Positions 1 to 64,000 of a stretch of 64,000 nt of DNA are shown here, piece after piece. The DNA comes from Acetohalobium arabaticum DSM 5501 (GTDB taxonomy: Bacteria; Bacillota; Halanaerobiia; Halobacteroidales; Acetohalobiaceae). Each line of letters opens with the position of its first letter. Within the stretch, counting starts at the first letter, position 1. The translations under genes and the position numbers were made by a program. A model generated the notes under the pieces. It was given only the letters and a program-made list of their open reading frames with translations. It was not told where the DNA came from and searched no databases. The stretch covers positions 1,822,043 through 1,886,042 of the forward strand of contig NC_014378.1 in assembly GCF_000144695.1 (NCBI RefSeq), given 5' to 3'.

Positions 1-1379
1 ATCTTCTTTATAGCCAGCATAGTCCTGGATAATTCACCACCAGAAGCTATCTCAGCCAGTGGTTTTAAGTCCTCGCCAGGATTGGGAGAAATTAAAAACT
101 CTACTTGATCTATACCATAAGAAGTAATCCGGTTTAATTCTACCTCTTGAAAAGAATCAATCATCGGCGTTACTTCTAGTTCAAATTTGCTTTTTTCCAT
201 TGCAAGATCTTCTAATTCAGAAATAATCTTTTCTGCAAAATCTTCAGCCACTTTACAGCGTAGACCTGATAATTTACTGGCTACTGTAAAGTAATCTTCT
301 TTTAACTTTACAATCTCTTCTTCTAACTCTTCTAATCTTGCTTCACTGGTCAATAAATCATCTAATTCTGATTGAATCTCAGCTTGATAATCAAGGATTT
401 CATTCACATTATCACCATATTTACGCTTCAATTTATTAATTAACTGTAAACGCTGTTCAATTTTATTTAACCGCTGAGGATTAAACTCTAATTGATGTTG
501 ATAATCATCCAATTGATAAGCTGCTTCCTGTAATTTATAAACAGCTTCCTCTAACATTTCTATTATCGATTCCAATTCATCATCAAAACTACTGATATAA
601 TTTAATTCTTTAACAAACTGATTCAATTGATCAATTATTACAGTTTCCTCAAATCCGCTCTCATAAAGCCCAGCATATATCCTGCCTGTTATTTCAGCTA
701 TCTCCTCTATATTGCTTAAACGTCTCTTTTCAGCTAATAATTCCTCATCTTCACCGGCAGTTAAATCTGCTTCTTCGATTTCATCCAATTGAAACTGTAA
801 TAAATCTATTCTTCTTGCTTTCTCTTTTTCATTCTGATTCAGGGCAGTATATTCTTCTTGCTTTTTCTTTAAACGCTGATAAATCATCTCTGTCTTCTTT
901 AATAATTCACTAATCTCTTTTCCTCCAAAATCATCCAATAAAGTCAACTGCTTTTGGGACTTGAATAATGCCTGATGTTCATGTTGACTATGAATCTCAA
1001 TTAAATACTGACTAAGCTCCCTAGTTACTTTTAAAGTAACTATTCTACCATTAATCCTGCTGCAGTTATTGCCGTTATGAGTTATTTCCCGCGTTAAAAT
1101 AATACCCTCGGTTGGATCATAGTCGATTCCTAGCTGCTCTAATTTATTCTTTACCGGTTGATCATTCTTTATACTACAATTTGCTTCAATGACGGCCTTT
1201 TTCTGACCGCTGCGGATATAATCAGTAGAAGCTCTACCACCTAATAACATTTGTAATGCTTTTACAATTATTGATTTTCCAGCACCAGTTTCACCAGTAA
1301 TTATATTTAAATTACCAGTAAAATCAATCTGTAATTCTTCAATTAGAGCAAAATTATAGATACTTAAGTTAAGTAACAC
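1..1379 (-). CDS. recN: DNA repair protein RecN (C-terminus cut by window edge)
   Basis: SMC-like ATPase that acts in double-strand break repair. About 459 codons are visible of a family length near 560. The N-terminus has Walker A GETGAGKS at residues 29-36. The visible distal end carries the family-typical ISPNPGE followed by the ABC signature SGGELSR, so only the C-terminal ATPase end is missing. The middle is rich in charged heptad-like sequence, as expected for the coiled coil. I chose the GTG start at 1379 because a GGAG motif lies about 10 bases upstream and translation from it begins directly with the family-typical N-terminus. It lies 15 bp downstream of argR, a neighbour pair common in Firmicutes. 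Confidence 0.93.
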   Translation of the reverse strand, partial: MLLNLSIYNFALIEELQIDFTGNLNIITGETGAGKSIIVKALQMLLGGRASTDYIRSGQKKAVIEANCSIKNDQPVKNKLEQLGIDYDPTEGIILTREITHNGNNCSRINGRIVTLKVTRELSQYLIEIHSQHEHQALFKSQKQLTLLDDFGGKEISELLKKTEMIYQRLKKKQEEYTALNQNEKEKARRIDLLQFQLDEIEEADLTAGEDEELLAEKRRLSNIEEIAEITGRIYAGLYESGFEETVIIDQLNQFVKELNYISSFDDELESIIEMLEEAVYKLQEAAYQLDDYQHQLEFNPQRLNKIEQRLQLINKLKRKYGDNVNEILDYQAEIQSELDDLLTSEARLEELEEEIVKLKEDYFTVASKLSGLRCKVAEDFAEKIISELEDLAMEKSKFELEVTPMIDSFQEVELNRITSYGIDQVEFLISPNPGEDLKPLAEIASGGELSRTMLAIKK

Positions 1380-1394
1380 CTTCAGACTCACTCC

Positions 1395-1847
1395 TTAGAT
1401 GGTTAACTGATGTAATTTTTCTAAAATTTCTTCTACCATCTCTTTCGGCTTAACAATAATTAAGATTGTATCATCTCCAGCAAGTGTAGATAAGACTCCT
1501 TCCCAATCAGCATTATCAATTAAAGATGCTACTCCATTGGCTGTTCCGGGTAGAGTATTAATCACAATTAAATTTTCACTATGATCAAAATCAACTACCG
1601 AATCCTTAAACATTCTTTCCATTCGGCCTTGTAGATCACTATGTTCACGTTCAGGAGGTAAAGCATACTTATATCCTTTATCTTTTGTTGGTACTTTAAT
1701 TAATCCTAATTCCTTAATATCTCTAGAAACAGTAGCCTGAGTTACTGCTATACCGTCTTCTCTTAATCTAGCCGCCAATTCCTGTTGGGTACTGATTTCT
1801 TCTTGCTGAATATACTTCATAATCTTTAAATGGCGCTTGCTTTTCAT
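1395..1847 (-). CDS. argR: Arginine repressor ArgR
   Basis: Arginine-sensing transcriptional repressor of arginine biosynthesis and activator of catabolism; it acts as a hexamer in the cytoplasm. The 150 residues match the family length. The N-terminal winged helix-turn-helix (about residues 1-70) includes QQELAARL and VTQATVSRDIKELG. The C-terminal oligomerisation and arginine-binding domain includes GTANGVASLIDN and GDDTILIIV. A strong AGGAGG ribosome site lies 8 bases before the ATG and contains the nadK stop codon, so the two genes are closely spaced in one transcript. No arg biosynthesis gene is in the window, so the targets cannot be seen here. Confidence 0.96.
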   Translation of the reverse strand: MKSKRHLKIMKYIQQEEISTQQELAARLREDGIAVTQATVSRDIKELGLIKVPTKDKGYKYALPPEREHSDLQGRMERMFKDSVVDFDHSENLIVINTLPGTANGVASLIDNADWEGVLSTLAGDDTILIIVKPKEMVEEILEKLHQLTI

Positions 1848-1859
1848 TAATCAATCCTC

Positions 1860-2717
1860 CTAAAAATCACTAAACTGGATTCTATTCTTTAAAATTTTAT
1901 AAAAATTATAGTCTTCTAATTTAACCAACTTTGTAACTAAATCTGAATGTTTAATCTTTATTTTATCACCAGAAGCTAACTTTAAACCGGTCTGTCCATC
2001 CACGGTCAACATTATATCTTCATGGTCCGCTTTAACTTCTACTTCCACCACTTCATCACCAGCAGTAACAATCGATCGGGAACTTAAAGTATGAGGACAG
2101 ATAGGAGTAACTACCAGCGATTTTAATTTAGGATTAACTATCGGTCCGCCAGCCGATAAAGAATAGGCTGTAGAACCGGTAGGAGAAGCAACTATCAACC
2201 CATCAGCTGGATAAGTCGTTACATATTCTCCCTCAATATAGGTCTTTAACTCTATTATTCGAGAGAAAGAACCTTTAGTTATTACTACATCATTAACAGC
2301 AACTACTTGATTAATCTTTTCTCCTTCACGAATAACTTTAGCCTCTAGCATCATCCTTTCTTCAATCTCAAACTTACCGGCTATTAAATCTTCTAACGCT
2401 GAACCAAGTTTACTCAATTCTATATCAGTTAAGAAACCCAATCCTCCTAAATTAACACCTAAAATAGGCATCTCGACAGCAGCAAAATGACGGGCAGTGT
2501 TTAAAAAGGTTCCATCACCGCCAAAGACAATAACTAAATCAACCTCGACTGCCATTTCCTGGTAAGAAGAACCCTTATTCTGCTCACCTACTAAGCCAGC
2601 TGATTCTTCTTCTACTAGATACTCAATCCCTCTTTTTTCTAACCAGTCTATTATCCCTTTTACTGTTTCAATTGCCTGCTCTTTAGTAGGATTAGGTATT
2701 AAACCGATCTTTTCCAC
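1860..2717 (-). CDS. nadK: NAD kinase
   Basis: Phosphorylates NAD+ to NADP+ using ATP or polyphosphate; cytoplasmic. The defining GGDGT motif is near residue 67, followed by a family-typical AVNDVVI segment and the SPTGSTAYSLSAGGP glycine-rich substrate region. The length of 285 residues is normal. An in-frame GTG lies 9 bases further upstream (2726), but GTG at 2717 has a GGGAG motif at correct spacing and is preferred. It sits between tlyA and argR in a gene string (dxs-tlyA-nadK-argR-recN) that is typical of clostridia. Confidence 0.95.
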   Translation of the reverse strand: MEKIGLIPNPTKEQAIETVKGIIDWLEKRGIEYLVEEESAGLVGEQNKGSSYQEMAVEVDLVIVFGGDGTFLNTARHFAAVEMPILGVNLGGLGFLTDIELSKLGSALEDLIAGKFEIEERMMLEAKVIREGEKINQVVAVNDVVITKGSFSRIIELKTYIEGEYVTTYPADGLIVASPTGSTAYSLSAGGPIVNPKLKSLVVTPICPHTLSSRSIVTAGDEVVEVEVKADHEDIMLTVDGQTGLKLASGDKIKIKHSDLVTKLVKLEDYNFYKILKNRIQFSDF

Positions 2718-2748
2718 TCCAACCACTCCCAGCTTATACTTTACTAAA

Positions 2749-3561
2749 TTACAATAATTCCTGTTCTGCTTGATCGATTACTCTTTGAATCTTCTTACTA
2801 CAATCACTATTTATAGCTTTAGACTTGTCCAAACTAAAGTAAGCTAAATATTCAACATTATGTCCCTGAGCTCCAGTGATAGGAGAAAAAGAAAGATCTA
2901 CCAGAGATAAATTTCTGTCTTGAGCAAAATTAATAATTCTTTCAATAACCTGATAATGAATTTCAAAATCCTTTACTACTCCGTTATTATCTACATTTTC
3001 AGGACCTGCTTCAAACTGCGGTTTGATTAAAGCTAAGATATCACCGTTAGGTATTAATAATTCTATTACTGCCGGTAATATCTTCGTTAAAGAAATAAAA
3101 GCTACATCAATAGTAGCTAACTCAAACTCAGTATCAAAATCATTTGGAGTTAAATACCGAGCATTAGTACGCTCCCGATTAATTACCCGTTCATCCTGAC
3201 GCAGCTTCCAGGCTAGCTGGCCGTAACCAACATCTACAGCATATACTTTAGATGCCCCATGCTGCAGAGCACAGTCAGTAAAGCCTCCTGTCGAAGCTCC
3301 AATATCAATAATTACTTTATCCTCAACATCAACATCAAAAACTTTTAGACTCTTTTCTAACTTCAATCCACCGCGGCTAACATAGGGATGTACTTTTCCT
3401 TTAATCTCAATATCTGCCTCTACATCAACCTGAGTTCCGGCTTTATCTACTAACTCTCCATCAACTAAGACCAATCCGGCCATAATTGCCCGTTTGGCCT
3501 TCGAGCGACTAGGATATAGCTCTCGTTGAGTAACTAACTTATCTAACCTCTCTTTAACCAC
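2749..3561 (-). CDS. tlyA: TlyA family rRNA 2'-O-methyltransferase / hemolysin-like protein
   Basis: An S4 RNA-binding domain (about residues 1-60, with RSKAKRAIMAG) precedes an FtsJ-like SAM-dependent methyltransferase domain with the binding loop DIGASTGGFTDC and a catalytic-type LIKPQFEAG segment. Family members methylate ribosomal RNA ribose; the old name hemolysin reflects an indirect phenotype. The length of about 270 residues is normal. The GTG at 3561 has GGAG 9 bases upstream and starts directly at the conserved KERLDKLV. An ATG at 3576 adds five residues but has no clear ribosome site. The gene start overlaps the dxs end by 8 bp, suggesting translational coupling. Confidence 0.92.
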   Translation of the reverse strand: MVKERLDKLVTQRELYPSRSKAKRAIMAGLVLVDGELVDKAGTQVDVEADIEIKGKVHPYVSRGGLKLEKSLKVFDVDVEDKVIIDIGASTGGFTDCALQHGASKVYAVDVGYGQLAWKLRQDERVINRERTNARYLTPNDFDTEFELATIDVAFISLTKILPAVIELLIPNGDILALIKPQFEAGPENVDNNGVVKDFEIHYQVIERIINFAQDRNLSLVDLSFSPITGAQGHNVEYLAYFSLDKSKAINSDCSKKIQRVIDQAEQELL

Positions 3562-5446
3562 TTCTATCAACTCCATTATCTACTAGCTTAGATACTTTCT
3601 CTTTTATTCCAGCTTTATTTAAACCATAGTGATCCAGAAGTATATCTTGACTACCCTGCTGAACAAATTCATCAGGAATTCCCATCCGCTCTATTCCAAT
3701 ATCAGTAACATTACTATCAGCTAAAAGCTCTAAGACAGCACTTCCAAAGCCGCCTTGGAGTACATGTTCTTCTATTGTCAAGATCTGATCATGTTCTTTA
3801 GCTACATCAAGAATCAAGTCTTCATCCAACGGCTTTACAAACCGACTATTTACCACAGTAGCCTCTATACCCTGCTTAGCTAACTCCTTACTGGCTTCCA
3901 AAGCAGGCATTACCATAGAACCGATGGCTAAAATAGCCAAATCAGAGCCTTCACGCAGCACTTCCGCTTTACCAATTTCTAACTCCTCTAGCTTCGAATC
4001 CAGCGGAACACCTGCTCCCATTCCCCGCGGATACCGTAATGAAACCGGTCCTGGATAATTAATTGCTGTCTTCAACATATGCTGTAGTTCATTCTCATTC
4101 TTAGGAGCCATTACTGTAAAGCCAGGAATCCCCCGCAGATAAGCATAATCAAAGACTCCCTGATGTGTCTCTCCATCTCTACCAACTAGCCCCCCTCTAT
4201 CAATAGCCAATGTAACCGGGGCTTCATTTAAAGCCACATCATGAATCAACTGGTCATAAGCTCGCTGTAGAAAGGTAGAATAGAGGGTTATTACCGGTTT
4301 AGATCCCTCTAAAGCTAATCCAGTACCAAAGGTTACAGCATGCTGTTCAGCAATTCCTACATCATAGAATCGATCAGGAAATTCAGTTTTAAACTTATCC
4401 AGTCCTGTTCCGCTAGGCATTGCTGCTGTAATTGCTACAATATCTTTATCATCTTCAGCCAGATCTACCAAAGTTCTGCTAAATATCGTACTATAAGTCG
4501 GTAATTCTCGTTCTCTTTTACTTTCTCCAGTTTTTATCTTAAAGGCACTTATTCCATGAAAGTTTTTAGGAGCATTTTCGGCCGGAGTATATCCTTTCCC
4601 TTTGGTAGTAATTGCATGCACCAAAGCTGGACCGTCTAAATTCTTGGCGTACTCTAAACTTTTCTGCATCTCTTTTATATCATGTCCATCTACAGGACCT
4701 AAATAGCTAAATCCCATCTCTTCAAATAATACTCCCGAAACTACTAAATACTTAAGCCCTTCTTTAACCCTATCTACAGTCTTTATCACTCTACTGCCAA
4801 TAGCAGGTATCTTATTGACTAACTCCTCAATATCTTCCTTAATGCGATGCAGCATAGGTTCTGTTCTCAATTTAGTTAAATAACTGGAGACAGCACCTAC
4901 ATTCTCTGCTATCGACATTTCATTATCATTTAAAACTACAGTCAGATCTGTCCCTAAATGGCCAGCATGATTTAAGGCTTCAAAGGCCATACCACCTGTC
5001 AAAGCACCGTCACCGATTAATGCTGCTACATCATTATCCTGCCCTTTAATATCACGGCTGCAGGCCATACCTAAAGCTGCTGAGATTGAAGTACTGCTGT
5101 GGCCTGTATTTAAAGCATCATGTCTACTCTCACTCCGTTTAGGAAAACCGCTTAACCCTTGATACTGACGCAGAGATGAAAACTCATCATACCGACCAGT
5201 AACTAATTTATGAGCATAAGCCTGATGGCCGACATCCCAGATAATCTTATCCTTAGGAGTTTTAAAAACAGTATGTAAAGCTAAAGTCAACTCCACAACT
5301 CCTAAACTGGAAGCCAGATGTCCCCCAGTCTTAGATAGAGTAACAATTATCTTTCTTCTAATCTCTTCAGCTACTTCATCCAGCTCTTTTGTGGATAGGT
5401 TATCTAACTCCCGAGGGGAAGTAATATCCTGTAAATATTCTCCCAT
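3554..5446 (-). CDS. dxs: 1-deoxy-D-xylulose-5-phosphate synthase
   Basis: Condenses pyruvate and glyceraldehyde 3-phosphate using thiamine diphosphate, the first step of the MEP isoprenoid pathway. The 630 residues cover the whole family. The ThDP/Mg motif GDGALTGGMAFEALNHAG lies in the N-terminal domain. The catalytic-glutamate motif GIAEQHAVTF and the phosphate-binding RGGLVGRDGETHQG are in the second domain, and a transketolase C-terminal domain follows. A GTG four codons upstream is itself part of the AAGGTGAT ribosome site, so the ATG at 5446 is preferred. ispA lies directly upstream, so two isoprenoid steps are encoded together. Confidence 0.97.
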   Translation of the reverse strand: MGEYLQDITSPRELDNLSTKELDEVAEEIRRKIIVTLSKTGGHLASSLGVVELTLALHTVFKTPKDKIIWDVGHQAYAHKLVTGRYDEFSSLRQYQGLSGFPKRSESRHDALNTGHSSTSISAALGMACSRDIKGQDNDVAALIGDGALTGGMAFEALNHAGHLGTDLTVVLNDNEMSIAENVGAVSSYLTKLRTEPMLHRIKEDIEELVNKIPAIGSRVIKTVDRVKEGLKYLVVSGVLFEEMGFSYLGPVDGHDIKEMQKSLEYAKNLDGPALVHAITTKGKGYTPAENAPKNFHGISAFKIKTGESKRERELPTYSTIFSRTLVDLAEDDKDIVAITAAMPSGTGLDKFKTEFPDRFYDVGIAEQHAVTFGTGLALEGSKPVITLYSTFLQRAYDQLIHDVALNEAPVTLAIDRGGLVGRDGETHQGVFDYAYLRGIPGFTVMAPKNENELQHMLKTAINYPGPVSLRYPRGMGAGVPLDSKLEELEIGKAEVLREGSDLAILAIGSMVMPALEASKELAKQGIEATVVNSRFVKPLDEDLILDVAKEHDQILTIEEHVLQGGFGSAVLELLADSNVTDIGIERMGIPDEFVQQGSQDILLDHYGLNKAGIKEKVSKLVDNGVDRSG

Positions 5447-5495
5447 AATAAATATCACCTTCTTAATTAATAATTATAATTTCTCCAATAACAGA

Positions 5496-6383
5496 TTAAT
5501 AATCCCGCTCAATAATATAATCAGCTAATTGAATCAATAGCTCAGCATCTTCCTCAAATCTCTCAATAGCCTCTTTGGCAGCCTGAACCTTCTTTTGGGC
5601 CATTGCCCGCGACTCTTCTAACCCATAAACACTGGGAAAAGTAGCCTTATCCTGTCCTTCATCACTACCTACTTCTTTGCCGAGCTTTTCTTCATCACCA
5701 ACTATATCTAAGATATCATCAATAATCTGAAAACTCAAACCGATATTTTCAGCATAGATAGTTAAAGCTGCTAATTCCTCTTTATCAGCTCCGCCTAAGA
5801 TAGCCCCAGTTCTAACTGCTGCCTGCAGTAAAGCACCGGTCTTATATCTGTGAATAAATTCTAAATCTATATCTTCAACGGCTTTACCTTCAGCCAGCAT
5901 ATCCGCAGCCTGTCCACCGACCATACCTCTAAAACCAGCACCCTGAGCTACTTCTTTACTTACTTTAAGTATCTGCTCTGCAGTAAAATCCCCTTCCAAC
6001 TTAGTCAGTAATTCAAAAGCATAAGTCAGCAGGGCATCACCTGATAGTACAGCAATAGCATCACCGAATACTTTGTGATTAGCCAGTTCACCCCGCCGGT
6101 AATCATCATCATCCATACAGGGTAAATCATCATGAATCAAAGAATAATTATGGACTAACTCAACAGCTGCTGCTGCCGGCATAATCCTCTCTTCTTCTAC
6201 TCCAAAAAGAGAATTAGCCACTATCAAAGTCAAAACTGGCCGCAGGCGTTTCCCTCCCATTAAAGTACTATATCTCATAGACTGATGTAACTTAGCTGGT
6301 TTTTTATCTTCAGCCGGCAGATAATCATCCAGTGCTTTATTTACTGCTTCAGCTTTAGCAACAAGAAAGTCATTGATCTCCAT
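5496..6383 (-). CDS. ispA: Polyprenyl (farnesyl/geranylgeranyl) diphosphate synthase
   Basis: Short-chain trans-prenyltransferase that condenses IPP with allylic diphosphates. The first aspartate-rich motif DDLPCMDDDD, with the insertion typical of bacterial farnesyl diphosphate synthases, lies near residue 90. The second motif DDILD is near residue 217, and GGKRLRP lies near residue 44. The 295 residues are full length. It shares one base with the xseB stop codon (TAATG arrangement), so translation is probably coupled. The product supplies undecaprenyl and quinone precursors with dxs downstream. The exact chain length made cannot be read from sequence alone. Confidence 0.95.
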   Translation of the reverse strand: MEINDFLVAKAEAVNKALDDYLPAEDKKPAKLHQSMRYSTLMGGKRLRPVLTLIVANSLFGVEEERIMPAAAAVELVHNYSLIHDDLPCMDDDDYRRGELANHKVFGDAIAVLSGDALLTYAFELLTKLEGDFTAEQILKVSKEVAQGAGFRGMVGGQAADMLAEGKAVEDIDLEFIHRYKTGALLQAAVRTGAILGGADKEELAALTIYAENIGLSFQIIDDILDIVGDEEKLGKEVGSDEGQDKATFPSVYGLEESRAMAQKKVQAAKEAIERFEEDAELLIQLADYIIERDY

Positions 6384-6634
6384 TAATCTGCCCCTTTCTG
6401 CTCCAGATCATAAGAACCAATCTGTAATTCACCTGCTTCATCCTTAATAATCTCCACTTTAGATTCAGCTTCCTCTAAAGTCTGAGAACAGAATTTAGAT
6501 AGCTTGATTCCCCTCTCAAATTCAGCCAGAGAATCTTCTAAGCTCAATTCTTCTCCTTCTAGCTTATTAACAATTTTTTCTAACTGATCCAGTGCCGTTC
6601 CAAATGATAGCTCTTCTGTATCAATATCAGCCAT
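6383..6634 (-). CDS. xseB: Exodeoxyribonuclease VII small subunit
   Basis: Small subunit of the ExoVII single-strand exonuclease; several copies pack on one XseA. The 83 residues match the family, with the conserved FGTALDQLEKIVNKLE and LEDSLAEFERGIKL helices. A good AAGGGGAG ribosome site precedes the ATG. It is the first gene of the xseB-ispA-dxs-tlyA-nadK-argR-recN string. Unusually, it is separated from its partner xseA by a 180-bp gap that contains a clear terminator (6769-6799), so the two subunits are probably made from different transcripts. Confidence 0.94.
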   Translation of the reverse strand: MADIDTEELSFGTALDQLEKIVNKLEGEELSLEDSLAEFERGIKLSKFCSQTLEEAESKVEIIKDEAGELQIGSYDLEQKGAD

Positions 6635-6768
6635 ATATTAAGCTCCCCTTTTTTCAATATCACATAATTTTATTCTAGATCAAATATTTATTCCCTGCAC
6701 AAAAATGGAGTTTAATATTAGTATAACACAATTTAATGGAGTAATAAGCGTAAATTTAGAATTTTATA

Positions 6769-6799
6769 TAAAAAAGTCTCTATCTTAAGATAGAGACTT
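6769..6799 (-). terminator. Rho-independent terminator after xseA
   Basis: A perfect 26-base palindrome (AAGTCTCTATCTT followed by its complement, 6774-6799) is followed on the minus strand by a short T run. It lies just past the xseA stop and ends the folD-xseA transcript. The 130 bp between it and xseB should hold the promoter for xseB-recN. A TATACT -10-like hexamer is visible there, but I see no convincing -35. Confidence 0.85.
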
Positions 6800-6815
6800 G
6801 AAATATACATAATAA

Positions 6816-8051
6816 TTACTTTGTGAACTGGTCTATATTAACCTTTCCCTTTTTTATATTCATTACTTCTATTTCCAACTTACCATCCGACAAGAAAATT
6901 TCTAATTTATCTCCAGGTTTAATCTCGCTTACTGAACTTAAACTTTCTTTTTTATCTCTTTTACGACAGTAACTATAACCTCTAGATAATATATTCAAAG
7001 GAGAGAGAGTATCCAATTTTCCTGCCTTTGACTGCAGTCTCTCCTGGGCTAAATTCAGCCGCCGCTCCATCAAGTTTATTAACCTTTCTTCTAATTCATC
7101 AATCCGCTGTTTTCGGTCTTTAAGCTGCCGCTTAGGCTGTAAAAAAACGCGACGCTCCATTAAATTAACCAACTGATTACGACAGTCACTTAATTTCTGT
7201 TCAATATTCTGGACTAAACTATCAGTTAATCCTTTCACATAACGGTTCACTTCTTTCTGATTAGAGACTACTAATTCGCCAGCAGCCGAAGGAGTGGGAG
7301 CCCTCACATCAGCCACAAAATCAGAAATAGTATAATCAGTTTCATGGCCTACAGCAGAAACCACAGGTGTTTGAGAAGAAAAGATGGCTCTTGCTACCTC
7401 TTCCTCATTAAAAGGCCACAGATCCTCTATAGAACCCCCACCCCGGCCAATAATGATCACATCCACATCACTCTGTTGATTCAAAATCTCCAGTGCCCCA
7501 ACTAAGGTGGAAGCAGCCTTATCCCCCTGAACAGTAGCCGGTGCAACCAGAACAGATACTCCCCTAAATCTCCGCTGAATAACCGATAATATATCACGGA
7601 TAGCAGCACCAGTAGGCGAAGTAATTACGCCTACCTTCTGCGGAAATTGAGGAAGCTCCTGTTTATGTTCAACAGCAAAGAGTCCTTTCTTCTGTAACTC
7701 TTCTTTTAACTGCTCAAAAGCAATATGTAAAGCACCAATCCCCTCCGGCTGCAGGTCCTGCACATACAACTGGTACTGCCCGCGGGATTCATAAAGGCTA
7801 ACATAGCCGGAAGCTATAACTTCCATTCCATCTTCCGGTTGAAACTTCAGATTCTGATTGGCACTGCGAAACATAACGGACTTCAACCGGCTATTATCAT
7901 CCTTTAGCGTAAAGTACATATGGCCTGAGCTGTGGTGGTGAAAGTTGGATATCTCTCCGGTAATTAATAGATTATTTAATAAATCATCAGTTTCTAATCT
8001 TCTTTTAATATATTTAGTTAATTCAGTGACTGTCATTATTTCCTGCTGCAT
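6816..8051 (-). CDS. xseA: Exodeoxyribonuclease VII large subunit
   Basis: Catalytic subunit of ExoVII, which degrades single-stranded DNA to oligonucleotides. An N-terminal OB-fold (about residues 5-100, with GEISNFHHHSSGHMYFTLKD) is followed by the nuclease domain with GVITSPTGAAIRDIL, IIGRGGGSIEDLWPFNEE and SAVGHETDYTISDFVAD. A long coiled coil follows and the C-terminal segment has LSRGYSY. The 411 residues are full length. It lies 21 bp after folD, a neighbour pair seen in many Firmicutes, and is followed by a terminator. Confidence 0.96.
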   Translation of the reverse strand: MQQEIMTVTELTKYIKRRLETDDLLNNLLITGEISNFHHHSSGHMYFTLKDDNSRLKSVMFRSANQNLKFQPEDGMEVIASGYVSLYESRGQYQLYVQDLQPEGIGALHIAFEQLKEELQKKGLFAVEHKQELPQFPQKVGVITSPTGAAIRDILSVIQRRFRGVSVLVAPATVQGDKAASTLVGALEILNQQSDVDVIIIGRGGGSIEDLWPFNEEEVARAIFSSQTPVVSAVGHETDYTISDFVADVRAPTPSAAGELVVSNQKEVNRYVKGLTDSLVQNIEQKLSDCRNQLVNLMERRVFLQPKRQLKDRKQRIDELEERLINLMERRLNLAQERLQSKAGKLDTLSPLNILSRGYSYCRKRDKKESLSSVSEIKPGDKLEIFLSDGKLEIEVMNIKKGKVNIDQFTK

Positions 8052-8072
8052 ATTTACCCTTCCTAATTCTAC

Positions 8073-8933
8073 TTATTTATTCAACATCTCTTTATAGGAC
8101 TTAAGTGTATCCTTAAGCAGCATAGCTATTGTCATCGGTCCTGCTCCGCCAGGTACTGGAGTAATAGCGCCAGCCTTCTCTTTAACCTTCTCAAAATCAA
8201 CATCTCCAACAATCTCACCATCAACTTCGTTGATGCCGACATCAATCACAATAGCGCCTTCCTTAACCATATCAGCAGTAATTAAGTTAGGTACACCAGC
8301 AGCCACAATTACGATATCTGATTCTTTAGTGTAGCTTGCTGTATCTTCAGTATCGATATGACAGACAGAGACTGTAGCATTCTCATTTAACAATAACAGC
8401 GCCATCGGCTTACCTACTATATTGCTGTGGCCGACTACTGTTACATCCTTACCGCGCAGTTCAATATCATATCTATCAAATAACTCCATTACTCCCTCTG
8501 GAGTACAAGGAACATATGCATCGCCATCGATTACTAATTCACCGATATTATAAGGATGGAAAGCATCTATATCCTTATCAGGATTAATAGCTCTAATTAC
8601 CTTATCATCATCAATATGATCCGGTAGAGGCATTTGGATTAAAATTCCGTTCACTTCATCATCATTATTTAATTTATCTAACTCATCCAACAAATCTTCT
8701 TGAGAAATCTCTTCCGGCAGGTCAACTACTTCAGATTCAATTCCTACTTTATTACAGATTCTTTGCTGAAGCTTAATATAGGATGCTGAAGCCGGATTAT
8801 CACCAACAAAGATAATAGATAATTTAGGTACGACTCCTTCCTCTTCTTTTAACTCCTCAACTTCTGCGCTAATTTCATCTTGAATTTCTTTAGATTTAGC
8901 ACTCCCGTCTAAAATCATAGCTTCTTCTGACAT
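8073..8933 (-). CDS. folD: Methylenetetrahydrofolate dehydrogenase / cyclohydrolase
   Basis: Bifunctional cytoplasmic enzyme that interconverts 5,10-methylene-THF, 5,10-methenyl-THF and 10-formyl-THF. Visible motifs are the substrate-binding VGDNPASASYIKLQ (the Y and K are the catalytic region), IQMPLP, DKDIDAFHPYNIGEL and the NADP-binding GHSNIVGKPMALLL. The C-terminus TPVPGGAGPMTIAMLL is typical. 286 residues is normal. A GGGGG ribosome site precedes the ATG. In an acetogen-like anaerobe it could also serve one-carbon flow, but nothing else of that pathway is in the window. Confidence 0.96.
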   Translation of the reverse strand: MSEEAMILDGSAKSKEIQDEISAEVEELKEEEGVVPKLSIIFVGDNPASASYIKLQQRICNKVGIESEVVDLPEEISQEDLLDELDKLNNDDEVNGILIQMPLPDHIDDDKVIRAINPDKDIDAFHPYNIGELVIDGDAYVPCTPEGVMELFDRYDIELRGKDVTVVGHSNIVGKPMALLLLNENATVSVCHIDTEDTASYTKESDIVIVAAGVPNLITADMVKEGAIVIDVGINEVDGEIVGDVDFEKVKEKAGAITPVPGGAGPMTIAMLLKDTLKSYKEMLNK

Positions 8934-9052
8934 CTTTTTAATCCCCCTAATAATATTGTATTTTAATGAAACATAAAATAAATCTTTGCTATATTAATAT
9001 ATTCAGCAATTGATAGAAAATCCCTTTTTTGATTGTGAAAAAATTCATGAAG

Positions 9053-10003
9053 TCACTTTGCATCTCTTAAACCTAAAGCCGCTACACCTACTGCATTATC
9101 ACTGCTGAATTCAGGAGCAGCAAAGAATAATCTCCCTCCTACTGCTGGATGCTCTAACTTATCTTTTAACCTCTGACGCAAATAGAGATTAGCAGCTACA
9201 CCACCAACAATTAAAATCTGGTCCAAGCCCTGCTCATCCAAAGCTAGTCGCAACACCTTCTCTAAAGCCTTTGCAATACAGCTTTGAACTGCCAGAGCAA
9301 TATCAGCCGGTCGCTTATTATCAGCTACTGCCCGCATAGCAGCAGAATTAGGGCCGGAAAAGCTAATATCATATCTATCTACTGCTGAAGGAATTATAAC
9401 TGCTCCTTTCTCTCCCTTCTGAGCCAGCTTCTCCAACTGAGGACCAGCAGGAAAATCAAGTCCCAGTTCAACACCTACCCGATCTATAAACTGACCTGCA
9501 TGGAGATCAGAAGCCGATCCTAATCTTTCAATCTCAAAACTACCATCAAGAGAAGCTACCCGCATAATCTCTGTAGTTCCGCCCGAAATATGTACAGCTA
9601 AAAACTCTCTGGTTTGAGGGCCGCCGGCCGACCAGATTCCAGCCTGCAGATGCCCAGCTTGATGAGAAACCTCTTTGAGGGGAATTCCTAATACTTCGGC
9701 CAGACTATGAGCATGTCCTTCCCCTACTCTAAAAACTGGCATATAAGACTTATCAGTCGGTCTTGGTTTAGTACTGACAGCTATCTTATATATTTGTTCT
9801 TCAAGAGCTTTTACCCCTAATTCTTTTATCACCTTTGGAAACTGCTCTACATGCTTAAAAACTGCCTCTGACTGGCGCAGACCTCGCTGACCTTTATTTA
9901 CCTCCAACAGTTTTCTGGCTTCTGTTACTAACTCACCTTTCTGGTTCAATAGAGCTGCTGAAGTAGTGTAATTGCTAGTATCAATTCCCATAATTAAACC
10001 CAT
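9053..10003 (-). CDS. TsaD/Kae1-like (M22) ASKHA-fold protein, paralogue
   Basis: Resembles the tRNA threonylcarbamoyl-adenosine synthase TsaD (glycoprotease family). The protein starts with GIDTSNYTTSAALL (phosphate-1 type loop), has a metal-type HQAGH pair near residue 114, and has GGTTEI plus LIVGGVAANLYLRQRL near the C-terminus. At 316 residues it is shorter than true TsaD (about 335-345), and it lies by nusB rather than with tsaB or tsaE. Such second copies are common in clostridia and have no settled function. The ATG at 10003 has AGGAGG 8 bases upstream. I call it a paralogue, not TsaD itself. Confidence 0.8.
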   Translation of the reverse strand: MGLIMGIDTSNYTTSAALLNQKGELVTEARKLLEVNKGQRGLRQSEAVFKHVEQFPKVIKELGVKALEEQIYKIAVSTKPRPTDKSYMPVFRVGEGHAHSLAEVLGIPLKEVSHQAGHLQAGIWSAGGPQTREFLAVHISGGTTEIMRVASLDGSFEIERLGSASDLHAGQFIDRVGVELGLDFPAGPQLEKLAQKGEKGAVIIPSAVDRYDISFSGPNSAAMRAVADNKRPADIALAVQSCIAKALEKVLRLALDEQGLDQILIVGGVAANLYLRQRLKDKLEHPAVGGRLFFAAPEFSSDNAVGVAALGLRDAK

Positions 10004-10006
10004 AAA

Positions 10007-10423
10007 TTATTCCTCCTGCTTAGAAACTACTCTCCCCAAGACTCCATTAATAAATTTAGGAGATTTATCGGCTATAAACTCCTTAGCCAGTTCCACTGCT
10101 TCATCAATCGAAACCTCTATTGGAATATCATCAACATAGAGAATCTCATAAATAGCTAACCGGAGAATATTGCGGTCTACCTTTCCCATTCTGCTCACTT
10201 TCCAACCTTCCGCACTTTCATTCAACTCTTTATCTATCTCAGATAAATTCTGATAAGTTCCAGTAATAATCTCTTCTAAGAACGTATCCTCTAATTCTAA
10301 CCCTTCAATTCTATTAGTCAGCATCTCTAAATTCTTCTCTAATCCTTCATCGTTGATATCTATCTGATATAAAGTCTGTACCGCTATCTTACGAGCTTCA
10401 TGTCTGCTATATCTATCAGTCAT
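10007..10423 (-). CDS. nusB: Transcription antitermination protein NusB
   Basis: Binds boxA RNA with NusE to support antitermination, mainly of rRNA operons. The all-helical protein of 138 residues has the conserved SRHEARKIAVQTLYQID start, RNILRLAIYEILY and the C-terminal EAVELAKEFIADKSPKFINGVLG. The reading frame is open for 22 more codons upstream, but AAGGAGG lies directly before the ATG at 10423 and the extra residues are not family-like, so the shorter form is chosen. It follows the DUF2273, AmaP and Asp23 genes, a standard clostridial order. Confidence 0.95.
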   Translation of the reverse strand: MTDRYSRHEARKIAVQTLYQIDINDEGLEKNLEMLTNRIEGLELEDTFLEEIITGTYQNLSEIDKELNESAEGWKVSRMGKVDRNILRLAIYEILYVDDIPIEVSIDEAVELAKEFIADKSPKFINGVLGRVVSKQEE

Positions 10424-10489
10424 TTCAGCTGCCTCCTTATAAATAAACTTAAAATCAAAAAACCACCCTAAATTCGGTAAATAAATCAC

Positions 10490-10720
10490 TTACCTATTAG
10501 GTGGTAGAATATCATCAATTATATCACGAAGATTATCTTCTCGGTCATACCTACTACCGACCTGATAACCAATAAATATACAGATAAAAATAAAGACTGT
10601 TAAGATAAAACCAAAATAGATAAAGAAGAGGCTGAATAATAAACCTAAAAAAGAACCAATTATTCTACCTTTATAGAGATAGAAGACTTCCAAAGCCTTA
10701 TCAAACAGATCATTTTTCAT
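10490..10720 (-). CDS. DUF2273 small membrane protein
   Basis: A 76-residue membrane protein with one or two hydrophobic helices (about residues 17-55: RIIGSFLGLLFSLFFIYFG and FIFICIFIGYQVG), then a charged tail. This matches the DUF2273 family, which is nearly always encoded beside Asp23 and AmaP. The ATG at 10720 with an upstream GAGGTG is preferred over a TTG two codons earlier. Function is unknown; the context suggests a membrane partner in the Asp23 envelope-stress complex. Confidence 0.85.
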   Translation of the reverse strand: MKNDLFDKALEVFYLYKGRIIGSFLGLLFSLFFIYFGFILTVFIFICIFIGYQVGSRYDREDNLRDIIDDILPPNR

Positions 10721-10733
10721 CTCCAAACACCTC

Positions 10734-11270
10734 TTATTCTACTCTTAAATTAGAGTCCTGAGCAACCTTATCAACTAATACTTCTATCTGTCCAACTACT
10801 ACTCCAGTAGTCCGTTTAAGATATTCTTTGATACTTTCCTGTAATTCTTCACTGATTTCAGGAATATTGATATCAGGAGTTACAACAACTTCTAGAAAAA
10901 TATTCAATCCTTCTTCTCCTACTTTTAGTTTGGACTCTACTTCTTTAATTCCCCGTGTTTGATTTACCGCCTCATTAACCAAAGCATCAATAGCAGACAG
11001 AGAAAGCCGAATTTCCCCTAAACTATTCTCTCTTACTATAGTATTTCTGCTCTTATCCTTCCTTCTGAATAAGGGATAAAGAATCCGAACTGCTACTACT
11101 AATAATACAGCTCCAATAACTCCTATCACTGCCTGTCCATAATATTGGTTAATAAAAGCTGATATGTAAGTCAGAGGAATTAACTCCACTGCAGAACCGA
11201 TCATAATCAGAGAAATAAAGATTAATAGAATCGTAAAGACAAAAATAATGATCCGATCTAAAAGCTGCAT
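10734..11270 (-). CDS. amaP: Alkaline shock response membrane anchor AmaP
   Basis: Two N-terminal transmembrane helices (about residues 8-30 and 46-66, the second ending VRILYPLFRR) anchor a cytoplasmic Asp23-like domain (LSLSAIDALVNEAV...GLNIFLEVVVTPDINIPEI...VVGQIEVLVDKV). In staphylococci AmaP tethers Asp23 to the membrane. The 178 residues match the family. It lies in a DUF2273-amaP-asp23 string; a hairpin sits between amaP and the upstream asp23 gene. Confidence 0.88.
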   Translation of the reverse strand: MQLLDRIIIFVFTILLIFISLIMIGSAVELIPLTYISAFINQYYGQAVIGVIGAVLLVVAVRILYPLFRRKDKSRNTIVRENSLGEIRLSLSAIDALVNEAVNQTRGIKEVESKLKVGEEGLNIFLEVVVTPDINIPEISEELQESIKEYLKRTTGVVVGQIEVLVDKVAQDSNLRVE

Positions 11271-11296
11271 CTGAAATCTCCTTTCTAGGCAAAGAT

Positions 11297-11333
11297 ATAA
11301 CTAACCCTCATTTATCAACCAAGGGTTAGTTAT
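11297..11333 (-). other. Intercistronic hairpin between asp23 and amaP
   Basis: A perfect 11-bp inverted repeat (ATAACTAACCC and its complement, 15-base loop) fills the 70-bp gap between the Asp23-family gene and amaP. No T run follows on the minus strand. It is more likely an mRNA processing, stability or partial-attenuation structure that sets different levels of abundant Asp23 and its membrane partners. Confidence 0.6.
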
Positions 11334-11340
11334 TGTTTCC

Positions 11341-11775
11341 TTACCTTACTCTATGTGTTGTTTCCTCTTTTTCCTCTTCTTCCGCTTCTTCCTCTTGTTC
11401 GTCACCAAAATCTACACCCTGAACATGTACATTAACCTCGACTACTGAAAGCCCAGTCATATCTTCAATTGCCTGCTTAACATTATCCTGAATCTCCCAG
11501 GCAACATCCGGAATTCTAATTCCGTATTCAGTAATCACATACAGATCAATAGCTGCTTCCTTTTCACCAACTTCTACTTTTACTCCTTTAGAAAGGTTCT
11601 TCTTACCCAGTATTTCTGCAATTCCGCCGGCAAATCCACCGCTCATACCTGCTACTCCTTCTACCTCAGTAGCAGCCAAACCGGCTATAATCCCGACTAC
11701 TTCATTGGCAATTCTAACAGTTCCTACATCATTTTCAACCTTTTTCATTGCTTCCATATCATCCATATTATTCAC
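11341..11775 (-). CDS. Asp23/Gls24 family envelope stress response protein
   Basis: A soluble Asp23 domain (about residues 15-120: VRIANEVVGIIAGLAATEVEGVAG, GVKVEVGEKEAAIDLYVITEYG, EVNVHVQGVDF) is followed by a very acidic tail rich in Glu. These proteins are abundant, bind the inner face of the membrane through AmaP and respond to alkaline or envelope stress. The GTG at 11775 has AGGGGG 8 bases upstream. GTG at 11784 overlaps that site, and an in-frame ATG at 11766 is too far from it. The acidic tail suits a halophile but is also seen elsewhere in the family. Confidence 0.88.
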   Translation of the reverse strand: MNNMDDMEAMKKVENDVGTVRIANEVVGIIAGLAATEVEGVAGMSGGFAGGIAEILGKKNLSKGVKVEVGEKEAAIDLYVITEYGIRIPDVAWEIQDNVKQAIEDMTGLSVVEVNVHVQGVDFGDEQEEEAEEEEKEETTHRVR

Positions 11776-11839
11776 AATTTCCACCCCCTGAAACTTTCCA
11801 GCCCCTCTTTCTAATTATTATAAACAGCAAGTAAATATT

Positions 11840-13192
11840 TTACTCTAACTCACCTATAATTCTACGTTGAATAAAGTTAGTATAGAATTCTCCTTGCTGA
11901 AAGAAAGCATTATTAAGAACCAGTTTATGGAACGGAATCGTTGTCTTAATTCCTGATATTTCAAACTCATCTAAGGCTCTTAGCATTCTCCGGCGGGCTT
12001 CTTCCCGGTCATTACCATGAGTAATTAATTTAGCTACCATAGAATCATAATGAGGTGGAATTAGATAACCGGGATAGGCACAACTGTCAATTCTGACTCC
12101 AAATCCACCAGGAATTATATATTCTTCTAACTGACCCGGAGACGGTCTAAAGTCCTTATCAGGATCTTCAGCATTGATTCTACACTCAATTGCTGCTCCA
12201 TTAATCTCAATATCTTCCTGAGTGTATCCCAGTTCTTTTCCACTGGCTATTCTAATCTGTTCTTTAATTAGGTCAATTCCTGTAACAAGTTCTGTGACTG
12301 GATGTTCTACCTGAATTCTAGTATTCATCTCAATAAAGTAATAGTTATTATGTTTATCAAGTAAAAACTCAACAGTTCCTGCATTAGCATAGTTAACAGC
12401 TTCAGCCGCTTTAACAGCTGCCTGCCCCATTTCCTCTCGTAAATCAACATCTAAAGCAGGAGAAGGGGCTTCCTCAATTACTTTCTGGTGGCGCCTCTGA
12501 ATAGAACAGTCTCTCTCTCCTAAATGGACTACATTCCCATGTTCATCAGCAATAATCTGAAATTCAATATGGCGCGGTTCCTCAATATACTTTTCCAAAT
12601 AGACCTCTGCATTTCCAAAAGCAGCTTCTGCTTCTGAACTGGCGGTCTGAATAGCCTGTTTCAAATCATCTTCATTCTGAGCAGTTCTCATTCCCCGGCC
12701 GCCTCCGCCAAATGCAGCCTTAACAATTACTGGATAGCCTATCTCATCTGCAGTCTCAACTGCTTCTTCAAGACCACTTAACCCTCCTTCAGTTCCTGGT
12801 ACTACAGGAACACCAGCCTCAATCATAGTCTCTCGGGCTATAGACTTATCTCCCATCTGTTCCATACTTTCTGCTGAAGGACCAATAAACTTAATCCCGC
12901 AGGTCTCACATACCTCAGCAAAGTAAGCATTTTCAGATAAGAAACCATATCCAGGATGAATAGCATCTACGCCAGCCATATCAGCTACTGAAATAATACT
13001 GGGAATATTTAGATAACTCTTATTAGAAGATGGGGGGCCTAGACAATAAGTTTCATCAGCATGCTTCACATGTAAGGTTTCTTTGTCAGCTTCCGAATAA
13101 ACAGCCACCGTTTTAATCCCTAGTTCTTTACAGGCACGAATAATACGTAATGCTATTTCTCCGCGATTAGCAACTAATATTTTATCAAACAT
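11840..13192 (-). CDS. accC: Biotin carboxylase subunit AccC
   Basis: ATP-grasp enzyme that carboxylates the biotin of a carrier protein using ATP and bicarbonate. Visible features are the N-terminal [22 protein letters not shown], the flexible glycine loop [11 protein letters not shown] near residue 160, [23 protein letters not shown] and the active-site [12 protein letters not shown]. 450 residues is full length. Normally accC follows accB. Here its upstream partner is the OadA-AccB fusion, so AccC could charge both a free carrier (fatty acid synthesis) and the fused carboxyltransferase. Confidence 0.95.
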
Positions 13193-13240
13193 TGATTACA
13201 ACCTCCATTATCTTACGTCCATTACCAAATCAATTTCAAT

Positions 13241-13714
13241 TTATAATTTTTCTACTAAAAATAACGGCTGCCCATATTCAATTGGTTCTGCATCTTCTAC
13301 TAAGATATCCAGTATCTTTACTTTATCATCAGCTTCAATTTCATTCATTAATTTCATTGCTTCAATGATACAGAGTGTTTCTCCTTCTTCAACTACATCC
13401 CCTACCTCTACAAAAGGATCAGCATCAGGAGCTGGAGCCCGATAGAATGTTCCTACCATCGGTGCTTCAATAGTTTCACCCTCTTCAGCCTCAACTTCTT
13501 GGTCACTTGCAGTTGATTCGTCTGTTTTGACTGTTTGAGTATCATTATTCTGCGTCTGTGCTTCTTGCTGCACCTCAGCTGTATCTGCAGCTTCCTTAAC
13601 TACAGTGCCGCCTTTCTTAATATTTACCTTAGTATCATCACTTTCTAAGTTAATCTCAGAAACATCAGTTTCATTCAAAATCTTAACTAATTCTTTAATT
13701 TCACCTAAATTCAT
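13241..13714 (-). CDS. accB: Possible free biotin carboxyl carrier protein from an internal start (accB)
   Basis: Within the fused gene, the ATG of [10 protein letters not shown] at 13714 is preceded by GGAGG at 8-base spacing (about 13722-13730). This is an ideal ribosome site, which the fusion reads as the polyglutamate linker. Translation from it gives 157 residues, the normal length of AccB, starting exactly where AccB proteins start. It could therefore supply free biotin carrier for acetyl-CoA carboxylase, whose AccC subunit is the next gene. Whether internal initiation happens is inference. The alternative is that the site is a relic of a former separate gene. Confidence 0.5.
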
Positions 13715-15106
13715 TTCTTCTTCCTCCTCCTTAACTTCTTTATCTTCATCATCAACACCGAATATATCTTTCTCCTGTTTTCTTTCTTTCAAAAATTTCA
13801 GACCTACCTGTGGAAAGAGAGCATAGGACAGATAATCCTCTTCCTTCTCTGCATAGTGTTCTACCTCATCCTTGATATTATCCAGCATCGGATCCAATAA
13901 ATCAGCCGGGCGACAGGTGATCGGCTCTTCATCTCCAATTGCTAATTCTTTAATCTCAGGATCTATCTCGGCTGGCGGCCTTCCATAGTAACCTCTGATA
14001 TAGGATTTAACTTCATCAGGAATCACCTTATATCGCTCTTCTAATAAAACATTAAATACTGCTTGAACGCCTACTACCTGACTGGTAGGTGTTACTAATG
14101 GTGGATATCCTAATTCTTCTCTTACTTTTGGAATTTCATTTAATACATCATGAATTCTATCCAAAGAATTCTGATCCTCTAACTGCGAAACCAGATTAGA
14201 GATCATACCGCCTGGTACCTGATGAGAGAAAGTCTGCATATCAGTAATTCTAGTAACTCCTCTTTCAAATCCTCTCTCCCGTCTAACCTGTTCAAAGTAA
14301 CGGTCGATATCAAATAAAGAATCAAGATCAAATTTATTATCATACTCAGTTTCACTAAAGATAGCTGTTATCGTCTCAACCGGTGGTTGAGAAGAACCAA
14401 AAGCCAGTGAAGCAGTAGCAGTGTCAACTACATCTGCTCCAGCCTCGATCGCCTTCAAATATGTTGATATCGCTAAACCACCAATATAATGACTATGTAT
14501 CTGAATCGGAAGATCGACCTCTTCTTTAATTGCCGTTACTAAATCATAGGCCCTATATGGCTTTAGCAAGCCTGCCATATCCTTAATACATATTGAATCT
14601 GCTCCCATCTCCTGTAGAGTAACGGCAGTCTCTACATAATGTTCAATAGTATGAACCGGACTGACAGTATATACTACTGTCGCCTGAGCATGGGCTTCAG
14701 TCTCTTTTACCGCTTCTAAAGCCGTCCGCATATTCCGTACATCATTTAAAGCATCAAAGATACGGAAGATGTCTATCCCGTTCTCCTCTGCTTTCTGTAC
14801 AAACTTCCTTACTACATCATCAGGATAATGCTTATAGCCTACTACATTCTGAGCTCTGAGCAGCATCTGTAAAGGAGTATTCTGGATATATTCATTCAGT
14901 AATCTCAATCTCTCCCAGGGATCTTCCTTTAGATACCGCATACAGACATCAAAGGTTGCCCCACCCCATACTTCCATCGAATGATAACCAACTTCATCTA
15001 ATTTACTAACTATCGGCAGCATATCTTCTGTTCTCATTCTGGTAGCCCACAACGACTGATGGGCATCACGCAAAGTAGTATCTGTAACTCCAACTTTTTT
15101 TGTCAC
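13241..15106 (-). CDS. Fusion: OadA/PycB-type carboxyltransferase plus complete AccB-like biotin carrier
   Basis: Residues 1-455 are the oxaloacetate decarboxylase alpha/pyruvate carboxylase B carboxyltransferase domain: [19 protein letters not shown], the biotin-Lys site-type [19 protein letters not shown] and the following PYC/OADA region. Residues 464-621 look like an entire Acc[14 protein letters not shown] start, a Gln/Thr-rich linker, then APMVGTFYR and the biotinylation motif EAMKLMNEI. OadA proteins normally carry a much shorter biotin tail of a different type. Start is GTG with GAGGAGGG upstream. With AccC it could form a two-subunit pyruvate carboxylase; the sodium-pump OadB is not nearby. 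An internal start is annotated separately. Confidence 0.9.
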
Positions 15107-15204
15107 ACTACTCCCTCCTCACAATCTTCTAAATATTAATTTCTTTAAATTAAATATAAATCCCTCTTTTTCAATTAATTTTTTACCAAAAATTAGATCT
15201 ATAG

Positions 15205-15234
15205 AAAAACTCAGGTTATACCCACCTGAGTTTT
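15205..15234 (-). terminator. Terminator after spoIIIAH
   Basis: An inverted repeat AAAACTCAGGT with its complement (6-base loop) is followed by T-rich sequence on the minus strand, 50 bp past the spoIIIAH stop. It ends the spoIIIA operon. The following 100 bp before the carboxyltransferase gene must hold that operon's promoter, but I see no clear match. Confidence 0.8.
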
Positions 15235-15284
15235 ATAATCTTATTTTATAATTATACATGCTTCATATTCATTTGTCAATTATA

Positions 15285-15887
15285 TTAATACTTCTTCTCG
15301 ATAATTGTTACATCTTCTATTTCTAATCCGGTAGTTTTAGCTACTATATCTCCAATTTTAGCTACATCCTTCTTTTCAAGCCCGCTATTGGAAGCAATAA
15401 TTACATCTACCGAGTTCTGATGAAGAAATGAAATTGCATCCTGATAGTCACGAGCTCTAATAAGGCTTTCTATCTCCATTTCTTTTTCTAAATTATTAGT
15501 TATTTCTAATAATCTATTCTGTGCTTTGTTCTTCAACTCTTTATTGGAATTAGGATTATTGATCATCTCCCGCAGTAGATTTACCTGTTCACTTCTTATT
15601 TTATCTCTCTCTAATCGATACTCTATAAAGAAGTTTTCATCTTTCTTCTTGGTATCCTGGTCTGTTTTAGCTACATTAATTGCTTTCTGTTCTACTTTTT
15701 GCAGTTTCTTATCTAATTCCTCTGGTGTTTCAATCTCCATATTACTGACTTCTTTAGCTTGAGGCTTCTCTTCTTTGCTGATTGATGCCGAATCATCTAC
15801 ATTATAAACTACAATTGCCGATACCATCCCTACCCATAACATCAGAACCAACAACCAGATTAACTTCTTTCTAATAAAGATTGACAT
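15285..15887 (-). CDS. spoIIIAH: Stage III sporulation protein AH
   Basis: Mother-cell membrane protein whose C-terminal YscJ/FliF-like ring-building domain meets SpoIIQ across the intermembrane space during engulfment. One N-terminal transmembrane helix (about residues 8-28) is followed by a charged helical segment and the ring domain (about 85-200: FFIEYRLERDKIRSEQVNLL...VDVIIASNSGLEKKDVAKIGDIV). 200 residues is normal. It is the last gene of the eight-gene operon and is followed by a terminator. Confidence 0.92.
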   Translation of the reverse strand: MSIFIRKKLIWLLVLMLWVGMVSAIVVYNVDDSASISKEEKPQAKEVSNMEIETPEELDKKLQKVEQKAINVAKTDQDTKKKDENFFIEYRLERDKIRSEQVNLLREMINNPNSNKELKNKAQNRLLEITNNLEKEMEIESLIRARDYQDAISFLHQNSVDVIIASNSGLEKKDVAKIGDIVAKTTGLEIEDVTIIEKKY

Positions 15888-15895
15888 ACTTCCAC

Positions 15896-16510
15896 CTACC
15901 TTTTCATTGGTAATACAACTATTCTATGTGCTCTAACGCCTAATCCTACCTTAACTGCCGAAATTAACTCTGCCTTAACCTGAGAAACTTCTGCTCCCTC
16001 AGCTACTACCATTACCCCTCTAACCTTTGGTTTAGTTTCTTTTTTAATTACAGCCTCTTCCTTGCCAGTATCAGTCCGAACAATGACTAGTTCCCGTTGT
16101 TTATCCACCTGCTCTGTCTTTTGCTGTCCGCCATTACTATCCTGTTGATCAGTAGTCTTTTGTGAAGTATTATAATCTCTGGCATATTCATATTCAGAAC
16201 CTGTATCTAATGTTATATCAACTCTTACTCTGCCTACACCTGAAATATCAGATAAAATTTTAGCTAATTTTCTTTCCATCTCTGCTTCTGTATCTAACTG
16301 CTGAGAAGAAATTGTCTGCTTAGCTTCAGTTTCTGATTCATTTTGGGATATCATCTGGGATGGATTTGAATCGATTAATTTTCCTGAAACCAACAGCAAA
16401 AATCCAATTACTCCTAAAATAGTTATCCTCCAGACTAATTTACGATTATTTTCATTTACCATCCCCGCAAATAACTGCTTAATTCTTTCCTTCCATCCAT
16501 TATTAGCCAC
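15896..16510 (-). CDS. spoIIIAG: Stage III sporulation protein AG
   Basis: Component of the SpoIIIA-SpoIIQ channel that forms a large ring in the outer forespore membrane region. A single N-terminal helix (about residues 27-45) precedes a ring-building domain: LAKILSDISGVGRVRVDITLDTG and the C-terminal VRGVMVVAEGAEVSQVKAELISAVKVGLGV. Between them lies the Gln/Thr-rich beta-triangle-type insertion (about 115-145). GTG start with a GGAGGG site. 204 residues fits the family. Confidence 0.92.
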   Translation of the reverse strand: MANNGWKERIKQLFAGMVNENNRKLVWRITILGVIGFLLLVSGKLIDSNPSQMISQNESETEAKQTISSQQLDTEAEMERKLAKILSDISGVGRVRVDITLDTGSEYEYARDYNTSQKTTDQQDSNGGQQKTEQVDKQRELVIVRTDTGKEEAVIKKETKPKVRGVMVVAEGAEVSQVKAELISAVKVGLGVRAHRIVVLPMKR

Positions 16511-16530
16511 TATTGATCCCTCCAGATTAG

Positions 16531-17148
16531 TCAGTCTCTTTTTATTATAATCTGTTCATGACTGAGGTTATAAAAATTAGCTAACTGCTTCTTTATCTGC
16601 TGGTTAACTTCCAAGGACTGTTTCTGATTGGCTTCTCTGCTTTCCTGTTGAGATTCATTATTTATCTCTATATCATCAACCTTAATTTCCTGTTCAATTT
16701 CAGGCTGATCTCTATTTTCATTCTGCTGTAACTTGATTATTATCTTTTCAATCTTATTATCCGGCCTCAACTTAACCTTCACAGAACTTTTCGGTAGCTC
16801 ATTATTAAAGGATAATAAAGCAGCAATTTGTTTAGATAATTGACGTTTATAATCACTGCGTGCCTTCTGCTGACTAATATTTCTAAGCTCTTTACCTTGC
16901 TCCATTATCTCTGATTTATTCATTTGGCTTTCTTCTTCTACTGTCAATAAGTCTGTAATCTGTTGGAAGTTGTAATTGTTATTGAATAGATTTAGAATTG
17001 GATTCAAGATTGCTATTACTATAAAAAGTCCTAATACTACCCGGGTATACTTCTCTAATTCACTCTCCGGAAGTAATAATTCTATAAATGACGTTAAAAG
17101 CAGAATAACTACTATATTCCTAATCCAGGCTACAAGATAGGCTATCAT
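16531..17148 (-). CDS. spoIIIAF: Stage III sporulation protein AF
   Basis: Two N-terminal transmembrane helices (about residues 8-25 and 37-53, with LLLPESELEKYTRVVLGLFIVIAILNPIL between them) are followed by a soluble ring-building-like domain ending ANFYNLSHEQIIIKRD. This matches SpoIIIAF in order and length (205 residues). It is part of the mother-cell feeding-tube complex needed for late sigma-G activity in the forespore. Confidence 0.9.
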   Translation of the reverse strand: MIAYLVAWIRNIVVILLLTSFIELLLPESELEKYTRVVLGLFIVIAILNPILNLFNNNYNFQQITDLLTVEEESQMNKSEIMEQGKELRNISQQKARSDYKRQLSKQIAALLSFNNELPKSSVKVKLRPDNKIEKIIIKLQQNENRDQPEIEQEIKVDDIEINNESQQESREANQKQSLEVNQQIKKQLANFYNLSHEQIIIKRD

Positions 17149-17153
17149 CTACT

Positions 17154-18365
17154 TCACCTCAACATAACTGACATATTTGCAACTCCAACTATGATTGTGA
17201 CCATAATGAAGAACATCATAGCCACTGATAATACTGATGCAAAGACTAAGATCAAACTACTGCTTAAATCATTTAAACAGGCCACTATCTTTGAATCACT
17301 GATCGGCTGAATAACTGCCCGGGCAAATTTATAAACGAAGATTAAAGCTGCAATCTTAATTACTGAAAAAGCACAGAAAAGAAAGATAATAATTACTCCT
17401 AAAATGCCTATTGCATTCTTAATTAAAAGTGAACCGCCGATGATCATATCTAATGCATCAGCAAACATACCGCCGATTACCGGAATAAAGGCTCCGCTTA
17501 AGTACTTTGCTGTTCTAATTGTTATACCATCGCCAACAGCTCCGGCTGCTCCCTGTACTACCATAACTCCAATAAAGATAGTTAAAAAACTACCTAATAG
17601 ACTAATATTTACCTCTCGAATTAAATCTGCCAATCCTGATACATCGAAGTTATCAGAGATATTATTGACTATTGATAGAATAACTCCCAACAGAAGCAAA
17701 GGAAAAATAATATTCTTAATTAAAACACTTAATAGATTAACTGTTAAAAAAGTAATCGGTTGAAATAATGAAGCCGAAGTAACATTGCCTACAGCAACTA
17801 ACAATGTCAATAGTGTCGGTAGAAGAGCCTGCATAAAGCTTACCATATTATCTATCGTCTCTTGTCCAATATTGAGTGCTACTTTAAAAGAATTGAGAGC
17901 AACAATTACTAATACAAGATAAATTATACTATTTACTAACCGGCTGATATTCTCTTCAGCAAATGAATTCTGAAAGCTTTTTAATACAGCTGAAATTACA
18001 GCTAAGATAATTAATTTACCCAATAGCTCTAGATTAACCACTATCTCTTTGAATAAGTACTCCAGCAATCCAGTAATAATACCTTTAAATTTAAAATCCA
18101 TCTCTCCATTAGTAAATAAACTAATCATATCATCCAGGGTCAGTTTAGGCAGATATTCCCCAGCGTCGCGATTTAACTTCTCAATCTGTTTCTTTATTCG
18201 GCTGATATCCAAACGGTTCAACTGCTGCTTTACCAACTCTTCTTTTTTATTCTCAAGATTTTCTCGAATTTCACCTTGAGATTCAGCCTGAAGAGGTAAA
18301 ATCAATATCTGACTAATTAATATTAGGACTATAAAAATTAAAATTATCTTCTTTCTGTTATTCAT
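17154..18365 (-). CDS. spoIIIAE: Stage III sporulation protein AE
   Basis: Polytopic mother-cell membrane protein of the SpoIIIA complex. It has a signal-peptide-like N-terminus (ILIFIVLILISQILILPLQA), a soluble segment to about residue 100 and then about eight hydrophobic helices (LLGKLIILAVISAVLKSF, NMVSFMQALLPTLLTLLVAVG, GAFIPVIGGMFADALDMIIGG). 403 residues matches the family. It lies between spoIIIAD and AF in the standard order. Confidence 0.92.
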   Translation of the reverse strand: MNNRKKIILIFIVLILISQILILPLQAESQGEIRENLENKKEELVKQQLNRLDISRIKKQIEKLNRDAGEYLPKLTLDDMISLFTNGEMDFKFKGIITGLLEYLFKEIVVNLELLGKLIILAVISAVLKSFQNSFAEENISRLVNSIIYLVLVIVALNSFKVALNIGQETIDNMVSFMQALLPTLLTLLVAVGNVTSASLFQPITFLTVNLLSVLIKNIIFPLLLLGVILSIVNNISDNFDVSGLADLIREVNISLLGSFLTIFIGVMVVQGAAGAVGDGITIRTAKYLSGAFIPVIGGMFADALDMIIGGSLLIKNAIGILGVIIIFLFCAFSVIKIAALIFVYKFARAVIQPISDSKIVACLNDLSSSLILVFASVLSVAMMFFIMVTIIVGVANMSVMLR

Positions 18366-18398
18366 TTTCGCTCAATCACACCTTTATTTCCTATACTT

Positions 18399-18785
18399 CT
18401 AGGGCATTAACTGCATAATAGACTCCATGATGGCCAACATAATCGGAATTCCTAATACCATAATTAATACCTTGCCGGCAAACTCAATTTTAGAGGCAAT
18501 AATCCCTTCGCCGGCATCACGACTGATAGCAGCACCAAATTCGGCAATATACGCAATCCCAATTACTTTTAGAATAGTATCCAGATAGACTAAATCAATT
18601 TCAGCTTTAAGAGCTAAATCACGTAATAGATCAATAATTGCCACGACTTTACTTAACATTAAAGCAAAGATTAAAATTCCTACTACTAAGCTCAACTGGA
18701 GAGCAATCTCCGGCTCTTCTCCCCGAATCAGAATAGCTAAAATAGTTGCTACCAGCCCAAGACCCACTATTTTAATTATTTCCAT
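18399..18785 (-). CDS. spoIIIAD: Stage III sporulation protein AD
   Basis: A 128-residue membrane protein with four predicted helices, the conserved GLVATILAILIRGEEPEIALQLSLV and AEFGAAISRDAGEGIIASKIEFAGKVLIM. It is homologous to SpoIIIAC and resembles small export-gate subunits of secretion systems. A GGAGGGG site precedes the ATG. It follows spoIIIAC by 14 bp. Confidence 0.93.
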   Translation of the reverse strand: MEIIKIVGLGLVATILAILIRGEEPEIALQLSLVVGILIFALMLSKVVAIIDLLRDLALKAEIDLVYLDTILKVIGIAYIAEFGAAISRDAGEGIIASKIEFAGKVLIMVLGIPIMLAIMESIMQLMP

Positions 18786-18799
18786 TACATGCCCCTCCG

Positions 18800-18994
18800 T
18801 TAGAAACCAAATATCTGTCTTACATTGGTAAATAAATCATTGATTAAACGAATCACCATCATTAAGACGATAATTACTCCTACTAAAGTCAGCATTTCTG
18901 CCTGTTCTTCTTTATTAGCCTGTTCTAAAACTATATTAAAGATTGAAATTAAGATCCCTAACCCAGCAATCTTAAATACTAAATCTACATTCAT
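18800..18994 (-). CDS. spoIIIAC: Stage III sporulation protein AC
   Basis: A 64-residue protein with two membrane helices (LVFKIAGLGILISIFNIVLEQ and MLTLVGVIIVLMMVIRLINDLF), the usual SpoIIIAC form. The frame stays open 26 codons upstream, but AAGGAG lies directly before the ATG at 18994 and the extra residues are unlike the family and overlap spoIIIAB, so the short form is chosen. Confidence 0.93.
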   Translation of the reverse strand: MNVDLVFKIAGLGILISIFNIVLEQANKEEQAEMLTLVGVIIVLMMVIRLINDLFTNVRQIFGF

Positions 18995-19017
18995 TGCTTC
19001 CGCTCCTTCCGGCTGAA

Positions 19018-19536
19018 TCAATACAACAGAATTACAATCAACAGTCCTCCTAGAATTCCAAAGTACCTCCACTTCTTAACTCCACTTTTTTTAGCAGTTA
19101 CTGAAGCCTCTTTGGCCTGTTTTAACTCCTTTTGTACCAACTGCAAATTCTTTTCCTGATGGGTACGGTCAGAATTGCCAAGATTATTACCGAAGTTCAG
19201 TAGAAATTCCTTATCCTCTATCATTAAGGCTGTATTCGGAAACACCTCCTCAACTGCTTCTTGCCAGGCCTGCCGGGCAGTAATTCCTATTTCAGATTTT
19301 AACTTCTCTTTACTAACTAAAAAAAAGTCTGCTGCTGGCGAATCAACTTTATTACCTACCTTTCCCATTGCTTCCGGCAGTGGAACAGCAGCATACATAA
19401 TCTCTGCTTCCAATGCTTGAAAGGCTATCTGCAGCTGTTGTAGCTGTTTAGTCCGCTGAATTAACTGATCTGCTTTAAGAAATCCTAACCAGCTAGTAGC
19501 TCCAACTATCAGCAGGCTACCTGCTAATTTAATCAT
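19018..19536 (-). CDS. spoIIIAB: Stage III sporulation protein AB
   Basis: Type-II-secretion-F-like protein. It has an N-terminal membrane helix (KLAGSLLIVGATSWLGFLKA), a helical domain with RTKQLQQLQIAFQALEAEIMYAAVPLPEAM, and a C-terminal helix (YFGILGGLLIVILLY). 172 residues is normal. It overlaps spoIIIAA by 4 bp, so translation is coupled to the ATPase. Confidence 0.92.
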   Translation of the reverse strand: MIKLAGSLLIVGATSWLGFLKADQLIQRTKQLQQLQIAFQALEAEIMYAAVPLPEAMGKVGNKVDSPAADFFLVSKEKLKSEIGITARQAWQEAVEEVFPNTALMIEDKEFLLNFGNNLGNSDRTHQEKNLQLVQKELKQAKEASVTAKKSGVKKWRYFGILGGLLIVILLY

Positions 19537-20525
19537 AGAATCTTCCTTTTTTCTGTCAGCCTACTTTTACTATCTTCTGCTTTGATTATCTCTTCGACTG
19601 TTCCTGGCCCCTGTCTGCGGCTTAAAATAATAAATTTCTTAAAGAAATTTTGGCCTAACAGCTTCTCTAAATTAGGCCGCTGTTTTATCTCTTTTAGATC
19701 ACGACCGTGGACTGAAGTGACAATCTTAACTCCAGCATTAACAGCTTCACAGATAGCTTGGACATCTTGTCTACTACCTATTTCATCAGTCACAATCACT
19801 TCCGGAGACATGGCCCGAATTAATAGAATCATCCCCTGGGACTTAGGACAGTTAGCCAACAGATCTGTTCTAATTCCCAACTGATTTTGGACCACTCCTT
19901 GATAGCTTCCACCCAACTCTCCTCTTTCATCTACAACGCCGACTTTCAAGCCGGAAAAGTTTTGTTCCGGCAGTCCAGTACTCAACTGCCTAATTAAATC
20001 GCGCAGCAATGTGGTCTTACCACATTGAGGAGGTGATATAATCAATGTATTATATATGCTCTGGCTCTGGTCATTGGAAATTACTTCCCCAATTACCTCA
20101 TCAGCAGCTCCAATTATTTCCTGAGAGATCCTAATATTTAAACCGGAAAAGTTTTTGATTAACTCAATCTCATCTAAATCGGAAACTACCTGACCTACAA
20201 AACCAACGCGGTGGCCGCCGGCTAATGTCAAATAGCCCTGCTGTAACTCTTCTTCTAGTGCATAAAGAGAATGCTGTGTCATTAGATTCATTGTTTCTTC
20301 AATATCCTGTTTAGTAGTATAGTAAGCACGTTTAAAATCTTTAGTAATTCGGCCGTTCTTAGTTATAATTGCTTCTTTATGATGTAAATTCAGTATTAAA
20401 GGCTGATCTGTTCTTAATCTAATCTCTTCTGTTTTACTTAAGATATCAGTATCAACCTGTCTTAATATCCTTCTTAATGTAGTAGCTAAAACTGGAAAGA
20501 TCTCTTCTTTGATTCGTTCAATCAT
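19533..20525 (-). CDS. spoIIIAA: Stage III sporulation protein AA (ATPase)
   Basis: Cytoplasmic secretion-type ATPase that powers the SpoIIIA-Q channel. Walker A is SPPQCGKTTLLRDLIR near residue 165. The Walker-B region is EVIVTDEIGSRQDV, and a sensor segment VTSVHGRDL follows. An N-terminal domain with EEIRLRTDQPLIL is typical. 330 residues is full length. It is the first gene of the operon and should be expressed in the mother cell under sigma-E; a candidate promoter is at 20547-20575. Confidence 0.94.
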   Translation of the reverse strand: MIERIKEEIFPVLATTLRRILRQVDTDILSKTEEIRLRTDQPLILNLHHKEAIITKNGRITKDFKRAYYTTKQDIEETMNLMTQHSLYALEEELQQGYLTLAGGHRVGFVGQVVSDLDEIELIKNFSGLNIRISQEIIGAADEVIGEVISNDQSQSIYNTLIISPPQCGKTTLLRDLIRQLSTGLPEQNFSGLKVGVVDERGELGGSYQGVVQNQLGIRTDLLANCPKSQGMILLIRAMSPEVIVTDEIGSRQDVQAICEAVNAGVKIVTSVHGRDLKEIKQRPNLEKLLGQNFFKKFIILSRRQGPGTVEEIIKAEDSKSRLTEKRKIL

Positions 20526-20546
20526 TACCTAATCACCTCTCAATAA

Positions 20547-20575
20547 TACATATTAGGTTTCTGGTAAAAATATGA
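20547..20575 (-). promoter_or_regulatory. Candidate sigma-E promoter of the spoIIIA operon
   Basis: The minus strand has TCATATT, a perfect match to the sigma-E -35 consensus KMATATT. Fourteen bases later comes AATATGTA, a partial match to the -10 consensus. It lies 22-50 bp before the spoIIIAA start, and spoIIIA is a known sigma-E operon. The -10 match is weak, so the call is tentative. Confidence 0.4.
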
Positions 20576-20581
20576 ATAATA

Positions 20582-20621
20582 AATAAAATAAGGATACACT
20601 GGAAGATTCCAATGTATCCTT
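20582..20621 (-). terminator. Terminator of the efp transcript
   Basis: A 15-bp stem (AAGGATACACTGGAA against its near-complement, one wobble pair) is followed on the minus strand by a T-rich run. It lies between efp and spoIIIAA, so the efp mRNA would carry the 147-bp repeat in its 3' untranslated region. Confidence 0.75.
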
Positions 20622-20676
20622 ATAGCCTAAGCTGATATTTGCTTTTATTGAATTTTACTGCAGTGCATTATCCAGC

Positions 20677-20708
20677 CGGGGAAGTTTCACCTTTCTGAAA
20701 CAACCCCG
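20677..20708. other. Hairpin beside repeat copy 1
   Basis: Stem CGGGG/CCCCG, a 2x2 A internal loop, then GTTTCA/TGAAAC. It sits 10 bp outside the 147-bp element in the efp 3' region. The rest of the 350-bp gap at 20526-20878 holds only the terminator, the candidate spoIIIA promoter and the repeat. Confidence 0.5.
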
Positions 20709-20717
20709 TTAGATATT

Positions 20718-20864
20718 GTTGATATATTTCAAAAAGCAACTTAAAGCAGCCCCAGATAAACGAATTATTAGCATATAAAGTAGAAGGACTAAGCTTACAG
20801 CTCTAAGTATAGCTTATTGCTGACTAATGAGGGCTGATTTTGGCAGCGTTTGAAATATATCAAC
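20718..20864 (+). repeat. 147-bp inverted-end element, copy 1
   Basis: Exactly 147 bp, bounded by perfect 15-bp inverted repeats GTTGATATATTTCAA and TTGAAATATATCAAC. Inside are the conserved blocks AGCAGCCCCA and GAGGGCTGATTTT, which form an inner stem, and AGCGTTTG. CTCTAAACTG just outside the right end is shared by all copies. It lies 14 bp past the efp stop. It differs from copies 2 and 3 in both arms at paired positions. Confidence 0.85.
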
Positions 20865-20878
20865 TCTAAACTGTTTGA

Positions 20879-21439
20879 TTAATTCACTCGCTCTATATAT
20901 TCACCACTGCGAGTATCAATCTTGAGAATATCCCCCTCTTCAATAAACAGCGGCACCTTAACTTTAGCTCCTGTCTCTAACTCAACCTGCTTAGTACCAC
21001 CGGAGACAGTATCTCCTTTAATTGCCGGCGGAGCAGAAGCAACAACCAATTCTACGGAGTTAGGTACCTGGACGCCAATAATTTTTTCTTCATAGACTTC
21101 AAGCTTAATCTCCTGATTCTCCTTTAAGTATTTAGTAGCAGCTCCTAATTTATCTTTCGTCAGGTCAACCTGTTCATAAGTATCATTATCCATAAAGACA
21201 TATTTGTCACCATCACGGTAGAGATATTGATACGTTCTCGTTTCGATATAAGCCTGTTTTACCTTCTCCCCGGACTTAAATCGTTTAGTAGTAGTAGAAC
21301 CTGTATCGACATTCTTTAACTCTGTCTGAATATAAGCTCCACCTTTACCCGGCTTAGTATGTTCGTAATCGATTACTTTATAGAGCTCTCCATCCAGTTC
21401 AATAGTTATTCCGGTACTGAAATCATTAGTTGAAATCAA
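20879..21439 (-). CDS. efp: Translation elongation factor P
   Basis: Binds ribosomes stalled at polyproline and promotes peptide bond formation. It has three beta-barrel domains in 186 residues: KOW-like N-terminal domain with TKPGKGGAYIQTELKNV (the loop lysine near residue 32 is the modification site in some species), a central OB domain ending VELVVASAPPAIKGDT and a C-terminal OB domain with KVPLFIEEGDILKIDTRSGEYIERV. The start is TTG with AAGGAGG 10 bases upstream. It lies downstream of an M24 peptidase gene, a standard neighbour. Confidence 0.96.
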   Translation of the reverse strand: MISTNDFSTGITIELDGELYKVIDYEHTKPGKGGAYIQTELKNVDTGSTTTKRFKSGEKVKQAYIETRTYQYLYRDGDKYVFMDNDTYEQVDLTKDKLGAATKYLKENQEIKLEVYEEKIIGVQVPNSVELVVASAPPAIKGDTVSGGTKQVELETGAKVKVPLFIEEGDILKIDTRSGEYIERVN

Positions 21440-21522
21440 AATTCTTTTACCTCCTTAAATAATTTTAAATCATTTTATGCTTTTCTAGACTATACTTATA
21501 TTTCCCTTCATTTCTACTCGAA

Positions 21523-22593
21523 TTAGACTCTAATTAGCTCTTTAGGAGCTTCTGTTATAACATTACATCCTTCCTCGGTAACTACTACTATATCCTCAAT
21601 TCTGATTCCGCCCCAGCCGGAAAGATAGATCCCCGGCTCAACAGTAACGACCATTCCCGGTCTTAATTCTTCATCTTTCCCCTGGGCTAACCTTGGGCCT
21701 TCATGGACCTCAAGTCCTACTCCATGTCCCAAACCGTGGCCGAAGTTATCGCCATAACCAGCTTTAGTGATAACATCTCTAGCTACCTTATCTATTTCTG
21801 TTCCTGTCTTACCGGGTTCAATCGCCTTTATAGCTGCCAGTTGGGCCTCCAAGACTGTCTCATAGACTTCCTGCTGTTTTTCTGTCGGCTCGGATCCAAC
21901 AATAATATTCCTAGTTAAATCAGAGTTATACTGTTGATAAACAGAGCCTAAATCAAAGGTTACTAACTCACCTGCTGCTATCTCTTTATCAGTAGCTACC
22001 CCATGGGGCATAGCTCCACGCTTACCGGAAGCAACAATAAAATCAAAGGCCTTTGCTGAAGCCCCCTTCTGTTTCATAAAGTATTCTAACTCCAGACTTA
22101 CTTCCTTCTCGGTCATTTCCGGTTCAATATACTCGGTAATATGTAGAAAAGCATCATCAGCAATCTTAACTGCTTCTTGAATAGTATTTAACTCAGACTC
22201 ATCTTTGATTATTCTAAGCTCTTTAACTACATCTTTAGTAGGTACTAATTCCAAAGAACCTAATTTCTTTTGATATTGCTGATACTGTTGATAACTCTCT
22301 TGCTGGGCTTCAAACCCCAGCCGTTCTACCTCTAATCTCTGTAATTCTTCTCTGATTGTCTCTATCTTAGGATTACCATGTTCAATTATTTTAAAATCAA
22401 TAGCCTGATTTTCAGCCTGTTCTATGTATCTAAAATCAGTAATTAAGACTGCTTCTTGATCTGTAATTATAACTGTACCAGCTGTTCCTGTAAAACCGCT
22501 GAGATAATATTTGTTTTGTAGGTTATTGATCATTATTCCATCTAGGTCTAACTCAGTTAACTTCTCTCTCAATGCTGTAATCCGCTCTTCCAT
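21523..22593 (-). CDS. Xaa-Pro aminopeptidase (M24 metallopeptidase)
   Basis: Removes N-terminal residues next to proline, using two metal ions in a pita-bread fold. An N-terminal creatinase-like domain (residues 1-130) is followed by the catalytic domain. Metal ligands are visible in VTFDLGSVYQQYNSDLTRNI (two Asp), FGHGLGHGVGLEVHEGP (His), TVEPGIY (Glu) and RIEDIVVV (Glu). 356 residues is typical of the small PepP/PepQ-like enzymes. It lies between aroQ and efp, the usual order in Firmicutes. Confidence 0.93.
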   Translation of the reverse strand: MEERITALREKLTELDLDGIMINNLQNKYYLSGFTGTAGTVIITDQEAVLITDFRYIEQAENQAIDFKIIEHGNPKIETIREELQRLEVERLGFEAQQESYQQYQQYQKKLGSLELVPTKDVVKELRIIKDESELNTIQEAVKIADDAFLHITEYIEPEMTEKEVSLELEYFMKQKGASAKAFDFIVASGKRGAMPHGVATDKEIAAGELVTFDLGSVYQQYNSDLTRNIIVGSEPTEKQQEVYETVLEAQLAAIKAIEPGKTGTEIDKVARDVITKAGYGDNFGHGLGHGVGLEVHEGPRLAQGKDEELRPGMVVTVEPGIYLSGWGGIRIEDIVVVTEEGCNVITEAPKELIRV

Positions 22594-22608
22594 CTAATTA
22601 GCTCCTCC

Positions 22609-23034
22609 CTATAGATTAACCAAGGCCCGCAGTCCCAGGAGATAGCTGTCTATCCCTAAACCAGAGATCTGTCCCGCTGCCACTGAAGCAGTAACTGACT
22701 GCTGGCGAAACTCCTCCCGGGCATGGATATTACTTAAATGGACTTCTACTGTAGGTAACTCAACTCCGGCCAATGCATCGCGAATAGCAATACTGTAGTG
22801 AGTATAGGCAGCTGGATTAATTAAAATCCCATCAGCCTCTTCTTCTAGCGCCTGGTGAATGCGTTCTACTATCTCGCCTTCGCCGTTTAACTGCTCAATT
22901 ATTAACTCCACTTCCAATTCAGCTGCCAGTTCCTCCAGCTGTTGATTGATATCAGCCAGAGTTAATCTTCCATAGACTTCCGGTTCCCGTTTCCCTAATA
23001 GATTTAAATTGGGACCATGTAATACTAAATACAT
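22609..23034 (-). CDS. aroQ: 3-dehydroquinate dehydratase, type II
   Basis: Dehydrates 3-dehydroquinate to 3-dehydroshikimate in the shikimate pathway. The type II signature is clear: [17 protein letters not shown] at the N-terminus (catalytic Tyr and Arg), [17 protein letters not shown] (Asn and His) and [15 protein letters not shown]. 141 residues is normal for the dodecameric enzyme. It is 1 bp from aroB, in an aroC-aroK-aroB-aroQ operon. Confidence 0.96.
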
Positions 23035-23035
23035 A

Positions 23036-24130
23036 CTATCCCTCCTGCTGGTCTTCGAGCACTTCTGTTATTAAGTCTTTTGCTATTCCGCTGACTATCT
23101 CTACTTCACCGATTTGATTAGGCAGTATATACCTCACCTGACCATCCTGCACCTTTTTATCCTGTCTGGTTTTAGCAATTATATTATCTATCTTGAAATT
23201 ATCAAAAGTAGTCGGTAATCCTAAACTAGAAATTAATTTCTGCTGTTTTTGAACCTCAGTTTCAGTTACCATCTCTAATTTATGGGCTAACTTAACAGCA
23301 CTAACCATTCCAACAGCTACTGCTTCGCCGTGGCGGTACTTGCCATAACCGGCCAAGGCCTCTACAGCATGGCCGATTGTATGGCCGTAATTCAGAATAG
23401 CCCTTAAGCCCTTCTCTTTCTCATCCTCACCAACTATCTCAGCCTTAATTTGGCAGGATCGCTGAATTACTTTAGTCAATACTTCAAAATCTAAGTCTCT
23501 AATTGCTTTCGAATTAACCTGTAGATAATTAAAGAAGTTATTATCCCAGATAACTCCATACTTAATTACTTCTGCTAAACCTGACTTGACATCCCGCTCC
23601 TCTAGAGTAGTCAGAACCTCTAAATCAATGATTACTCCCTCCGGCTGATAGAAGGCACCGATTAAATTCTTGCCTGCTTCATGATTGACAGCTACTTTGC
23701 CGCCGACACTGCTGTCTACCTGGGCCAATAAGGTAGTCGGCACCTGTACTAAAGGAATTCCGCGCATATAGGTAGCTGCAATAAAGCCGGCTAAATCACC
23801 GACTACCCCGCCGCCAAAAGCAACAACGGCTGAACTACGTTCCAGTCCAAAGTCTACTGCTTCATCATAAAGCTCTTTTGCCCTATCTAAGCTCTTGGAA
23901 GTCTCTCCTTCAGGCACTGCTGTCAGGCGAAATTCAAAATTAGACTGTTGTAAATTAGCTTCGATATCTGCTCCGTAGAGCTCCTTTACCCGTTCATCAG
24001 TAATAACTAACAGCTTCGTTCCGGTTTTAATGCCGGCTTCAGCCAAATGTTGATCTAAGCTTGATAAGAGTCCTGTTCCAATCTTGATCCTATAACTCCG
24101 CTCTCCTAAGTCTACTCCTACTTGCTCCAT
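23036..24130 (-). CDS. aroB: 3-dehydroquinate synthase
   Basis: NAD- and metal-dependent cyclisation of DAHP to 3-dehydroquinate. Visible motifs are [40 protein letters not shown] (cofactor and substrate binding), GLAEVIKYG, and the zinc ligands in [12 protein letters not shown] and [10 protein letters not shown]. 364 residues is full length. It has tight spacing on both sides within the aro operon. Confidence 0.96.
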
Positions 24131-24136
24131 ACTGAT

Positions 24137-24646
24137 CTACCCACCTTCATTGCTTATAATCTTTTCAATTTCAGCTACTACTTCTGCAACTGACATCTGA
24201 GAAGTATCAATCTTATACTCCGTAATATCATAATACTCTCTTCTATCCGCCAGCATCTCTTTGATCTTTTCTAGCGGCTCTGGCACTTCAAGCAGCGGCC
24301 GATCGCTATCCTTTACCCGGTCGAGAATCACTTCTGGCTCTGCCGTTAAAAGAATAATAGTTCCTTTCTTCCGCAGCTGCTCTATATTTTCTTGCCTCAG
24401 TACTACTCCGCCGCCAGTTGAGATAACCAATCTCTGCTGTCGGCTCAGATCTGTAATTACTTCTGTTTCTAAATCACGAAAATACTCCTCGCCGTACTCA
24501 GCAAAGATACTGCTTATCTCCCGGCCGGCTCTCTCTTCGATAACCTCATCAGAATCAACAAATTCTAACTCCAATCTCTCTGATAAATGCTGACCTACTG
24601 TACTCTTGCCCGTACCCATAAAACCGATTAAGACTATATTATCCAT
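24137..24646 (-). CDS. aroK: Shikimate kinase
   Basis: Phosphorylates shikimate at O3. P-loop GFMGTGKSTVG at residues 8-18, shikimate-binding DSDEVIEE, the ISTGGGVVLR core and the lid region DSDRPLL. 169 residues is normal for the monomeric kinase. It lies 5 bp after aroC and 6 bp before aroB. Confidence 0.96.
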   Translation of the reverse strand: MDNIVLIGFMGTGKSTVGQHLSERLELEFVDSDEVIEERAGREISSIFAEYGEEYFRDLETEVITDLSRQQRLVISTGGGVVLRQENIEQLRKKGTIILLTAEPEVILDRVKDSDRPLLEVPEPLEKIKEMLADRREYYDITEYKIDTSQMSVAEVVAEIEKIISNEGG

Positions 24647-24651
24647 TTTAA

Positions 24652-25854
24652 TTACCTTTCTTTTAAAGAGTGAATATAATTTTTATAGTTCCGCTTTATT
24701 TCAGCCATGCTGTCGCCGCCGAACTTCTCCAGCCAGGCTTTGGCTAATTCAATAGCCACTACTGCTTCTCCAACTACTCCTGCCGCCGGCACAGCAGTAA
24801 CATCAGAGCGCTCTACGCTGGCTTTAAACTCCTCTTTTGTCTCTAAATCGACTGACTCTAACGGTTTATAGAGAGTAGGTATCGGCTTCATAGCTGCTTT
24901 TAATCTTAAAGACTCTCCATTGGTCATTCCACCTTCTATACCGCCGGCATTATTGCTCTGATGCTGAAACCGACCGTCCTGATAATAGATTTCATCATGG
25001 ACTTTAGACCCTGGCTTATCAGCAGCTGCAAAGCCTAAACCGACTTCTACTCCTTTGATGGCCTGAATACTCATTAAGGCCTGAGCTAAACGGCCGTCCA
25101 ATTTACGATCCCACTGAACATGGCTGCCTAAACCGACAGGTAATGGCGTTGTTACTACTTCAAAGACACCACCTAAAGAATCGCCGGCCTTCTTAGCCTG
25201 CTTAATCTCTTCAATCATCTCTTCCTCTGCCTGCTCATCAAGCGTCCTAACTGGAGAATTATCTACCTGATTCTCTATTTCTAAAAAGCTCAGCCCCTGC
25301 TTCTCTGCTTCAATCGGGCCTAACTGGACTACATGACTGATAACTTTAATCCCAAACTCTTTAAGCAGTTTCTTAGCTACTGCCCCTACAGCTACACGGG
25401 CTGCTGTCTCCCGGGCACTGGCTCTTTCTAAGATATTTCTGATATCTCCCTGATCATACTTTAAGCTACCTGCCAGGTCAGCATGGCCCGGGCGGGGTTT
25501 TGTTACTTTAGGAGTAACCTCCTTTACTTTCTCATCCTTCTCAATAACTACTTTCTCTTTCTCATAACCGCCGTCACCTGCAGGCGACATTATCTCCTGC
25601 CAGTTAATCCAGTCCTTATTCTTGATCTGAAATGTAACCGGACTACCCAGCGTCTGATTGGCCCTAATACCGGATAGAATGTCAACCGTATCATTCTCCA
25701 GTTCCATTCTACCGCCGCGGCCATAACCGCCCTGCCGGCGGGCCAATTCGCGGTTTATATCTTCAGGCTCAATCTCCAAATTAGCCGGTAGCCCTTCAAT
25801 TACTGCTGTTACTGCTTTACCATGTGATTCACCAGCAGTTAAATATCTTAACAT
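24652..25854 (-). CDS. aroC: Chorismate synthase
   Basis: Converts EPSP to chorismate with reduced FMN. The protein starts with the family hallmark [64 protein letters not shown] and [25 protein letters not shown] follow. 400 residues is slightly above the usual 360-390. It leads the aro operon; aroA and aroF/G are not in this window, and aroE is 15 kb away beyond the pilus genes. Confidence 0.96.
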
Positions 25855-25969
25855 CTTATCAACTCCTCATAAGTGAAATTTGTATTATACCTTCTTCCAA
25901 TCTATCCATTATCCTGCATTCAGACAAAAATAAGCCTTTCACATTCAATCAGGGCTCTCTACAGGACTA

Positions 25970-27256
25970 TTATTGATCTTTTTTGTCTTTACTATGAATC
26001 GAGGCCGAAAAATCCTTCTCTTCCTCATCAGCCTGTCCATTATCCTCGATAATTCGAGGGGTAATAAAGATAACCAATTCTCGTTTTTCTTTTGTGGTCC
26101 TTCTACTTTTAAATAATTCACCAAAAATTGGAACATCCCCAAATAAGGGTACTTTAGATAATTGATTAATTTCTTTTTCTGAAATCAAACCACCAATAAC
26201 TATAGTTTCGCCATTTTTAACTATAATATTAGTTTCAACCTTTTTAGTATTAATAACTGGATATGACCCTTCCCAATGATCAACTTCACTAACTTCTGGT
26301 TTAATATTCATTCTTATCTGATTATTATTAATTCTAGGAGTTATTTTTAACACTGTTCCTACATCTCTAAAACTAATATTAGTACTGGTTTGCCCATCAT
26401 CATCTTTTTCAGATTTTAATATTGGAACTTCTTGTCCCATATTAATTACTGCTTCTTTACCATCAATTGTAGCTATACGTGGATTAGCCAGAGTCGTTGA
26501 ATCATCTGTCGACTTTAAAGCTCTTATAATAGCAGTATAATTCATAGATACGTCACCAATTTCTAAAATACCAGATCCGCCATTTTCTATATCAGTATCA
26601 CTTATCTGTTCTCCTTTATTATCACCTCTATTCTTAGCAAAACTCCAATTTATTCCTAAATCCTTTAATTTATCATAAGATACATCTTCTATTCTAGCTT
26701 CTATAATAACTTGTTTTTGTAGATGGTCAAGTTGTTCAATTATATTGCCTATTTCTTTTAACTTGTTAGGATAAGCAGTAACTATTAAACTCTTCGTTCT
26801 TTCATTAATTCCAATTGCTTTATTTTTTATCAACAAACTTAGATTTTCTTTAACTTTTTCAGGATCAGAATTTTCAAGTTTAAAAATTTTAGTTTTTTTC
26901 TTTTCAAAGTTTGATTTCAATTTTTCTGACGAACCTACTATTACAACCCCATCCAAAACTCGATAAGACAAACTATTAGTTTTAGTTATAAGGTTCATAG
27001 CTTTTAGAAAAGAAACATCCTTTAACTTAACTGTAACCTTACCTTCAACAGAGCTATCAGCAATTATATTAACCCCCGATACATCAGCTAAAGCTCGAAA
27101 TGCATCCTTGAGATCAACATCCCTGAGATTTAAATCTATCTGTTGATCACTTTCAGGCATCTTCTCGGCAACAGCTGCCGAAGACAGAAGTACTATAACA
27201 AGAATCAAGTAGATAATAATAGCTACTTTTGATGGATTATTATATCTTAAGTTCAT
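25970..27256 (-). CDS. pilQ: Type IV pilus secretin PilQ
   Basis: Outer-membrane channel through which the pilus passes. A signal peptide (about residues 10-30) is followed by an STN/N0-like domain (LNLRDVDLKDAFRALADVSGVNIIAD), an N1 domain and the secretin core (QVIIEARIEDVSYDKLKDLGINW to VPLFGDVPIFGELFKSRRTTKEKRELVIFITPRII). At 428 residues it is much shorter than proteobacterial PilQ and has no AMIN domains. Its presence implies an outer membrane. It follows pilM-N-O-P in order, the last gene of that block. No lipoprotein pilotin is nearby. Confidence 0.92.
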   Translation of the reverse strand: MNLRYNNPSKVAIIIYLILVIVLLSSAAVAEKMPESDQQIDLNLRDVDLKDAFRALADVSGVNIIADSSVEGKVTVKLKDVSFLKAMNLITKTNSLSYRVLDGVVIVGSSEKLKSNFEKKKTKIFKLENSDPEKVKENLSLLIKNKAIGINERTKSLIVTAYPNKLKEIGNIIEQLDHLQKQVIIEARIEDVSYDKLKDLGINWSFAKNRGDNKGEQISDTDIENGGSGILEIGDVSMNYTAIIRALKSTDDSTTLANPRIATIDGKEAVINMGQEVPILKSEKDDDGQTSTNISFRDVGTVLKITPRINNNQIRMNIKPEVSEVDHWEGSYPVINTKKVETNIIVKNGETIVIGGLISEKEINQLSKVPLFGDVPIFGELFKSRRTTKEKRELVIFITPRIIEDNGQADEEEKDFSASIHSKDKKDQ

Positions 27257-27259
27257 GAT

Positions 27260-27832
27260 TTAACCTCCAAATTCATAACTAAAGTCCCGGTTCTGCTTAG
27301 TGATGATTACTTTATTATCTGTGATTGATTTTATCTTTAATTCTTGAATTTCTTCTTTAACTCGAACAATATATACTTCTGTTTCTGAGCTTCCCAACCT
27401 GATAATAGCCCGTTTAACTTTTTGATTACCGAGAATGCCTAAAACTGTAATATCCGGTTTTATAATTTCAGGCTTATCTACTGTAGAGCTATCCTGTTTA
27501 CTAGCAACTGATTTATCAACTACCTTTTTAGTCAGCAGCGATCGAAATGGATTAGTATTACTCTGATTATTATAAGAAAATAATACATTAGATTGATTAC
27601 TGCCATTAGTTATCTCCTGTAGATCTTCATCCAGACCTGCCTCTATATCTTGAACCTTAACTATCCTGGCTATTTCCTCTTTAAAGTTCTCTATATCCTG
27701 TTTAGTATTGATTAAATCAAGGGCTTGATAGGTTATAAAACCGCTACATCCTACTGATAATAAAATACTAGCAAAAATCAATACCAGCTTAGTTTTGATA
27801 AAGGAAGAGCTAAATAAGTTATTAAACTGCAC
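27260..27832 (-). CDS. pilP: PilP-like pilus inner-membrane protein
   Basis: One N-terminal membrane helix (about residues 13-35) precedes a low-complexity linker and a C-terminal GspC/PilP homology domain (NPFRSL near 90; DITVLGILGNQKVKRAIIRLGSSE; IKSITDNKVIITKQNRDFSYEF). PilP usually links PilNO to PilQ. A Cys at about residue 29 lies inside the hydrophobic helix (SVGCSG), so lipidation is possible but not clear. The GTG start overlaps the pilO stop by one base. Sequence similarity is weak; position between pilO and pilQ supports the call. Confidence 0.75.
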   Translation of the reverse strand: MQFNNLFSSSFIKTKLVLIFASILLSVGCSGFITYQALDLINTKQDIENFKEEIARIVKVQDIEAGLDEDLQEITNGSNQSNVLFSYNNQSNTNPFRSLLTKKVVDKSVASKQDSSTVDKPEIIKPDITVLGILGNQKVKRAIIRLGSSETEVYIVRVKEEIQELKIKSITDNKVIITKQNRDFSYEFGG

Positions 27833-28392
27833 TATCTATCACCACTTTTCTGTTCCAGAGCATAACCAATTATTCTCATTTCAACTTGAATCCTATCAGT
27901 AGGAGCTAATTTAGATGAAATATTTAAATTCTGAATTCGAATTAGATAATCCAGTTCTACTATTTTATTTACAAAATCTATGATGTTATTATAAGTTCCC
28001 TCTAGATTAACCTTAACCGGATACTGAATATAGATATCATCTTTAATCGATTCTGCTGGACCAGTAGATAACAGCTCAACTCCTGTCTGATCAGCTAAAT
28101 TGCCTAAATCTACAATTAATCTTGAATCATCTCCTATCTCCAGAAAATTACCTTCTTTTTCTTGCAGCTGCTGTTGAAGTAATTCATACTTCTGTTTTAG
28201 TTCCTTCTTTTTCTCCAATACCTTGCTTTCAACCCGCAACTCATTAAGCTTCTGTTCTACTTGCTGTTTGACTTCAGCCAATCTTTTGACCTGCGGCTGA
28301 TAAATATAATAATAATATCCGACACTCAAAATCACTATTAATCCAATCAGTATTAATTTCTGTTCTCTCGAACTTAAGTTACTCCATTCCAT
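27832..28392 (-). CDS. pilO: PilO-like pilus assembly protein
   Basis: Membrane protein with a short cytoplasmic start, one helix (LILIGLIVILSVGYYYYIY), a coiled coil (about 45-90, Glu/Lys/Gln rich) and a ferredoxin-like periplasmic domain (VDLGNLADQTGVELLSTGP, YPVKVNLEGTYNNIIDFVNKI). This is the PilO pattern; it dimerises with PilN. The ATG at 28392 is chosen because GGTGAT lies just upstream; an ATG at 28407 adds five residues. It overlaps the end of pilN by 14 bp. Confidence 0.82.
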   Translation of the reverse strand: MEWSNLSSREQKLILIGLIVILSVGYYYYIYQPQVKRLAEVKQQVEQKLNELRVESKVLEKKKELKQKYELLQQQLQEKEGNFLEIGDDSRLIVDLGNLADQTGVELLSTGPAESIKDDIYIQYPVKVNLEGTYNNIIDFVNKIVELDYLIRIQNLNISSKLAPTDRIQVEMRIIGYALEQKSGDR

Positions 28393-28954
28393 TATTATCA
28401 CCAACATTCGCTCTTAACTTACCGCTTATCTGATAATGAATGGTGTTCTGATCTTCATAACCGTTTAAGACAAGCTTCTTTTGGGTTGAAGAATCAATCG
28501 AAACATCATTAAAGTAACTGGAAGTCTTTAATTTCTCAATCATTATCTCCAGTTGTTGATTATTCAAAGTATATCCGGTGATCTTAAATGACTGATGACT
28601 GACTACTTTAAATTCTTTAATCCAGCTTTCATCAGAAATTACCTGCTGTAATTCTCTTAAAACAGCACTCCAATCTACCTTTTCTCCTACTATCTTTTTC
28701 CGGTTATGGAGCCTAGTCTTTAAGCTTTGGTATTCCTTCTGTAACTTATTCAGTCCCTGACTCTTATCTTTAAGCTTATCTAACTCTCTATCAATCAACT
28801 CTAATTTTGCTTCTGCTCTTTTAATCTCCAGACTTAATTTAATATAATAAGAAAGCGGTATTAATAATAAAGTAAAGATTAGGACTCCGATCAAGATCTT
28901 ATCTATATTCAATTTTCTTTTTTCTTTATATTCGGAAGGCAACAGATTAATCAT
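28379..28954 (-). CDS. pilN: PilN pilus assembly protein
   Basis: The protein begins with INLLPSEYKEKR, the PilN motif that docks into PilM. A membrane helix (about 21-41), a coiled coil (50-85) and a ferredoxin-like domain with SVLRELQQVI-type sequence (WSAVLRELQQVISDESWIKEF) follow. 191 residues is normal. It overlaps pilM by 8 bp and pilO by 14 bp, typical of a stoichiometric complex. Confidence 0.87.
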   Translation of the reverse strand: MINLLPSEYKEKRKLNIDKILIGVLIFTLLLIPLSYYIKLSLEIKRAEAKLELIDRELDKLKDKSQGLNKLQKEYQSLKTRLHNRKKIVGEKVDWSAVLRELQQVISDESWIKEFKVVSHQSFKITGYTLNNQQLEIMIEKLKTSSYFNDVSIDSSTQKKLVLNGYEDQNTIHYQISGKLRANVGDNNGME

Positions 28955-30005
28955 TTCCCTTTACCTCCCTTAATCCCAGTCCAATTCCAACACTTAAAAA
29001 CGGCATCACTTCTAATAATTCACTGCGGGAAAGTCCCTCTACTTTTGATTCTATACTTGAAATTAAATCTAACTTTTCTGTTGTTACTTCAAATTCATTC
29101 TCCAGATGAGAAATAAATCCGGTTAATTTGCTCTCGCCGCCGGTTAAGACTAATTGGTCCACATTATAATCCTTATACTGTACCTGAAAGTAATCAAGCG
29201 ATCTATAGATAGCTGTCGTTAAATTTCTGATCAAGACATTTAGTTTTGCATCTTCAAACAAATTATTATTTCGTTTGTACTCTTCGGCTTCTTCGAAACT
29301 TAAATCATAATTTTCCATTATCTCTTCAGTAATCTCATCTCCGGCCATTCTTATAGTTCTAGTAAAGATTAATTCACCATTCCCAAAAATCGAAACATCA
29401 GTGGTACCAGCACCGATATCTATTAAACCGATAGTTTGAGTAGGGTATAGCTGGTGTACTACTCTAGCAGCTGCTGTAGGTTCTATCTCAATAGCTGCTA
29501 GCTTAAGCCCTAAATTCGCAAAGAGATCTATGTATCTATCGATTAAATCCTTAGCTACAGCCACTAACATCAATTCATAACCGCCGTTAGGCTTTCTAGT
29601 AACAATTTCATAATCTAAAATGGCTTCATCTACTGAAATCGGAATCTGTTCCTGGGCCTCCCATCTGATTACTTCATCCAGCTCATCTTCCGGCATATTG
29701 GGCACTTCAACAGTTCTAATAATTACCTCTTCACCGCTAACAGCTGTCACTGCTTGATCTACTTGGAATTCATTATCTTCAAGTAAAGACTTTATCTGCT
29801 CCGACAGTGCATCTATATCTTTTAATTTACCTTCTTCTACAGCTTCAGAAGGTGTAGGCGTAATAGCTAGATTATTAAGCTGAATCTTATCTTGTTTAGA
29901 CTCGACTTCTACTAACTTAATTAAGCTATCTCCGATATCCAGACCGATTATGTTATTGTTGAAGAAACTACTGAATTTATTTTTAAGCTTGTCCAATACT
30001 TTCAT
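28947..30005 (-). CDS. pilM: PilM actin-like pilus assembly ATPase
   Basis: Cytoplasmic actin-fold protein that binds the N-terminus of PilN. It has the FtsA/PilM-type phosphate loops IIGLDIGDSLIKLVEVE and IGLIDIGAGTTDVSIFGNGELIFTRTI, and LVLTGGESKLTGFISHLE as the adenosine motif. 352 residues is full length. It heads the pilM-N-O-P-Q run, downstream of the minor pilin genes. Confidence 0.93.
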   Translation of the reverse strand: MKVLDKLKNKFSSFFNNNIIGLDIGDSLIKLVEVESKQDKIQLNNLAITPTPSEAVEEGKLKDIDALSEQIKSLLEDNEFQVDQAVTAVSGEEVIIRTVEVPNMPEDELDEVIRWEAQEQIPISVDEAILDYEIVTRKPNGGYELMLVAVAKDLIDRYIDLFANLGLKLAAIEIEPTAAARVVHQLYPTQTIGLIDIGAGTTDVSIFGNGELIFTRTIRMAGDEITEEIMENYDLSFEEAEEYKRNNNLFEDAKLNVLIRNLTTAIYRSLDYFQVQYKDYNVDQLVLTGGESKLTGFISHLENEFEVTTEKLDLISSIESKVEGLSRSELLEVMPFLSVGIGLGLREVKGND

Positions 30006-30018
30006 TGGTTCACCTCTT

Positions 30019-31044
30019 TCAATTCACTTCCTGCCAGCTTGTTATTTTTATACCAGATATATCACTAGGTACACCATTCTCTCTAGGAGATAAATAATTT
30101 ATAGTTTGGTTCTTTTTATTTGTACTTATCTTAAATTTCACATTGCTTTCTGCTACACACTGGCCTTTAAAAGTAAATGGGCCATTTATTTCATCAGAAT
30201 TTCCAGGACTTTCTTCCTTAGCATGTCCTTTAAATGTAACATTCCCCTCACTATATATATAAGTATTCTTTAGAGTTCCTTTCCCAGTTGTTTTATATTT
30301 AAAATTTCCTTTAATCATAAGAACTATATTATTTACCTCGTGAATATTATCCAATGTTAAATCATCATCAACAACTACAACAGGAAGATTATCTCCCTCA
30401 GAATAAGATACTTCTATATCATTTAAAGTTCCTTTCCCTTTAATATAAACTACCTCACCAGAATTTAAATCTAAATCTCCATTATATCCATCTGCTTTTT
30501 CTATTACATTTTTATCATTAATATAATCGTCATAAACATCATCATCTATAGCATCTAATTCATTAACCTGTTGTCCACTATTAGATAAATTAGAATTATC
30601 CTCCCCATTATTCCCATTACTTTCACTATTTTCATTTATAATAAAGTCTGTTCCATATATAAAAGGCTTTTCTGAATACACATTAACAAGAGCAATAGTA
30701 GCTTTTATTTTTCTTTTAGCATTATTTTCTGCTTTTCCTTTAACAATTATTTTGAATTCATTTTCATCCTTTACTATCTCTAAATATTCACATGTAGAAT
30801 TAGCAATATTAAAATCACTCAATTTCCCTTTTAATTCATCTTCAGTAATAGTGAAATTTATTTCATTTATGACTTTTTCAATTCCAGCTTCTGCTGTATA
30901 AAGAGCTTGAACTCTATCTATATTATAGGTGTTTATCTTAATTTCATTATTTAACATATATGAAGAAGCAGTAACCATAGTCATTAAAACAGTAATTGTT
31001 AATAAAGCCAAAAAAATTACTGATCCCTGCTCATTTTTACACAT
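30019..31044 (-). CDS. PilX-type pilus-associated protein with beta-rich C-terminal region
   Basis: The N-terminus EQGSVIFLALLTITVLMTMVTASSYMLNNEIKI, followed by ALYTAEAGIEKVINEI, matches the PilX N-terminal pattern of pilus and competence minor proteins (one pilin-like hydrophobic helix without the classical GFTLIE site). The middle is Asn/Ser/Asp rich. The rest (about 180-330) is rich in Gly, Lys, Thr and Val repeats such as LNSGEVVYIKGKGTLNDIEV and NNIVLMIKGNFKYKTTGKGTLKNTYIYSEGNVTFKG, suggesting a beta-solenoid-like surface domain. Function of that domain is unknown. Confidence 0.7.
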   Translation of the reverse strand: MCKNEQGSVIFLALLTITVLMTMVTASSYMLNNEIKINTYNIDRVQALYTAEAGIEKVINEINFTITEDELKGKLSDFNIANSTCEYLEIVKDENEFKIIVKGKAENNAKRKIKATIALVNVYSEKPFIYGTDFIINENSESNGNNGEDNSNLSNSGQQVNELDAIDDDVYDDYINDKNVIEKADGYNGDLDLNSGEVVYIKGKGTLNDIEVSYSEGDNLPVVVVDDDLTLDNIHEVNNIVLMIKGNFKYKTTGKGTLKNTYIYSEGNVTFKGHAKEESPGNSDEINGPFTFKGQCVAESNVKFKISTNKKNQTINYLSPRENGVPSDISGIKITSWQEVN

Positions 31045-31058
31045 TTCTTCACCTCACT

Positions 31059-31574
31059 TCAATTTCGAAGATAAACTTTGTTAATCAAATTATAAGTTTT
31101 GTCTTCAACTTCTAAAACTAACTTTATTTTTATTAATTCTTTATCTTCTTTAGCTATCTCACAATCATCACTTGAATCAATATAATTAAAAACATCAGAA
31201 TTAGATATTATTTTTTGTGTAATAGGTTTATGAGATGACCAATCTGCTTCTTTCTCTTTGAGCACACCATCTTCTACTAAGTATTCCAAATATTCATTTC
31301 CTGAATCATCTTTTAAAGTTAACCTAACTCCATTATTTGTTTGAGTTCCAGAACCATCTTTTATTATTGCTTGAGATGCTTTACGAATCTCTGGAGATAA
31401 TCTCAACATTATTCCTCTACCTCTCTGTTGGAGGTCTACCTGCTGTTGATTAAAGTTCCAGACTTTCACTCCAGTCAATAATACATTAGATATTGCAGTA
31501 CTAACTACACCGATAATTGCTAATACAATTAAAACCTCAATTAAAGTAAAACCTTGATTTCTGCCACTTAACAT
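31059..31574 (-). CDS. Prepilin-type minor pilin, PilW-like
   Basis: A class III signal, NQGFTLIEVLIVLAIIGVVSTAISNVLL, begins near residue 5, with the Glu at mature position 5 needed for assembly. The remainder resembles PilW/ComGF minor pseudopilins (QQQVDLQQRGRGIMLRLSPEIRKA). 171 residues. It should be processed by PilD encoded nearby and sit at the pilus tip or help priming. Confidence 0.82.
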   Translation of the reverse strand: MLSGRNQGFTLIEVLIVLAIIGVVSTAISNVLLTGVKVWNFNQQQVDLQQRGRGIMLRLSPEIRKASQAIIKDGSGTQTNNGVRLTLKDDSGNEYLEYLVEDGVLKEKEADWSSHKPITQKIISNSDVFNYIDSSDDCEIAKEDKELIKIKLVLEVEDKTYNLINKVYLRN

Positions 31575-31583
31575 ATATATCAG

Positions 31584-31973
31584 TCACCTTTTTGCAATTA
31601 AAGTTTCTAACTTTACTAACTCATCATCATTCCAATGAACAATCACTGTTATTTCTTTTATTTTATCATCCGGATCCCCATTAACTTCTATATTGAAATT
31701 AGGATAATCATCTTCTCCATCGCCATCAATATCAATTTTGTCATGATTTTTAATACTATCTGGCAAATCAACGAAATCTTTGCTCTTAAGCTTTTCCATC
31801 TTCTGCTGTGCTAAATTCAAGGCTATACTCTTCTTTTCAGTCTCACTTACCATTCTAGTACTGCTTACAAAGTAACCTAAAATTGGAACCAGAGCAATAA
31901 ATAATAGAGTAATCCCTACCATAACTTCAATTAGACTCATTCCTTCTTCCCATTGATGAAGTTGAAATAACAT
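31584..31973 (-). CDS. Prepilin-type minor pilin, PilV-like
   Basis: The N-terminus has EEGMSLIEVMVGITLLFIALVPILGYFV, a prepilin leader with Met instead of Phe after the Gly, as in many PilV proteins. The SETEKKSIALNLAQQKMEKLKS helix is typical of PilV/GspI. The ATG at 31973 has GGAGGG upstream and is preferred to a start 24 bases earlier. 129 residues. Confidence 0.82.
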   Translation of the reverse strand: MLFQLHQWEEGMSLIEVMVGITLLFIALVPILGYFVSSTRMVSETEKKSIALNLAQQKMEKLKSKDFVDLPDSIKNHDKIDIDGDGEDDYPNFNIEVNGDPDDKIKEITVIVHWNDDELVKLETLIAKR

Positions 31974-31993
31974 TGTACTCCCTCCAACATATA

Positions 31994-32464
31994 TCACATA
32001 TCAATCCAATTCTTTAACTCCTCATCCCATGCCTTAACTGAAATACGGCCTGTAACTGAATAGACATATATTCTATATTTTTCACCATTGCTGTTTTTCA
32101 GTCTTACCTCTCCATAGTCTGCTGTTCCTTCAGGAAGAAAGTGAATTCTATTTGACTCATAAATATCTATTCCTGTATTAGAATCTTTAGTTTCAAATTC
32201 TTTATCATCACTATACCGAAAAAGTGTATATGTCTCGTTAGCTGTACTAAATTTAACCCCATATTTTTCTTGTTTAAAGACAGTCCATTGTTTTGCTTTA
32301 TTAAGCATAGATACTATTGAACTAACCTCTGTCTTCAACCGATAATTGGCCAATACATCCCTAATTCCAAAAGCACCAACTCCAGCCAAAACTCCGATAA
32401 TACTGACAACTACCAACACTTCAAGCAAAGTAAATCCTGCTTTCCTCTCGGCTATTCCTTTCAT
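31994..32464 (-). CDS. Prepilin-type minor pilin, GspH/FimT-like
   Basis: Leader KAGFTLLEVLVVVSIIGVLAGVGAFGIRDVLANYRLKTEVSSIVSMLNKAKQWTVFKQEKYGVKF is typical of FimT/GspH pseudopilins, including the long helix and following beta region. The ATG at 32464 has GGGG 9 bases upstream; a TTG three codons earlier is less likely. 156 residues. It is first in the run of minor pilin genes after pilD. Confidence 0.83.
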   Translation of the reverse strand: MKGIAERKAGFTLLEVLVVVSIIGVLAGVGAFGIRDVLANYRLKTEVSSIVSMLNKAKQWTVFKQEKYGVKFSTANETYTLFRYSDDKEFETKDSNTGIDIYESNRIHFLPEGTADYGEVRLKNSNGEKYRIYVYSVTGRISVKAWDEELKNWIDM

Positions 32465-32481
32465 TACTTTCAACCCCGCTA

Positions 32482-33246
32482 TTACAAATTCAGCATTCCA
32501 AACTTATATGATAGATACCAATCCATAATGACCTGTCCATATAGAATCATCAACAAATTCCCCAATGCTAATAACGGACCAAAAGGAACTCTATCCTTTC
32601 TACTCTTAACTCCCAATCCAATTAAAGCTAGTCCAATAACAGAACCAACAATAGAACCGATAAAGATGCTTATCAATGTATATTTCGCTCCTAGATAAGT
32701 TCCTATCATAGCTATAAACTTGACATCTCCCATGCCCAATCCGCCCTTAGTGATAACTGCAATTAATAATAAGAATCCTGCCGGTATCACTAAGCCCAAT
32801 AAAGCTGATCTGATAGTTATGTGCTTAAATAATAAGCTGAGTATAAGTCCAGTAATAATTCCGAAATATGTGATGCGGTTAGGTATGATCTGATGTTTTA
32901 GATCAATAACAGCAGCAGTTAATAATAATGATGATAAGAATGCATAGATCATAAACTGGATACTGAAGTAATACTGTTGGAATAGCAATAAAAATATGAT
33001 TCCAGTTAAAAATTCTACCAGCGGATACTGATAAGAAATCTTTGCTCCACAGTAACGACATCTACCTTTAGTCAGCAAGAAACTAACAATCGGAATCAAG
33101 TCAATTACTCCTAATTCTGTCTGACAGCTAGTACAGCGAGAACGCGGAAAGATTATTGATTTGTCTTCAGGTAATCGATAGATTATTACGTTTAAGAAGC
33201 TGCCTATTATAAGTCCGAAGATGAAGATTACAGCATTTACTATCAT
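32482..33246 (-). CDS. pilD: Prepilin peptidase / N-methyltransferase PilD
   Basis: Integral membrane aspartic protease that cleaves class III leaders and methylates the new N-terminus. It has an N-terminal helix with IIGSFLNVIIYRLPEDKSI, two zinc-type CxxC pairs (RCTSCQ and GRCRYCGAKISYQYP), then the A24 peptidase domain with the catalytic aspartates in AAVIDLKHQIIPN and GLGMGDVKFIAMIG. 254 residues is normal. All six prepilins in this window would be its substrates. Confidence 0.94.
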   Translation of the reverse strand: MIVNAVIFIFGLIIGSFLNVIIYRLPEDKSIIFPRSRCTSCQTELGVIDLIPIVSFLLTKGRCRYCGAKISYQYPLVEFLTGIIFLLLFQQYYFSIQFMIYAFLSSLLLTAAVIDLKHQIIPNRITYFGIITGLILSLLFKHITIRSALLGLVIPAGFLLLIAVITKGGLGMGDVKFIAMIGTYLGAKYTLISIFIGSIVGSVIGLALIGLGVKSRKDRVPFGPLLALGNLLMILYGQVIMDWYLSYKFGMLNL

Positions 33247-33284
33247 TACTCAGCCCTCCATCCATCTACAAATAATTATTTCTT

Positions 33285-35066
33285 CTAGACTAACTCTTCC
33301 TTCAACTTCATATTAACGCTAATTCCAATTCCAAATAGAATCCAGAAGACTGGGGCCACTGAAATAACGCTGTCATTAAATAAACCTGCTATAGCATAGG
33401 CTAAAAAAGCTCCAAAGATTCCCACTCCTACCTTCTTATAGAAGTTATCGAATCTTCCACCCCAGTATAACTTGATGCTAGAAAAGGAATAAACACCGAA
33501 CACAGTCAGCAAAGCTATTAGCGAAATTACTCCTGTATTAATTCCAACCTGCAGATACATATTATGCGGCTTATCTACTATCTTTCTGGTGGTATTAAAG
33601 GCAATTAACTTACCGACATTATCATACTGCGGAAAATAAAGTCCATAAGTATCAGGACCATAACCGGTCAAGATTGTATCCTTTAACATCGGTAGCGATC
33701 TAGACCAGATATATCCGCGGTTCGAACCTAGATTCTCTCTACCTTCAAATCCCCACTTCTCAATCTGTCCTGTCTTATAGGCTTTGCCGGCAAATCCCAT
33801 AATCCAGAATCCTCGCTCCGGTTTAGTTGTGATCTTAAAATCAACTTTTTTCTTCCCAAATTCAGATGAACCATACTCAAAATGCAGTAGCCCTTTATCA
33901 GGAAGTAACCTGAACTTATAAGCCTGATATTTACCATTCTTTAGCTTAATGATACCGCCATCTTTTTTTAGCTTATAATCAACTTTTTTGCCAGCTCCAT
34001 CTCTAAACGCAAGAGAATTATCCTCTGTAAGATTAATCTGTAGTTTCTCTTCTTTAGTAATTATCGTTAATTGGTCCTTGTTAATTGTAATGTCTTTGAA
34101 TTCCCCTGTCTTCTTGCCAGCAGCTATCTTTACCTCTTGACCAAAGGAAAATACCTCTTTTACTAATCTACCGTCACCAGCATAGTTCATGCCGGTAAAG
34201 ACAAGCATAAAACCGAGTGTTAGTACAGCTAAAGCTTTCCAATTTTTCTTCAATTCCCGGCGTAAAAGTATCACTAAAAAAACAATACTACAGAAACCGC
34301 CTACCATTCCCGCTCGGGAGAGAGAAGCTAACCAGCCAGCAAAGATTAGCAAACTGAAACAGCCTAACAATATTCTGATTTTCTTCTTTGCAGTCAGAGT
34401 ATATAAAGTTAGAACCAGCGCCAACAGCATTCCGGTATAGCTGCCCATATAATTGGGATTGTAGAGAGTAGAAAAAGCATAATCAAATCTAGCACTTATA
34501 TTATCTCCTATACTATGGAGACTCGACGGTAGAATAATCTCCTTTCCGAATACAGTAGTTAATGGATCAACTCCAAAGTACTGAAAGACCCCTATTGTTG
34601 ATATCACTGCAGCAGAGAGCAATAATGAAAAGAGCAAAAACCTTATATCCGGCTTATATTCCACTAGATTGATCGTTACAAATAAAATTATCAAATATCC
34701 TAGAAGAACAAACATCCCTTCATAGCGGTCAGGAAAGCCCCATAAAGCCACCGAAGGAGAAGTAGAATAAATAGTTGAAATAATAATCAGGATTCCATAG
34801 ATCTCCATGAATAAATAATAATAAGTCCTCTTTAGCTTTCTTCTTTTATAGTAATATACCACAAGTGAAATTACTGACGCTAAAACAGCAATCAAAAAAG
34901 CAATCATTTTGTAGTAAGAAAAGAAATCCAATTGCTGTGACCAGTAATCTTTTAAGATGCCATCAATCGAAATCTTTTTAGCATATACTATCAACGGCAC
35001 TACTGCCAATATAAAAGCTATCGGAAGTAGATACTTAATATGGGACTTTTCTTTAGAGTATTCCAT
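33285..35066 (-). CDS. O-antigen ligase / oligosaccharyltransferase-like membrane protein (Wzy_C type)
   Basis: A 593-residue polytopic protein with about ten membrane helices and the RxxPHNMYLQVGINTGVISL motif (about 500-520) seen in WaaL, Wzy and PglL-type enzymes. The large periplasmic loop (about 295-500) has an extra beta-rich segment, roughly residues 315-420, full of alternating Lys/Asp/Thr strands, before GPDTYGLYFPQYD. WaaL acts on lipopolysaccharide, and PglL/PilO-type enzymes glycosylate pilins. The location between pilD and the pilin genes favours a role in pilin or surface glycan transfer, but this is inference. Confidence 0.78.
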   Translation of the reverse strand: MEYSKEKSHIKYLLPIAFILAVVPLIVYAKKISIDGILKDYWSQQLDFFSYYKMIAFLIAVLASVISLVVYYYKRRKLKRTYYYLFMEIYGILIIISTIYSTSPSVALWGFPDRYEGMFVLLGYLIILFVTINLVEYKPDIRFLLFSLLLSAAVISTIGVFQYFGVDPLTTVFGKEIILPSSLHSIGDNISARFDYAFSTLYNPNYMGSYTGMLLALVLTLYTLTAKKKIRILLGCFSLLIFAGWLASLSRAGMVGGFCSIVFLVILLRRELKKNWKALAVLTLGFMLVFTGMNYAGDGRLVKEVFSFGQEVKIAAGKKTGEFKDITINKDQLTIITKEEKLQINLTEDNSLAFRDGAGKKVDYKLKKDGGIIKLKNGKYQAYKFRLLPDKGLLHFEYGSSEFGKKKVDFKITTKPERGFWIMGFAGKAYKTGQIEKWGFEGRENLGSNRGYIWSRSLPMLKDTILTGYGPDTYGLYFPQYDNVGKLIAFNTTRKIVDKPHNMYLQVGINTGVISLIALLTVFGVYSFSSIKLYWGGRFDNFYKKVGVGIFGAFLAYAIAGLFNDSVISVAPVFWILFGIGISVNMKLKEELV

Positions 35067-35274
35067 ACTTATTCTCCTTACATAGTCTCAGTTCAAAAAT
35101 AGAAGCAAAATGGTCTATCGATCACTCTTCTATAAATTTGGCTTTGCTACTTTTAAAAGAATATTGATATATTGTGTTACTTTCAAGAGATTGCAAATTA
35201 TAGTCAACAAATCTCTTACGCTTGCCATTCGTTCAACGTCCTGTCTCACTCATTCTCGAAAACTGACTCTCCAC

Positions 35275-35306
35275 CATAGCCAGCATACAGACCAATGCTG
35301 GCTATG
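35275..35306. other. 12-bp-stem hairpin in the module B insertion
   Basis: CATAGCCAGCAT and its perfect complement are separated by 8 bases. It lies in the part of the repeat that has no counterpart in the 41.9-kb copy, so it was added or kept only here. Confidence 0.6.
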
Positions 35307-35335
35307 GGATGAACTTATTGAGCAGAGAGATAATA

Positions 35336-35397
35336 TTAATGCTCTGATTCAAAAACAAGGAGCTAATTAATGCTCTGATTCAAAAACAAGGAGCTAA
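35336..35397. repeat. 31-bp perfect tandem duplication
   Basis: Two identical adjacent 31-bp units (35336-35366 and 35367-35397) with core CTCTGATTCAAAAACAAGG. It lies within the inserted part of module B. The exact identity suggests a recent event. Confidence 0.9.
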
Positions 35398-35554
35398 AAT
35401 CAGTTTCTCTACAGCCTCCATGGTTCCGGGTCAGTTTTAAGAGTCTCTCTGGACACATATTGACTATTGATAATAGAATATATTACTGTGGTTATAACAC
35501 ATAAATTTCATTGATCTGGTTTTAAACGCTTCCTCAGATAATTTTGCACAATTA

Positions 35555-35701
35555 GTTGATATCTTGCAACAAGCGACTTTAAAGCAGCCCCAGAAGAGAA
35601 TATAATTATCATATAAACTAGAATTTTAAAATGTAGCTATAAGGGTTAATTTACTGCTAATTGATTAGGGCTGATTTTTGGAGCGTTTGCAAGATATCAA
35701 C
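35555..35701 (+). repeat. 147-bp inverted-end element, copy 2
   Basis: Exactly 147 bp with perfect 15-bp inverted ends GTTGATATCTTGCAA and TTGCAAGATATCAAC, inner stem blocks CAGCCC and GGGCTG, and CTCTAAACTG following the right end. The left flank GCACAATTA is shared with copy 3. It lies 71 bp downstream of a pilin gene's stop (that gene is on the other strand). Confidence 0.88.
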
Positions 35702-35772
35702 TCTAAACTGCAACAATATGATTCTAATGCAAAAAGTATAATTTCTTAAGCAATAAAGTAATCCAACAGTTA

Positions 35773-36156
35773 CTAGTCATCTGTAGTACTTATACCGCCA
35801 GGAGTGAGTGTAACTTCTACTCCGCCTACTGAAGTACTTATAGTATAATCATATTCACTATCAGCCTCAAAACTATAATTATCTAAGCCCTCAAACTCTA
35901 CATATTCTGTAATTAAACTAACGCTCGTAGGATAAGAACCATTTTCAGCTTTATACATCTCTAAGCCCGTCTGAATATTCCGCAGGTCACTCTCTACGGC
36001 AGCAATTTTAGCTTTATCCTGAACTCCGCTAAATCGGGGAATAGCAATTCCGGCTAAAATACCCAACACTGAAATTACAATCATCAATTCAATTAATGTA
36101 AATCCCTCTTCTCCAGTACCAAAGTAATTTATCTTTTCTTGCCACTTGTTGAACAT
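35773..36156 (-). CDS. Type IV major-pilin-like protein (PilA/PilE), copy 1
   Basis: 127 residues. Leader plus helix EEGFTLIELMIVISVLGILAGIAIPRFSGVQDKAKIAAVESDLRNIQTGLEMYKAENGSYPTS is the type IVa pilin pattern with cleavage after Gly and Glu at position 5. The C-terminal half is short, acidic, and lacks the disulfide loop of Neisseria-type pilins. It lies 44 bp after a close paralogue, and its promoter-distal position ends the pilB-T-C-pilin run. Confidence 0.9.
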   Translation of the reverse strand: MFNKWQEKINYFGTGEEGFTLIELMIVISVLGILAGIAIPRFSGVQDKAKIAAVESDLRNIQTGLEMYKAENGSYPTSVSLITEYVEFEGLDNYSFEADSEYDYTISTSVGGVEVTLTPGGISTTDD

Positions 36157-36200
36157 TTACCTCACTCCTTGGTTAATATAAGTTCTATCACAGCTTAATC

Positions 36201-36599
36201 TTAGTTTGTTCCTATACCACCTGGTGTAACAAATACAGTTTTGCCTCCAACCTCTTCTGAAGTTTCTATTTTATAATCTCCATTTCCATCATCATTAAAT
36301 TCATAATTATTATTATAATAATCATCACTTTCAGCATCATCAATATAACCACTAAGACTAGTAATAGAATTAGGAGTAGTAGAATGTTCTGCAATATACA
36401 TTTCAGCTGCTGTTTGCAGATTTCTTAAATCACTTTCTGCTGAAGCAATATCAGCCTTATCTGTCACTCCACTAAATCTAGGAATAGCAATTCCAGCCAG
36501 AACCCCCAACACAGCAATTACAATCATCAACTCAATCAACGTAAAACCGTCTTCCTCACTAACAAAACTCATTCTTCTTCTCAACTTAGAAATCATCAT
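36201..36599 (-). CDS. Type IV major-pilin-like protein (PilA/PilE), copy 2
   Basis: 132 residues with EDGFTLIELMIVIAVLGVLAGIAIPRFSGVTDKADIASAESDLRNLQTAAEMYIAEHS; the first 60 mature residues are nearly the same as the neighbouring pilin. The C-terminal surface region differs and is rich in Asn, Asp and Tyr (DDYYNNNYEFNDDGNGDYK). AGGAGG precedes the ATG. Tandem pilin paralogues with divergent tails suggest alternative major subunits or a major/minor pair. Confidence 0.9.
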   Translation of the reverse strand: MMISKLRRRMSFVSEEDGFTLIELMIVIAVLGVLAGIAIPRFSGVTDKADIASAESDLRNLQTAAEMYIAEHSTTPNSITSLSGYIDDAESDDYYNNNYEFNDDGNGDYKIETSEEVGGKTVFVTPGGIGTN

Positions 36600-36618
36600 G
36601 ATTCCTCCTCTTTAATTT

Positions 36619-37833
36619 TTAAAACCCCTGCATCATATTAAACATCGGAAGCATCATAGAAACTACAATACTACCTACTACTAAGCCTAATATCAAAATT
36701 AAAGCCGGTTCAATTAGCGAAACCATACCTTCTACTTTATGCTCCACTTCCTGATCATAAAACTGGGCTACTCGATTCAGCATCTGATCTAAGCTACCGG
36801 TTTCCTCTCCAATTCTGATCATCTGAATTACCATCTGGGGAAATAGACCATTCTGTTGGAGCGGATCAGCCATACTTTCACCGGCACTAATGCTATTCCG
36901 AGCTTCATTAAGCTGTTCTGCTACTATCTGATTGGAAACTACCCTACTTACTACCTCTAGCCCTTCCAAAATAGTAACACCGCTGCTGATTAAAGTACCC
37001 AATGTCCGGCTGAATCTGGCTACTGAAATCTTGATAATCAAATCGCCAAATAACGGCAGTTTAAGCAGCAGCCAATCTATCTGCCGTTTTCCCCTATCTG
37101 TCTGATAATAGTAATAACTAAAGGATATAACTACTAAAACTGCTCCTACAAAAAGATACCAGTAGCTGGATATTAAATTGCTAGTAGTCAGTAAGATTCG
37201 TGTCGGTAGCGGCAGCTGAATATTCATTCCGGCAAAGATATCAACAAAGGTAGGCAGAATAACTGTAACTAAGAAGACAACTACTCCCACAGCCACCAGA
37301 GTAATAACTGCTGGGTAGGCTAGAGCTGATGTGATCTGCTGTTTCATCTCATTCTCTTTTTCGAAGTGGTCGGCCATCTCCAGTAAGACTTCATCCAGGA
37401 TACCGCCGGTCTCTCCGGCTTCTACCATACTGATAAAGAGCCGGGGAAAAACATGGTCTTCTTCCTCTAGGGCATTGGAGAGAGATACTCCGCCTTCTAC
37501 ATGTTCCTGAACAGATCTAATTGCTTCACGTAATTTGGGATTCCCTGTCTGATCACCGAGAATATCAAGGGCTCTAACTAAGGAAACTCCAGCATCTATC
37601 ATAGTAGCAAACTGGCGGCAGAAAAGAGCTAGATCTTTTAATTTTACTTTCTTAAACTGCTTTAATTTATCTCCTAAACTGCTGCTTTCTTGCTCTTCTT
37701 CAATTGAAGTAATATAATAGCCTCTATTTCTAAGCCTATCAATCACAATCTCTCTACTTTCAGCCTCTAAGGCCCCTTCTAACTGCTCACCATTCTCATC
37801 CCTTACCTTATAGCGGAATACTTTAGTAATCAG
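36619..37833 (-). CDS. pilC: Pilus inner-membrane platform protein PilC
   Basis: Polytopic platform protein that couples PilB/PilT motors to the pilin. It has two T2SF domains (LALFCRQFATMIDAGVSLVRALDIL and ISVARFSRTLGTLISSGVTILEGLEVV), each followed by membrane helices, and EPALILILGLVVGSIVVSMMLPMF at the end. The conserved start VFRYKVRDENGEQLEGALEAES lies upstream of the first ATG/GTG/TTG codon (GTG 37746). To include it, translation must begin at CTG 37833 or the next ATT, which follow a GGGGGGGAG ribosome site; an in-frame TAA lies just upstream. With it, 404 residues, the normal PilC length. Confidence 0.88.
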   Translation of the reverse strand: MITKVFRYKVRDENGEQLEGALEAESREIVIDRLRNRGYYITSIEEEQESSSLGDKLKQFKKVKLKDLALFCRQFATMIDAGVSLVRALDILGDQTGNPKLREAIRSVQEHVEGGVSLSNALEEEDHVFPRLFISMVEAGETGGILDEVLLEMADHFEKENEMKQQITSALAYPAVITLVAVGVVVFLVTVILPTFVDIFAGMNIQLPLPTRILLTTSNLISSYWYLFVGAVLVVISFSYYYYQTDRGKRQIDWLLLKLPLFGDLIIKISVARFSRTLGTLISSGVTILEGLEVVSRVVSNQIVAEQLNEARNSISAGESMADPLQQNGLFPQMVIQMIRIGEETGSLDQMLNRVAQFYDQEVEHKVEGMVSLIEPALILILGLVVGSIVVSMMLPMFNMMQGF

Positions 37834-37860
37834 ACTCTCCCCCCCTTAACATTGAAGTTG

Positions 37861-38907
37861 CTAAATCTGCTTCTTAAGGGTCTCAACATTAACCGCCCGT
37901 TCTAGAGCCATTTTTCTACTTATCTTGCCGTTTAAGTATAGATCACGCAGCGAATAATCCATCGTATGCATTCCTTCATCACTTCCAGTCTGCATTACTG
38001 ATTCCAACTGATGAGTCTTATCTTCTCTAATTAAGTTTCTGACTGCTGAATTAGCAATCATGAGCTCCGTAGCCACTACTCTATCCAGATTATCAATTGT
38101 CGGCAGCAGCTGCTGGGATAAGACCCCTTCCAGTGTTAATGCCAGCTGAGTTCTAACCTGAGTCTGTTGATGGGCCGGAAAGACATTAATGATTCGCTCA
38201 ATTGTTTCCGAAGCATTATTAGTATGTAGAGTAGCCAACACCAGATGGCCAGTTTCAGCAGCAGTAATTGCCGTCGAGATAGTTTCTAAATCTCTCATCT
38301 CACCGACTAAAATTATATCGGGATCCTGTCTTAGAGCCGATCTCAAACCATTAGCAAAATTATCAGTATCCTTTCCTACAGCCCGCTGATTGATAATACT
38401 CCGTTTATGCTGATGAACATATTCAATTGGATCTTCTAAAGTAATGATATGCTTGTCCATCTTACTGTTAACCAGATCAATCATTGAAGCTAAAGTGGTC
38501 GATTTCCCGCTGCCAGTAGGTCCCGTTACTAAAAAGAGACCACGCGGCTTTAAAGCCAGTTCTTTTAATTTCTCCGGCAGTCCTAACTCCTCTAGACTCA
38601 GAATCTCATTAGGAATAATCCGCAGAACTGCCGCCGGATTCCCCCGTTGTTTAAAAACATTAACACGAAAGCGATAGTTATCCAGATGATAAGCAAAATC
38701 TACTTCACCTGTTTCCTTATATATTTCTTCTTCATTAGACCCCAGCATTCCTGCCACTAAACCATTAATTTTGTCAGAATTTATCTTGCTATCACATAAC
38801 TTCCGTAAATTCCCATTAATTCGCGCCGTCGGTTCAATTCCTACAGTCAGATGAATATCAGAAGCTCCTACTCTAATCCCTTCCCGCAGAAGATCATCTA
38901 ATTCCAT
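37861..38907 (-). CDS. pilT: Pilus retraction ATPase PilT
   Basis: Hexameric cytoplasmic motor that disassembles pili. It has the N-terminal PAS-like domain (REGIRVGASDIHLTVGIEPTARING), Walker A VTGPTGSGKSTTL near residue 127, the Asp box ITLEDPIEYVH, Walker B RQDPDIILVGEMRD, the His box ETGHLVLATLHTN and a PilT-type C-terminus. The AIRAGK-type loop is replaced here by DRVVATELMIANSAVRNLIRED. 348 residues is full length. It lies between pilB and pilC. Confidence 0.94.
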   Translation of the reverse strand: MELDDLLREGIRVGASDIHLTVGIEPTARINGNLRKLCDSKINSDKINGLVAGMLGSNEEEIYKETGEVDFAYHLDNYRFRVNVFKQRGNPAAVLRIIPNEILSLEELGLPEKLKELALKPRGLFLVTGPTGSGKSTTLASMIDLVNSKMDKHIITLEDPIEYVHQHKRSIINQRAVGKDTDNFANGLRSALRQDPDIILVGEMRDLETISTAITAAETGHLVLATLHTNNASETIERIINVFPAHQQTQVRTQLALTLEGVLSQQLLPTIDNLDRVVATELMIANSAVRNLIREDKTHQLESVMQTGSDEGMHTMDYSLRDLYLNGKISRKMALERAVNVETLKKQI

Positions 38908-38921
38908 AGATCCCTCTCCTT

Positions 38922-40628
38922 CTAATCTACATAGACTTTGGTTACTCTCATAACCTCTTCTAAAGTAGTAATCCCCTGATTAACCTTCTCTAAGCCTGAA
39001 GACTCCAATGTAATCATACCATTGTTTACCGCCTGCTCTTCAATCTCAGCAGCCGAAGCTTTCTTAACAATCAACTTCTTAATCTCAGAATCAATCTCCA
39101 AAATCTCATGAATCGCTGTTCTACCTAAATAGCCCCGCTCATTACATCGGCGGCAGCCATCTCCTTCATAGATTTCCAATACTTCCTCACCATCTATATA
39201 CTTACCTAAATTAAAATCAACTGCCAATTCTTCGTCCTTAGCCTTACAGTTATCACAGATAGTTCTAACCAGCCGCTGAGCAACAACACCGATAACTGAA
39301 GAAGCAACTAAGAAAGGTTCAATTCCCATATTGATCAGTCTCGTTAAGGCCCCCGCAGCTTCATTAGTATGGAGAGTAGTTAAGACTAAATGTCCCGTTA
39401 GTGCAGCATGAATAGCAATCTCTGCCGTCTCTTTATCCCGAATCTCACCAACCATCACTATATCCGGATCCTGCCGGAGAATAGATCGAAGTCCATCAGC
39501 AAAAGTAAGTCCTACTTGGGGATTGGTCTGAACCTGATTGATTCCGTTCAGAGTATACTCAACTGGATCTTCAATAGTAATAATATTCTTCTCTTCTGTA
39601 TTCAACCGATTAAGTGCCGAATAAAGCGTCGTTGTCTTGCCGCTGCCGGTTGGACCAGTAATCAATAACATCCCGTGGGGCTGTTGAATCATAGATTTAA
39701 AGTCTGTTAAATGCTCAGGTAAGAATCCTAACTCATTAAGCTCCAGCATCAGATTATCCTTATCTAAAATCCTGATTACTACTTTCTCACCCTCTATCGT
39801 CGGCAGAACCGAAATTCGAAGATCTATCTCTTTATCCCTGATCATCATCTGAATTCTGCCGTCTTGAGGTCTGCGCCGCTCAGCAATATCCATGTCAGCC
39901 ATAATCTTAATTCTAGAAACTAAAGCAGAATGAGTATGCTTGGGAATATCCATTTCATTTCGCAGAATACCATCGACTCTATATCTAACCTGCACTTCAT
40001 CTCCCTGAGGCTCTATATGAATATCGCTGGCCCGCAGCTTAACTCCTTCATTGATAATATTATTTACTAATCTAACTACCGGCGCCTCATCTACCATCTC
40101 GCGCAGCCGGTCTACTTCCATCTCTTCCTCACTGTCAAGTTCTATCTGTCGGGCATCTATATCCTCAATAAATTCATTAACTATATCTTCGCTGCCAAAA
40201 TACTGTTCTATAGCCTGCTGAATCTCATCTTCACTGGCAATCACCGGTATTACTTCACAGTCAGTCTTAATTCTAATATCATCAATAGCCAGTACATCGA
40301 GAGGATCAGCCATAGCAACTGTTAAAGTATTATCCTCTTTCTTAATCGGAATTGCCCGATGTCTTTCAGCCAGCGACTGTGGAATCATCTTAATTACCTC
40401 GGAATCAATAATGAACTTATTGAGATTAACCTGTGGAATCCCTAACTGATATTCTAAAGCCTCCATTACATCCTGTTCGGTAACCAGCTTCATCTCCTTT
40501 AGAACAGTACCCAACCTCTTTTCAGTTCCCTTCTGCTGTTCTAAAGCCTCCTGTAGTTCTTCTTCAGTAATAAATCCAACATCAACCAGAATATCCCCTA
40601 ACCGTTTCTTTTTGATCACCTTTACCAC
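38922..40628 (-). CDS. pilB: Pilus extension ATPase PilB
   Basis: GspE/PilB hexameric motor for pilus assembly. An N-terminal MshEN/T2SSE-N domain (RLGDILVDVGFITEEELQEALEQQKGTEKRLGTVL) is followed by a second N domain and the ATPase domain: Walker A ITGPTGSGKTTTLYSALN near residue 330, DPVEYTLNGINQVQTNPQVGLTFADGLRSILRQDPDIVMVGEIRDKETAEIAIHAALTGHLVLTTLHTN, and the four-Cys zinc motif CDNCKAKD...CRRCNERGYLGR. 568 residues is normal. GTG starts at 40628 and 40619 are both possible. Confidence 0.95.
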   Translation of the reverse strand: MVKVIKKKRLGDILVDVGFITEEELQEALEQQKGTEKRLGTVLKEMKLVTEQDVMEALEYQLGIPQVNLNKFIIDSEVIKMIPQSLAERHRAIPIKKEDNTLTVAMADPLDVLAIDDIRIKTDCEVIPVIASEDEIQQAIEQYFGSEDIVNEFIEDIDARQIELDSEEEMEVDRLREMVDEAPVVRLVNNIINEGVKLRASDIHIEPQGDEVQVRYRVDGILRNEMDIPKHTHSALVSRIKIMADMDIAERRRPQDGRIQMMIRDKEIDLRISVLPTIEGEKVVIRILDKDNLMLELNELGFLPEHLTDFKSMIQQPHGMLLITGPTGSGKTTTLYSALNRLNTEEKNIITIEDPVEYTLNGINQVQTNPQVGLTFADGLRSILRQDPDIVMVGEIRDKETAEIAIHAALTGHLVLTTLHTNEAAGALTRLINMGIEPFLVASSVIGVVAQRLVRTICDNCKAKDEELAVDFNLGKYIDGEEVLEIYEGDGCRRCNERGYLGRTAIHEILEIDSEIKKLIVKKASAAEIEEQAVNNGMITLESSGLEKVNQGITTLEEVMRVTKVYVD

Positions 40629-40723
40629 CTGCTAATATAGATTTGAAATAAGTATATCTTAATATTAAACTTATATCTATAATTAACTATCATTTTCTAA
40701 AAACCTGCAAAAATTCTTTAATT

Positions 40724-41602
40724 TTACTCTAATTCAATATTATCTCTGATAGTTTCCGCCATTAACTTTACCGGTGCTTTCTTTCCTGTCCAGATTTCAA
40801 AAGAAATTGCTCCCTGATGGACCAACATCCCCAGTCCGCTGACGGTTTTGGCTCCTCTATCCTTAGCTGCCTTCAGCAGACTAGTTTCAACAGGATTATA
40901 GACTAAATCACTAACCACCATATCAGGCTGAATCAACTCCGGCTCAATTACCGGCTCTACATCAGATTCAGGATGCATTCCGATAGGAGTAGTATCCACC
41001 AGCAGATCTATTCCGCTTATAATTTTCTTTAACTTCTCCTGTTTAAGCGGTAAAGGCTGAACTGTTTCCATTTCTAATCCTTTTTTAATATCAGAAACTA
41101 AATCTTCAGCCTTCTTAAAAGTACGGTTAGCAACATAAAGCCTCTCAACCCCTTCTAATCCAAGCTGAAAGGCCACAGCCCGAGCTGCACCACCCGCACC
41201 AACAATTAATACATTCTTATTCTGCGGCATAAAGCCTTCTTCCTGTAATGATCTAACAAAACCGCGTCCGTCGGTATTATACCCGATTAACTCTCCAGCT
41301 TCATTTTTGATTGTATTCACAGCACCGATCAATTCAGCTTCTTTTGATACCTGATCCAGATAAGGAATGACTGCTTCCTTATGCGGAATAGTAAGATTTA
41401 CTCCCCGCAGATTAAGGCCCCTAATTCCCTCTACTGCTGCTTTTAAATTATCAGGCTCTACTTCAAAGGGAAGATATAGATAATCCAGATCTAACTTTGA
41501 AAAAGCTGTATTATGCATCACCGGAGATAAAGAATGCTTCACTGGATAACCGAATAAACCAACTAATTCTCGCTCCTCTAGATTAAGATGGTCCAAACTC
41601 AT
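40724..41602 (-). CDS. aroE: Shikimate dehydrogenase
   Basis: NADPH-dependent reduction of 3-dehydroshikimate. The N-terminus has LFGYPVKHSLSPVMHNTAF (shikimate-binding Ser pair), NLTIPHKEAVIPYLD with the catalytic Lys, NTDGRGFVRSL with the catalytic Asp, and the nucleotide loop GAGGAARAVAFQLG with NRTFKKA. 292 residues is normal. The ATG at 41602 has GGAGGG upstream and is preferred to a TTG inside that site. It is separated from the other aro genes by the pilus cluster. Confidence 0.95.
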   Translation of the reverse strand: MSLDHLNLEERELVGLFGYPVKHSLSPVMHNTAFSKLDLDYLYLPFEVEPDNLKAAVEGIRGLNLRGVNLTIPHKEAVIPYLDQVSKEAELIGAVNTIKNEAGELIGYNTDGRGFVRSLQEEGFMPQNKNVLIVGAGGAARAVAFQLGLEGVERLYVANRTFKKAEDLVSDIKKGLEMETVQPLPLKQEKLKKIISGIDLLVDTTPIGMHPESDVEPVIEPELIQPDMVVSDLVYNPVETSLLKAAKDRGAKTVSGLGMLVHQGAISFEIWTGKKAPVKLMAETIRDNIELE

Positions 41603-41642
41603 GGTATTTCCCTCCAATATAAATATATTTTTTCAACCTAAT

Positions 41643-41666
41643 ATTATAGACGTCAACTTAAGTTGA
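41643..41666 (-). promoter_or_regulatory. Putative aroE -10 with adjacent 14-bp palindrome
   Basis: A TATAAT hexamer (41643-41648, minus strand) lies about 40 bp before the aroE start. Directly upstream, where the spacer and -35 would be, is the perfect palindrome TCAACTTAAGTTGA (41653-41666), a plausible operator. No consensus -35 is visible, which would fit an activated or repressed promoter. Confidence 0.4.
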
Positions 41667-41711
41667 ATTTTGGTAAAGTGCAGCTATATTGATATAATGT
41701 TGCAGTTTAGA

Positions 41712-41858
41712 GTTGATATCTTGCAAACGCTCCGAAAATCAGCCCTAGTCAATCAGCAATAAACTAATCTTAGAGATACGATTTAAAGAGCCTACTTTAT
41801 ATGTTAATTATCTTCTCTTATGGGGCTGCTTTAAAGTCGCTTGTTGCAAGATATCAAC
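41712..41858 (-). repeat. 147-bp inverted-end element, copy 3
   Basis: Exactly 147 bp. Read on the minus strand it has the same 15-bp ends GTTGATATCTTGCAA and TTGCAAGATATCAAC as copy 2, the inner CAGCCC/GGGCTG blocks and the flanks GCACAATTA (left) and CTCTAAACTGCAAC (right). It is in inverted orientation to copy 2, 6 kb away. Confidence 0.88.
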
Positions 41859-41922
41859 TAATTGTGCAAAATTATCTGAGGAAGCGTTAAAAAACCAAAC
41901 CAATGAAATTTCTGTACTATAA

Positions 41923-42050
41923 ATAGTCAATATGTGTCCAGAGCGACTCTTAAAAACAGTTTGGAGCCATGGACGGCGGAAAACTGTTTTTTGACAGTGA
42001 GCGAAACAGGACGTTGAGCGAACGACAAGCGGCGGATACATATTGACTAT
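41923..42050 (-). repeat. Module B palindromic element (128 bp)
   Basis: Bounded by a 17-bp inverted repeat, ATAGTCAATATGTGTCC and GGATACATATTGACTAT (one wobble-type mismatch). Inside, AAAAACAGTTT and AAAACTGTTTTTT form a second stem. In both copies of the window it lies next to a 147-bp element in the same relative order, so the two modules may form one composite repeat. Confidence 0.7.
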
Positions 42051-42134
42051 CCCCGGAATATCATGAATGAGACCATATTAGCTACAAGTGGGAAGTGACA
42101 CAATATATCAATTATGTTTTGAAAGTTTAGGAAA

Positions 42135-42178
42135 TAATCCGTAACCCTCCCTTTTTCAAATGGGAGATATAAGGATTA
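42135..42178. other. Hairpin upstream of the structured RNA
   Basis: TAATCC/GGATTA and CTCCC/GGGAG form a nested stem. It may mark the left end of the IS605-like remnant, but I cannot match it to a known left-end hairpin. Confidence 0.4.
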
Positions 42179-42198
42179 GCAAATATTAATTTAAATAA

Positions 42199-42227
42199 TT
42201 GATATTTGCTCCATAATTTATTATAAT
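42199..42227 (+). promoter_or_regulatory. Sigma-A-type promoter of the structured RNA
   Basis: TTGATA, a 17-base spacer and TATAAT on the plus strand. The only thing downstream is the structured region 42234-42517, so it appears to drive an RNA gene and not a protein gene. The -35 also falls within a GCAAATAT/ATATTTGC inverted repeat (42179-42209). Confidence 0.65.
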
Positions 42228-42233
42228 ATAGAT

Positions 42234-42517
42234 GTAAATCACAAGTGAATATTGGAGGTTGCAGTAGCTAAACCTCTACTGTGTAAAATATTCAGGGGGC
42301 TCGTTGTAGATAGAAGACACTAAATCTTCTAGTAAGCACTTATAGAGATGCTTACACTTCTATCTTGAGCAATAAAAGTATCTCTGAGTCTAGCACCTAT
42401 GCTAGATAGGAGTAGTGGCATTGGACACGCCGATTGGGTAACTTGCTTGATATTACGGGTAATTCCCATAAAAGCAAGCGACCATGAAGCTCGGTATTTC
42501 AATGCCGAGTAGTTCAC
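42234..42517 (+). ncRNA. Structured RNA, candidate orphan IS200/IS605 omega-RNA
   Basis: About 280 nt with many nested pairings and no convincing protein frame. Near the 5' end GAGGTT/AACCTC and CAGTAG/CTACTG interleave as an H-type pseudoknot (about 42255-42281). AGATAGAAG (42308-42316) pairs with CTTCTATCT (42357-42365), enclosing GTAAGCA/TGCTTAC. CTAGCA/TGCTAG (42390-42405) and CTTGCTT/AAGCAAG (42442-42478) follow. It ends in a CTCGGTAT/ATGCCGAG hairpin and TAGTTCAC, the familiar right end of IS605-type elements, where TnpB guide RNAs end. No tnpA or tnpB is present. The exact family is not proven. Confidence 0.6.
42489..42517 (+). mobile_element. IS200/IS605-type right-end hairpin (element remnant)
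   Basis: An 8-bp stem CTCGGTAT/ATGCCGAG with loop TTCA, preceded by ATGAAG and followed by TAGTTCAC. This layout is typical of IS200/IS605 right ends beside tnpB genes. With no transposase within reach, this is a decayed or non-autonomous copy that could be moved by a TnpA elsewhere in the genome. Confidence 0.65.
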
Positions 42518-42574
42518 TAACAGTATCACTACGTAAATCAATTGAGCTCATTATTTCATCACCCTTAATTTATT

Positions 42575-43483
42575 TTAAACCGCTTCTTCTTTTGGTTTAC
42601 TTAATTTCAATTCAGCGATAATCATACCGACAACGATTAGTAATCCACCCCAGTAACTATTCACACTAATAACCTCTCCTAGATAAAAGTAAGCAAAAAC
42701 TGCGGCAAATACCGGCTCCATAGAAAAAATAATAGCAGTTCTAGTCGGTGTTGTAAATTCCTGGGCCTTATTCTGTACTACTAAGGCCAAGGTAGTAGCA
42801 AAAAACGCCATATAGACTACTGCACCCCAGAGTTCAGGCTGCAACACCACCTCAAAACTCCCTTCCACTAAAGACGAAAAACCACTCAATAAAGCTACTG
42901 TTGTAATCTGGACTATAGTCAACAGAATTGAATCCTTCTGCTGAACATACTTTCCTACTAGTAGAATATAGACAGCCAGGGAAACTGCACATAAAAAGAC
43001 CAAAAAATCACCAAAATTAAAGATAAACTCTCCATTAAACGATAATAGACCAAGTCCAATAGTAGCTAAAGTAACACCAATAACCGTTAACATGGAAGGT
43101 ATCTTCTTTAGAATAATTGCTGATAAAATCGGTACAATAACTACTGATAGACCTGTTAGAAAGCCTGCTTTAGAAGCAGTAGTATAATTTAGACCTACCA
43201 CCTGAAAAGCAAAGCCTCCAAATAAAAAGATTCCTACAAAAGAACCGAGCTTAATAGTCTCCCAATCCAATTTCTTCAACCGGCGGTGAAATATTAATAC
43301 CAATACTATAACTGCTGTCCAAAACCGCAGCGTTAGAAAGTAAAACGGTGTTACTATATCAAAAACGCCCTTCATAATTGCAAAGGTTGTCCCCCAGACA
43401 AAGACTACAAATAATAAAGCTAAATCTGCTTTAATCCTCTTTTTAAATGATACTTCTTCATACTCTTCCATCTTCTTTTCCAC
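42575..43483 (-). CDS. EamA/DMT family transporter
   Basis: About ten membrane helices in 302 residues with two EamA repeats (LALLFVVFVWGTTFAIMKGVFDIVTPFYFLTLRFW and VVYMAFFATTLALVVQNKAQEFTTPTRTAIIFSMEPVFAAVFAYFYLGE). The second repeat motif and the final helix are typical of inner-membrane metabolite exporters of the drug/metabolite superfamily. The substrate cannot be read from sequence. Start is GTG at 43483 or ATG at 43471; neither ribosome site is clearly better. Nothing in the context fixes its role. Confidence 0.88.
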   Translation of the reverse strand: MEKKMEEYEEVSFKKRIKADLALLFVVFVWGTTFAIMKGVFDIVTPFYFLTLRFWTAVIVLVLIFHRRLKKLDWETIKLGSFVGIFLFGGFAFQVVGLNYTTASKAGFLTGLSVVIVPILSAIILKKIPSMLTVIGVTLATIGLGLLSFNGEFIFNFGDFLVFLCAVSLAVYILLVGKYVQQKDSILLTIVQITTVALLSGFSSLVEGSFEVVLQPELWGAVVYMAFFATTLALVVQNKAQEFTTPTRTAIIFSMEPVFAAVFAYFYLGEVISVNSYWGGLLIVVGMIIAELKLSKPKEEAV

Positions 43484-43489
43484 TCCATT

Positions 43490-43960
43490 CTATGACTCTA
43501 TACTAGTCTCTATTTCTTCGGTTCCCTTAATCAAGAACTTACTGAATATATATGTAATTCCAACTGCTAAAAATAATCTTGTAGCCAGAATAACTCCTCC
43601 GCGGCCTCCTACTGCCACAAATAATAATGTATCTTCAATCACAGCATGACAGATTGCTAAAAAAACAGCCATAACCAATAATTTATTCTGCGAAATATTC
43701 TCCTCTTCTGAAATCTGAATAATTACACCTGCTCCATATGTTAACCCAAATATCTGTCCTACCAATAAAGGCAGAGCAGTTTTGGCAGGTAGCTTAAAAA
43801 TTTTAAGTACAGGAGCAAATAGCTGCGAAACCTTGTCTAAAATACCGATATCCCTTCCAATCTCAAGCACTACCATCAAAGGGAAAATAATTAAAGCTAT
43901 TTGTTTAAGTGTACCGAACCCCTCTACTATGATCTCATTAATAATTTCATTCCAGGGCAT
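43490..43960 (-). CDS. Stand-alone nucleoside-recognition (gate) domain protein
   Basis: A 156-residue membrane protein with the gate fold: GTLKQIALIIFPLMVVLEIGRDIGILDKVSQLFAPVLKIFKLP, then LLVGQIFGLTYGAGVII and LAICHAVIEDTLLF. Gate domains form part of FeoB, nucleoside transporters and SpmA/SpmB. It is encoded downstream of a second gate protein and FeoB, so it may act in the same iron or divalent metal transport. Its sequence also recalls SpmB, but the setting argues against a spore role. Confidence 0.78.
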   Translation of the reverse strand: MPWNEIINEIIVEGFGTLKQIALIIFPLMVVLEIGRDIGILDKVSQLFAPVLKIFKLPAKTALPLLVGQIFGLTYGAGVIIQISEEENISQNKLLVMAVFLAICHAVIEDTLLFVAVGGRGGVILATRLFLAVGITYIFSKFLIKGTEEIETSIES

Positions 43961-43984
43961 AACTTTCCCTCCAATTACTGTATT

Positions 43985-44404
43985 TTATAGTAATAAATTA
44001 AGTATATAGCCTGTTAATAATGATACTAGAATTCTTAAACAGACTAACGGCAGAATCTTGACTTTAATCCGCTTAATTACTGCTGCTTCTATAATTAAAG
44101 CATGTGAAATTCCAAGCATAGTTCCTAAGATAGTTATTTCTCGAATTGAAAAATCAAGGCCTGTTACTACTCCCAAAGCAGCATAATTATTCAGCAGATA
44201 ACCGCTGATCAAGGCTAAAATAGCTTCCCCTGAAAGCCCTAAATGCTTCATTACTGGTGCTACCCAGGTAGCAAGTATCTCAATTAATGGAGTATATTTC
44301 AGAATCGTTACTAGAATATGAACCGGAATAATTATCTTCACTAAAGTTAAGTAAGTATTCCATCCCTTCTGTAATCCCCGCTTAATTGTATCCTGTCCTA
44401 TCAC
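43985..44404 (-). CDS. Stand-alone nucleoside-recognition (gate) domain protein
   Basis: 139 residues, GTG start with AAGGAGG upstream. It has TYLTLVKIIIPVHILVTILKYTPLIEILATWVAPVMKHLGLSGEAILALISGYLLNNYAALGV and a following LGTMLGISHALIIEAAVIKRI. It pairs with the next gate protein, and together they resemble two halves of one transporter. It lies 25 bp after feoB, so the three are probably co-transcribed under Fur control. Confidence 0.78.
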   Translation of the reverse strand: MIGQDTIKRGLQKGWNTYLTLVKIIIPVHILVTILKYTPLIEILATWVAPVMKHLGLSGEAILALISGYLLNNYAALGVVTGLDFSIREITILGTMLGISHALIIEAAVIKRIKVKILPLVCLRILVSLLTGYILNLLL

Positions 44405-44429
44405 CTAAATCCTCCTTTTAAAATGATAA

Positions 44430-46250
44430 CTAAATTAAAACTTGAGCCAATACTCCCCCGATACCAAAAGCAGATAGCCAGCTACCTATCCAGATCAGAA
44501 TAGTTTCTTTTAAATTCCGCTCTTTAAAGATAACCATCATTGAAGCAATACAGGGAACAAATAAAGTAGCAGTAACTAAGGCTACCAACGTTTGAGGCGG
44601 AGATAGAGCCAGCTTTGTTAAACCTGCTACTCCAAAGTCTCTGCGTACTATCCCCATAATAAAGACTACAGCCATCTCTTTAGGTAGTTTAAGCCAGTTT
44701 ACAATAATTGGAGCTACAGCATCTTCTATAACTCCTAACCAACCGTTTATCTGCATCAGAGTAATAATCAATGAACCCAGTAAAAAGATAGGTCCTGCCT
44801 CCTCTATAAATAGCTGGGCTTTAGTAAAGGTCTTAGTTACTACATTACTCAACCGCGGTACTCTAAGCGGCGGCAGATCAATTAACAGACCAGTCGATCC
44901 TCCCGACAGTCCCCAGTTTAAAATTACGCCGGCTGCTATTAATACAAAACATATAATTCCAGCATAAAAAAGTAGATACTTAAATCCCAACGGGCTAATC
45001 AAACCTACAATAACTCCCAGTTGGGCTGAACAAGGAATAGCCAGCCCCAATAAAAAAGTAGCAATCATCCGCTCTCTTTTTGAACCCAGTAATCTAGTAG
45101 TAATTACAGCCATAGTTACACAGCCAAACCCCAAAATCAAAGGGATTACAGCTCGACCATTTAGACCTAATTTACTTAAAACTCTATCGGTTAAAGTAGC
45201 CACTCTAGGCAAATAACCCGAATCTTCCAACAGAGATAAAAAGAAATAAAACCCGATTACTAACGGTAGTAAGAGGCCAAAAATATAAGTTACAGTCATA
45301 GTCAGCAGCCCAAACTCTCCTACTAAGATATTTCCTAAGATAGAATTAACTGGAATAAACTCAGTTACTACACTACGAATGAAAGGTTCATAAATCCCTT
45401 CCAGAACTACTCCCTCAGTAAAATCAACCACCTTTTGAGCAATTAAGACGCCTACTACCTGATAGATAATAAAGAGAACAGATAATAGAATCGGAATACC
45501 AGTTAAGGGCTTGACCATCAATCTACTTAATCTAGACTTCAACGAATTACGTCTAATCCTTCTTGTTACAACCCGATTAATGATCCGATCAATTCTTTTT
45601 CGCCGCCTGCGGTAGATTTTCTCCCTATTCTTTCCTTCATCGGAAAACTTAATTCCATATTTCTCCGCTAAATCAGGGTCATCTTCAAGAATCAATAAAG
45701 CTTCAGGCTGATTAACTCTATTGTTGAACCTTTTCAACTTCCGCTGTAGTTTATGATCACTTCTGCCAGTCCTAGCTTTAAAGAGAGCCTCCTTAACCTT
45801 ATCCATGCCCTGTCCTTCAGTAGCAACTGTTCCTATTACTGGCACTCCTAATTCTGCTTCTAATCCCTCAACATCTATTCTCAATCCCTGGCGTTTAGCC
45901 TCATCCATCATGTTAAGTGCAACTACTACTGGAATTCCCATATCTATAATCTGTTGAGTCAAGAATAGATCTCGTTCTAAATGGGCTGCATCAACTATAT
46001 TCAAGACTACATCAGCTTCAATAATCACATCACGCGCTACAGTTTCTTCCTCATTAAAAGAAGATACTCCATAAACTCCTGGAGTATCAACAACTACATT
46101 TCCCTTATAATACCCGTGACTGATATCCAAAGTTGTTCCGGGGAAGTTAGATACATCAACATAGATACCGGTTAATTCATTAAAAAAGATAGACTTACCC
46201 ACATTTGGATTTCCTGCTAGAACTATAACATCTTCTGAGCAGTCATCCAT
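44430..46250 (-). CDS. feoB: Ferrous iron transporter FeoB (short form)
   Basis: GTP-dependent Fe(II) uptake protein. The N-terminal G domain has G1 GNPNVGKSIFFNELTG near residue 13, a PGTT switch I, DTPGVYG (G3) and NMMDEAK (G4). A basic linker (about 190-245) leads to the membrane part with two gate regions (PLVIGFYFFLSLLEDSGYLPRVA and GLAIPCSAQLGVIVGLISPLG) and FIMGIVRRDFGVAGL. 606 residues is shorter than E. coli FeoB (773) because the C-terminal end is brief. FeoA and FeoC are absent. A candidate Fur box lies upstream. Confidence 0.9.
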   Translation of the reverse strand: MDDCSEDVIVLAGNPNVGKSIFFNELTGIYVDVSNFPGTTLDISHGYYKGNVVVDTPGVYGVSSFNEEETVARDVIIEADVVLNIVDAAHLERDLFLTQQIIDMGIPVVVALNMMDEAKRQGLRIDVEGLEAELGVPVIGTVATEGQGMDKVKEALFKARTGRSDHKLQRKLKRFNNRVNQPEALLILEDDPDLAEKYGIKFSDEGKNREKIYRRRRKRIDRIINRVVTRRIRRNSLKSRLSRLMVKPLTGIPILLSVLFIIYQVVGVLIAQKVVDFTEGVVLEGIYEPFIRSVVTEFIPVNSILGNILVGEFGLLTMTVTYIFGLLLPLVIGFYFFLSLLEDSGYLPRVATLTDRVLSKLGLNGRAVIPLILGFGCVTMAVITTRLLGSKRERMIATFLLGLAIPCSAQLGVIVGLISPLGFKYLLFYAGIICFVLIAAGVILNWGLSGGSTGLLIDLPPLRVPRLSNVVTKTFTKAQLFIEEAGPIFLLGSLIITLMQINGWLGVIEDAVAPIIVNWLKLPKEMAVVFIMGIVRRDFGVAGLTKLALSPPQTLVALVTATLFVPCIASMMVIFKERNLKETILIWIGSWLSAFGIGGVLAQVLI

Positions 46251-46341
46251 TCATTCTGCCTCCTCTAAACTCAGGCTAATTTAACTCCAATCCCATCCAT
46301 AAAATAAATTCCCTTAATATATAATTATTACTGCTGCTTTA

Positions 46342-46370
46342 ATTATATTCCAGTTAACATCTAATATCAA
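46342..46370 (-). promoter_or_regulatory. Promoter of feoB
   Basis: Minus strand TTGATA, a 17-base spacer and TATAAT, about 90 bp before the feoB ATG. A Fur-box-like site is 20 bp upstream of the -35. Confidence 0.65.
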
Positions 46371-46389
46371 TAATTCATTTAAATTATAT

Positions 46390-46404
46390 TGAAAACTATT
46401 ATCA
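46390..46404 (-). promoter_or_regulatory. Candidate Fur box
   Basis: TGATAATAGTTTTCA matches the 7-1-7 Fur consensus TGATAATNATTATCA at 12 of 14 defined positions. It lies between the fur terminator and the feoB promoter, in agreement with iron-dependent control of feoB. A site upstream of the -35 is less usual for repression, so binding is uncertain. Confidence 0.5.
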
Positions 46405-46416
46405 ATAACCTCTAAA

Positions 46417-46449
46417 TAAAAAAGGCTATTGACAGTTCTTACAATAGCC
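46417..46449 (-). terminator. Terminator of fur, overlapping its stop codon
   Basis: GGCTATTG and CAATAGCC form an 8-bp stem with a 10-base loop, followed on the minus strand by a run of seven T. The fur stop codon is inside the stem, so the last codons of fur are part of the terminator. Confidence 0.85.
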
Positions 46450-46854
46450 GTAAAATTTAATTCTATGGTCTGTCACAGAAAAATTATGTTCTTGCTCAAT
46501 TCCTGTTTCAAAGTCTTCTAGTATTTCATCATTAAATTCGGTAATACTACCACAATTAATACAGATTAAGTGATGATGGTGCTTATTTTCATGATTCAAT
46601 TCATATCGACGACAGTTATCATCAAAATTTAATTGATGTAGGATATTCAAGTCACAAAAAAGCTCTAAAGTTCGATAAACAGTAGCTAGACCAATTCCTG
46701 GTTCTTCCTCTTTAACTCTAGCATAAATCTCTTCTGCACTCAGGTGTTCTCCTTCATTCTCTATTATACTCTCTAAAATAATCCGGCGCTGGGAGGTCAT
46801 TTTATAATTATTGGCTGCTAGTTTATCTTTAACATTCTTAATTTTAATAGTCAT
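46426..46854 (-). CDS. fur: Fur family metalloregulator
   Basis: 142 residues with a winged helix N-terminal domain (TSQRRIILESIIENEGEHLSAEEIYARV; GLATVYRTLELFCDLNILHQL) and a metal-binding dimer domain with a His-rich NHENKHHHHLICINCGS. The structural zinc Cys pair is CINC and CKNC near the end. Fur, PerR and Zur cannot be separated with certainty. Its place next to feoB favours Fur. It has its own consensus promoter and terminator. Confidence 0.9.
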   Translation of the reverse strand: MTIKIKNVKDKLAANNYKMTSQRRIILESIIENEGEHLSAEEIYARVKEEEPGIGLATVYRTLELFCDLNILHQLNFDDNCRRYELNHENKHHHHLICINCGSITEFNDEILEDFETGIEQEHNFSVTDHRIKFYGYCKNCQ

Positions 46855-46890
46855 ATTTTCACCTACTAAATTTAATATTGTTTTAGCAGT

Positions 46891-46919
46891 ATTATACCGT
46901 ACAGCTTTATTATTGTCAA
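46891..46919 (-). promoter_or_regulatory. Consensus promoter of fur
   Basis: Perfect TTGACA, 17-base spacer and perfect TATAAT on the minus strand, about 40 bp before the fur ATG. The -35 overlaps the end of folK (its stop codon), so fur begins a new transcript inside the folate operon's last gene. Confidence 0.8.
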
Positions 46920-47410
46920 ATTCTTAGGCAGCTCTTATACTCCACCACATCAGCTTTATGGGGCAGTTCATCCAAAAGTTCAGCTGCTGTTTTTCCTTCA
47001 TAAACTACTTCATCAGTCAAATCAAGCAGCGGAACAAGCACAAAAGCCCGCTTGTGGAAGCGGGGATGAGGAATAGTAAGCCGCTCAGATTCAATCTCTT
47101 TCTCTCCAAATAGAATAATATCTATATCTATTGTCCTCGGCCCCCAACGAATTTCACGGGTTCTATCCAATTCAAGTTCTACTTCTTGAATGTAATCCAA
47201 TAATTCCAGAGATGCTAAAGTAGTCTTTACTTCCAGTACTAAATTAAGAAAGTCATCCTGATCAGTATAGCCGACAGGTTTAGTTTCATAGACTGGTGAA
47301 CTGGCTATTACTCTAATCCCAGAATGGTCCTGTAGCTTCTTAATTGCCCTTTGTAGGTATTCTTCTCTACTTTCTTTATTAGAACCTAAGCTTAAGTAAA
47401 CAGTAGTCAC
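46916..47410 (-). CDS. folK: 2-amino-4-hydroxy-6-hydroxymethyldihydropteridine diphosphokinase
   Basis: Transfers diphosphate from ATP to 6-hydroxymethyldihydropterin in folate synthesis. The N-terminal VYLSLGSNKESREEYLQRAI, SPVYETKPVGYTDQDDFLNLVLEV, the HPPK signature RWGPRTIDIDIILFG and IPHPRFHKRAFVLVPL are all present. 164 residues is normal. The GTG start overlaps the folB end by 4 bp, and AAGGAG precedes it. Confidence 0.95.
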   Translation of the reverse strand: MTTVYLSLGSNKESREEYLQRAIKKLQDHSGIRVIASSPVYETKPVGYTDQDDFLNLVLEVKTTLASLELLDYIQEVELELDRTREIRWGPRTIDIDIILFGEKEIESERLTIPHPRFHKRAFVLVPLLDLTDEVVYEGKTAAELLDELPHKADVVEYKSCLRI

Positions 47411-47775
47411 GACTTACTACTCCTTTCTATCTCCACTTCCACCCAATCCAGGACACCAGGAATTGGAACTTCAGGCTTCTTGACTCTAACTGCTATCCCC
47501 TCTAGAATAGAATAATCTCTCAATAAACTATCTGCAATCTTTTCAGCTACTGCCTCGATTAAATCATATGAATCTCCTTCTACTATCTCCTTTACCTTTT
47601 GATAGACTTCAGCATAATTAATTGTCTGATCAAGCCGGTCAGTCATTCCTGCTTCCTGTAAATCTATCTCCAGCTCCAAATCAACAATAAACCGCTGGCC
47701 TAATTCCTTTTCTTCAGCCAAAGCACCGTGATAACCGTAAAATTCAAGCCCTTCCAGTCGAATATAATCACTCAT
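47407..47775 (-). CDS. folB: Dihydroneopterin aldolase
   Basis: Cleaves dihydroneopterin to 6-hydroxymethyldihydropterin and glycolaldehyde. The starting IRLEGLEFYGYHGALAEEKELGQRFIVDLELEID, with the catalytic Glu/Tyr region, and the KKPEVPIPGVLDWVEVEIER end are typical. 122 residues is the normal length of the octameric enzyme. It lies between folP and folK in a compact folP-folB-folK operon. Confidence 0.95.
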   Translation of the reverse strand: MSDYIRLEGLEFYGYHGALAEEKELGQRFIVDLELEIDLQEAGMTDRLDQTINYAEVYQKVKEIVEGDSYDLIEAVAEKIADSLLRDYSILEGIAVRVKKPEVPIPGVLDWVEVEIERSSKS

Positions 47776-47777
47776 GT

Positions 47778-48977
47778 TTATCTCCTTACCATTGCATCAG
47801 TCATTTTAGCTACCCGCGCCATCTCTTTTACATCATGGACGCGGACTATATCTGCTCCATTAGCAATACCGATACTTACTGTAGCTCCTGTTCCCTCTAC
47901 TCGCTGGTCAACCGGCAGATCAAGAGTATTCCCAATCATTGATTTACGAGAAGTACCAAGCAAAATCGGCTGACCAAGACTTTTAAATTCACCTAACCGC
48001 TGCATAATCTCTAAGTTATGGTCTGTTGTTTTACCGAAGCCGATACCAGGATCAACAATTATTTTTTCTCTTTTAATTCCGGCCTCTAAACCGACATCTA
48101 TACTTTCCTGCAGATAATTTAAGATCTCTGAAATTAAATCTTCATAACTGGGATTCTGCTGCATATTTTTAGGACGGCCCTGAATATGCATCAATATCAC
48201 TGGTGCATCATACTCAGCAGCTACTTCAGCCAGCTTGGGATCCTCTTTGAAGCCGGTAATATCATTGATAATATCTGCTCCCGCCTCTAGAGCCCTTCGT
48301 CCTACTTCGCTCTTATAAGTATCAACAGAAATAGGAACATCTATCCTGGGAGTCAGATATTCTATTACCGGAATCACACGTTCCAATTCCTCTTCCAGCG
48401 GTAGAGGATCAGAACCAGGCCGCGTTGATTCTCCTCCGATATCAATGATATCGGCTCCATTATCGATCATCTCCTGAGCCCGCTCTACTGCTGTATCAAA
48501 GTCATTATATTCTCCGCCGTCAGAGAAAGAATCCGGCGTTACATTCAGAATTCCCATTATATAAGTCCTTTTGCCGAAATTAAATTCATAATTCGATCCA
48601 GAAATCGAGCCTAATTCACTTTGATAAGAATCAAGAGTTTCTAAAATTAATTCACCTATTTCTCTCAAACCAAAAGGCTGCTGGCGAAGTACCTTCTCTA
48701 CTTTTTTATAGATACTCCTTGTCCCCATCAAAATCAGATCAGTCTCCTCTACCTGCAGTCCAGCTCCCTCTCTCGGCAGAGCCACTTCTCCTCCCTTGGA
48801 TAACATCTCCTGTTTTAGAATCAAAGCTGCCTTCAGAGGTATATCCTTCAGCTTAATCAAGTAATACTGGGATTTAGGAGCCATAATATTGATCCCTGAT
48901 TTATCTGTTCCCAGCTCCTCTAGTTCTTCTTTAAAGCTAGCCTCATCCTTAATCTCTAATACTCTCGCCTGCTGCAT
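47778..48977 (-). CDS. folP: Dihydropteroate synthase, with N-terminal extension
   Basis: Joins p-aminobenzoate to the pterin diphosphate. The TIM-barrel core (about residues 130-399) has MGILNVTPDSFSDGGEY, GADIIDIGGESTRPGSDPLPLEEELERVIPVI, ISVDTYKSEVGRRALEAGADIINDITG, ILMHIQG and LLGTSRKSMIG. The first 125 residues are an extra domain of unknown role, found in many clostridial FolP proteins, which are about 400 residues instead of about 280. Confidence 0.94.
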   Translation of the reverse strand: MQQARVLEIKDEASFKEELEELGTDKSGINIMAPKSQYYLIKLKDIPLKAALILKQEMLSKGGEVALPREGAGLQVEETDLILMGTRSIYKKVEKVLRQQPFGLREIGELILETLDSYQSELGSISGSNYEFNFGKRTYIMGILNVTPDSFSDGGEYNDFDTAVERAQEMIDNGADIIDIGGESTRPGSDPLPLEEELERVIPVIEYLTPRIDVPISVDTYKSEVGRRALEAGADIINDITGFKEDPKLAEVAAEYDAPVILMHIQGRPKNMQQNPSYEDLISEILNYLQESIDVGLEAGIKREKIIVDPGIGFGKTTDHNLEIMQRLGEFKSLGQPILLGTSRKSMIGNTLDLPVDQRVEGTGATVSIGIANGADIVRVHDVKEMARVAKMTDAMVRR

Positions 48978-49000
48978 ATTATCCTCCCCTTCTACTTAAG

Positions 49001-49522
49001 TTAATATTTGATAGTAGGATTCTTAACACTCTTACACTTTTCCCGAGCAAAACATTCTCGACAGTTTCGCGATAGATTATCTCCTCTACAGAGCAAACAG
49101 CCTAGAATCGATTTATCACTGTCTGGCTTACCTCGATGTTCTTTGATTGCTGTTAAAATTATCTCTTTCTCTAAAGCAGTATATCTATACTTCTCTAATA
49201 AGTCTACAGCCAGCTTAGCACTCACTGCTGCATGATCCTGACCAGTATCATACTGCTTCCAGCGGCCGATATCATGCAGCATTGCTGCCGTATAGACTAT
49301 CTCCTTTAGATCATTCTTCTCTTCTAGCTGCCACTTAGTAAGTAATTCTTCAGCTAACTCCTCTTCTAAAATTAAAAGATAAGTAATTCTAGCAACAGCT
49401 ATAAAATGCTGCCAGGTATGCCTGCAGAAGATTCTATCCTGCTCCCGCTGGTGATTCTTCTGTAAATAAGAGTTATATTCCTGACTATCAATAATTTTAT
49501 TCAGCCGTTCCATGTCAATCAC
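49001..49522 (-). CDS. HD-domain protein with C-terminal cysteine cluster
   Basis: An HD hydrolase-type domain: RHTWQHFIAVARITYLLILEEEL (first His), VYTAAMLHDIGRWKQYDTGQDHAAVSA with the HD pair, and AIKEHRGKP. The C-terminus (about 140-165) has five Cys in CLLCRGDNLSRNCRECFAREKC, a CxxC plus CxxC plus Cys pattern that could hold zinc or an Fe-S cluster. Start is GTG at 49522 or ATG at 49513. It resembles small HD proteins of unknown substrate, perhaps a nucleotide phosphohydrolase. Confidence 0.75.
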   Translation of the reverse strand: MIDMERLNKIIDSQEYNSYLQKNHQREQDRIFCRHTWQHFIAVARITYLLILEEELAEELLTKWQLEEKNDLKEIVYTAAMLHDIGRWKQYDTGQDHAAVSAKLAVDLLEKYRYTALEKEIILTAIKEHRGKPDSDKSILGCLLCRGDNLSRNCRECFAREKCKSVKNPTIKY

Positions 49523-49590
49523 TGCCTTATTAAGATAGACTTACCTAATTTATTCAATAGCAGAGTTGGATTTACCTGCAACTTAGACCT

Positions 49591-49642
49591 AAAAAATAGC
49601 TAACAGGACTGCTAAGGATTGATCCTTAGCGGTCTTGTTAGC
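49591..49642 (-). terminator. Long terminator hairpin encoding the last codons of the upstream gene
   Basis: GCTAACAAGACCGCTAAGGAT and its near-complement (with few mismatches; about 18 paired positions) fold over 49599-49642 and are followed by a TATTTTTT run on the minus strand. The last ten codons and stop of the hydrogenase-protease-like gene lie within the stem. It ends the larC-side transcript and isolates the folate operon. Confidence 0.85.
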
Positions 49643-50031
49643 ATCTGTTCAATTACAGATTCAATTTCTGTTGAAATCTCTTTATACTTCTTAACTAGAG
49701 GAAAGGATAATTCACTTCCCCAATCAGTCTCAAAGACCTCAATTGTAATTATCATTAACTTCTCCAGTCTTCCAGCTTGATCGAGGGCCATAGTTAAGTA
49801 ATTCAGACTGCCTGGACTCTCAATTTTTTCTACTGTATCCAATACTATCACCTTTTTAACAGTTAACTGCTGTAAGAGATTGAATAAATCCCGGCCGTCT
49901 ACTCCTCCATTAATAAACTTGATCGGATACTTACTGAATCTATCCTGTAAGCTATCCAGCAGATAAATACCGATTCCTCGATCCTGACGGGAAGTATTAC
50001 CGAGCCCAACTACTGCCAATTCATAGCCCAT
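49612..50031 (-). CDS. Hydrogenase maturation protease-like protein (degenerate nickel site)
   Basis: 139 residues with the HybD/HycI fold signature VGLGNTSRQDRGIGIYLLDSL at the N-terminus and KVIVLDTVEKI at the position of the second metal ligand. Active enzymes cleave the C-terminus of NiFe hydrogenase large subunits and bind nickel by Glu, Asp and His. Here the usual acidic ligand after GN(x)nD is Arg (DRG in place of DEG/DDG), and no His lies in the expected IEVFETDWGSELS segment. Only the Asp in VLDTVEK is kept. No hydrogenase gene is nearby. It may have a changed role. Confidence 0.75.
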   Translation of the reverse strand: MGYELAVVGLGNTSRQDRGIGIYLLDSLQDRFSKYPIKFINGGVDGRDLFNLLQQLTVKKVIVLDTVEKIESPGSLNYLTMALDQAGRLEKLMIITIEVFETDWGSELSFPLVKKYKEISTEIESVIEQMLTRPLRINP

Positions 50032-50088
50032 TAAATCACCTGCTTATAATTAGTAGCTATTATCCATTCTTTCCAAATCTAATCCATA

Positions 50089-51204
50089 TTATGTATCAAG
50101 CCTATCAATACTGGCTACTGTTCGGCGATATACTTCTTTTAACGGCAGATCTAGATCCTCAGCTGCCTGCTTACAGGAATCATATTCTGGAGCAATATTT
50201 ACTAATTTATCTCCTTTAAAACCCAACTTGACATCCACTTCTCTACCTTCGAGGCTAATCTGTCTAATCTCACGTTCCAGCTTATACCTCTGCTGTCTGT
50301 TAATCCTGACTCCTAATGTTGTAGTTTCAGCAAAGATAATCTCCAGCAGATTATTCAAGTTCCTTTCTGCTGTTAGAACTGTTAACTTTTGTGCCGGCCG
50401 GTTCTTCTTCATCTGAATCGGAGTTAAGTAGACATCCAAAGCCCCTACCTTGAATAACTGCTGTATAATATAATCATAAAACTCCTGGGACATATCATCA
50501 ATATTGGTCTCAACTGTTATTACTTCATCCTGCTGGTACTCAGCTTCTTTATCTATGCTACCTAAAGTGATTCTTAATTTTTCACTGCTTTCTGTAATCA
50601 ACCCATAACCGCTATCTTCTAAGATCATATTCTGTCCAGAATTGAATTCATCGACTAAACTGCTAACTAGTGCCGCTCCCAACTCTGTAACCAGCCTTTC
50701 TTTATCAGCAAGAAAAGAAACCGGGTTTCCTTTTAATAATTCCAATACTGTAAACTCAGGGGATTCTCCCAACCGAATAGAAGAAGCATAAATCCTTTCT
50801 AATTTTAACATTTTTATGCCGTTTAAAATCCCTAATATATACACTAAAGCTGTAATCACTTCTCTAAGGAACAGCTCTGTTTTAATTTTAAATAAAGCTG
50901 CAAAGATCTCTAAAGCCTCTTTGATAAACATCTCATCTAAATTAGAGCTGCTAATTAACTCTTTAACCTCTTTATAATCCAACATTTCTTCTTCCAAATC
51001 AGAATCCAGCCCCAATTCTACTCCCACTCTCTTATCCTGAACTGAAACTCTAACTCTTTCTACCAAGTCAAGCTCAAGTTCTGTTAAGTTCAATCCTGAT
51101 AGGAGCTTCCTTAAATTATCTACTTTCCATCCCAAATCTATCACAGCACCTAAAATACCAGCTGCATCAACTCCATTAGTTAAATCAAAATAAGCAACCT
51201 TCAT
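50089..51204 (-). CDS. LarC-like protein (nickel-insertion family), N-terminal half degenerate
   Basis: LarC inserts nickel into the pincer cofactor of lactate racemase. The C-terminal half (about 225-371) is well kept: VETNIDDMSQEFYDYIIQQLF, PIQMKKNRPAQKLTVL, ETTTLGVRINRQQRYKLER. The N-terminal half is not: the usual DxFSGISGDM start is YFDLTNGVDAAGIL, and the HFHEVGAxDSIxDI motif is absent (ELFLREVITALVYILG). 371 residues is a bit short. It may be an inactive or repurposed paralogue; a regular larC could exist outside the window. LarA itself is 9 kb away. Confidence 0.78.
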   Translation of the reverse strand: MKVAYFDLTNGVDAAGILGAVIDLGWKVDNLRKLLSGLNLTELELDLVERVRVSVQDKRVGVELGLDSDLEEEMLDYKEVKELISSSNLDEMFIKEALEIFAALFKIKTELFLREVITALVYILGILNGIKMLKLERIYASSIRLGESPEFTVLELLKGNPVSFLADKERLVTELGAALVSSLVDEFNSGQNMILEDSGYGLITESSEKLRITLGSIDKEAEYQQDEVITVETNIDDMSQEFYDYIIQQLFKVGALDVYLTPIQMKKNRPAQKLTVLTAERNLNNLLEIIFAETTTLGVRINRQQRYKLEREIRQISLEGREVDVKLGFKGDKLVNIAPEYDSCKQAAEDLDLPLKEVYRRTVASIDRLDT

Positions 51205-51226
51205 TTTATTTAATAGCTCCTTACTT

Positions 51227-52078
51227 CTATTCTACTGCATTCAAAATAGCAACCTGTCCTTCTCCTACTGCCTTCGGCAGCTGCAGCGGCTTGCCGACAC
51301 AGTCTCCAGCAGCATAGACCCCTTCGACACTGGTTTCAAAGTTGCTATCAACTTTGATATAATTATCCTCTAGATCCAGGCCATCTATAATCTCATCTGT
51401 AGGTACAGTAGGACGAAGGATCATTACTCCAGCCACTTCTAAACTTCTATCCTCCAGCACCAATTCATCTACAAAGCCATCACCCTTGATCTCTTCTGGT
51501 TCAGATTCAATTATTTCGACCTCTGAAGCCAGCTCTTCATAATCAAGATCATCCTCTGGAATGAAGTAAGTAGTTTCAGCCAGTTCAGCTAAGTAATTAG
51601 TCTCTTCCACACTATCCTCGGCATAACCAAGTACAGCCACCTTTTTACCTCTAAATAGCTTTCCATCACAGGTAGCACAGTAACTAACTCCCTGGCCTAG
51701 AAATTCTGTTTCACCATCAATCCGATTTGGATTATTAACACCTGTAGCCAAAATTATTTTATCAGCTTCATAATTCTCCTGGTTAGTAGTAATAGAAAAG
51801 TATTCTCCCATAGACAGAGTCCGAATTACTTTCTTTTTAATTACGGGAATCTCCAATTTATTTATATGGTCAATAAATTTATTAACCAATTCTTGGCCAT
51901 CAATATCATAAAATCCTAGATAATTATCCACATGCGGAGCATCCCAGATCTTACCGCCTAACTGCTGATTCTCAAAGATAGCTACTTCCTTATTTCTAAT
52001 CTTAGCATTAATTGCTGCCGATAGACCTGCCGGTCCACCGCCAATTACTACAATATCAAACTTTTCTATATCGTCCAT
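51227..52078 (-). CDS. Thioredoxin reductase-like flavoprotein, probably not NADPH-dependent
   Basis: FAD-binding VVIGGGPAGLSAAINA at residues 10-25, redox-active CATC near residue 135 and a C-terminal GVYAAGDC FAD segment. This is the thioredoxin reductase fold, 283 residues. The NADPH-binding motifs are missing: the GxGxxA region is VAVLGYAEDSVEETNYL and no HRRxxxR follows (ETTYFIPEDDLDYEEL). Ferredoxin-linked flavin thioredoxin reductases of clostridia lack these motifs too, so ferredoxin is a likely electron donor. No thioredoxin gene is adjacent. Confidence 0.82.
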   Translation of the reverse strand: MDDIEKFDIVVIGGGPAGLSAAINAKIRNKEVAIFENQQLGGKIWDAPHVDNYLGFYDIDGQELVNKFIDHINKLEIPVIKKKVIRTLSMGEYFSITTNQENYEADKIILATGVNNPNRIDGETEFLGQGVSYCATCDGKLFRGKKVAVLGYAEDSVEETNYLAELAETTYFIPEDDLDYEELASEVEIIESEPEEIKGDGFVDELVLEDRSLEVAGVMILRPTVPTDEIIDGLDLEDNYIKVDSNFETSVEGVYAAGDCVGKPLQLPKAVGEGQVAILNAVE

Positions 52079-52227
52079 AAATTAATTCACTCCCATCAAT
52101 TAAAATTTTATTACCAAAAATCTTTCTATAGCAGATAGTATAATAATTATTACTACAAAAAATACATAACTCCTTTAAAAACAAAAAATCTGTGCAAACT
52201 TGACCTGCAGAGGATCAATAATAAATC

Positions 52228-52256
52228 TTGATATAATAGGATTGATATGTTACAAT
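52228..52256 (+). promoter_or_regulatory. Promoter of the paaK-ACT operon
   Basis: TTGATA, a 17-base spacer and TACAAT on the plus strand, about 48 bp before the paaK start. The divergent reductase gene's promoter should lie in the same 225-bp gap, but I see no clear match. Confidence 0.6.
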
Positions 52257-52303
52257 ATGGGAAATATCTAACATAATTTAGCGAGTAGCAAGGAGGGACT
52301 ATT

Positions 52304-53599
52304 TTGATCTGGAATAAAGAGTATGAAGCAATTGAGCGTAAAGAATTAACTAACCTACAAGTGAGAAGACTACAGCAAACAATACAGAGAATTTATGAAA
52401 ATGTTCCTTTTTATAGAAGGAAATTAGACGAAAAGGGAGTTGCAGCAGAAGATATTACTTCCTTATCTGATTTATCCAAACTCCCATTCACTACTAAAGA
52501 TGATCTGCGTGATAACTATCCATTCGATTTATTTGCAGTATCATTAGACGAAATTGTTAGAATCCATTCTTCTTCTGGAACTACTGGTAAGCCTACAGTT
52601 GTTGGCTATACAGAAGAGGATATTGAAATCTGGACTGAATTGATTGCTAGGACTATGACTGCTGCCGGAATTCAAAAGGGAGATATTGTCCAGAATGCCT
52701 TTGGATACGGTCTATTCACCGGCGGTTTAGGAATTCATTACGGAGCAGAAGAAGTAGGAGCCTCAGTAGTCCCTATCTCCGGCGGTAATACTAAACGACA
52801 GATTAAATTAATGGATGATTTCGGCAGTACAGCTCTGCTCTGTACTCCATCCTATGCTCTCTATATTGCAGAGGTGGCTGAAGAGTTAGGCTTCGATATC
52901 AAAAATTCAGAACTTCAAGCAGGTATCTTCGGTGCTGAACCATGGTCAGACAGTATGCGCGATGAGATTGAAGACTTATTAAACATTACAGCAATCGATA
53001 TTTATGGATTAAGTGAGGTCATCGGCCCCGGAGTTGCTACCGAATGCCAGGCTCAGAATGGACTACATATTTTTGAGGATCACTTCATTCCCGAAGTGAT
53101 AGATCCAGAAACTGGTGAAAAATTAGGATACGGTAAGCAGGGAGAATTAGTCTTTACTACTATTACCAAGACCGGTCTACCGGTAATTAGATATAGAACT
53201 AAAGATATTTCGGTACTCCATAAAGAAAAATGCAGCTGCGGCCGTACCTTAGTTAGAATGGAGCGAGTCAGCGGCCGCGTCGATGATATGTTAATCATCC
53301 GCGGAGTCAATGTCTTCCCCTCTCAGATTGAGAGTGTATTACTGGATATCAGCGAAACTGAGCCCCATTATCAATTAATAGTTGAACGAGAAGGACGATT
53401 GGATAAATTAGAGATTCAGGTTGAAGTCTCTGATAAGATCTTTTCCGATGAAGTTCGGCGCCTGGAAGAGTTAGAACGAAAGATTCACCATGAAATTGAA
53501 AGTGTCTTAGGCATTTCAGTTCAGGTTAAATTGGTAGAGCCAAATACTATTCCCCGCAGTGAAGGAAAAGCAAAACGAGTAATTGATAAGCGAAAATAA
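52304..53599 (+). CDS. paaK: Phenylacetate-CoA ligase
   Basis: Adenylate-forming enzyme that makes aryl-acetyl-CoA from acid, ATP and CoA. The P-loop-type [16 protein letters not shown] lies near residue 90. The hinge and C-terminal motifs are [40 protein letters not shown] and the catalytic Lys region [12 protein letters not shown]. 431 residues is normal. The start is TTG with AAGGAGG 7 bases upstream. In anaerobes it commonly pairs with indolepyruvate oxidoreductase in aromatic amino acid fermentation; that enzyme is not in the window. Confidence 0.94.
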
Positions 53600-53620
53600 G
53601 AAGAAAGGGGTTACAACCAA

Positions 53621-54052
53621 ATGAAAGTAAAACAGATCTCTATTTTTCTAGAGAACAAATCAGGTAGGTTAGCTGATGTAACTACTGTTTTGGGAAAAGA
53701 AGATATCAATATCAGGGCCCTTTCAATTGCTGATACATCTGATTTCGGCATTCTGAGACTGATCGTTGACCAGCCTAAAAAAGCTCTAGAAATTTTAAAG
53801 GCTAAAAACTTCACAGTCAGCGAAACTGAAGTAATTGCTGTCGAAGTTAGCGATGATCCTGGAGGCCTATCGCAGGCATTGGCAGCTTTGAAAGAGGAAA
53901 ATATAAATATTGAATATATGTATGCCTTCATTGAAAAGTCCTCAGAAGATGCTTTAGTAGTCTTTAGAGTTGAAGAGATATCAGCCGCAATATCAGTTCT
54001 AGAAGAAAAGGGATTTAACCTTCTAAAGGCTGAAGAAGTTTATAAATTATAA
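53621..54052 (+). CDS. Tandem ACT-domain protein
   Basis: Two ACT domains in 143 residues: QISIFLENKSGRLADVTTVLGKEDINIRALSIADTSDFGILRLIVD and AVEVSDDPGGLSQALAALKEENINIEYMYAFIE. No catalytic domain is attached. This small protein is usually encoded next to paaK and is thought to bind an amino acid to sense or regulate aromatic amino acid metabolism. It lies 21 bp after paaK and is followed by a strong terminator. Confidence 0.9.
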   Translation: MKVKQISIFLENKSGRLADVTTVLGKEDINIRALSIADTSDFGILRLIVDQPKKALEILKAKNFTVSETEVIAVEVSDDPGGLSQALAALKEENINIEYMYAFIEKSSEDALVVFRVEEISAAISVLEEKGFNLLKAEEVYKL

Positions 54053-54060
54053 TCATCAAG

Positions 54061-54093
54061 AGTCGTATGCTAGTTAGCATACGACTTTTTTAT
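54061..54093 (+). terminator. Terminator of the paaK-ACT operon
   Basis: A 12-bp perfect inverted repeat AGTCGTATGCTA/TAGCATACGACT followed by TTTTTTATT on the plus strand, just after the ACT gene stop. Confidence 0.92.
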
Positions 54094-54198
54094 TAATCTA
54101 TTCTTGAGTAGATAAAAAACTTCTTTAATTTACAGACTATATCACAATAGCCTATTAAACCAAAGAAGCAGTCATCTACCTATCATATTTTTATCCCC

Positions 54199-54582
54199 CT
54201 AATCACACTGTGGACAGACCTGCTGGCCCCAGCGGTGTCTTCCATTTTTCTGTTTAGGATTAAAATCACTACCACATTTTGCACAGCGCGGCTTAAACCT
54301 ATAATTACCTCCTCGAAATTTAAGTGACTTTCCTTCAATTAAAGCATCAGTAATCTTTTTTCTTGCTTCAGTCAAAATACGTTGAAAAGTCGGCCGCGAA
54401 ACTTCCATCCGTTCAGATGCTTCTTGCTGCGTTAAATCTTCTTTATCCTTGAGCCGAATCGCTTCTACTTCTTCAATAGTAAGGCTAACCTCTTTTAATT
54501 CCCGCTTAGGAATGCCTACTGGCTTAAAAAACTTAACTTCTGGTATATAACCAACCCGACGTTCTTTAGGTGGACGTCCCAT
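54199..54582 (-). CDS. DUF134 family DNA-binding protein
   Basis: 127 residues. A sigma-70-region-4-like helix-turn-helix (LTQQEASERMEVSRPTFQRILTEARKKI, about 50-78) is preceded by the family start GRPPKERRVGYIPEVKFFKPVG and followed by a C-terminal zinc-ribbon-like CAKCGSDF...QQVCPQC. DUF134 proteins are often encoded with DiNase, MinD and DUF5320 genes, as here, so it may regulate the metal-cluster island. It has its own promoter. Confidence 0.88.
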   Translation of the reverse strand: MGRPPKERRVGYIPEVKFFKPVGIPKRELKEVSLTIEEVEAIRLKDKEDLTQQEASERMEVSRPTFQRILTEARKKITDALIEGKSLKFRGGNYRFKPRCAKCGSDFNPKQKNGRHRWGQQVCPQCD

Positions 54583-54630
54583 ATTATCAACTCCATTCTC
54601 ATTTAATTCATTTAGATTAATTATATTATT

Positions 54631-54658
54631 ATTATATCATATTCCTAGTAGATATCAA
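54631..54658 (-). promoter_or_regulatory. Promoter of the DUF134 gene
   Basis: Minus strand TTGATA, a 16-base spacer and TATAAT, about 50 bp before the ATG. Unlike three other promoters in the island it lacks the TATG(A/T)TCA spacer sequence. Confidence 0.65.
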
Positions 54659-54683
54659 TCAAGAGAGATCACTATTATTTATC

Positions 54684-54724
54684 AAAAAAAATAGCCTACC
54701 TGAAAATTAGGTAGGCTATTTTTA
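54684..54724. terminator. Bidirectional terminator between DUF134 and DUF5320 genes
   Basis: A 12-bp perfect inverted repeat AATAGCCTACCT/AGGTAGGCTATT (7-base loop) with an A run on the left and a T run on the right, so it can end transcription from either side. It lies directly past the DUF5320 gene stop. Confidence 0.9.
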
Positions 54725-54728
54725 CTAA

Positions 54729-55076
54729 TTATTCTTTATTATCATCTTTTAATTCTAAAATTCGTTCCTGAATTGCTTCTAACTCATTTTCTAATGCTTC
54801 TTTTTCTTGCTGTAAATAATTAACTTCTGCTTCTGTTTGATCTACATTGGAATTATTAACTGGACGTGGACGGTAGGCTGGTGTTCTTCTACGACCCATT
54901 GCTCGTCTACCAGCACCGCGTCTGCCCATGCCGCGGCCGCGTCCTAAACCTCTTCCCATTCCTCGTCTAGGACCATCATTCATATAACCTGGCACATTAT
55001 AACCTGCACAAAAACCAGCACCTCTACCTGTCATAGGGCCAAATCCTTCTGGACCTGTTCCGTCTCCGCAAGGCAT
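54729..55076 (-). CDS. DUF5320 domain protein
   Basis: 115 residues. The N-terminus MPCGDGTGPEGFGPMTGRGAGFCAGYNVPGYMN is the DUF5320 hallmark, followed by a Gly/Arg-rich region (GRGLGRGRGMGRRGAGRRAMGRRR) and a C-terminal coiled coil (VNYLQQEKEALENELEAIQERILELK). The ATG at 55076 has AAGGAG 8 bases upstream; GTG and ATG codons just before it overlap that site. Function is unknown. It has its own promoter with the island operator plus a second copy of the operator near the start of transcription. Confidence 0.88.
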   Translation of the reverse strand: MPCGDGTGPEGFGPMTGRGAGFCAGYNVPGYMNDGPRRGMGRGLGRGRGMGRRGAGRRAMGRRRTPAYRPRPVNNSNVDQTEAEVNYLQQEKEALENELEAIQERILELKDDNKE

Positions 55077-55102
55077 CTGCATCACTCCTTACTTTATTTT
55101 TT

Positions 55103-55116
55103 TGATCATTTGTTCA
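55103..55116. promoter_or_regulatory. Second operator-like site before the DUF5320 gene
   Basis: TGATCATTTGTTCA, with TGA and TCA arms like the sites at the three shared promoters. It lies just downstream of the -10 (55127-55132), a position suited to repression. Confidence 0.5.
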
Positions 55117-55126
55117 TTACAACTTT

Positions 55127-55155
55127 ATTATAACGTATTTATGATCATATGTCAA
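55127..55155 (-). promoter_or_regulatory. Shared-operator promoter a (DUF5320 gene)
   Basis: Minus strand TTGACA, a 17-base spacer and TATAAT. The -35 runs into TATGATCAT, giving TTGACATATGATCA, the same 14 bases as at the DiNase operon promoter. Confidence 0.8.
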
Positions 55156-55190
55156 GAAGTAATCTAATATTTCACACTTGCCTCTTTATT

Positions 55191-55223
55191 TAAAAATCGG
55201 CTTCCGAATTAACGGAAGCCGAT
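55191..55223 (-). terminator. Terminator after the Mrp-like gene
   Basis: An 11-bp perfect stem ATCGGCTTCCG/CGGAAGCCGAT with a 6-base loop, followed by TTTTT on the minus strand. It ends the DiNase-MinD-MinD-DiNase-Mrp operon. Confidence 0.9.
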
Positions 55224-55228
55224 CAAAA

Positions 55229-56023
55229 CTAGAGATGCTTATCCATAATTTTCTTAGCAATAGAGATAAATTCTTTACTTACATCTGACTCAGGCTCTTC
55301 CAGTATAATTGATTTTCCTTGGTCACTATCTTCTCTAACTGCTGGTAATAAAGGTAACTCACCTAGAAGTTCTGTTTCCAATCTCTCAGCCATGGCTTTA
55401 CCTCCGCCTTGACCGAAGATATACTCTTTATTCCCACAGTCAGAACATTGATAATAAGACATATTCTCTACTACTCCTAATGTTTCACATTCCAATTTAT
55501 CGGCCATTTTTCCAATTCGACCGGCTACATTAGTAGCTGCAATCTGAGGAGTAGTTACAATCACTATCTCCGAATCAGGCAACTGCTGCATAATATTTAA
55601 CGGCATATCACCGGTACCCGGCGGTAAATCAAATAATAGATAATCCAGTTCTCCCCACTGCACTTCTGTCATGAACTGTTCTAAAATTCCATGCAGCATA
55701 GGTGCCCGCCAGATAATAGGATCTTCTTCTTGAACTAAAGATCCCATCGACATAACCTTAATCCCTTTAGCAACCGGTGGCTTTAACTTTTTATCATCTA
55801 TGCCCTCTGGTTCTTCTGTTAAACCTAGAATTCTGGGAATACTAAATCCTCGAATATCAGCATCGATAATTCCTACTTTTTTACCTAATTCACTTAAAGA
55901 AACTGCCAAATTTACAGTTATAGTAGACTTACCTACACCGCCTTTCCCGCTGGCTACTGAAATCATCCCTTCATTTACACTACCGTATTCCAGTTTGAAT
56001 TTTCCATCCTCTAATTCATACAT
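55229..56023 (-). CDS. Mrp/NBP35-type Fe-S cluster carrier ATPase
   Basis: 264 residues. Deviant Walker A GKGGVGKS at 26-33, DADIRGFSIPRILGL (switch I), LLFDLPPGTGDMPL (Walker B-like) and a C-terminal CSDCG pair (about 198-201) that bridges an Fe-S cluster between two subunits in this family. It has no N-terminal MIP18-like domain. It is the last gene of the island operon and probably hands clusters to target proteins. Confidence 0.9.
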   Translation of the reverse strand: MYELEDGKFKLEYGSVNEGMISVASGKGGVGKSTITVNLAVSLSELGKKVGIIDADIRGFSIPRILGLTEEPEGIDDKKLKPPVAKGIKVMSMGSLVQEEDPIIWRAPMLHGILEQFMTEVQWGELDYLLFDLPPGTGDMPLNIMQQLPDSEIVIVTTPQIAATNVAGRIGKMADKLECETLGVVENMSYYQCSDCGNKEYIFGQGGGKAMAERLETELLGELPLLPAVREDSDQGKSIILEEPESDVSKEFISIAKKIMDKHL

Positions 56024-56046
56024 TATTGACTATCCCTCCTTCAAAT

Positions 56047-56400
56047 TTAGTGGTCACAGTCATGTTCATCATGGTCACAGATATCTCCTTCTGCATCCAA
56101 GTTTCCAGCTAAATACTCTTCAATAGCTTCATCTACCACACCAGTTACACCAGTCTCTGATTCAATTCCGTTCTGATCGAATAAATCTTTAGCTCTACGT
56201 CCCATTCCTCCAGCTAAAACAACATCTACATTACGTTCATTCAGATACTTAGGCAAAAATCCCGGTTTATGGCCTGGATTTTCAATTAATTCTTTACTCT
56301 TTATTTCATCTCCATCAGCTTCTACAATAGTATACTGCGGACAGCGACCAAAGTGTTGTGCTACATTATCACCATCAGTAGGTACTGCTATCTTTTTCAT
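56047..56400 (-). CDS. DiNase (NifX/NifB-type) family protein with His/Asp-rich tail
   Basis: 117 residues. The dinitrogenase iron-molybdenum cofactor fold: KIAVPTDGDNVAQHFGRCPQYTIVEADGDEI, LNERNVDVVLAGGMGRRAKDLFDQNGIE and VDEAIEEYLAG. The tail CDHDEHDCDH has four His-type ligands with Asp and Cys and should bind metal. ATG at 56400 has AAGGAG 8 bases upstream. It overlaps no nif gene; in sulfate reducers related proteins form a metal-cluster (orange protein) complex with MinD ATPases. Confidence 0.88.
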   Translation of the reverse strand: MKKIAVPTDGDNVAQHFGRCPQYTIVEADGDEIKSKELIENPGHKPGFLPKYLNERNVDVVLAGGMGRRAKDLFDQNGIESETGVTGVVDEAIEEYLAGNLDAEGDICDHDEHDCDH

Positions 56401-56405
56401 CAAAA

Positions 56406-57272
56406 TCACTCCTTAAGTTTATTATTTACTCTCTTCCAGATCCCTTTTAAAGCAGCCGTTACTCTACTTTCAGGATTATAATCAACAATTAATTCTCCCT
56501 GACGCATTGCCTCTACTACTTTTGAATCAAAGGGAATCTTACCTGCTAACATAATATCCTGCTGCTGGCAGAATTCTTCTATCTCAACAGTTATATCTTC
56601 ATTTAAATCAGATTTATTGATAATTACTAAAGCATTAATTCCAAAATGTTCAGTTACCTGTAAAACTCGTTTTAAATCAGCCAGTCCAGACTTAGTCGGC
56701 TCTGTTACAATCAGAGTCATATCAGCTCCATTTAAAGAAGCAACAACCGGACATCCAATTCCCGGGGAACCATCGATCAAGACTAAATCCTTTTCCTGTT
56801 CTTTAGCAATCTCTTCTGCTTTCTGGCTTACTTCACTAACTAACTTTCCCGAATTTTCAGCTCCAATTCCCAGTTTAGCATGAACCATAGGCCCAAATCG
56901 TGAACGGGATAAGAAAATATTCCCTGTCTTTTCTACAGTAAGCTGTAAGGCATCAGTAGGACACTTAGCTGCACATAAACCGCATCCCTCACACTTAACT
57001 TCATCTATTTCATAATCATCAGTTACTGCTCCAAAATTACAGAGCTTCTTACAGAGGCCGCAGTCAATACATTCTTCTTCATCTTTAACTGCCACTTTAC
57101 CACCTTTATAGCTCTGCTCCTCTAAAATTTTAGGTTTCATTAACAGATGCATATTAGGTGCATCTACATCACAATCAGCCAAGACTAAATCTTGGGCTAA
57201 AGCAGTTAAATTGGCAGTTACTATTGTCTTACCGGTACCGCCTTTACCGCTAATCACTGTTACTTTCTTCAT
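56406..57272 (-). CDS. MinD-type ATPase with two inserted 4Fe-4S ferredoxin motifs, copy 1
   Basis: 288 residues. Deviant Walker A GKGGTGKT at 9-16, then an inserted ferredoxin domain (about 60-110) with CIDCGLCKKLCNFGAV and CEGCGLCAAKCPTDAL, and the ATPase core resumed by LVLIDGSPGIGCPV. Family members bind Fe-S clusters and pair with DiNase proteins. It overlaps both neighbours by 4 bp, so it should be made in equal amounts with them. Confidence 0.9.
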   Translation of the reverse strand: MKKVTVISGKGGTGKTIVTANLTALAQDLVLADCDVDAPNMHLLMKPKILEEQSYKGGKVAVKDEEECIDCGLCKKLCNFGAVTDDYEIDEVKCEGCGLCAAKCPTDALQLTVEKTGNIFLSRSRFGPMVHAKLGIGAENSGKLVSEVSQKAEEIAKEQEKDLVLIDGSPGIGCPVVASLNGADMTLIVTEPTKSGLADLKRVLQVTEHFGINALVIINKSDLNEDITVEIEEFCQQQDIMLAGKIPFDSKVVEAMRQGELIVDYNPESRVTAALKGIWKRVNNKLKE

Positions 57273-58111
57273 TCTACCACCTTCTTTGCTTCACAAACAA
57301 CTTCTTGAAAATGCTCACGCCACTCAGGCATCTCTTCTACAAAAGGAATCCCTTCTGAATAGAGTTCAGCTATCTCCCGCTGAAATGGAATCCGCAGTAG
57401 AATTGGAATTCCTTCTACATTACAGTACTCTTCAATAATCCCGTCTCCATCTTCTTCAGAACGATTAATAACTACACCGTAAGGCTTTTTAAGCTTTTTG
57501 ACTACCTCTACTGCCATCTTAAGATCATGGAGACCAAAGGGGGTAGGTTCAGTAACCAGAATACAGTAATCACTATCAGTAACCGCCTCTACAGTAGGAC
57601 AGGTAGTCCCTGGAGGCGCATCCATAATTACTGTTTTATCTTCATTAGTATACTCCTTTAACTTTTCAATCACCGGTACCGCTGATATCTCACCGATATT
57701 CAATTCACCCTGCCAGAACTCTAAACCATTAATATCAGGATCCCATCTAATCTCTCCTGTCTTTCTATCTTTAGCTGTAATAGCCTCTTCAGGACAGATA
57801 TGTTTACAACCGCCGCAGCTGTGGCATAATTTAGGAAAAACCATTAAATTATCACCAAATAGAGCTAAAGCATTATATTCACAGAAATCTATACACTGCT
57901 GGCAATTCGTACATTTCTCCTCATCAATCTCTGGTACTTCCCGCAGAACCAATTCAGATCTATCAGCAAAATCCGGTTTAACAAAGATATAAGAATTCGG
58001 TTCTTCTACATCAGCATCGATAAACTGTACATTATCCAATGATAAAGCTAAATTGGTAGCTACAGTAGTCTTACCTGTACCTCCTTTGCCGCTTAAAACA
58101 GTTATCTTCAT
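57269..58111 (-). CDS. MinD-type ATPase with two inserted 4Fe-4S ferredoxin motifs, copy 2
   Basis: 280 residues and a paralogue of the preceding protein. Walker A GKGGTGKT at 8-15, DADVEEPNSYIFVKP, then inserted clusters CTNCQQCIDFCEYNAL and CHSCGGCKHICPEEAI, and the core TVIMDAPPGTTCPTVEAV. Two such ATPases probably form a heterodimer, as in sulfate-reducer orange-protein operons. It overlaps copy 1 by 4 bp. Confidence 0.9.
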   Translation of the reverse strand: MKITVLSGKGGTGKTTVATNLALSLDNVQFIDADVEEPNSYIFVKPDFADRSELVLREVPEIDEEKCTNCQQCIDFCEYNALALFGDNLMVFPKLCHSCGGCKHICPEEAITAKDRKTGEIRWDPDINGLEFWQGELNIGEISAVPVIEKLKEYTNEDKTVIMDAPPGTTCPTVEAVTDSDYCILVTEPTPFGLHDLKMAVEVVKKLKKPYGVVINRSEEDGDGIIEEYCNVEGIPILLRIPFQREIAELYSEGIPFVEEMPEWREHFQEVVCEAKKVVE

Positions 58112-58130
58112 GACTAATCATCCTATCTAT

Positions 58131-58493
58131 TTATCCCATGTGCCCGGGATTAGTTGGGTTATCTAACTTATCTAACTCTCCAGCCTTATAGGCTTCAACT
58201 ACTTCTTTTAGGCTTCCTCCATCTACAGTATATATATCAATCCCAGCAGATTGTAGTGCCTTAAAAGCTTTAGGTCCTACCTTTACTGAAATTAACTCCT
58301 CTACTCCTTGGTCTGATACCATTTGAGCTGCTTCAATACCTGCTCCACTAGAAGCATTAGCAGCAGAATTATCTATAAATTCTACCTCCATTGATTCTGA
58401 ATCAATGATAGCAAAATAAGAAGCCCGTCCAAAACGCGGGTCTACTTCCGTTTCTAGTCCTGTATTATTACTAGCAGTTACTGCAATCTTCAT
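58131..58493 (-). CDS. DiNase (NifX/NifB-type) family protein
   Basis: 120 residues: KIAVTASNNTGLETEVDPRFGRASYFAIIDSESMEVEFIDN, GAGIEAAQMVSDQGVEELISVKVGPKAFKALQSAGIDIYTVD and a Pro/Gly-rich end. The ATG at 58493 has AAGGAG upstream; the open frame continues 26 codons further back but those would overlap the promoter. It leads the operon from the shared-operator promoter b. It lacks the His-rich tail of the second DiNase protein. Confidence 0.9.
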   Translation of the reverse strand: MKIAVTASNNTGLETEVDPRFGRASYFAIIDSESMEVEFIDNSAANASSGAGIEAAQMVSDQGVEELISVKVGPKAFKALQSAGIDIYTVDGGSLKEVVEAYKAGELDKLDNPTNPGHMG

Positions 58494-58542
58494 TAATACC
58501 AACTCCTTTTTTATATTTGTTGCTGACTTGAAACACAGGAAC

Positions 58543-58571
58543 ATTATAACATAGTTTTGATCATATGTCAA
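58543..58571 (-). promoter_or_regulatory. Shared-operator promoter b (DiNase-MinD-Mrp operon)
   Basis: Minus strand TTGACA, 17-base spacer, TATAAT, with the sequence TTGACATATGATCAA covering the -35 and start of the spacer, identical in 14 bases to promoter a. Confidence 0.82.
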
Positions 58572-58717
58572 TAAATATTAGATTATTCTCAGCTGAATTT
58601 TTCATATATCACTTAATTGATATAAAGTTGCAGTTTCCCAAAATTAATCTTAAGCTAACACCTATGATAATCACTTATATTATTAGGAAAACTGAAATAT
58701 TTATTCTCAATTACTAT

Positions 58718-59179
58718 TCACGAATTACTTCTACATTCTTTACAATATCCATATATCTGCAGCGAATAATCTGTAATTTGAAACTCTTTAGTCTCCATTA
58801 CTTCTTCTTTTAGACCATCAGGAAGAAAATTCTCAATCTCCATAACTTTACCGCATGATTCACAGATTAAATGGTGATGTTTAAGTTTATCTCCAAATAT
58901 GAATTCATATTTAGCTGACTTATCATCAAAATTCCGCTTTACAACTACTCCCAACTCTTCAAGCAAGTCTAGATTGCGATAGATTGTTGCTAGTCCAATA
59001 AAATCATTCTTTTCTTTAATTAAACTATAGATATCATCCACCGAAAGATGTTGGTCACTATTTTCAATAAGTGTCTCAAGAATAACCTTTCGCTGTGAAG
59101 TCAAATGTAAGTCTGTCTGCCACCGTATATCACTTATAATTCCTCTAACTTTTGAGTCTTTCTCGGTCTTTAATGCCAT
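58718..59179 (-). CDS. Fur family regulator of the metal-cluster island
   Basis: 153 residues, a second Fur-family protein distinct from the one by feoB. Winged helix (TSQRKVILETLIENSDQHLSVDDIYSLI; FIGLATIYRNLDLLEELGVV), metal domain with DKLKHHHLICESCGKVMEIEN and a final CKEC pair. GGAGGAG precedes the ATG. Its own promoter carries the same operator-like sequence as the two nearby promoters, so it may control itself and the island. PerR, Zur or Fur type cannot be decided from sequence. Confidence 0.88.
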   Translation of the reverse strand: MALKTEKDSKVRGIISDIRWQTDLHLTSQRKVILETLIENSDQHLSVDDIYSLIKEKNDFIGLATIYRNLDLLEELGVVVKRNFDDKSAKYEFIFGDKLKHHHLICESCGKVMEIENFLPDGLKEEVMETKEFQITDYSLQIYGYCKECRSNS

Positions 59180-59211
59180 ATAAACTCCTCCTATTATGTC
59201 CTGGTAATTAT

Positions 59212-59240
59212 ATTATAACCACTTTTTGAACATATGTCAA
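59212..59240 (-). promoter_or_regulatory. Shared-operator promoter c (Fur-family gene)
   Basis: Minus strand TTGACA, 17-base spacer, TATAAT. The -35 and spacer start read TTGACATATGTTCAA, one base different from promoters a and b in the first 14. Confidence 0.82.
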
Positions 59241-59251
59241 TAATAGACCAA

Positions 59252-59286
59252 AATAAAAAGCTACCAATAATAAAATATTGATAGCT
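59252..59286 (-). terminator. Terminator after the GntR-family gene
   Basis: An 11-bp stem (AGCTATCAATA with TATTGGTAGCT; one G-T pair) and a TTTTTATTTT tract on the minus strand, 43 bp past the regulator stop. Confidence 0.82.
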
Positions 59287-59328
59287 ACTTAACTTTATGT
59301 CTTGATGATAAAGTTACCGATTATAAAT

Positions 59329-60039
59329 TTATTTCATTAATTTTTCTAGCTCATTCTTTGTTGTTTCTAAGTGATTATACATACTTTCTCGAGCCAGCTG
59401 CGGTTTTTTTGCAGCTATATTTTCATAAATCTTTTTATGCTGTTTATATAACATCTCATTATTACCTTCAACAGTAAATAATTTCTGTCTACTTTGACCA
59501 ATAGCTTGAATCAACAGATCAGAAATAGTATACATAACTTTAGTAAACATCTGATTATGTGTGGCTTTAACTATTGCAATATGGAATTTAACATCTGCTT
59601 GATCCCCTAATCTACCTTCTTTGACATCCTGTTCCATATCCTGAATGACTTCACCTATTCTTTCAATATCTTCTTCAGTAGCCCGTTTAGTTGCCAAAGC
59701 AGCACTTTCAACCTCTAATATTTTTCTAACCTCTATTAATTCAAACACATTATCTGTATCTCCAGCCAGAATTAAAGCTAACGGCTCCACTACTTTATCT
59801 TCTTTCATCTCTTTAATAAAGGTTCCCTCTCCTGGCCTACTTTCAATTAAACCTAACATTTCCAACACACTAAATGCTTCTCTAATGGAAGCGCGGCTGA
59901 CATCTAATTCTTCGGCCATAGCCCGTTCTGACATCAATTTATCTCCCGGCTCTAAAGTTCCATCAGTAATTAATTCCCGAATCTGTTCTATTATCTGTTG
60001 ATAAATTCTCTTATTTTTAATCGGTTTAAAAATTGACAT
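59329..60039 (-). CDS. FadR/LldR-type GntR family regulator
   Basis: 236 residues. The N-terminal GntR winged helix (IYQQIIEQIRELITDGTLEPGDKLMSERAMAEELDVSRASIREAFSVLEMLGLIESRPGEGTFI) is followed by an all-helical FCD ligand-binding domain (ILEVESAALATKRATEEDIERI; DVKFHIAIVKATHNQMF; HKKIYENIAAKKPQLARESMYNHL). The His and Asp residues of the FCD metal/ligand site are in place. It lies downstream of lactate genes, so lactate-dependent control is likely. Confidence 0.88.
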   Translation of the reverse strand: MSIFKPIKNKRIYQQIIEQIRELITDGTLEPGDKLMSERAMAEELDVSRASIREAFSVLEMLGLIESRPGEGTFIKEMKEDKVVEPLALILAGDTDNVFELIEVRKILEVESAALATKRATEEDIERIGEVIQDMEQDVKEGRLGDQADVKFHIAIVKATHNQMFTKVMYTISDLLIQAIGQSRQKLFTVEGNNEMLYKQHKKIYENIAAKKPQLARESMYNHLETTKNELEKLMK

Positions 60040-60175
60040 ACTTTCTCTCTCCTATCTAGTTGCTAACTCAACCCTTTTAATTTAAATCTAAATAAATATT
60101 AGTCACATTAATTATTTGTTTCTATAATAAAGTAAATTATTCCTGCTATATCTGAAAAATTAATTAAGAAATACA

Positions 60176-60214
60176 AAATAAAAGAGATTCTCTATATGAT
60201 ATAGAGAATCTCTT
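60176..60214 (-). terminator. Terminator after larA
   Basis: A near-perfect inverted repeat of about 16 bases, AAGAGATTCTCTATAT and its complement, followed by TTTTATTTT on the minus strand. It separates larA from the regulator gene. Confidence 0.9.
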
Positions 60215-60260
60215 GGTAAAAAATCAGTTGTAAACTTTCTATCTAGAAAAAATATTTAAA

Positions 60261-61535
60261 TTATTTAACTATAACTGAAACACCATCAGGTACTACAGTA
60301 ATTTCAGGATTATCATTATTAACTATTTCCTTAGCCATTGTTACTGCTTCGTCTATATCAGAAGCCCACTTCATATGCATATCTTCTACCATTTCCCGCG
60401 GGGCATCAGTAACCATAATTACTTCAAACTGTAAAAGAATCCGGGCTAGAACCTGTGACTCCCATTGGTCGGGAACTGTTTCATTTCTACCTCTAACTTC
60501 AATTTCTTCCATAACCTCAGGTACAGTTTCAGCTTCAGCAAAAGTACGGTAAAAGCCCTCTCCACCATGTCCATCTGAACATTCCGAAGCTATTATAATA
60601 ACTCCGTTTTCATTACAGGTGGCCTCAGCCGCCGTCATACTCTTAACCGACTGATAAATATTCTGATCCAATGGATAACCGCCATTAGTAGTTACTACTA
60701 TATCAGCCGGTTTAGATTCGGCTCCGGCCAGCTTCGTAACAAAATCACATCCCTCTAAATGTGCTTCTTGATAATGACCAGCGAAAGCATTAATTACTTT
60801 CTTTTCTTCATTAATAGCTACGTTGAGAATAAAGTCCAAACCTGCTTCTTCAGCTGCATAAAGCATATCTTCATGCATAGGATTACCGTCTAAAATACCG
60901 GTCCTTGCGTGATCATGGCCTACAAACTCTGCACAATGATTGGCTAACACAGTCTTCTTGCTGGCAATTCCAGGTAGAATACTCTTTCGCCCACCAGAAA
61001 ATCCGGCAAAGAAATGAGGCTCAATAAATCCTTCTGCTATTAACAAATCAGCTTCAACAGCCAACTGATTTAAAATCAAGTCTCCTCCGGAAGGTAGAGT
61101 GCCAATTTCCACTAAACTATCTTCATCACGGCAGTCATGATTAATAATTCTCTCATTGTCAACAATTTCATCTCCGTACTTATCCCTAAGTTCTTCTTCT
61201 GTTGAAGCACGGTGGAACCCAGTAGCAACTAAAATTGTAATCTCCGCTTCTGGATTTCCAGCCCTAATCTTATCTAATAAAATAGGCATCGTTACATGGC
61301 TGGGCACAGGACGAGTATGATCACTGGAAATAATTACAATTTCTTCTTTATCCTGGGCTAACTCCTGTAAAGTAGGAGTTCCAATAGGCTCAGCTAGAGC
61401 CTCTTTTACTAATTCTTTCTCTGATTTTTCAACTGTATATTCATGGGTTTGAGAAGTTAAAACACCTTTAAGTTCATCTTCAGGAAGCTCCAAAGTCAAT
61501 TTTTCTTTTCCATAAGGTAATTTTACAGTAGTCAC
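60261..61535 (-). CDS. larA: Lactate racemase (LarA), nickel-pincer enzyme
   Basis: Interconverts L- and D-lactate using a nickel-pincer nucleotide cofactor bound to a lysine. In this 424-residue protein the key residues fall at the same numbers as in the Lactobacillus plantarum enzyme: His108 (ATGFHR), His174 (PHFFAG), Lys184 (GGRKS) and His200 (LANH). IISSDHTRPVPSH and the C-terminal TVPDGVSVIVK are also typical. GTG start with GGGAGG upstream. Some relatives act on other 2-hydroxy acids, but the match and the adjacent dehydrogenase favour lactate. Confidence 0.92.
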   Translation of the reverse strand: MTTVKLPYGKEKLTLELPEDELKGVLTSQTHEYTVEKSEKELVKEALAEPIGTPTLQELAQDKEEIVIISSDHTRPVPSHVTMPILLDKIRAGNPEAEITILVATGFHRASTEEELRDKYGDEIVDNERIINHDCRDEDSLVEIGTLPSGGDLILNQLAVEADLLIAEGFIEPHFFAGFSGGRKSILPGIASKKTVLANHCAEFVGHDHARTGILDGNPMHEDMLYAAEEAGLDFILNVAINEEKKVINAFAGHYQEAHLEGCDFVTKLAGAESKPADIVVTTNGGYPLDQNIYQSVKSMTAAEATCNENGVIIIASECSDGHGGEGFYRTFAEAETVPEVMEEIEVRGRNETVPDQWESQVLARILLQFEVIMVTDAPREMVEDMHMKWASDIDEAVTMAKEIVNNDNPEITVVPDGVSVIVK

Positions 61536-61556
61536 TTTTATCCCTCCCTTTTTTCT

Positions 61557-62819
61557 TTAATTATTTTCCTTGCCTTTCTGATAAGCCTCGTCTAACAGCT
61601 GAACTGTATGAACTACATCTTTATCCAAATCAGCTTTATTTAGACCATCAACAATCTGCATTAAGCAAGCTAAACAACCTGCAGCTACAGTATCCGCTCC
61701 TGTCTGTTTAATATCTTCTGTCTTATGACGATGAATATCCATAGACAAATCATAATGAGCAATATTAAACGTTCCAGCAGAGCCACAGCAGCGGTTAGGT
61801 TCTTCCATTTCTTCAAAGTAGAGACCAGGTATTGCTTCTAATATCTCTCTAGGCTGTTCAGTTACTCCCATCCCTCTGCTTAAATGACATGAATCATGAT
61901 AAGTTACCTTTTTCCTTACAGACCCTAGCTTTTCACGATCAATTCCAACAACATCCACTAAGTATTCAGAAATATCATAGACTTCAGCCTCAAATTCTGT
62001 CTTCTCTAACCACTCTGGATATTCCTCTCTTAAAGTACTACCTCCAGAACCACAGGCAGTCACAATCGCATCTACATCATAACTATTTATCGCTTCTATA
62101 TTATTCTTTGCTAATTCTTTAGCCGTATCTACATCCCCATAACTATTTATTGCTAATCCACAACACTGCTGCTCTTCAGGAATTACAACTTCAATATTAT
62201 TTTCTGTCAATACATTAACTACTGCTTCTCCAACCTTAGGTTCTATATAATTAATAGCACATCCAGTAAAGAAAGCTACCCTACCTTCAGGATTATCAAC
62301 CTCTATCACTTCAGGATATTTATCTCTAAAATGTTCAGTTGCTAAATTAGGTACCACTCTATCTTTATCCAGACCTAATCCCCCTAGTCTTATATTATTA
62401 CCAGACTGTGGTCCATCATTCTCTTTAAAAGCTAACCCCTGAAAGTTTGCTCCTAATTTCATAGCAATAGGATATAATGTCTTATTACCTACTATACTGA
62501 AAATTCCTTTTTTAAGGACCGATAATCCCTTTTCGTCAGCTAACTCCTCTCGAGCTTTAAGAACCAACTTATCAACTTCTACTCCACAGGGACAGTTATC
62601 TGCGCAGGCTTTACATAATAGGCATAATTCCATAAATTCTTTATATTTATCTGTCAATTCTAAGTCTTCATTTAAAACACTTTCCATTAAATTAACCTTA
62701 CCCCTGGCTACTGCAGCCTCATTATCCAATTCAGTAAAGATAGGACAAACCTCTCTACAGAGGCCGCATTTTACACAGTTGGCAAGCTCATCTTCAATTT
62801 CTTGTAATACTTTACTCAT
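61557..62819 (-). CDS. GlcF-type Fe-S subunit of lactate/glycolate dehydrogenase
   Basis: 420 residues. Two 4Fe-4S motifs at the N-terminus (CVKCGLCREVCP and CLLCKACADNCPCGVEV) and two CCG domains with CCGLAINSYGD and CCGSAGTF. Such proteins pass electrons from a GlcD-like flavoprotein. The ATG at 62819 has GGAG 9 bases upstream; a TTG five codons before is less likely. It overlaps the GlcD gene by 8 bp. Confidence 0.9.
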   Translation of the reverse strand: MSKVLQEIEDELANCVKCGLCREVCPIFTELDNEAAVARGKVNLMESVLNEDLELTDKYKEFMELCLLCKACADNCPCGVEVDKLVLKAREELADEKGLSVLKKGIFSIVGNKTLYPIAMKLGANFQGLAFKENDGPQSGNNIRLGGLGLDKDRVVPNLATEHFRDKYPEVIEVDNPEGRVAFFTGCAINYIEPKVGEAVVNVLTENNIEVVIPEEQQCCGLAINSYGDVDTAKELAKNNIEAINSYDVDAIVTACGSGGSTLREEYPEWLEKTEFEAEVYDISEYLVDVVGIDREKLGSVRKKVTYHDSCHLSRGMGVTEQPREILEAIPGLYFEEMEEPNRCCGSAGTFNIAHYDLSMDIHRHKTEDIKQTGADTVAAGCLACLMQIVDGLNKADLDKDVVHTVQLLDEAYQKGKENN

Positions 62820-64000
62820 TATCATCAGCTCCAATTAATTTATGTGGATTAAATAATCCTTTAGGATCTAGAGCATATTTTAGATCTCTTAAAGCCTGTA
62901 AACCATCCTCTCCTATCTCTTGAGTCATAAAGCCAACTTTGGCACTTCCGATACCATGTTCACCAGATAATGTGCCATCTAATTCTAACGCTAAATCAAA
63001 GATTTCTTCCACAGCTTTATGCACTCGTTCCATTTCTTCTTCGTCGCGTTCATCAGCTAGAATCGTAGGATGTAAGTTTCCATCTCCAGCATGGCCAAAA
63101 GTTCCAATCTTTAAGTCATATCTCTCTGCTATCTCTCTAATCCCCTTAATCATAGCCGGGATATTACTACGCGGAACTGTTGCATCCTCAAGAATAGTTG
63201 TCGGCTTTTCTCTTGCTAAAGCAGAAAAGGATGATTTTCTGGCTGCTTTGAGCTCATCCCTTTCTTCATCACTTTTTGCCAGTTCAACCTCACGTGCATT
63301 ATGCTCTTCACAAATTTTAATTACTTTCTTATAATCACGTTCTACTACCTCTTCAAGACCATCTACCTCAATTAATAAAACTGCTTCTGCATCAGTAGGC
63401 AGACCGATTTCAGCAAATGCTTCAACTGTCTTAATAGTTACCTGATCCATAATCTCTAAGGTAACAGGTATTACTTTATTACTAATGATACTAGATATTG
63501 TCTCAGCTGCATCATCCAGTTCATCAAATATAGCCAACATAGTCTTGCGGGTATCAGGTGCTGGAATTAATTCTAAAGTTGCTTTTGTTATAATACCTAA
63601 TGTCCCTTCCGAACCGGTATATAAATTTGGTAAGTCATAACCGGTTACATTCTTAACTGTTTTACCGCCTATTTCAATTATTTTACCATTGGGTAAGACT
63701 ATCTCTAGGCCCATTACATAATCCTTGGTAACACCATACTTTAAGCCCCGCAGTCCGCCAGCACACTCAGCAATATTACCACCGATTGTAGAAACTGACA
63801 TACTTCCTGGATCAGGCGGAAACAGTAACTCTTTCGCCTCAACTCTATTACATAATTCTTCAGTAATAACTCCTGCTTCTACTGTCGCTGTTAAGTTCTC
63901 TTCATCAATCTCCAAAATCTTATCCATTCTAGTTAATACAACTACTACACTATTTTCAATCGGAATAGTTCCCCCACATAGATTAGTTCCTGCTCCTCGA
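62812..64000 (-). CDS. GlcD-type FAD-linked lactate/glycolate dehydrogenase (N-terminus beyond window)
   Basis: About 395 codons are visible of some 460. The frame is open to the window edge, where RGAGTNLCGGTIPIENSVVVVLTRM forms the FAD-binding region of the VAO/GlcD family, so the Met at 63927 is not the start. Then come FPPDPGSMSVSTIGGNIAECAGGLRGLKYG, KTVKNVTGYDLPNLYTGSEGTLGIITKATLELIP and the C-terminal FGHAGDGNLHPTIL and LSGEHGIGSAK. With the GlcF-type subunit and LarA, D-lactate is the likely substrate. Confidence 0.92.
   Translation of the reverse strand, partial: RGAGTNLCGGTIPIENSVVVVLTRMDKILEIDEENLTATVEAGVITEELCNRVEAKELLFPPDPGSMSVSTIGGNIAECAGGLRGLKYGVTKDYVMGLEIVLPNGKIIEIGGKTVKNVTGYDLPNLYTGSEGTLGIITKATLELIPAPDTRKTMLAIFDELDDAAETISSIISNKVIPVTLEIMDQVTIKTVEAFAEIGLPTDAEAVLLIEVDGLEEVVERDYKKVIKICEEHNAREVELAKSDEERDELKAARKSSFSALAREKPTTILEDATVPRSNIPAMIKGIREIAERYDLKIGTFGHAGDGNLHPTILADERDEEEMERVHKAVEEIFDLALELDGTLSGEHGIGSAKVGFMTQEIGEDGLQALRDLKYALDPKGLFNPHKLIGADDNE

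Follow-up and report, generated by a model that had tools for sequence, protein, structure and literature searches.

A carboxyltransferase-AccB fusion gene of Bacillota with a conserved internal ribosome site and start codon for a putative free biotin carrier protein

The window analysed here, a 64,000-nucleotide stretch of the Acetohalobium arabaticum DSM 5501 genome (NC_014378.1), encodes on its minus strand a fusion of a carboxyltransferase (CT) domain and an AccB-type biotin carrier protein (BCCP). The open reading frame (13241..15106) begins with GTG at 15106, 7 nt downstream of the Shine-Dalgarno (SD) sequence AGGAGG (15114..15119, minus strand), and its long product has 621 aa, with a calculated mass of 70.2 kDa. 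Its conserved upstream neighbour is spoIIIAH (15285..15887, minus strand). On the 3' side the fusion gene is followed by accC (11840..13192, minus strand), which encodes the sole biotin carboxylase of the genome, then by an Asp23/YqhY-family gene (11341..11784, minus strand), AmaP and nusB.

The CT domain (aa 1-455; 13742..15106, minus strand) is of the pyruvate carboxylase subunit B / OadA type and matches the PYC_OADA and HMGL-like families (PF00682, PF02436). Its motifs KDMAGLL, which includes K175, and HSHYIGG are invariant in the alignment of the 13 genomes of the window's order. The remainder of the frame (13241..13714, minus strand) corresponds to a complete AccB-type BCCP, the short product, of 157 aa and 17.2 kDa (calculated), with MNLGEIKEL at its N-terminus. 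Residues 465-621 match the TIGR00531 BCCP model with 165.7 bits (cut-off 115.2) over positions 1-156 of 156, starting from the Met, which bears out the in-frame join of a CT domain to a whole AccB-like protein that a preliminary description of the locus had reported. The biotin-accepting Lys585 (codon at 13352..13354, minus strand) lies in the motif EAMKLMNEI, also invariant in the 13 genomes. The top PDB match of the fusion protein is 5KS8 chain C, and the BCCP part aligns with the nearly full-length BCCP of PDB entry 4HR7. In the fusions of the order the carrier begins about 15-30 residues past the CT end, in the interval where a pyruvate carboxylase subunit B would be expected to have its BC-docking BT-like domain. 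An AlphaFold2 model of the fusion, based on a 13-row alignment, had a mean pLDDT of 46 and was set aside. The acetyl-CoA carboxylase operon of B. subtilis has the arrangement accB-accC-Asp23 (yqhY) (PMC5437119). Here, too, a TIGR00531 BCCP is followed by accC and an Asp23-family gene, except that accB is not free-standing and forms the 3' portion of a gene that begins with the CT.

The two parts are joined by an acidic linker (aa 456-464; 13715..13741, minus strand) whose DNA carries an internal ribosome site. The codons at the join read GTT AAG GAG GAG GAA GAA GAA ATG AAT TTA. The internal SD sequence, AAGGAGGAGG (13723..13732, minus strand), has its second GGAGG 8 nt before the ATG (13712..13714, minus strand) that would start the free BCCP; in relatives this codon is ATG, GTG or TTG. 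The GGAGG is translated as K-E-E, inside VKEEEEEM. Both its position 8 nt upstream of ATG 13714 and its reading as part of a Glu-rich linker are seen in the sequence, as the preliminary description had stated.

The A. arabaticum genome consists of one contig of 2,469,596 bases. A genome-wide search with PF00364 (Biotin_lipoyl) found no further biotin carrier; the separate accB that would have spoken against the preliminary description is thus absent, and the only possible carrier for acetyl-CoA carboxylase sits inside the fusion. The other PF00364 matches were rejected as a second biotin carrier, since they are two lipoyl domains with an EADKT motif on dihydrolipoyl dehydrogenase. This dihydrolipoyl dehydrogenase with two N-terminal lipoyl domains is encoded at L069:1512-3488 (minus strand), near 692-694 kb of the same genome. 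The gene accA is present (496 bits) and adjacent to accD, their PF01039 matches lying side by side away from the fusion locus. The genome also contains one biotin carboxylase only, in agreement with the single AccC first described, a biotin ligase-family gene above the cut-off, and no second CT of the same family as that of the fusion.

In a sample of the class (59 genomes), the fusion was found in 13/13 genomes of the window's order, with open frames of 624-647 aa. In each of them it is the only TIGR00531 BCCP above the cut-off, and accC follows it. In the remaining class members with a BCCP above the cut-off, accB is free and usually codes for 144-186 aa; it lies just before accC where the surroundings were readable, mostly between spoIIIAH and accC. 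Across the class sample, accA was above the cut-off in 32 genomes and BCCP in 33; the odd genome, with BCCP and no accA, is an assembly that is 80% complete. Outside the class, a scan of named genomes that left out the window's own order led to fusions in Peptococcaceae, Thermincola and Desulfovirgula records. A phylum sample of 397 genomes, many of them MAGs, contained 224 with BCCP, and at least 80 fusions, including a few genomes also in the window's order, were present among the matches listed, which extend down to about E 2e-44 and so favour well-conserved BCCP N-termini. The idea that the fusion is peculiar to the window's lineage was rejected, as it is present throughout the order and in the phylum sample.

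A phylogenetic tree unites the fused CT domains in a single clade (support 0.995), in which the window's order branches first, so that the fusion most simply arose once, as one ancient event, and spread through the phylum. Vertical descent, with CT loss in several lines, would fit the AccC tree; a transfer of the module into the window's order is also conceivable. Desulfovirgula thermocuniculi has no CT, yet AAAAGGAG still precedes the start of its accB; the AccC of this species groups with the AccC of a fused relative. A recent loss of the CT is possible there. This accB, with its ribosome site and without CT, is found at L154:2850-3522, and a Desulfovirgula MAG (L123) has the fused form.

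The window sequence alone cannot prove the internal site, since synonymous recoding of the linker gives an equally good site with p = 0.25, and it is the comparison with relatives that decides. The junctions of 95 fusions were therefore compared, of which 85 remained after removal of near-duplicates; the counts that follow leave relatedness among these unmodelled. The codon of BCCP residue 1 is ATG in 61, GTG in 18, TTG in 4 and another codon in 2 of these 85; in the two exceptions a start codon stands one or three codons further upstream. A start codon (ATG/GTG/TTG) at residue 1 is thus seen in 83/85 fusions, against 0-11/85 at 16 neighbouring columns. Wherever residue 1 is Val it is encoded by GTG (18/18), whereas GTG makes up 30% of the Val codons in the CT parts; the chance of this outcome is 0.30^18, about 4e-10, with relatedness ignored. 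The 4 remaining non-Met starts are TTG, so that the protein changes from M to V to L and initiation is kept.

The SD sequence gives a similar picture. A duplex energy with the anti-SD of -6 kcal/mol or lower was found at 84/85 junctions, against 156/2574 (6%) of the in-frame internal start codons. Glu at column -4 is encoded by GAG in 57/60 cases, and at columns -3 to -1 in only 7/54; Lys at column -5 is AAG in 38/41. The SD core falls in one reading frame in 81 cases and in another in 14; it is read as KE, RE, EE, GG or KG, and its spacing to the start is mostly 8 nt. Within the order, different residues precede the start (KEEEEE, SEEEEE, TREEED, SREAQED, NEEADED). The internal SD and start codon are nevertheless kept in 13/13 genomes, one with GTG in place of ATG, and they are retained essentially everywhere in the phylum sample, so the loss of the site in relatives, which the preliminary description had considered, is not what was found. 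Combined over relatives, the synonymous-recoding test gives 1e-15, a value that treats the relatives as independent, and for this reason the codon-column counts were preferred. The mRNA is less strongly folded around the join than around internal start codons in 80/85, but composition-matched shuffles abolish this difference (mean z -0.22), and it was dropped as evidence of accessibility. Because the motif and the start stay while the residues and the frame of the linker change, the pattern reflects selection on internal initiation and is no by-product of a Glu-rich linker. Taken together, these comparisons show that the internal ribosome site and start codon are under selection across the phylum. 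The reading frame is open through the join in 95/95 fusions and the linker has 30 distinct lengths among those measured, and therefore the long form is also under selection.

A separate and unrelated CT-BCCP fusion, whose CT is 28% identical, precedes accC in an Actinomycetota MAG (L145:407-2263). Its join reads CTT, with no start codon or SD, and accA is present in that genome. A fusion by itself thus need not create an internal ribosome site, and a fused BCCP may suffice for acetyl-CoA carboxylase in some lineages, as this case suggests.

The same Actinomycetota fusion, lacking an internal start beside an accA, would fit a scheme in which the fused protein is the sole product and supplies, through its BCCP arm, the attached CT as well as AccA/AccD. 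In that case the SD-like stretch would be a relic of an old accB leader or an effect of Glu-rich codons, and Glu/Lys-rich linkers do easily give SD-like DNA, as the p value of the window illustrates. A fossil would decay, however, and the GAG choice, the GTG/TTG starts, the spacing and the out-of-frame SDs are kept phylum-wide despite the turnover of the linker, which makes this scheme quite improbable. The location of the SD-like stretch at a domain boundary might also point to programmed pausing of the ribosome, giving the CT time to fold ahead of BCCP synthesis; a pause has no use for a start codon, yet ATG, GTG or TTG stands at 83/85 junctions, mostly at a spacing of 8 nt, and we consider it very improbable. 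Proteolysis of the acidic linker could likewise be proposed as the source of free BCCP: the linker does vary in length and sequence, but cleavage without internal initiation leaves the conserved start codons and SD motif unexplained, so that it is most improbable.

A further alternative bears on the long product alone and does not conflict with an internal start. The preliminary description had taken the CT domain for OadA, and it could be the alpha subunit of the Na+-pumping oxaloacetate decarboxylase, as its sequence is of the OadA family and scores 724.8 bits against TIGR01108. This score is, however, under the cut-off of 756.5, and OadB (PF03977) was found neither in the A. arabaticum genome (G000) nor in two others of its family; two members of that family, G049 and G050, do have it. 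Moreover, accC always comes after the fusion in the 13 genomes of the order. The decarboxylase is thus improbable, and the missing OadB together with the TIGR01108 score below its cut-off makes a pyruvate carboxylase subunit the likelier identity. With the pyruvate carboxylase subunit B model NF006761, the whole fusion protein scores 892.5 bits (cut-off 402).

Overall, it is highly probable that the fusion is a dual-product gene, which provides a CT-BCCP for a two-subunit pyruvate carboxylase and a free BCCP for acetyl-CoA carboxylase. Initiation at GTG 15106 would yield the long CT-BCCP form, which with AccC would constitute a two-subunit pyruvate carboxylase that converts pyruvate into oxaloacetate. 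A second, independent initiation event at ATG 13714, directed by the SD embedded in the linker codons, would yield the free 17 kDa BCCP, and this would form acetyl-CoA carboxylase with the same AccC and AccA/AccD. Selection on the internal start is read from the sequences themselves; the accumulation of both proteins, the complex that each would join and the substrate of the CT are inferred. The assignment of partners rests on gene content, and that of the substrate on family scores and the absence of OadB.

The partner of the free BCCP may differ between lineages. In the clade tested, accA was found in 65/79 fused genomes, and the other 14 lack accA (TIGR00513), yet keep the site. Thirteen of these 14 carry a PF01039 carboxyltransferase, full-length in 12 (507-530 aa; for example in G301, G077 and G276), and so the free BCCP may have another partner there. 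These accA-less genomes may draw their malonyl-CoA from a different type of acyl-CoA carboxylase. As a phylum-wide switch between anaplerosis and lipid synthesis within one gene, the long and short forms might also compete for the one AccC, with the ratio of outer to internal initiation splitting its capacity between pyruvate and acetyl-CoA carboxylase, although we regard this as doubtful. Such competition may involve mixed AccC/BCCP assemblies, and ribosome traffic through the CT part might affect the initiation ratio, which is likewise rather unlikely.

Two-subunit pyruvate carboxylases have been described for Proteobacteria and Aquificae (PMC5059739). As in the fusion, PycA and PycB of Methylobacillus flagellatus (5KS8) have CT and BCCP in one chain and the biotin carboxylase (BC) in another (PMC5059739). 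That system has a dedicated BC; in the present gene a complete AccB provides the carrier, the sole AccC is the BC, and an internal start has been retained. BCCP and pyruvate CT domains are already known to undergo fusion and fission (PMC3199775). In SctQ/Spa33 of type III secretion (PMC4832279), an internal in-frame start is known to yield the C-terminal domain as a separate product alongside the full-length protein; SctQ/Spa33 is structural and has both products in one complex, whereas here two metabolic enzymes would be served. Similarly, Cas11 is made as a C-terminal subunit via an internal start in the type I Cascade large subunit gene (PMC11899642), a protein unrelated to CT-AccB, as is its function. 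The literature search found no CT-AccB gene described as having a conserved internal start; this is a weak negative, as subscription journals lay mostly outside the search.

If the dual-product interpretation is true, a large fraction of the Bacillota would have two central carboxylases with a common biotin carboxylase and with a carrier obtained from one gene with two translation starts, an arrangement kept since the fusion arose. Two-subunit pyruvate carboxylase would extend beyond Proteobacteria and Aquificae. Genome annotation could miss accB in fused genomes, where one 'OadA/PycB' of 610-745 aa stands instead. The gene would also be a clean example of a coding linker from which selection on an internal start can be read at the nucleotide level.

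Two further features of the neighbourhood were observed. A TsaD/Kae1-like paralogue (9053-10003, minus strand) is located between folD and nusB in the window, and it is conserved there within the order as well as in two other genomes from the class. In G007, a transposase-like ORF (L052:6164-7366, minus strand) lies between spoIIIAH and accB.

Follow-up and report, generated by a model that had tools for sequence, protein, structure and literature searches.

The question raised by this locus is what a promoter, a structured RNA and an IS605-type right end are doing together in a place where no transposase or nuclease gene adjoins them. The window, i.e., the whole 64,000 nt stretch of Acetohalobium arabaticum DSM 5501 DNA that was analyzed (NC_014378.1, positions 1,822,043 to 1,886,042), holds the locus between aroE (ending at 41617, minus strand) and an EamA-type transporter gene (42575-43483, minus strand), both named by eye. 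An earlier note, made from the sequence alone, had placed the start at 42199, which proved too late: the first base of the element is 42131, directly behind TTAG (42127-42130), and a palindrome marks this left end. The whole element occupies 42131-42517 on the plus strand (387 bp), and its features, with those of its immediate flanks, are the following.

42126-42130, plus strand: (T)TTAG in the left flank, target and presumed TAM, from comparison of copies
42136-42177, plus strand: left-end palindrome 1, AATCC..GGATT, from alignment; imperfect in the window, perfect in copy L015
42178-42210, plus strand: left-end palindrome 2, AGCAAATAT..ATATTTGCT, from DNA folding
42199-42227, plus strand: promoter TTGATA-17-TATAAT, 11 of 12 consensus bases, best among five promoter-like sites
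42241-42302, plus strand: 5′ pseudoknot module, from a match to model R1 (76.5 bits) and from covariation
42309-42364, plus strand: middle domain, stem GATAGAAG/CTTCTATC around two hairpins, from folding
42373-42517, plus strand: TnpB omegaRNA scaffold, 87-95% identical to 16 tnpB 3′ ends
42422-42426, plus strand: TGGAC, predicted to pair with GTTCA at 42512-42516 (guide-flank pseudoknot), from a termini test
42490-42509, plus strand: right-end hairpin CTCGGTATTTCAATGCCGAG, from the sequence, with the compensatory variant CTCGGTAATTCATTGCCGAG in other copies
42513-42517, plus strand: TTCAC, right boundary, the last bases common to all flush copies and to tnpB copies
42518-42537, plus strand: presumed guide, about 16-20 nt of the flank past the right end, placed by position as in known TnpB omegaRNAs

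A search of the organism's own genome (2,469,596 bases) with the element region returned 29 DNA matches. Ten of them are full-length copies and one is a chimeric partial copy; at 16 further loci the similarity is confined to the last 145 bases or part thereof, and the remaining two matches are short. The ten copies align from TTAG|GAAATAATC to TAGTTCAC with sharp ends and unrelated flanks, the left end being degraded in one copy and the right end in one. Three related species have the joined flanks of copy L013 as one colinear chromosomal stretch that lacks the element, and one species shows the same for copy L015. Ten copies, unrelated flanks and empty sites therefore define a mobile element with precise ends. 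TTAG directly precedes nine of the ten copies, and the colinear empty sites show insertion 3′ of this fixed short target with no target duplication. Subterminal palindromes are found at both ends (42136-42210 on the left, 42490-42509 on the right), and the left end (42127-42212) folds as DNA with z -4.25. The terminal CTCGGTAT/ATGCCGAG hairpin and TAGTTCAC end at 42517, which had been read as an IS605-type right end, are indeed the right boundary, and tnpB copies share the same TTCAC end. Positions 42131-42517 are a non-autonomous IS200/IS605 element, PATE- or MITE-like, with an RNA as its sole predicted product. Neither tnpA nor tnpB lies inside or beside it, in agreement with what had been claimed of transposase and nuclease genes; relatives with both genes occur elsewhere in the genome, which holds 29 tnpB and nine tnpA matches, full-length tnpA among the latter. 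The nuclease and transposase for this element can only come from there. No match to the element was returned from plasmid records, and one strict pattern found none in viral contigs.

Some observations concern the copies and the surrounding DNA in their own right. The left-end palindrome loop is inverted in L015 (CATTTGAAAAAG versus CTTTTTCAAATG in other copies), as if the palindrome had flipped. The chimeric copy (L018, own genome, 23199-23469) has a window-type module and omegaRNA inside a split older orphan element of the L020/L043 type. The element's left flank (42001-42112, adjoining 41921-42052) falls in a second repeat, bounded by the inverted sequences ATAGTCAATATGTGTCC..GGATACATATTGACTAT, of which about 15 more copies are present in the same genome (matches to joined-flank query positions 1-120), and an inverted repeat, GTTGATATCTTGCAA..TTGCAAGATATCAACT, lies at about 41709-41862 between aroE and this second repeat.

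The promoter proposed at 42199-42227 is present as described, and its TATAAT -10 hexamer is kept in 10 of 10 copies. Transcription is predicted to start near 42234, and for an RNA of about 42234-42517 the folding energy is -89.7 kcal/mol, shuffled sequences averaging -67.8 (z -4.35, 0/200). The long stem said to close around a hairpin is likewise there (42309-42316 with 42357-42364) and is almost invariant across the ten copies. The identity of the 3′ part is given by the tnpB loci. Looking through the genome for tnpB genes with the same RNA returned 16 loci rather than none, the RNA lying at the 3′ ends of the genes and ending at the right end. The TAA at the scaffold start (42373-42375) is the position of the TnpB stop codon in the tnpB copies, and the homology begins exactly at that codon and runs through TTCAC in 13 of the 13 copies with an intact 3′ reading frame. 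As 16 tnpB copies have an RNA like its final 145 nt at their 3′ ends, from the stop codon on, the window RNA is, judged by its sequence, an orphan TnpB omegaRNA that has a promoter of its own and is presumably a TnpB ligand; the free-standing omega-RNA suggested earlier is thereby borne out. This tnpB family also uses the same target, 14 of 15 copies starting after (T)TTAG, and its left end differs from that of the window element beyond the first bases.

The omegaRNA part folds better than its shuffles (z -3.92). The stem of its first hairpin is CTAGC/GCTAG in the orphans and CCAG/CTGG in the tnpB copies, a change on both sides of the helix. In the termini test on 17 orphan RNAs, the RNAs' own termini paired better than swapped ones, a modest signal equaled by 28 of 5000 permutations. 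Rfam places the RNA only loosely. The HEARO match that had been considered was found neither across the whole window at the gathering threshold nor locally at E 10, and a HEARO/IscB omegaRNA identity was rejected, as was a group I intron (IStron) identity, also with no Rfam match. The closest family is sot0042 (RF02656), matched at 42376-42510 with 34.4 bits and E=5e-7, well under its gathering score of 88; this structure-based match runs over the whole model and covers the omegaRNA part only, with the 5′ module excluded.

In the partner TnpB (433 aa) the first RuvC motif is present, as is an Asp in the third; its nuclease activity is uncertain because Gly replaces the expected RuvC-II Glu (VGDIKNI, by eye). 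TnpBs of other orphan-bearing families, described below, have canonical D-E-D residues. Among the named genomes searched for the partner TnpB, one distant relative was found, in an archaeon. Gly in place of the RuvC-II Glu (VGDIKNI, IGDIAGI) was noted in the partner TnpB and a related clade (L027:1205-2506, L041, L097, L108). Separately, a raiA RNA (RF03072, 181 bits; L037:950-1219) precedes a degraded tnpB copy, whose right end lies about 1.6 kb downstream of it.

What precedes the omegaRNA is less familiar. The 5′ module (42241-42297, about 60 nt) consists of a stem, a hairpin and a loop pseudoknot: P1 is formed by 42247-42252/42288-42293, P2 by 42261-42267/42276-42282, and the loop CCU (42273-42275) pairs with AGG just 3′ of P1 (42295-42297). 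Distant relatives of 42241-42302 are present in other genomes of the order, and no credible Rfam match was found for this segment or for its relatives. In an alignment of 11 sequences, P1 (6 bp) and P2 (7 bp) are paired in every cell, and P2 shows two-sided change in 7 of 7 pairs with a covariation score reached by 0 of 500 shuffles. The loop CCU and its 3′ AGG are paired in 97% of cells, a signal that is abolished by sliding the partner; in further relatives the pairing varies as a unit (by eye: UGCU/AGCA in G222, GGU/ACC in G181b, UGGG/CCCA in G288, CUU/AAG in G181g), and pseudoknot covariation is retained in a wider set of 14 sequences. The H-type pseudoknot described at first is thus real, conserved and covarying across genomes, but it has P2 as its main helix, joined by a pairing between the loop and 3′ bases, and is not of the simplest H-type form. 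A simple H-type stem, GGAGGTT/AACCTC, fits the window; across relatives it pairs in just 80% of cells with no two-sided change, and the loop-to-3′ pairing was therefore adopted. Two modules with enlarged P2 loops (L067 and L139) share GCGATAACCAAGC, perhaps a further RNA domain.

When 398 sampled genomes of the phylum were searched with a covariance model built from the wider set, 14 had the module; several of the 14 also supplied model sequences, and the E-values are rough. At most of these loci an IS605-like right end follows within about 150-300 nt; G000 (an old copy), G002, G158, G086, G332 and G120 (at a contig end) are incomplete or ambiguous. The stretch between module and right end matches tnpB 3′ ends, which often come from the same genome. 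The match is 97-99% for G102 (four tnpB loci), 92-94% for G222, 97% for G181a, 88% for G003, about 80% for G008c and G009, and 67-83% for others. In several families its start falls between 40 nt ahead of the TnpB stop codon and a point just past it. The TnpBs concerned are mostly 22-40% identical to one another and make up at least seven families including the window's own, pairs at 59%, 71% and 84% identity being taken as single families. Genome G008 alone has similar modules ahead of at least three scaffold types. Models R1 and R2 returned no module in about 70 tnpB loci, and the idea that the pseudoknot is part of tnpB mRNAs was dropped. Given such varied tnpB-like scaffolds and no module at tnpB loci, there is thus one module for many scaffolds, in tnpB-less elements only. 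Model R2 also found no match in archaea, in 197 genomes of the phylum of the named tnpB relative, a set in which no positive control matched either. The earlier note was right about an orphan RNA but missed its ten-copy mobility, its upstream start and this phylum-wide 5′ module.

At three loci (L073, L147, L151) the module is directly preceded by TCTTTGAAAAC. One orphan with a large P2-loop insertion (L139:178-800, genome G008) has a lysine riboswitch on one side and a lysA-like gene on the other, a position in which it could disturb regulation.

The element with its copies and boundaries, the common omegaRNA and the conserved pseudoknot are all observed, and the explanation that we regard as quite probable is that a gene-less IS605 element makes an orphan TnpB guide RNA with a 5′ leader and is kept by the TnpA and TnpB of others. 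The promoter would give an RNA of about 284 nt (transcription as predicted) with the 5′ pseudoknot leader, the middle stem domain and a complete TnpB omegaRNA, and the guide would be copied from the flanking host DNA. A free-standing omegaRNA has no long translated tnpB mRNA ahead of it, so a leader for 5′ protection or antitermination is sensible; standing in tnpB's place, the pseudoknot may stabilize the 5′ end, sustain transcription of an untranslated RNA, or both. That the module is a leader for RNA stability or transcription of some kind is a proposal we rate slightly short of even.

One specific, non-exclusive form of such a role would be an antitermination leader as in rRNA operons, with a boxA and the pseudoknot together preventing termination. 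In G181 and G288 the bases directly before P1 (TCTTTGAAAAC) are the rrn-leader motif of the own genome (TGATCTTTGAAAACTG, 5/5), which we take to be boxA; this gives antitermination a lead. In the window copy and other Halanaerobiales copies, however, ACAAGT stands in that position with no recognizable boxA, and the module was not found in rrn leaders, making this form unlikely.

How the ten copies diverge bears on whether the RNA matters at all. The element might be a passive deletion derivative, IS605 ends that TnpA mobilizes and in which RNA parts survive for no other reason than the overlap between omegaRNA and right end; ends-only IS605 sequences are known, including a PATE-like one of 271 nt in Halanaerobium hydrogeniformans (PMC7290912). 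In pairwise comparison the ten copies differ on average by 1.0% in the module and 1.4% in the middle domain, parts that TnpA does not need. The corresponding values are 3.6% for the omegaRNA, 7.3% for the left end, 9.5% for the right-end hairpin and 14.4% for the promoter stretch. That the parts unneeded by the transposase are the best conserved argues for a function of the RNA, and gene conversion could contribute to the low divergence of module and middle domain. The 5′ module, moreover, is not derived from tnpB and recurs with seven TnpB families, and we consider a passive derivative quite unlikely.

A 5′ module that releases the omegaRNA, as a small self-cleaving ribozyme or as a processing site, is very improbable. 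Its compact pseudoknotted fold, with the loop pairing just 3′ of P1, and its fixed place upstream of the omegaRNA would suit such a role, but it has no Rfam ribozyme match even at E 10 and no recognized catalytic core. Nor is a ribozyme needed, since TnpB is reported to process its own mRNA (PMC10278001).

Among the three roles first proposed, a non-autonomous element and a guide in trans fit, but recruitment for host regulation is unsupported: a host-recruited guide for a regulatory, nuclease-dead (TldR-like) TnpB would accord with the missing RuvC-II Glu of the partner and is hardly credible for ten dispersed copies with different guides and a 5′ module that also serves families with canonical D-E-D TnpBs.

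Returning to the gene-less element and its orphan guide, the way in which it could be kept follows known IS200/IS605 biology, in which TnpA excises the element beside a target motif, and TnpB with its omegaRNA recognizes that motif plus the flank in the resealed donor site, promoting the element's return (PMC11870625). TnpA, the Y1 transposase, encoded elsewhere in the genome, would move the window element, and TnpB of the 16-copy family would load the orphan RNA, a step we hold to be reasonably likely, and would target TTTAG plus guide at the vacated donor site, so that the element would be maintained just as a copy with tnpB is. With TnpA and TnpB provided, an element producing the matching omegaRNA would gain both services with no genes of its own. 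If the partner TnpB is nuclease-dead, binding alone would change the last of these steps.

Gene-less IS605 derivatives are already known and omegaRNAs are well studied. Like PATEs (palindrome-associated transposable elements) and other non-autonomous IS200/IS605 derivatives, the window element has IS605 ends and no genes and would be mobilized in trans. The PATE-like element of H. hydrogeniformans consists of a 28 nt left end, 58 nt of tnpB and a right end (PMC7290912); the window element, in contrast, has no tnpB remnant, has a promoter, a conserved pseudoknot and a middle stem, and is present in ten copies. As in the ISDra2-type TnpB omegaRNA (reRNA), the 3′ UTR and right end would serve as scaffold with a guide from the flank, and the predicted guide-flank/scaffold-loop pseudoknot would resemble that described for ISDra2 and IS607, in which guide-flanking bases pair with a scaffold loop (PMC10711439). 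Unlike the ISDra2 type, the window omegaRNA is encoded free-standing, with its own promoter and 5′ leader, and not in a tnpB mRNA. IStrons (group I intron plus IS605/IS607 ends) also place a structured RNA upstream of omegaRNA and right end, but the window has no group I intron match and its 5′ domain, at about 60 nt, has another fold. No description of a conserved structured 5′ module common to the orphan omegaRNAs of many TnpB families was found in Rfam or in the part of the literature covered, and the common covarying 5′ module is likely new. We tentatively propose it as a general head for free-standing TnpB guides of at least seven families, possibly acting in antitermination, 5′ protection or TnpB loading.

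If this is true, orphan guide RNAs can be searched for by their 5′ module, which also offers a concrete motif to test and possibly a natural way of producing TnpB guides separately from the tnpB gene, something of practical interest where TnpB is used as a tool. Gene-less IS605 elements would then be recurrent parasites of parasites and not just relics, keeping the guide RNA only and depending on another element's RNA-guided nuclease.

Follow-up and report, generated by a model that had tools for sequence, protein, structure and literature searches.

A palindromic operator shared by promoters of an Fe-S/metal-cluster module in Acetohalobium arabaticum, with DUF134 as its candidate regulator

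Three promoters in the window (the whole 64-kb stretch of A. arabaticum DNA analysed here) carry the same palindromic site, and many other anaerobes have this site in front of the same genes. The sites are a real small regulon. As judged from sequence and its conservation, the site is very probably the operator of a DUF134-family protein (encoded at 54199-54582) that would control an Fe-S/metal-cluster module and, here, a Fur-family regulator; DUF134 (PF02001), and not the Fur-like protein, is most likely the regulator of the site. The controlled module would comprise DUF5320 small proteins and the products of a DiNase-MinD-MinD-DiNase-Mrp operon, with a putative role in Fe-S/metal-cluster handling, and the Fur-family gene would be an additional target in the A. 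arabaticum lineage.

All three promoters lie on the minus strand and consist of TTGACA and TATAAT separated by a 17-bp spacer, with an exact TTGACATATGWTCA: promoter a of DUF5320 (55155..55127; TTGACA-TATGATCATAAATACGT-TATAAT), promoter b of the DiNase-MinD-MinD-DiNase-Mrp operon (58571..58543; TTGACA-TATGATCAAAACTATGT-TATAAT) and promoter c of the Fur-family gene (59240..59212; TTGACA-TATGTTCAAAAAGTGGT-TATAAT). The common -35/spacer sequence, which had been pointed out in the sequence-only reading, is thus exact and beyond chance. At the DUF5320 promoter, operator 1 (TTGACATATGATCA, 55142..55155) overlaps the -35 element, with the -10 TATAAT at 55127-55132, and operator 2 (TGAACAAATGATCA) is located just past the -10, 39 bp from operator 1; it corresponds to the extra copy of TGATCATTTGTTCA already pointed out there and now placed at 55103-55116, on the minus strand like the other operators. 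The operator of the DiNase operon (TTGACATATGATCA) occupies 58558..58571 (-10 at 58543-58548), a position that it also has in the DiNase operons of relatives, and that of the Fur-family gene (TTGACATATGTTCA) occupies 59227..59240 (-10 at 59212-59217). The full operator palindrome is TGRRCATATGYYCA; the putative DUF134 binding palindrome can also be written TGAGCATATGCTCA. Its half-site, TGRRCA, differs from TTGACA only at the second base. When the window was scanned, TTGACATATGWTCA was found with 0-2 mismatches at these three places only, every other match having 3 mismatches, and the promoters of Fur (upstream of 46854) and DUF134 were confirmed to lack the site. It is extremely improbable that the sites are just a strong promoter motif common to these genes, with no regulator involved: they do overlap the -35 hexamer, but the conserved letters reach beyond it and are absent at other promoters, and the full palindrome recurs where it has no -35 role.

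The genes served by these promoters are also on the minus strand. DUF5320 (PF17253, Pfam match) is encoded at 54729..55085. The operon is headed by DiNase-type gene 1 (58131..58493, Pfam match to PF02579; ATG start at 58493), which is followed by MinD-type ATPase genes 1 (57269..58111) and 2 (56406..57272), each with two 4Fe-4S motifs, by DiNase-type gene 2 (56047..56409, Pfam match to PF02579) and, as the last gene, by an Mrp/NBP35-type ATPase (55229..56023; PF10609, 317 bits) that also matches the MrpORP model, under that model's cut-off. A longer, TTG-start ORF of DiNase gene 1 extends into the operator. The Fur-family gene, hereafter FurL, lies at 58718..59179 (PF01475, 113.8 bits).

A motif search of the whole genome (2,469,596 bases), as the sequence-only reading had suggested, returned 4 matches to TTGACATATGWTCA with at most one mismatch, against 0 for the reversed control, and all 4 belong to genes of the module or of the Fur-like type. 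The fourth (G000:C1:467642) stands before a paralogue of DUF5320, 58 aa long, and is also accompanied by a second downstream site, so that the regulon has one member more than the window shows. The proposal of a shared operator and regulon is strongly supported. Near-palindromes occur at 22 places in this genome. Among the 8 inspected, 5 fall within coding ORFs or at their start, 1 has no downstream gene call and 2 are intergenic, at 379674 (followed after 42 bp by a TusA-like ORF) and 694117; these two are possible weak regulon members. The near-palindromes also bear on the idea that the site is bound by a metal sensor of the ArsR/SmtB type whose gene lies elsewhere. There is a resemblance between the palindrome and the CzrA-type operator TGAACATATGTTCA, and the genome has 8 HTH_5 genes, but none of the 22 near-palindromes is close before any of the 8, the nearest being ~1.5 kb off and inside another gene. 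With no such co-location, and because ArsR genes do not account for the site's place directly before DUF134 in other phyla, this candidate was rejected as highly improbable.

To what extent the site accompanies the module in relatives was analysed in class neighbourhoods picked independently of site presence. The site was found before 36 of the 47 DUF5320 genes, 14 of the 31 first DiNase (DiN1) genes and 5 of the 8 FurL-like genes, and before only 2 of 426 other genes (reversed control, 0 for each). A first search of 61 relatives with the palindrome TGARCATATGYTCA had identified only 7 genomes because most second sites deviate from it, with AAATG among the variants; reading the promoters led to a wider consensus. 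The two-site version is present in 71/398 phylum genomes (reversed control, 0), and the spacing between the two sites, at 84 places, peaks at 34 (25 places), 35 (19) and 39 bp (14). Of 29 loci with exact sites in relatives, 15 have a module gene (detected with phmmer) and 14 do not. Those of the 14 that were read by eye fall inside coding sequence or stand before what we take to be genes for an NhaC-like antiporter, FAD oxidoreductases, a TauE-like protein, a C_GCAxxG protein and a ferredoxin. The concern that the motif might precede many unrelated genes was not borne out in the genome of A. arabaticum itself; in Halanaerobiaceae relatives, some other genes are preceded by the site.

The sequence-only reading had favoured the Fur-family protein at 58718 as the regulator, and this choice did not survive the comparison of distributions. 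In a tree built from the 30 best-scoring Fur loci, the FurL clade is confined to three families (f1, f2 and f6), whereas the site stands before the same genes in families f3, f4, f5, f7, f8 and f9 too; FurL was rejected as a general regulator on this distribution. In its favour, its own promoter carries the site, its gene is next to the DiNase operon in A. arabaticum as well as in some relatives, and 5/8 FurL-like genes have a site (above). Nevertheless, it is very unlikely that FurL acts at the site as a repressor of its own gene and of the module, given the families with the site outside its clade and the site before DUF134 in Chloroflexi and Clostridia. Compared by eye with the consensus of the 7-1-7 Fur/PerR/Zur box, the site also does not seem to resemble it. 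FurL appears to be a member or target of the regulon rather than its general regulator.

DUF134, which had been named as another candidate, is well supported by two lines of evidence, the site upstream of its gene in Clostridia and Chloroflexi and its co-occurrence with the site. All 4096 palindromic 12-mers were counted upstream of DUF134 at 46 loci outside Halanaerobiales: GAGCATATGCTC was present at 15 loci and its relative GAACATATGTTC at 3, while the best unrelated palindrome reached 2. The operator is directly upstream of DUF134 at these 15 loci; at nine Dehalococcoidia-type loci the palindrome lies 24-39 bp before the DUF134 ORF. A DUF134 match was obtained in 266 of the 398 sampled phylum genomes, namely 68/71 site-bearing genomes versus 198/327 others (Fisher P = 2e-10, uncorrected for kinship). 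The three site-bearing phylum genomes with no detected DUF134 (G103, G166 and G304) are 90-94% complete. DUF134 was likewise not detected in four site-bearing relatives, G020 and G041 (both 93% complete), G052 (79%) and G057 (62%). G020 and G041 are the only genomes at least 90% complete that have MinD1 and no DUF134 match, and both retain the site. Within the class the site does not precede DUF134 (any upstream CATATG was found in 1/30, in an unrelated context), and the suggestion of autoregulation therefore comes from the other groups only. DUF134 and the module are mostly gained or lost together in the class, so that co-occurrence alone cannot tell a regulator from a fellow member, and phylogenetic profiling with MinD1 did not separate the two.

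The A. arabaticum DUF134 protein (54199..54582, minus strand; Pfam 94.4 bits, cut-off 27) has a sigma-region-4-like HTH and a CxxC...CPxC tail. The predicted HTH is similar to that of DeoR and to sigma region 4, which reads the -35 element. In fold comparisons with region 4, many chains matched with Z up to 7.1, all below 8, and the best Foldseek E-value was 0.034; this match may reflect a common arrangement. From the observed sites, their positions and conservation, the downstream genes and the sites upstream of DUF134 in other groups, we infer a model in which a DUF134 dimer binds the palindrome. In sigma-A-type promoters one copy is merged with the -35, and in DUF5320 promoters a second lies mostly 34, 35 or 39 bp downstream, close to where transcription should begin. 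Occupation of these positions by a dimer should keep RNA polymerase off the promoter, which makes repression the likely mode, presumably relieved by a metal or redox signal. It is rather unlikely that DUF134 binds the site mainly as an activator or dual regulator: its HTH and the -35 overlap could permit contact with RNA polymerase, but with consensus -35 and -10 elements no activator is needed, and at a spacing of 34 the second site would cover about -2 to +12 of the inferred start, a repressing position. Within the repressor model, we tentatively raise the possibility that DUF134 is itself a -35 reader, whose sigma-region-4-like HTH would read an inverted pair of -35-like half-sites (T-G/T-R-R-C-A) and compete with the sigma factor for the same hexamer; in both Firmicutes and Chloroflexi this would be the switch for modules of Fe-S/metal-cluster assembly.

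DUF134 (UPF0251) is widespread but functionally uncharacterised, and our literature search on it found no function, operator or targets. With a precise palindrome, a set of targets and a candidate regulator, its role can now be put to a direct test. The same elements offer a way into DUF5320 and into how MinD/DiNase/Mrp metal-cluster modules are controlled in anaerobes lacking the Desulfovibrio sigma-54 arrangement.

Compared with known systems, the DUF134 HTH aligns with the HTH domains of DeoR/SorC and sigma region 4, but DUF134 proteins are short, have neither the DeoR effector domain nor the other sigma regions, and in most members end in a cysteine-containing tail. As in Fur/PerR regulons, a Fur-family gene is nearby and appears to be a member here, but the distribution of the site does not track that of the Fur-family protein. 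ArsR/SmtB operators such as that of CzrA share a palindrome with a TGAACATATGTTCA-type core, but belong to another protein family, and the sites here have no adjoining ArsR gene. A counterpart in gene content is the ORP/MrpORP system of Desulfovibrio vulgaris, which, according to the published account, consists of two divergent operons with sigma-54 promoters and a cognate regulator (PMC6345978). The MinD-type ATPase pair with two 4Fe-4S motifs, the DiNase proteins and the Mrp/NBP35 ATPase are found in both; in place of the sigma-54 promoters, the module here has sigma-A-type promoters (TTGACA-17-TATAAT), a palindrome overlapping the -35 and, as its candidate regulator, a DUF134 protein.

On direct reading, the three minus-strand promoters that the sequence-only reading had grouped, those of the DUF5320 gene, the DiNase operon and the Fur-family gene at 58718 (FurL), indeed share TTGACA, 17 bp and TATAAT, the -35 being followed by TATGATCA, TATGATCA and TATGTTCA. 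The full operator reads TGRRCATATGYYCA, and the -35 TTGACA differs from its half-site only at the second base (direct reading). Within the 64-kb window, TTGACATATGWTCA at <3 mismatches was found only at these promoters. The proposal of a local regulon also stood up genome-wide: with ≤1 mismatch, four site places were obtained as against none for the reversed pattern. The fourth (G000:C1:467642) lies upstream of a second DUF5320 gene (58 aa), whose promoter has a second site after the -10, as does the window DUF5320 promoter. The window genes comprise DUF134, DUF5320, an Mrp-type gene, DiNase, MinD, MinD, DiNase and the Fur-family gene. Elsewhere in the genome, TTATCATATGATCA at G000:C1:379674 (L009) lies 42 bp upstream of a TusA-like 197-aa ORF, possibly a weak regulon member. 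Window positions 59329–63927 hold a GntR/LldR-like regulator gene, with no DUF134 site in its promoter, followed by putative lactate-metabolism genes, which we take to resemble lactate racemase and Fe-S and FAD-linked lactate/glycolate oxidase subunits.

Among 61 relatives, the exact 14-mer occurred in 24 genomes at 45 places (one place for the reversed control). Because these places had been selected by motif, a second class sample was assembled from neighbourhoods picked by DUF5320 or FurL genes, and TTGACATATGNYCA was counted at ≤1 mismatch within 250 bp upstream of each gene. In these neighbourhoods it preceded 36/47 DUF5320 genes, 14/31 first DiNase genes, 5/8 FurL-like genes, 1/21 Mrp genes and 2/426 other genes; none was found upstream of MinD, second DiNase, DUF134, GntR or Fur1-like genes, and reversed TTGACATATGNYCA gave zero in every gene class. 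DiNase and MinD genes are mostly operon-internal and hence need no site. The site preceded a module gene (DUF5320 or the DiNase–MinD–Mrp set) in 39 of 44 genomes. Among the other five (G003, G024, G040, G043 and G056), G043 and G056 have two-mismatch versions, a site lies ~860 bp ahead of the DUF5320 gene in G024, and both sites of a variant two-site promoter in G040 read TGACATATGTCA in place of TGRRCATATGYYCA (L276, G040:C44; DUF5320 ORF ending at 277), possibly reflecting shifted specificity. In G047, a DUF5320 gene without a site (L270, G047:C62) adjoins a divergent DUF134 with recognition helix CRKTFWND versus SRPTFQR, and the other DUF5320 gene has a site. Exact sites also precede non-module genes in Halanaerobiaceae relatives (L016, L017, L018, L019, L020, L022, L024, L040 and L041), presumably antiporter-like, FAD oxidoreductase, C_GCAxxG and TauE-like genes; the regulon may have expanded in this group. 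MinD ORFs of ~580–650 aa in family f5 and G034 (L165, L167, L168, L176 and L180) look as if two MinD proteins were fused.

DUF5320 promoters carry a first site on the -35 and a second, TGARCAWATGNTCA, past the -10. This two-site pattern was present in 71/398 phylum genomes versus 0/398 for the reversed control. Core-to-core distances at 84 places were 34 in 25, 35 in 19 and 39 in 14, and a uniform spread across the 17 allowed distances was rejected. Downstream genes were read at 30 places with loci (L278–L307), families being assigned by eye from translations: a DUF5320-like protein followed at 17, and the remaining places lay before DUF134 (L278, L289), DiNase, Mrp or MinD, or Fur-like genes (L291, L301), a few having ORFs without a family match by eye. 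At L293 and L294 (G061, G209) the pattern lies upstream of large non-module ORFs (425–455 aa).

As regulator, the sequence-only reading had preferred FurL over DUF134 (gene at 54199–54582). In a FastTree phylogeny of 33 Fur-family proteins (30 loci from the Fur search, neighbourhood loci and both window proteins), all members of the FurL group came from families f1, f2 and f6, and a single divergent protein from G016 was placed next to the group; the top-scoring Fur proteins of f3, f4, f5, f8, f12 and f13 clustered with ordinary Fur. Families f7, f9 and f10 are absent from this tree; their best matches score below the window's own ordinary Fur. DUF134 was present in 68/71 phylum genomes with the site versus 198/327 without (Fisher P = 2e-10, not corrected for kinship); the three site-bearing genomes without it are 90–94% complete. 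Its position is known, among the matches listed, for at least 49 of the 71, and is ≤10 kb from a site in 27 of these. Among the 61 relatives, DUF134 accompanied the exact 14-mer in 23/24; G020, G041 and G057 also have the wider site with no DUF134 detected, and the exact 14-mer is absent from all eleven relatives that have neither DUF134 nor DUF5320.

Scanning a DUF134 alignment against named genome contigs gave 80 loci, 55 of them non-Halanaerobiales as judged from titles, and the DUF134 ORF was recognised in 46 of these 55. All 4096 palindromic 12-mers were counted, allowing ≤1 broken pair, from 200 bases before to 60 after the ORF start. GAGCATATGCTC ranked top, in 15/46 loci, against a mean of 0.03 over the palindromes counted; its relative GAACATATGTTC came second with 3, and several others reached 2. 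Among the regions upstream of 451 other genes at these loci, GAGCATATGCTC ranked 214th. Nine Dehalococcoidia-type loci carry the palindrome at 24–39 bp upstream of the DUF134 ORF. Judged from sequence, such enrichment would be the trace expected of an autoregulated DUF134; in the class neighbourhoods, DUF134 genes have no site upstream. The predicted DUF134 model (mean pLDDT 81.6) aligned best, with modest E-values and Z, through its HTH to a DeoR HTH and many sigma region 4 domains, and sigma70 region 4 Pfam models scored slightly below cut-offs. The cysteine tail is absent or broken in some site-bearing lineages and therefore may not be the sensor.

Titles and abstract openings on DUF134, UPF0251, DUF5320 and the palindrome gave no function for the DUF134 family; in the part of PMC5886521 available, the sole mention of a UPF0251 gene is in a table that lists secondary mutations of rex mutants. 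As far as the available part of PMC6345978 describes it, the ORP/MrpORP set of Desulfovibrio serves Fe-S biogenesis under sigma-54 control. The genes regulated here resemble that set, and by this analogy the signal for the proposed DUF134 regulon would likely be metal or redox.
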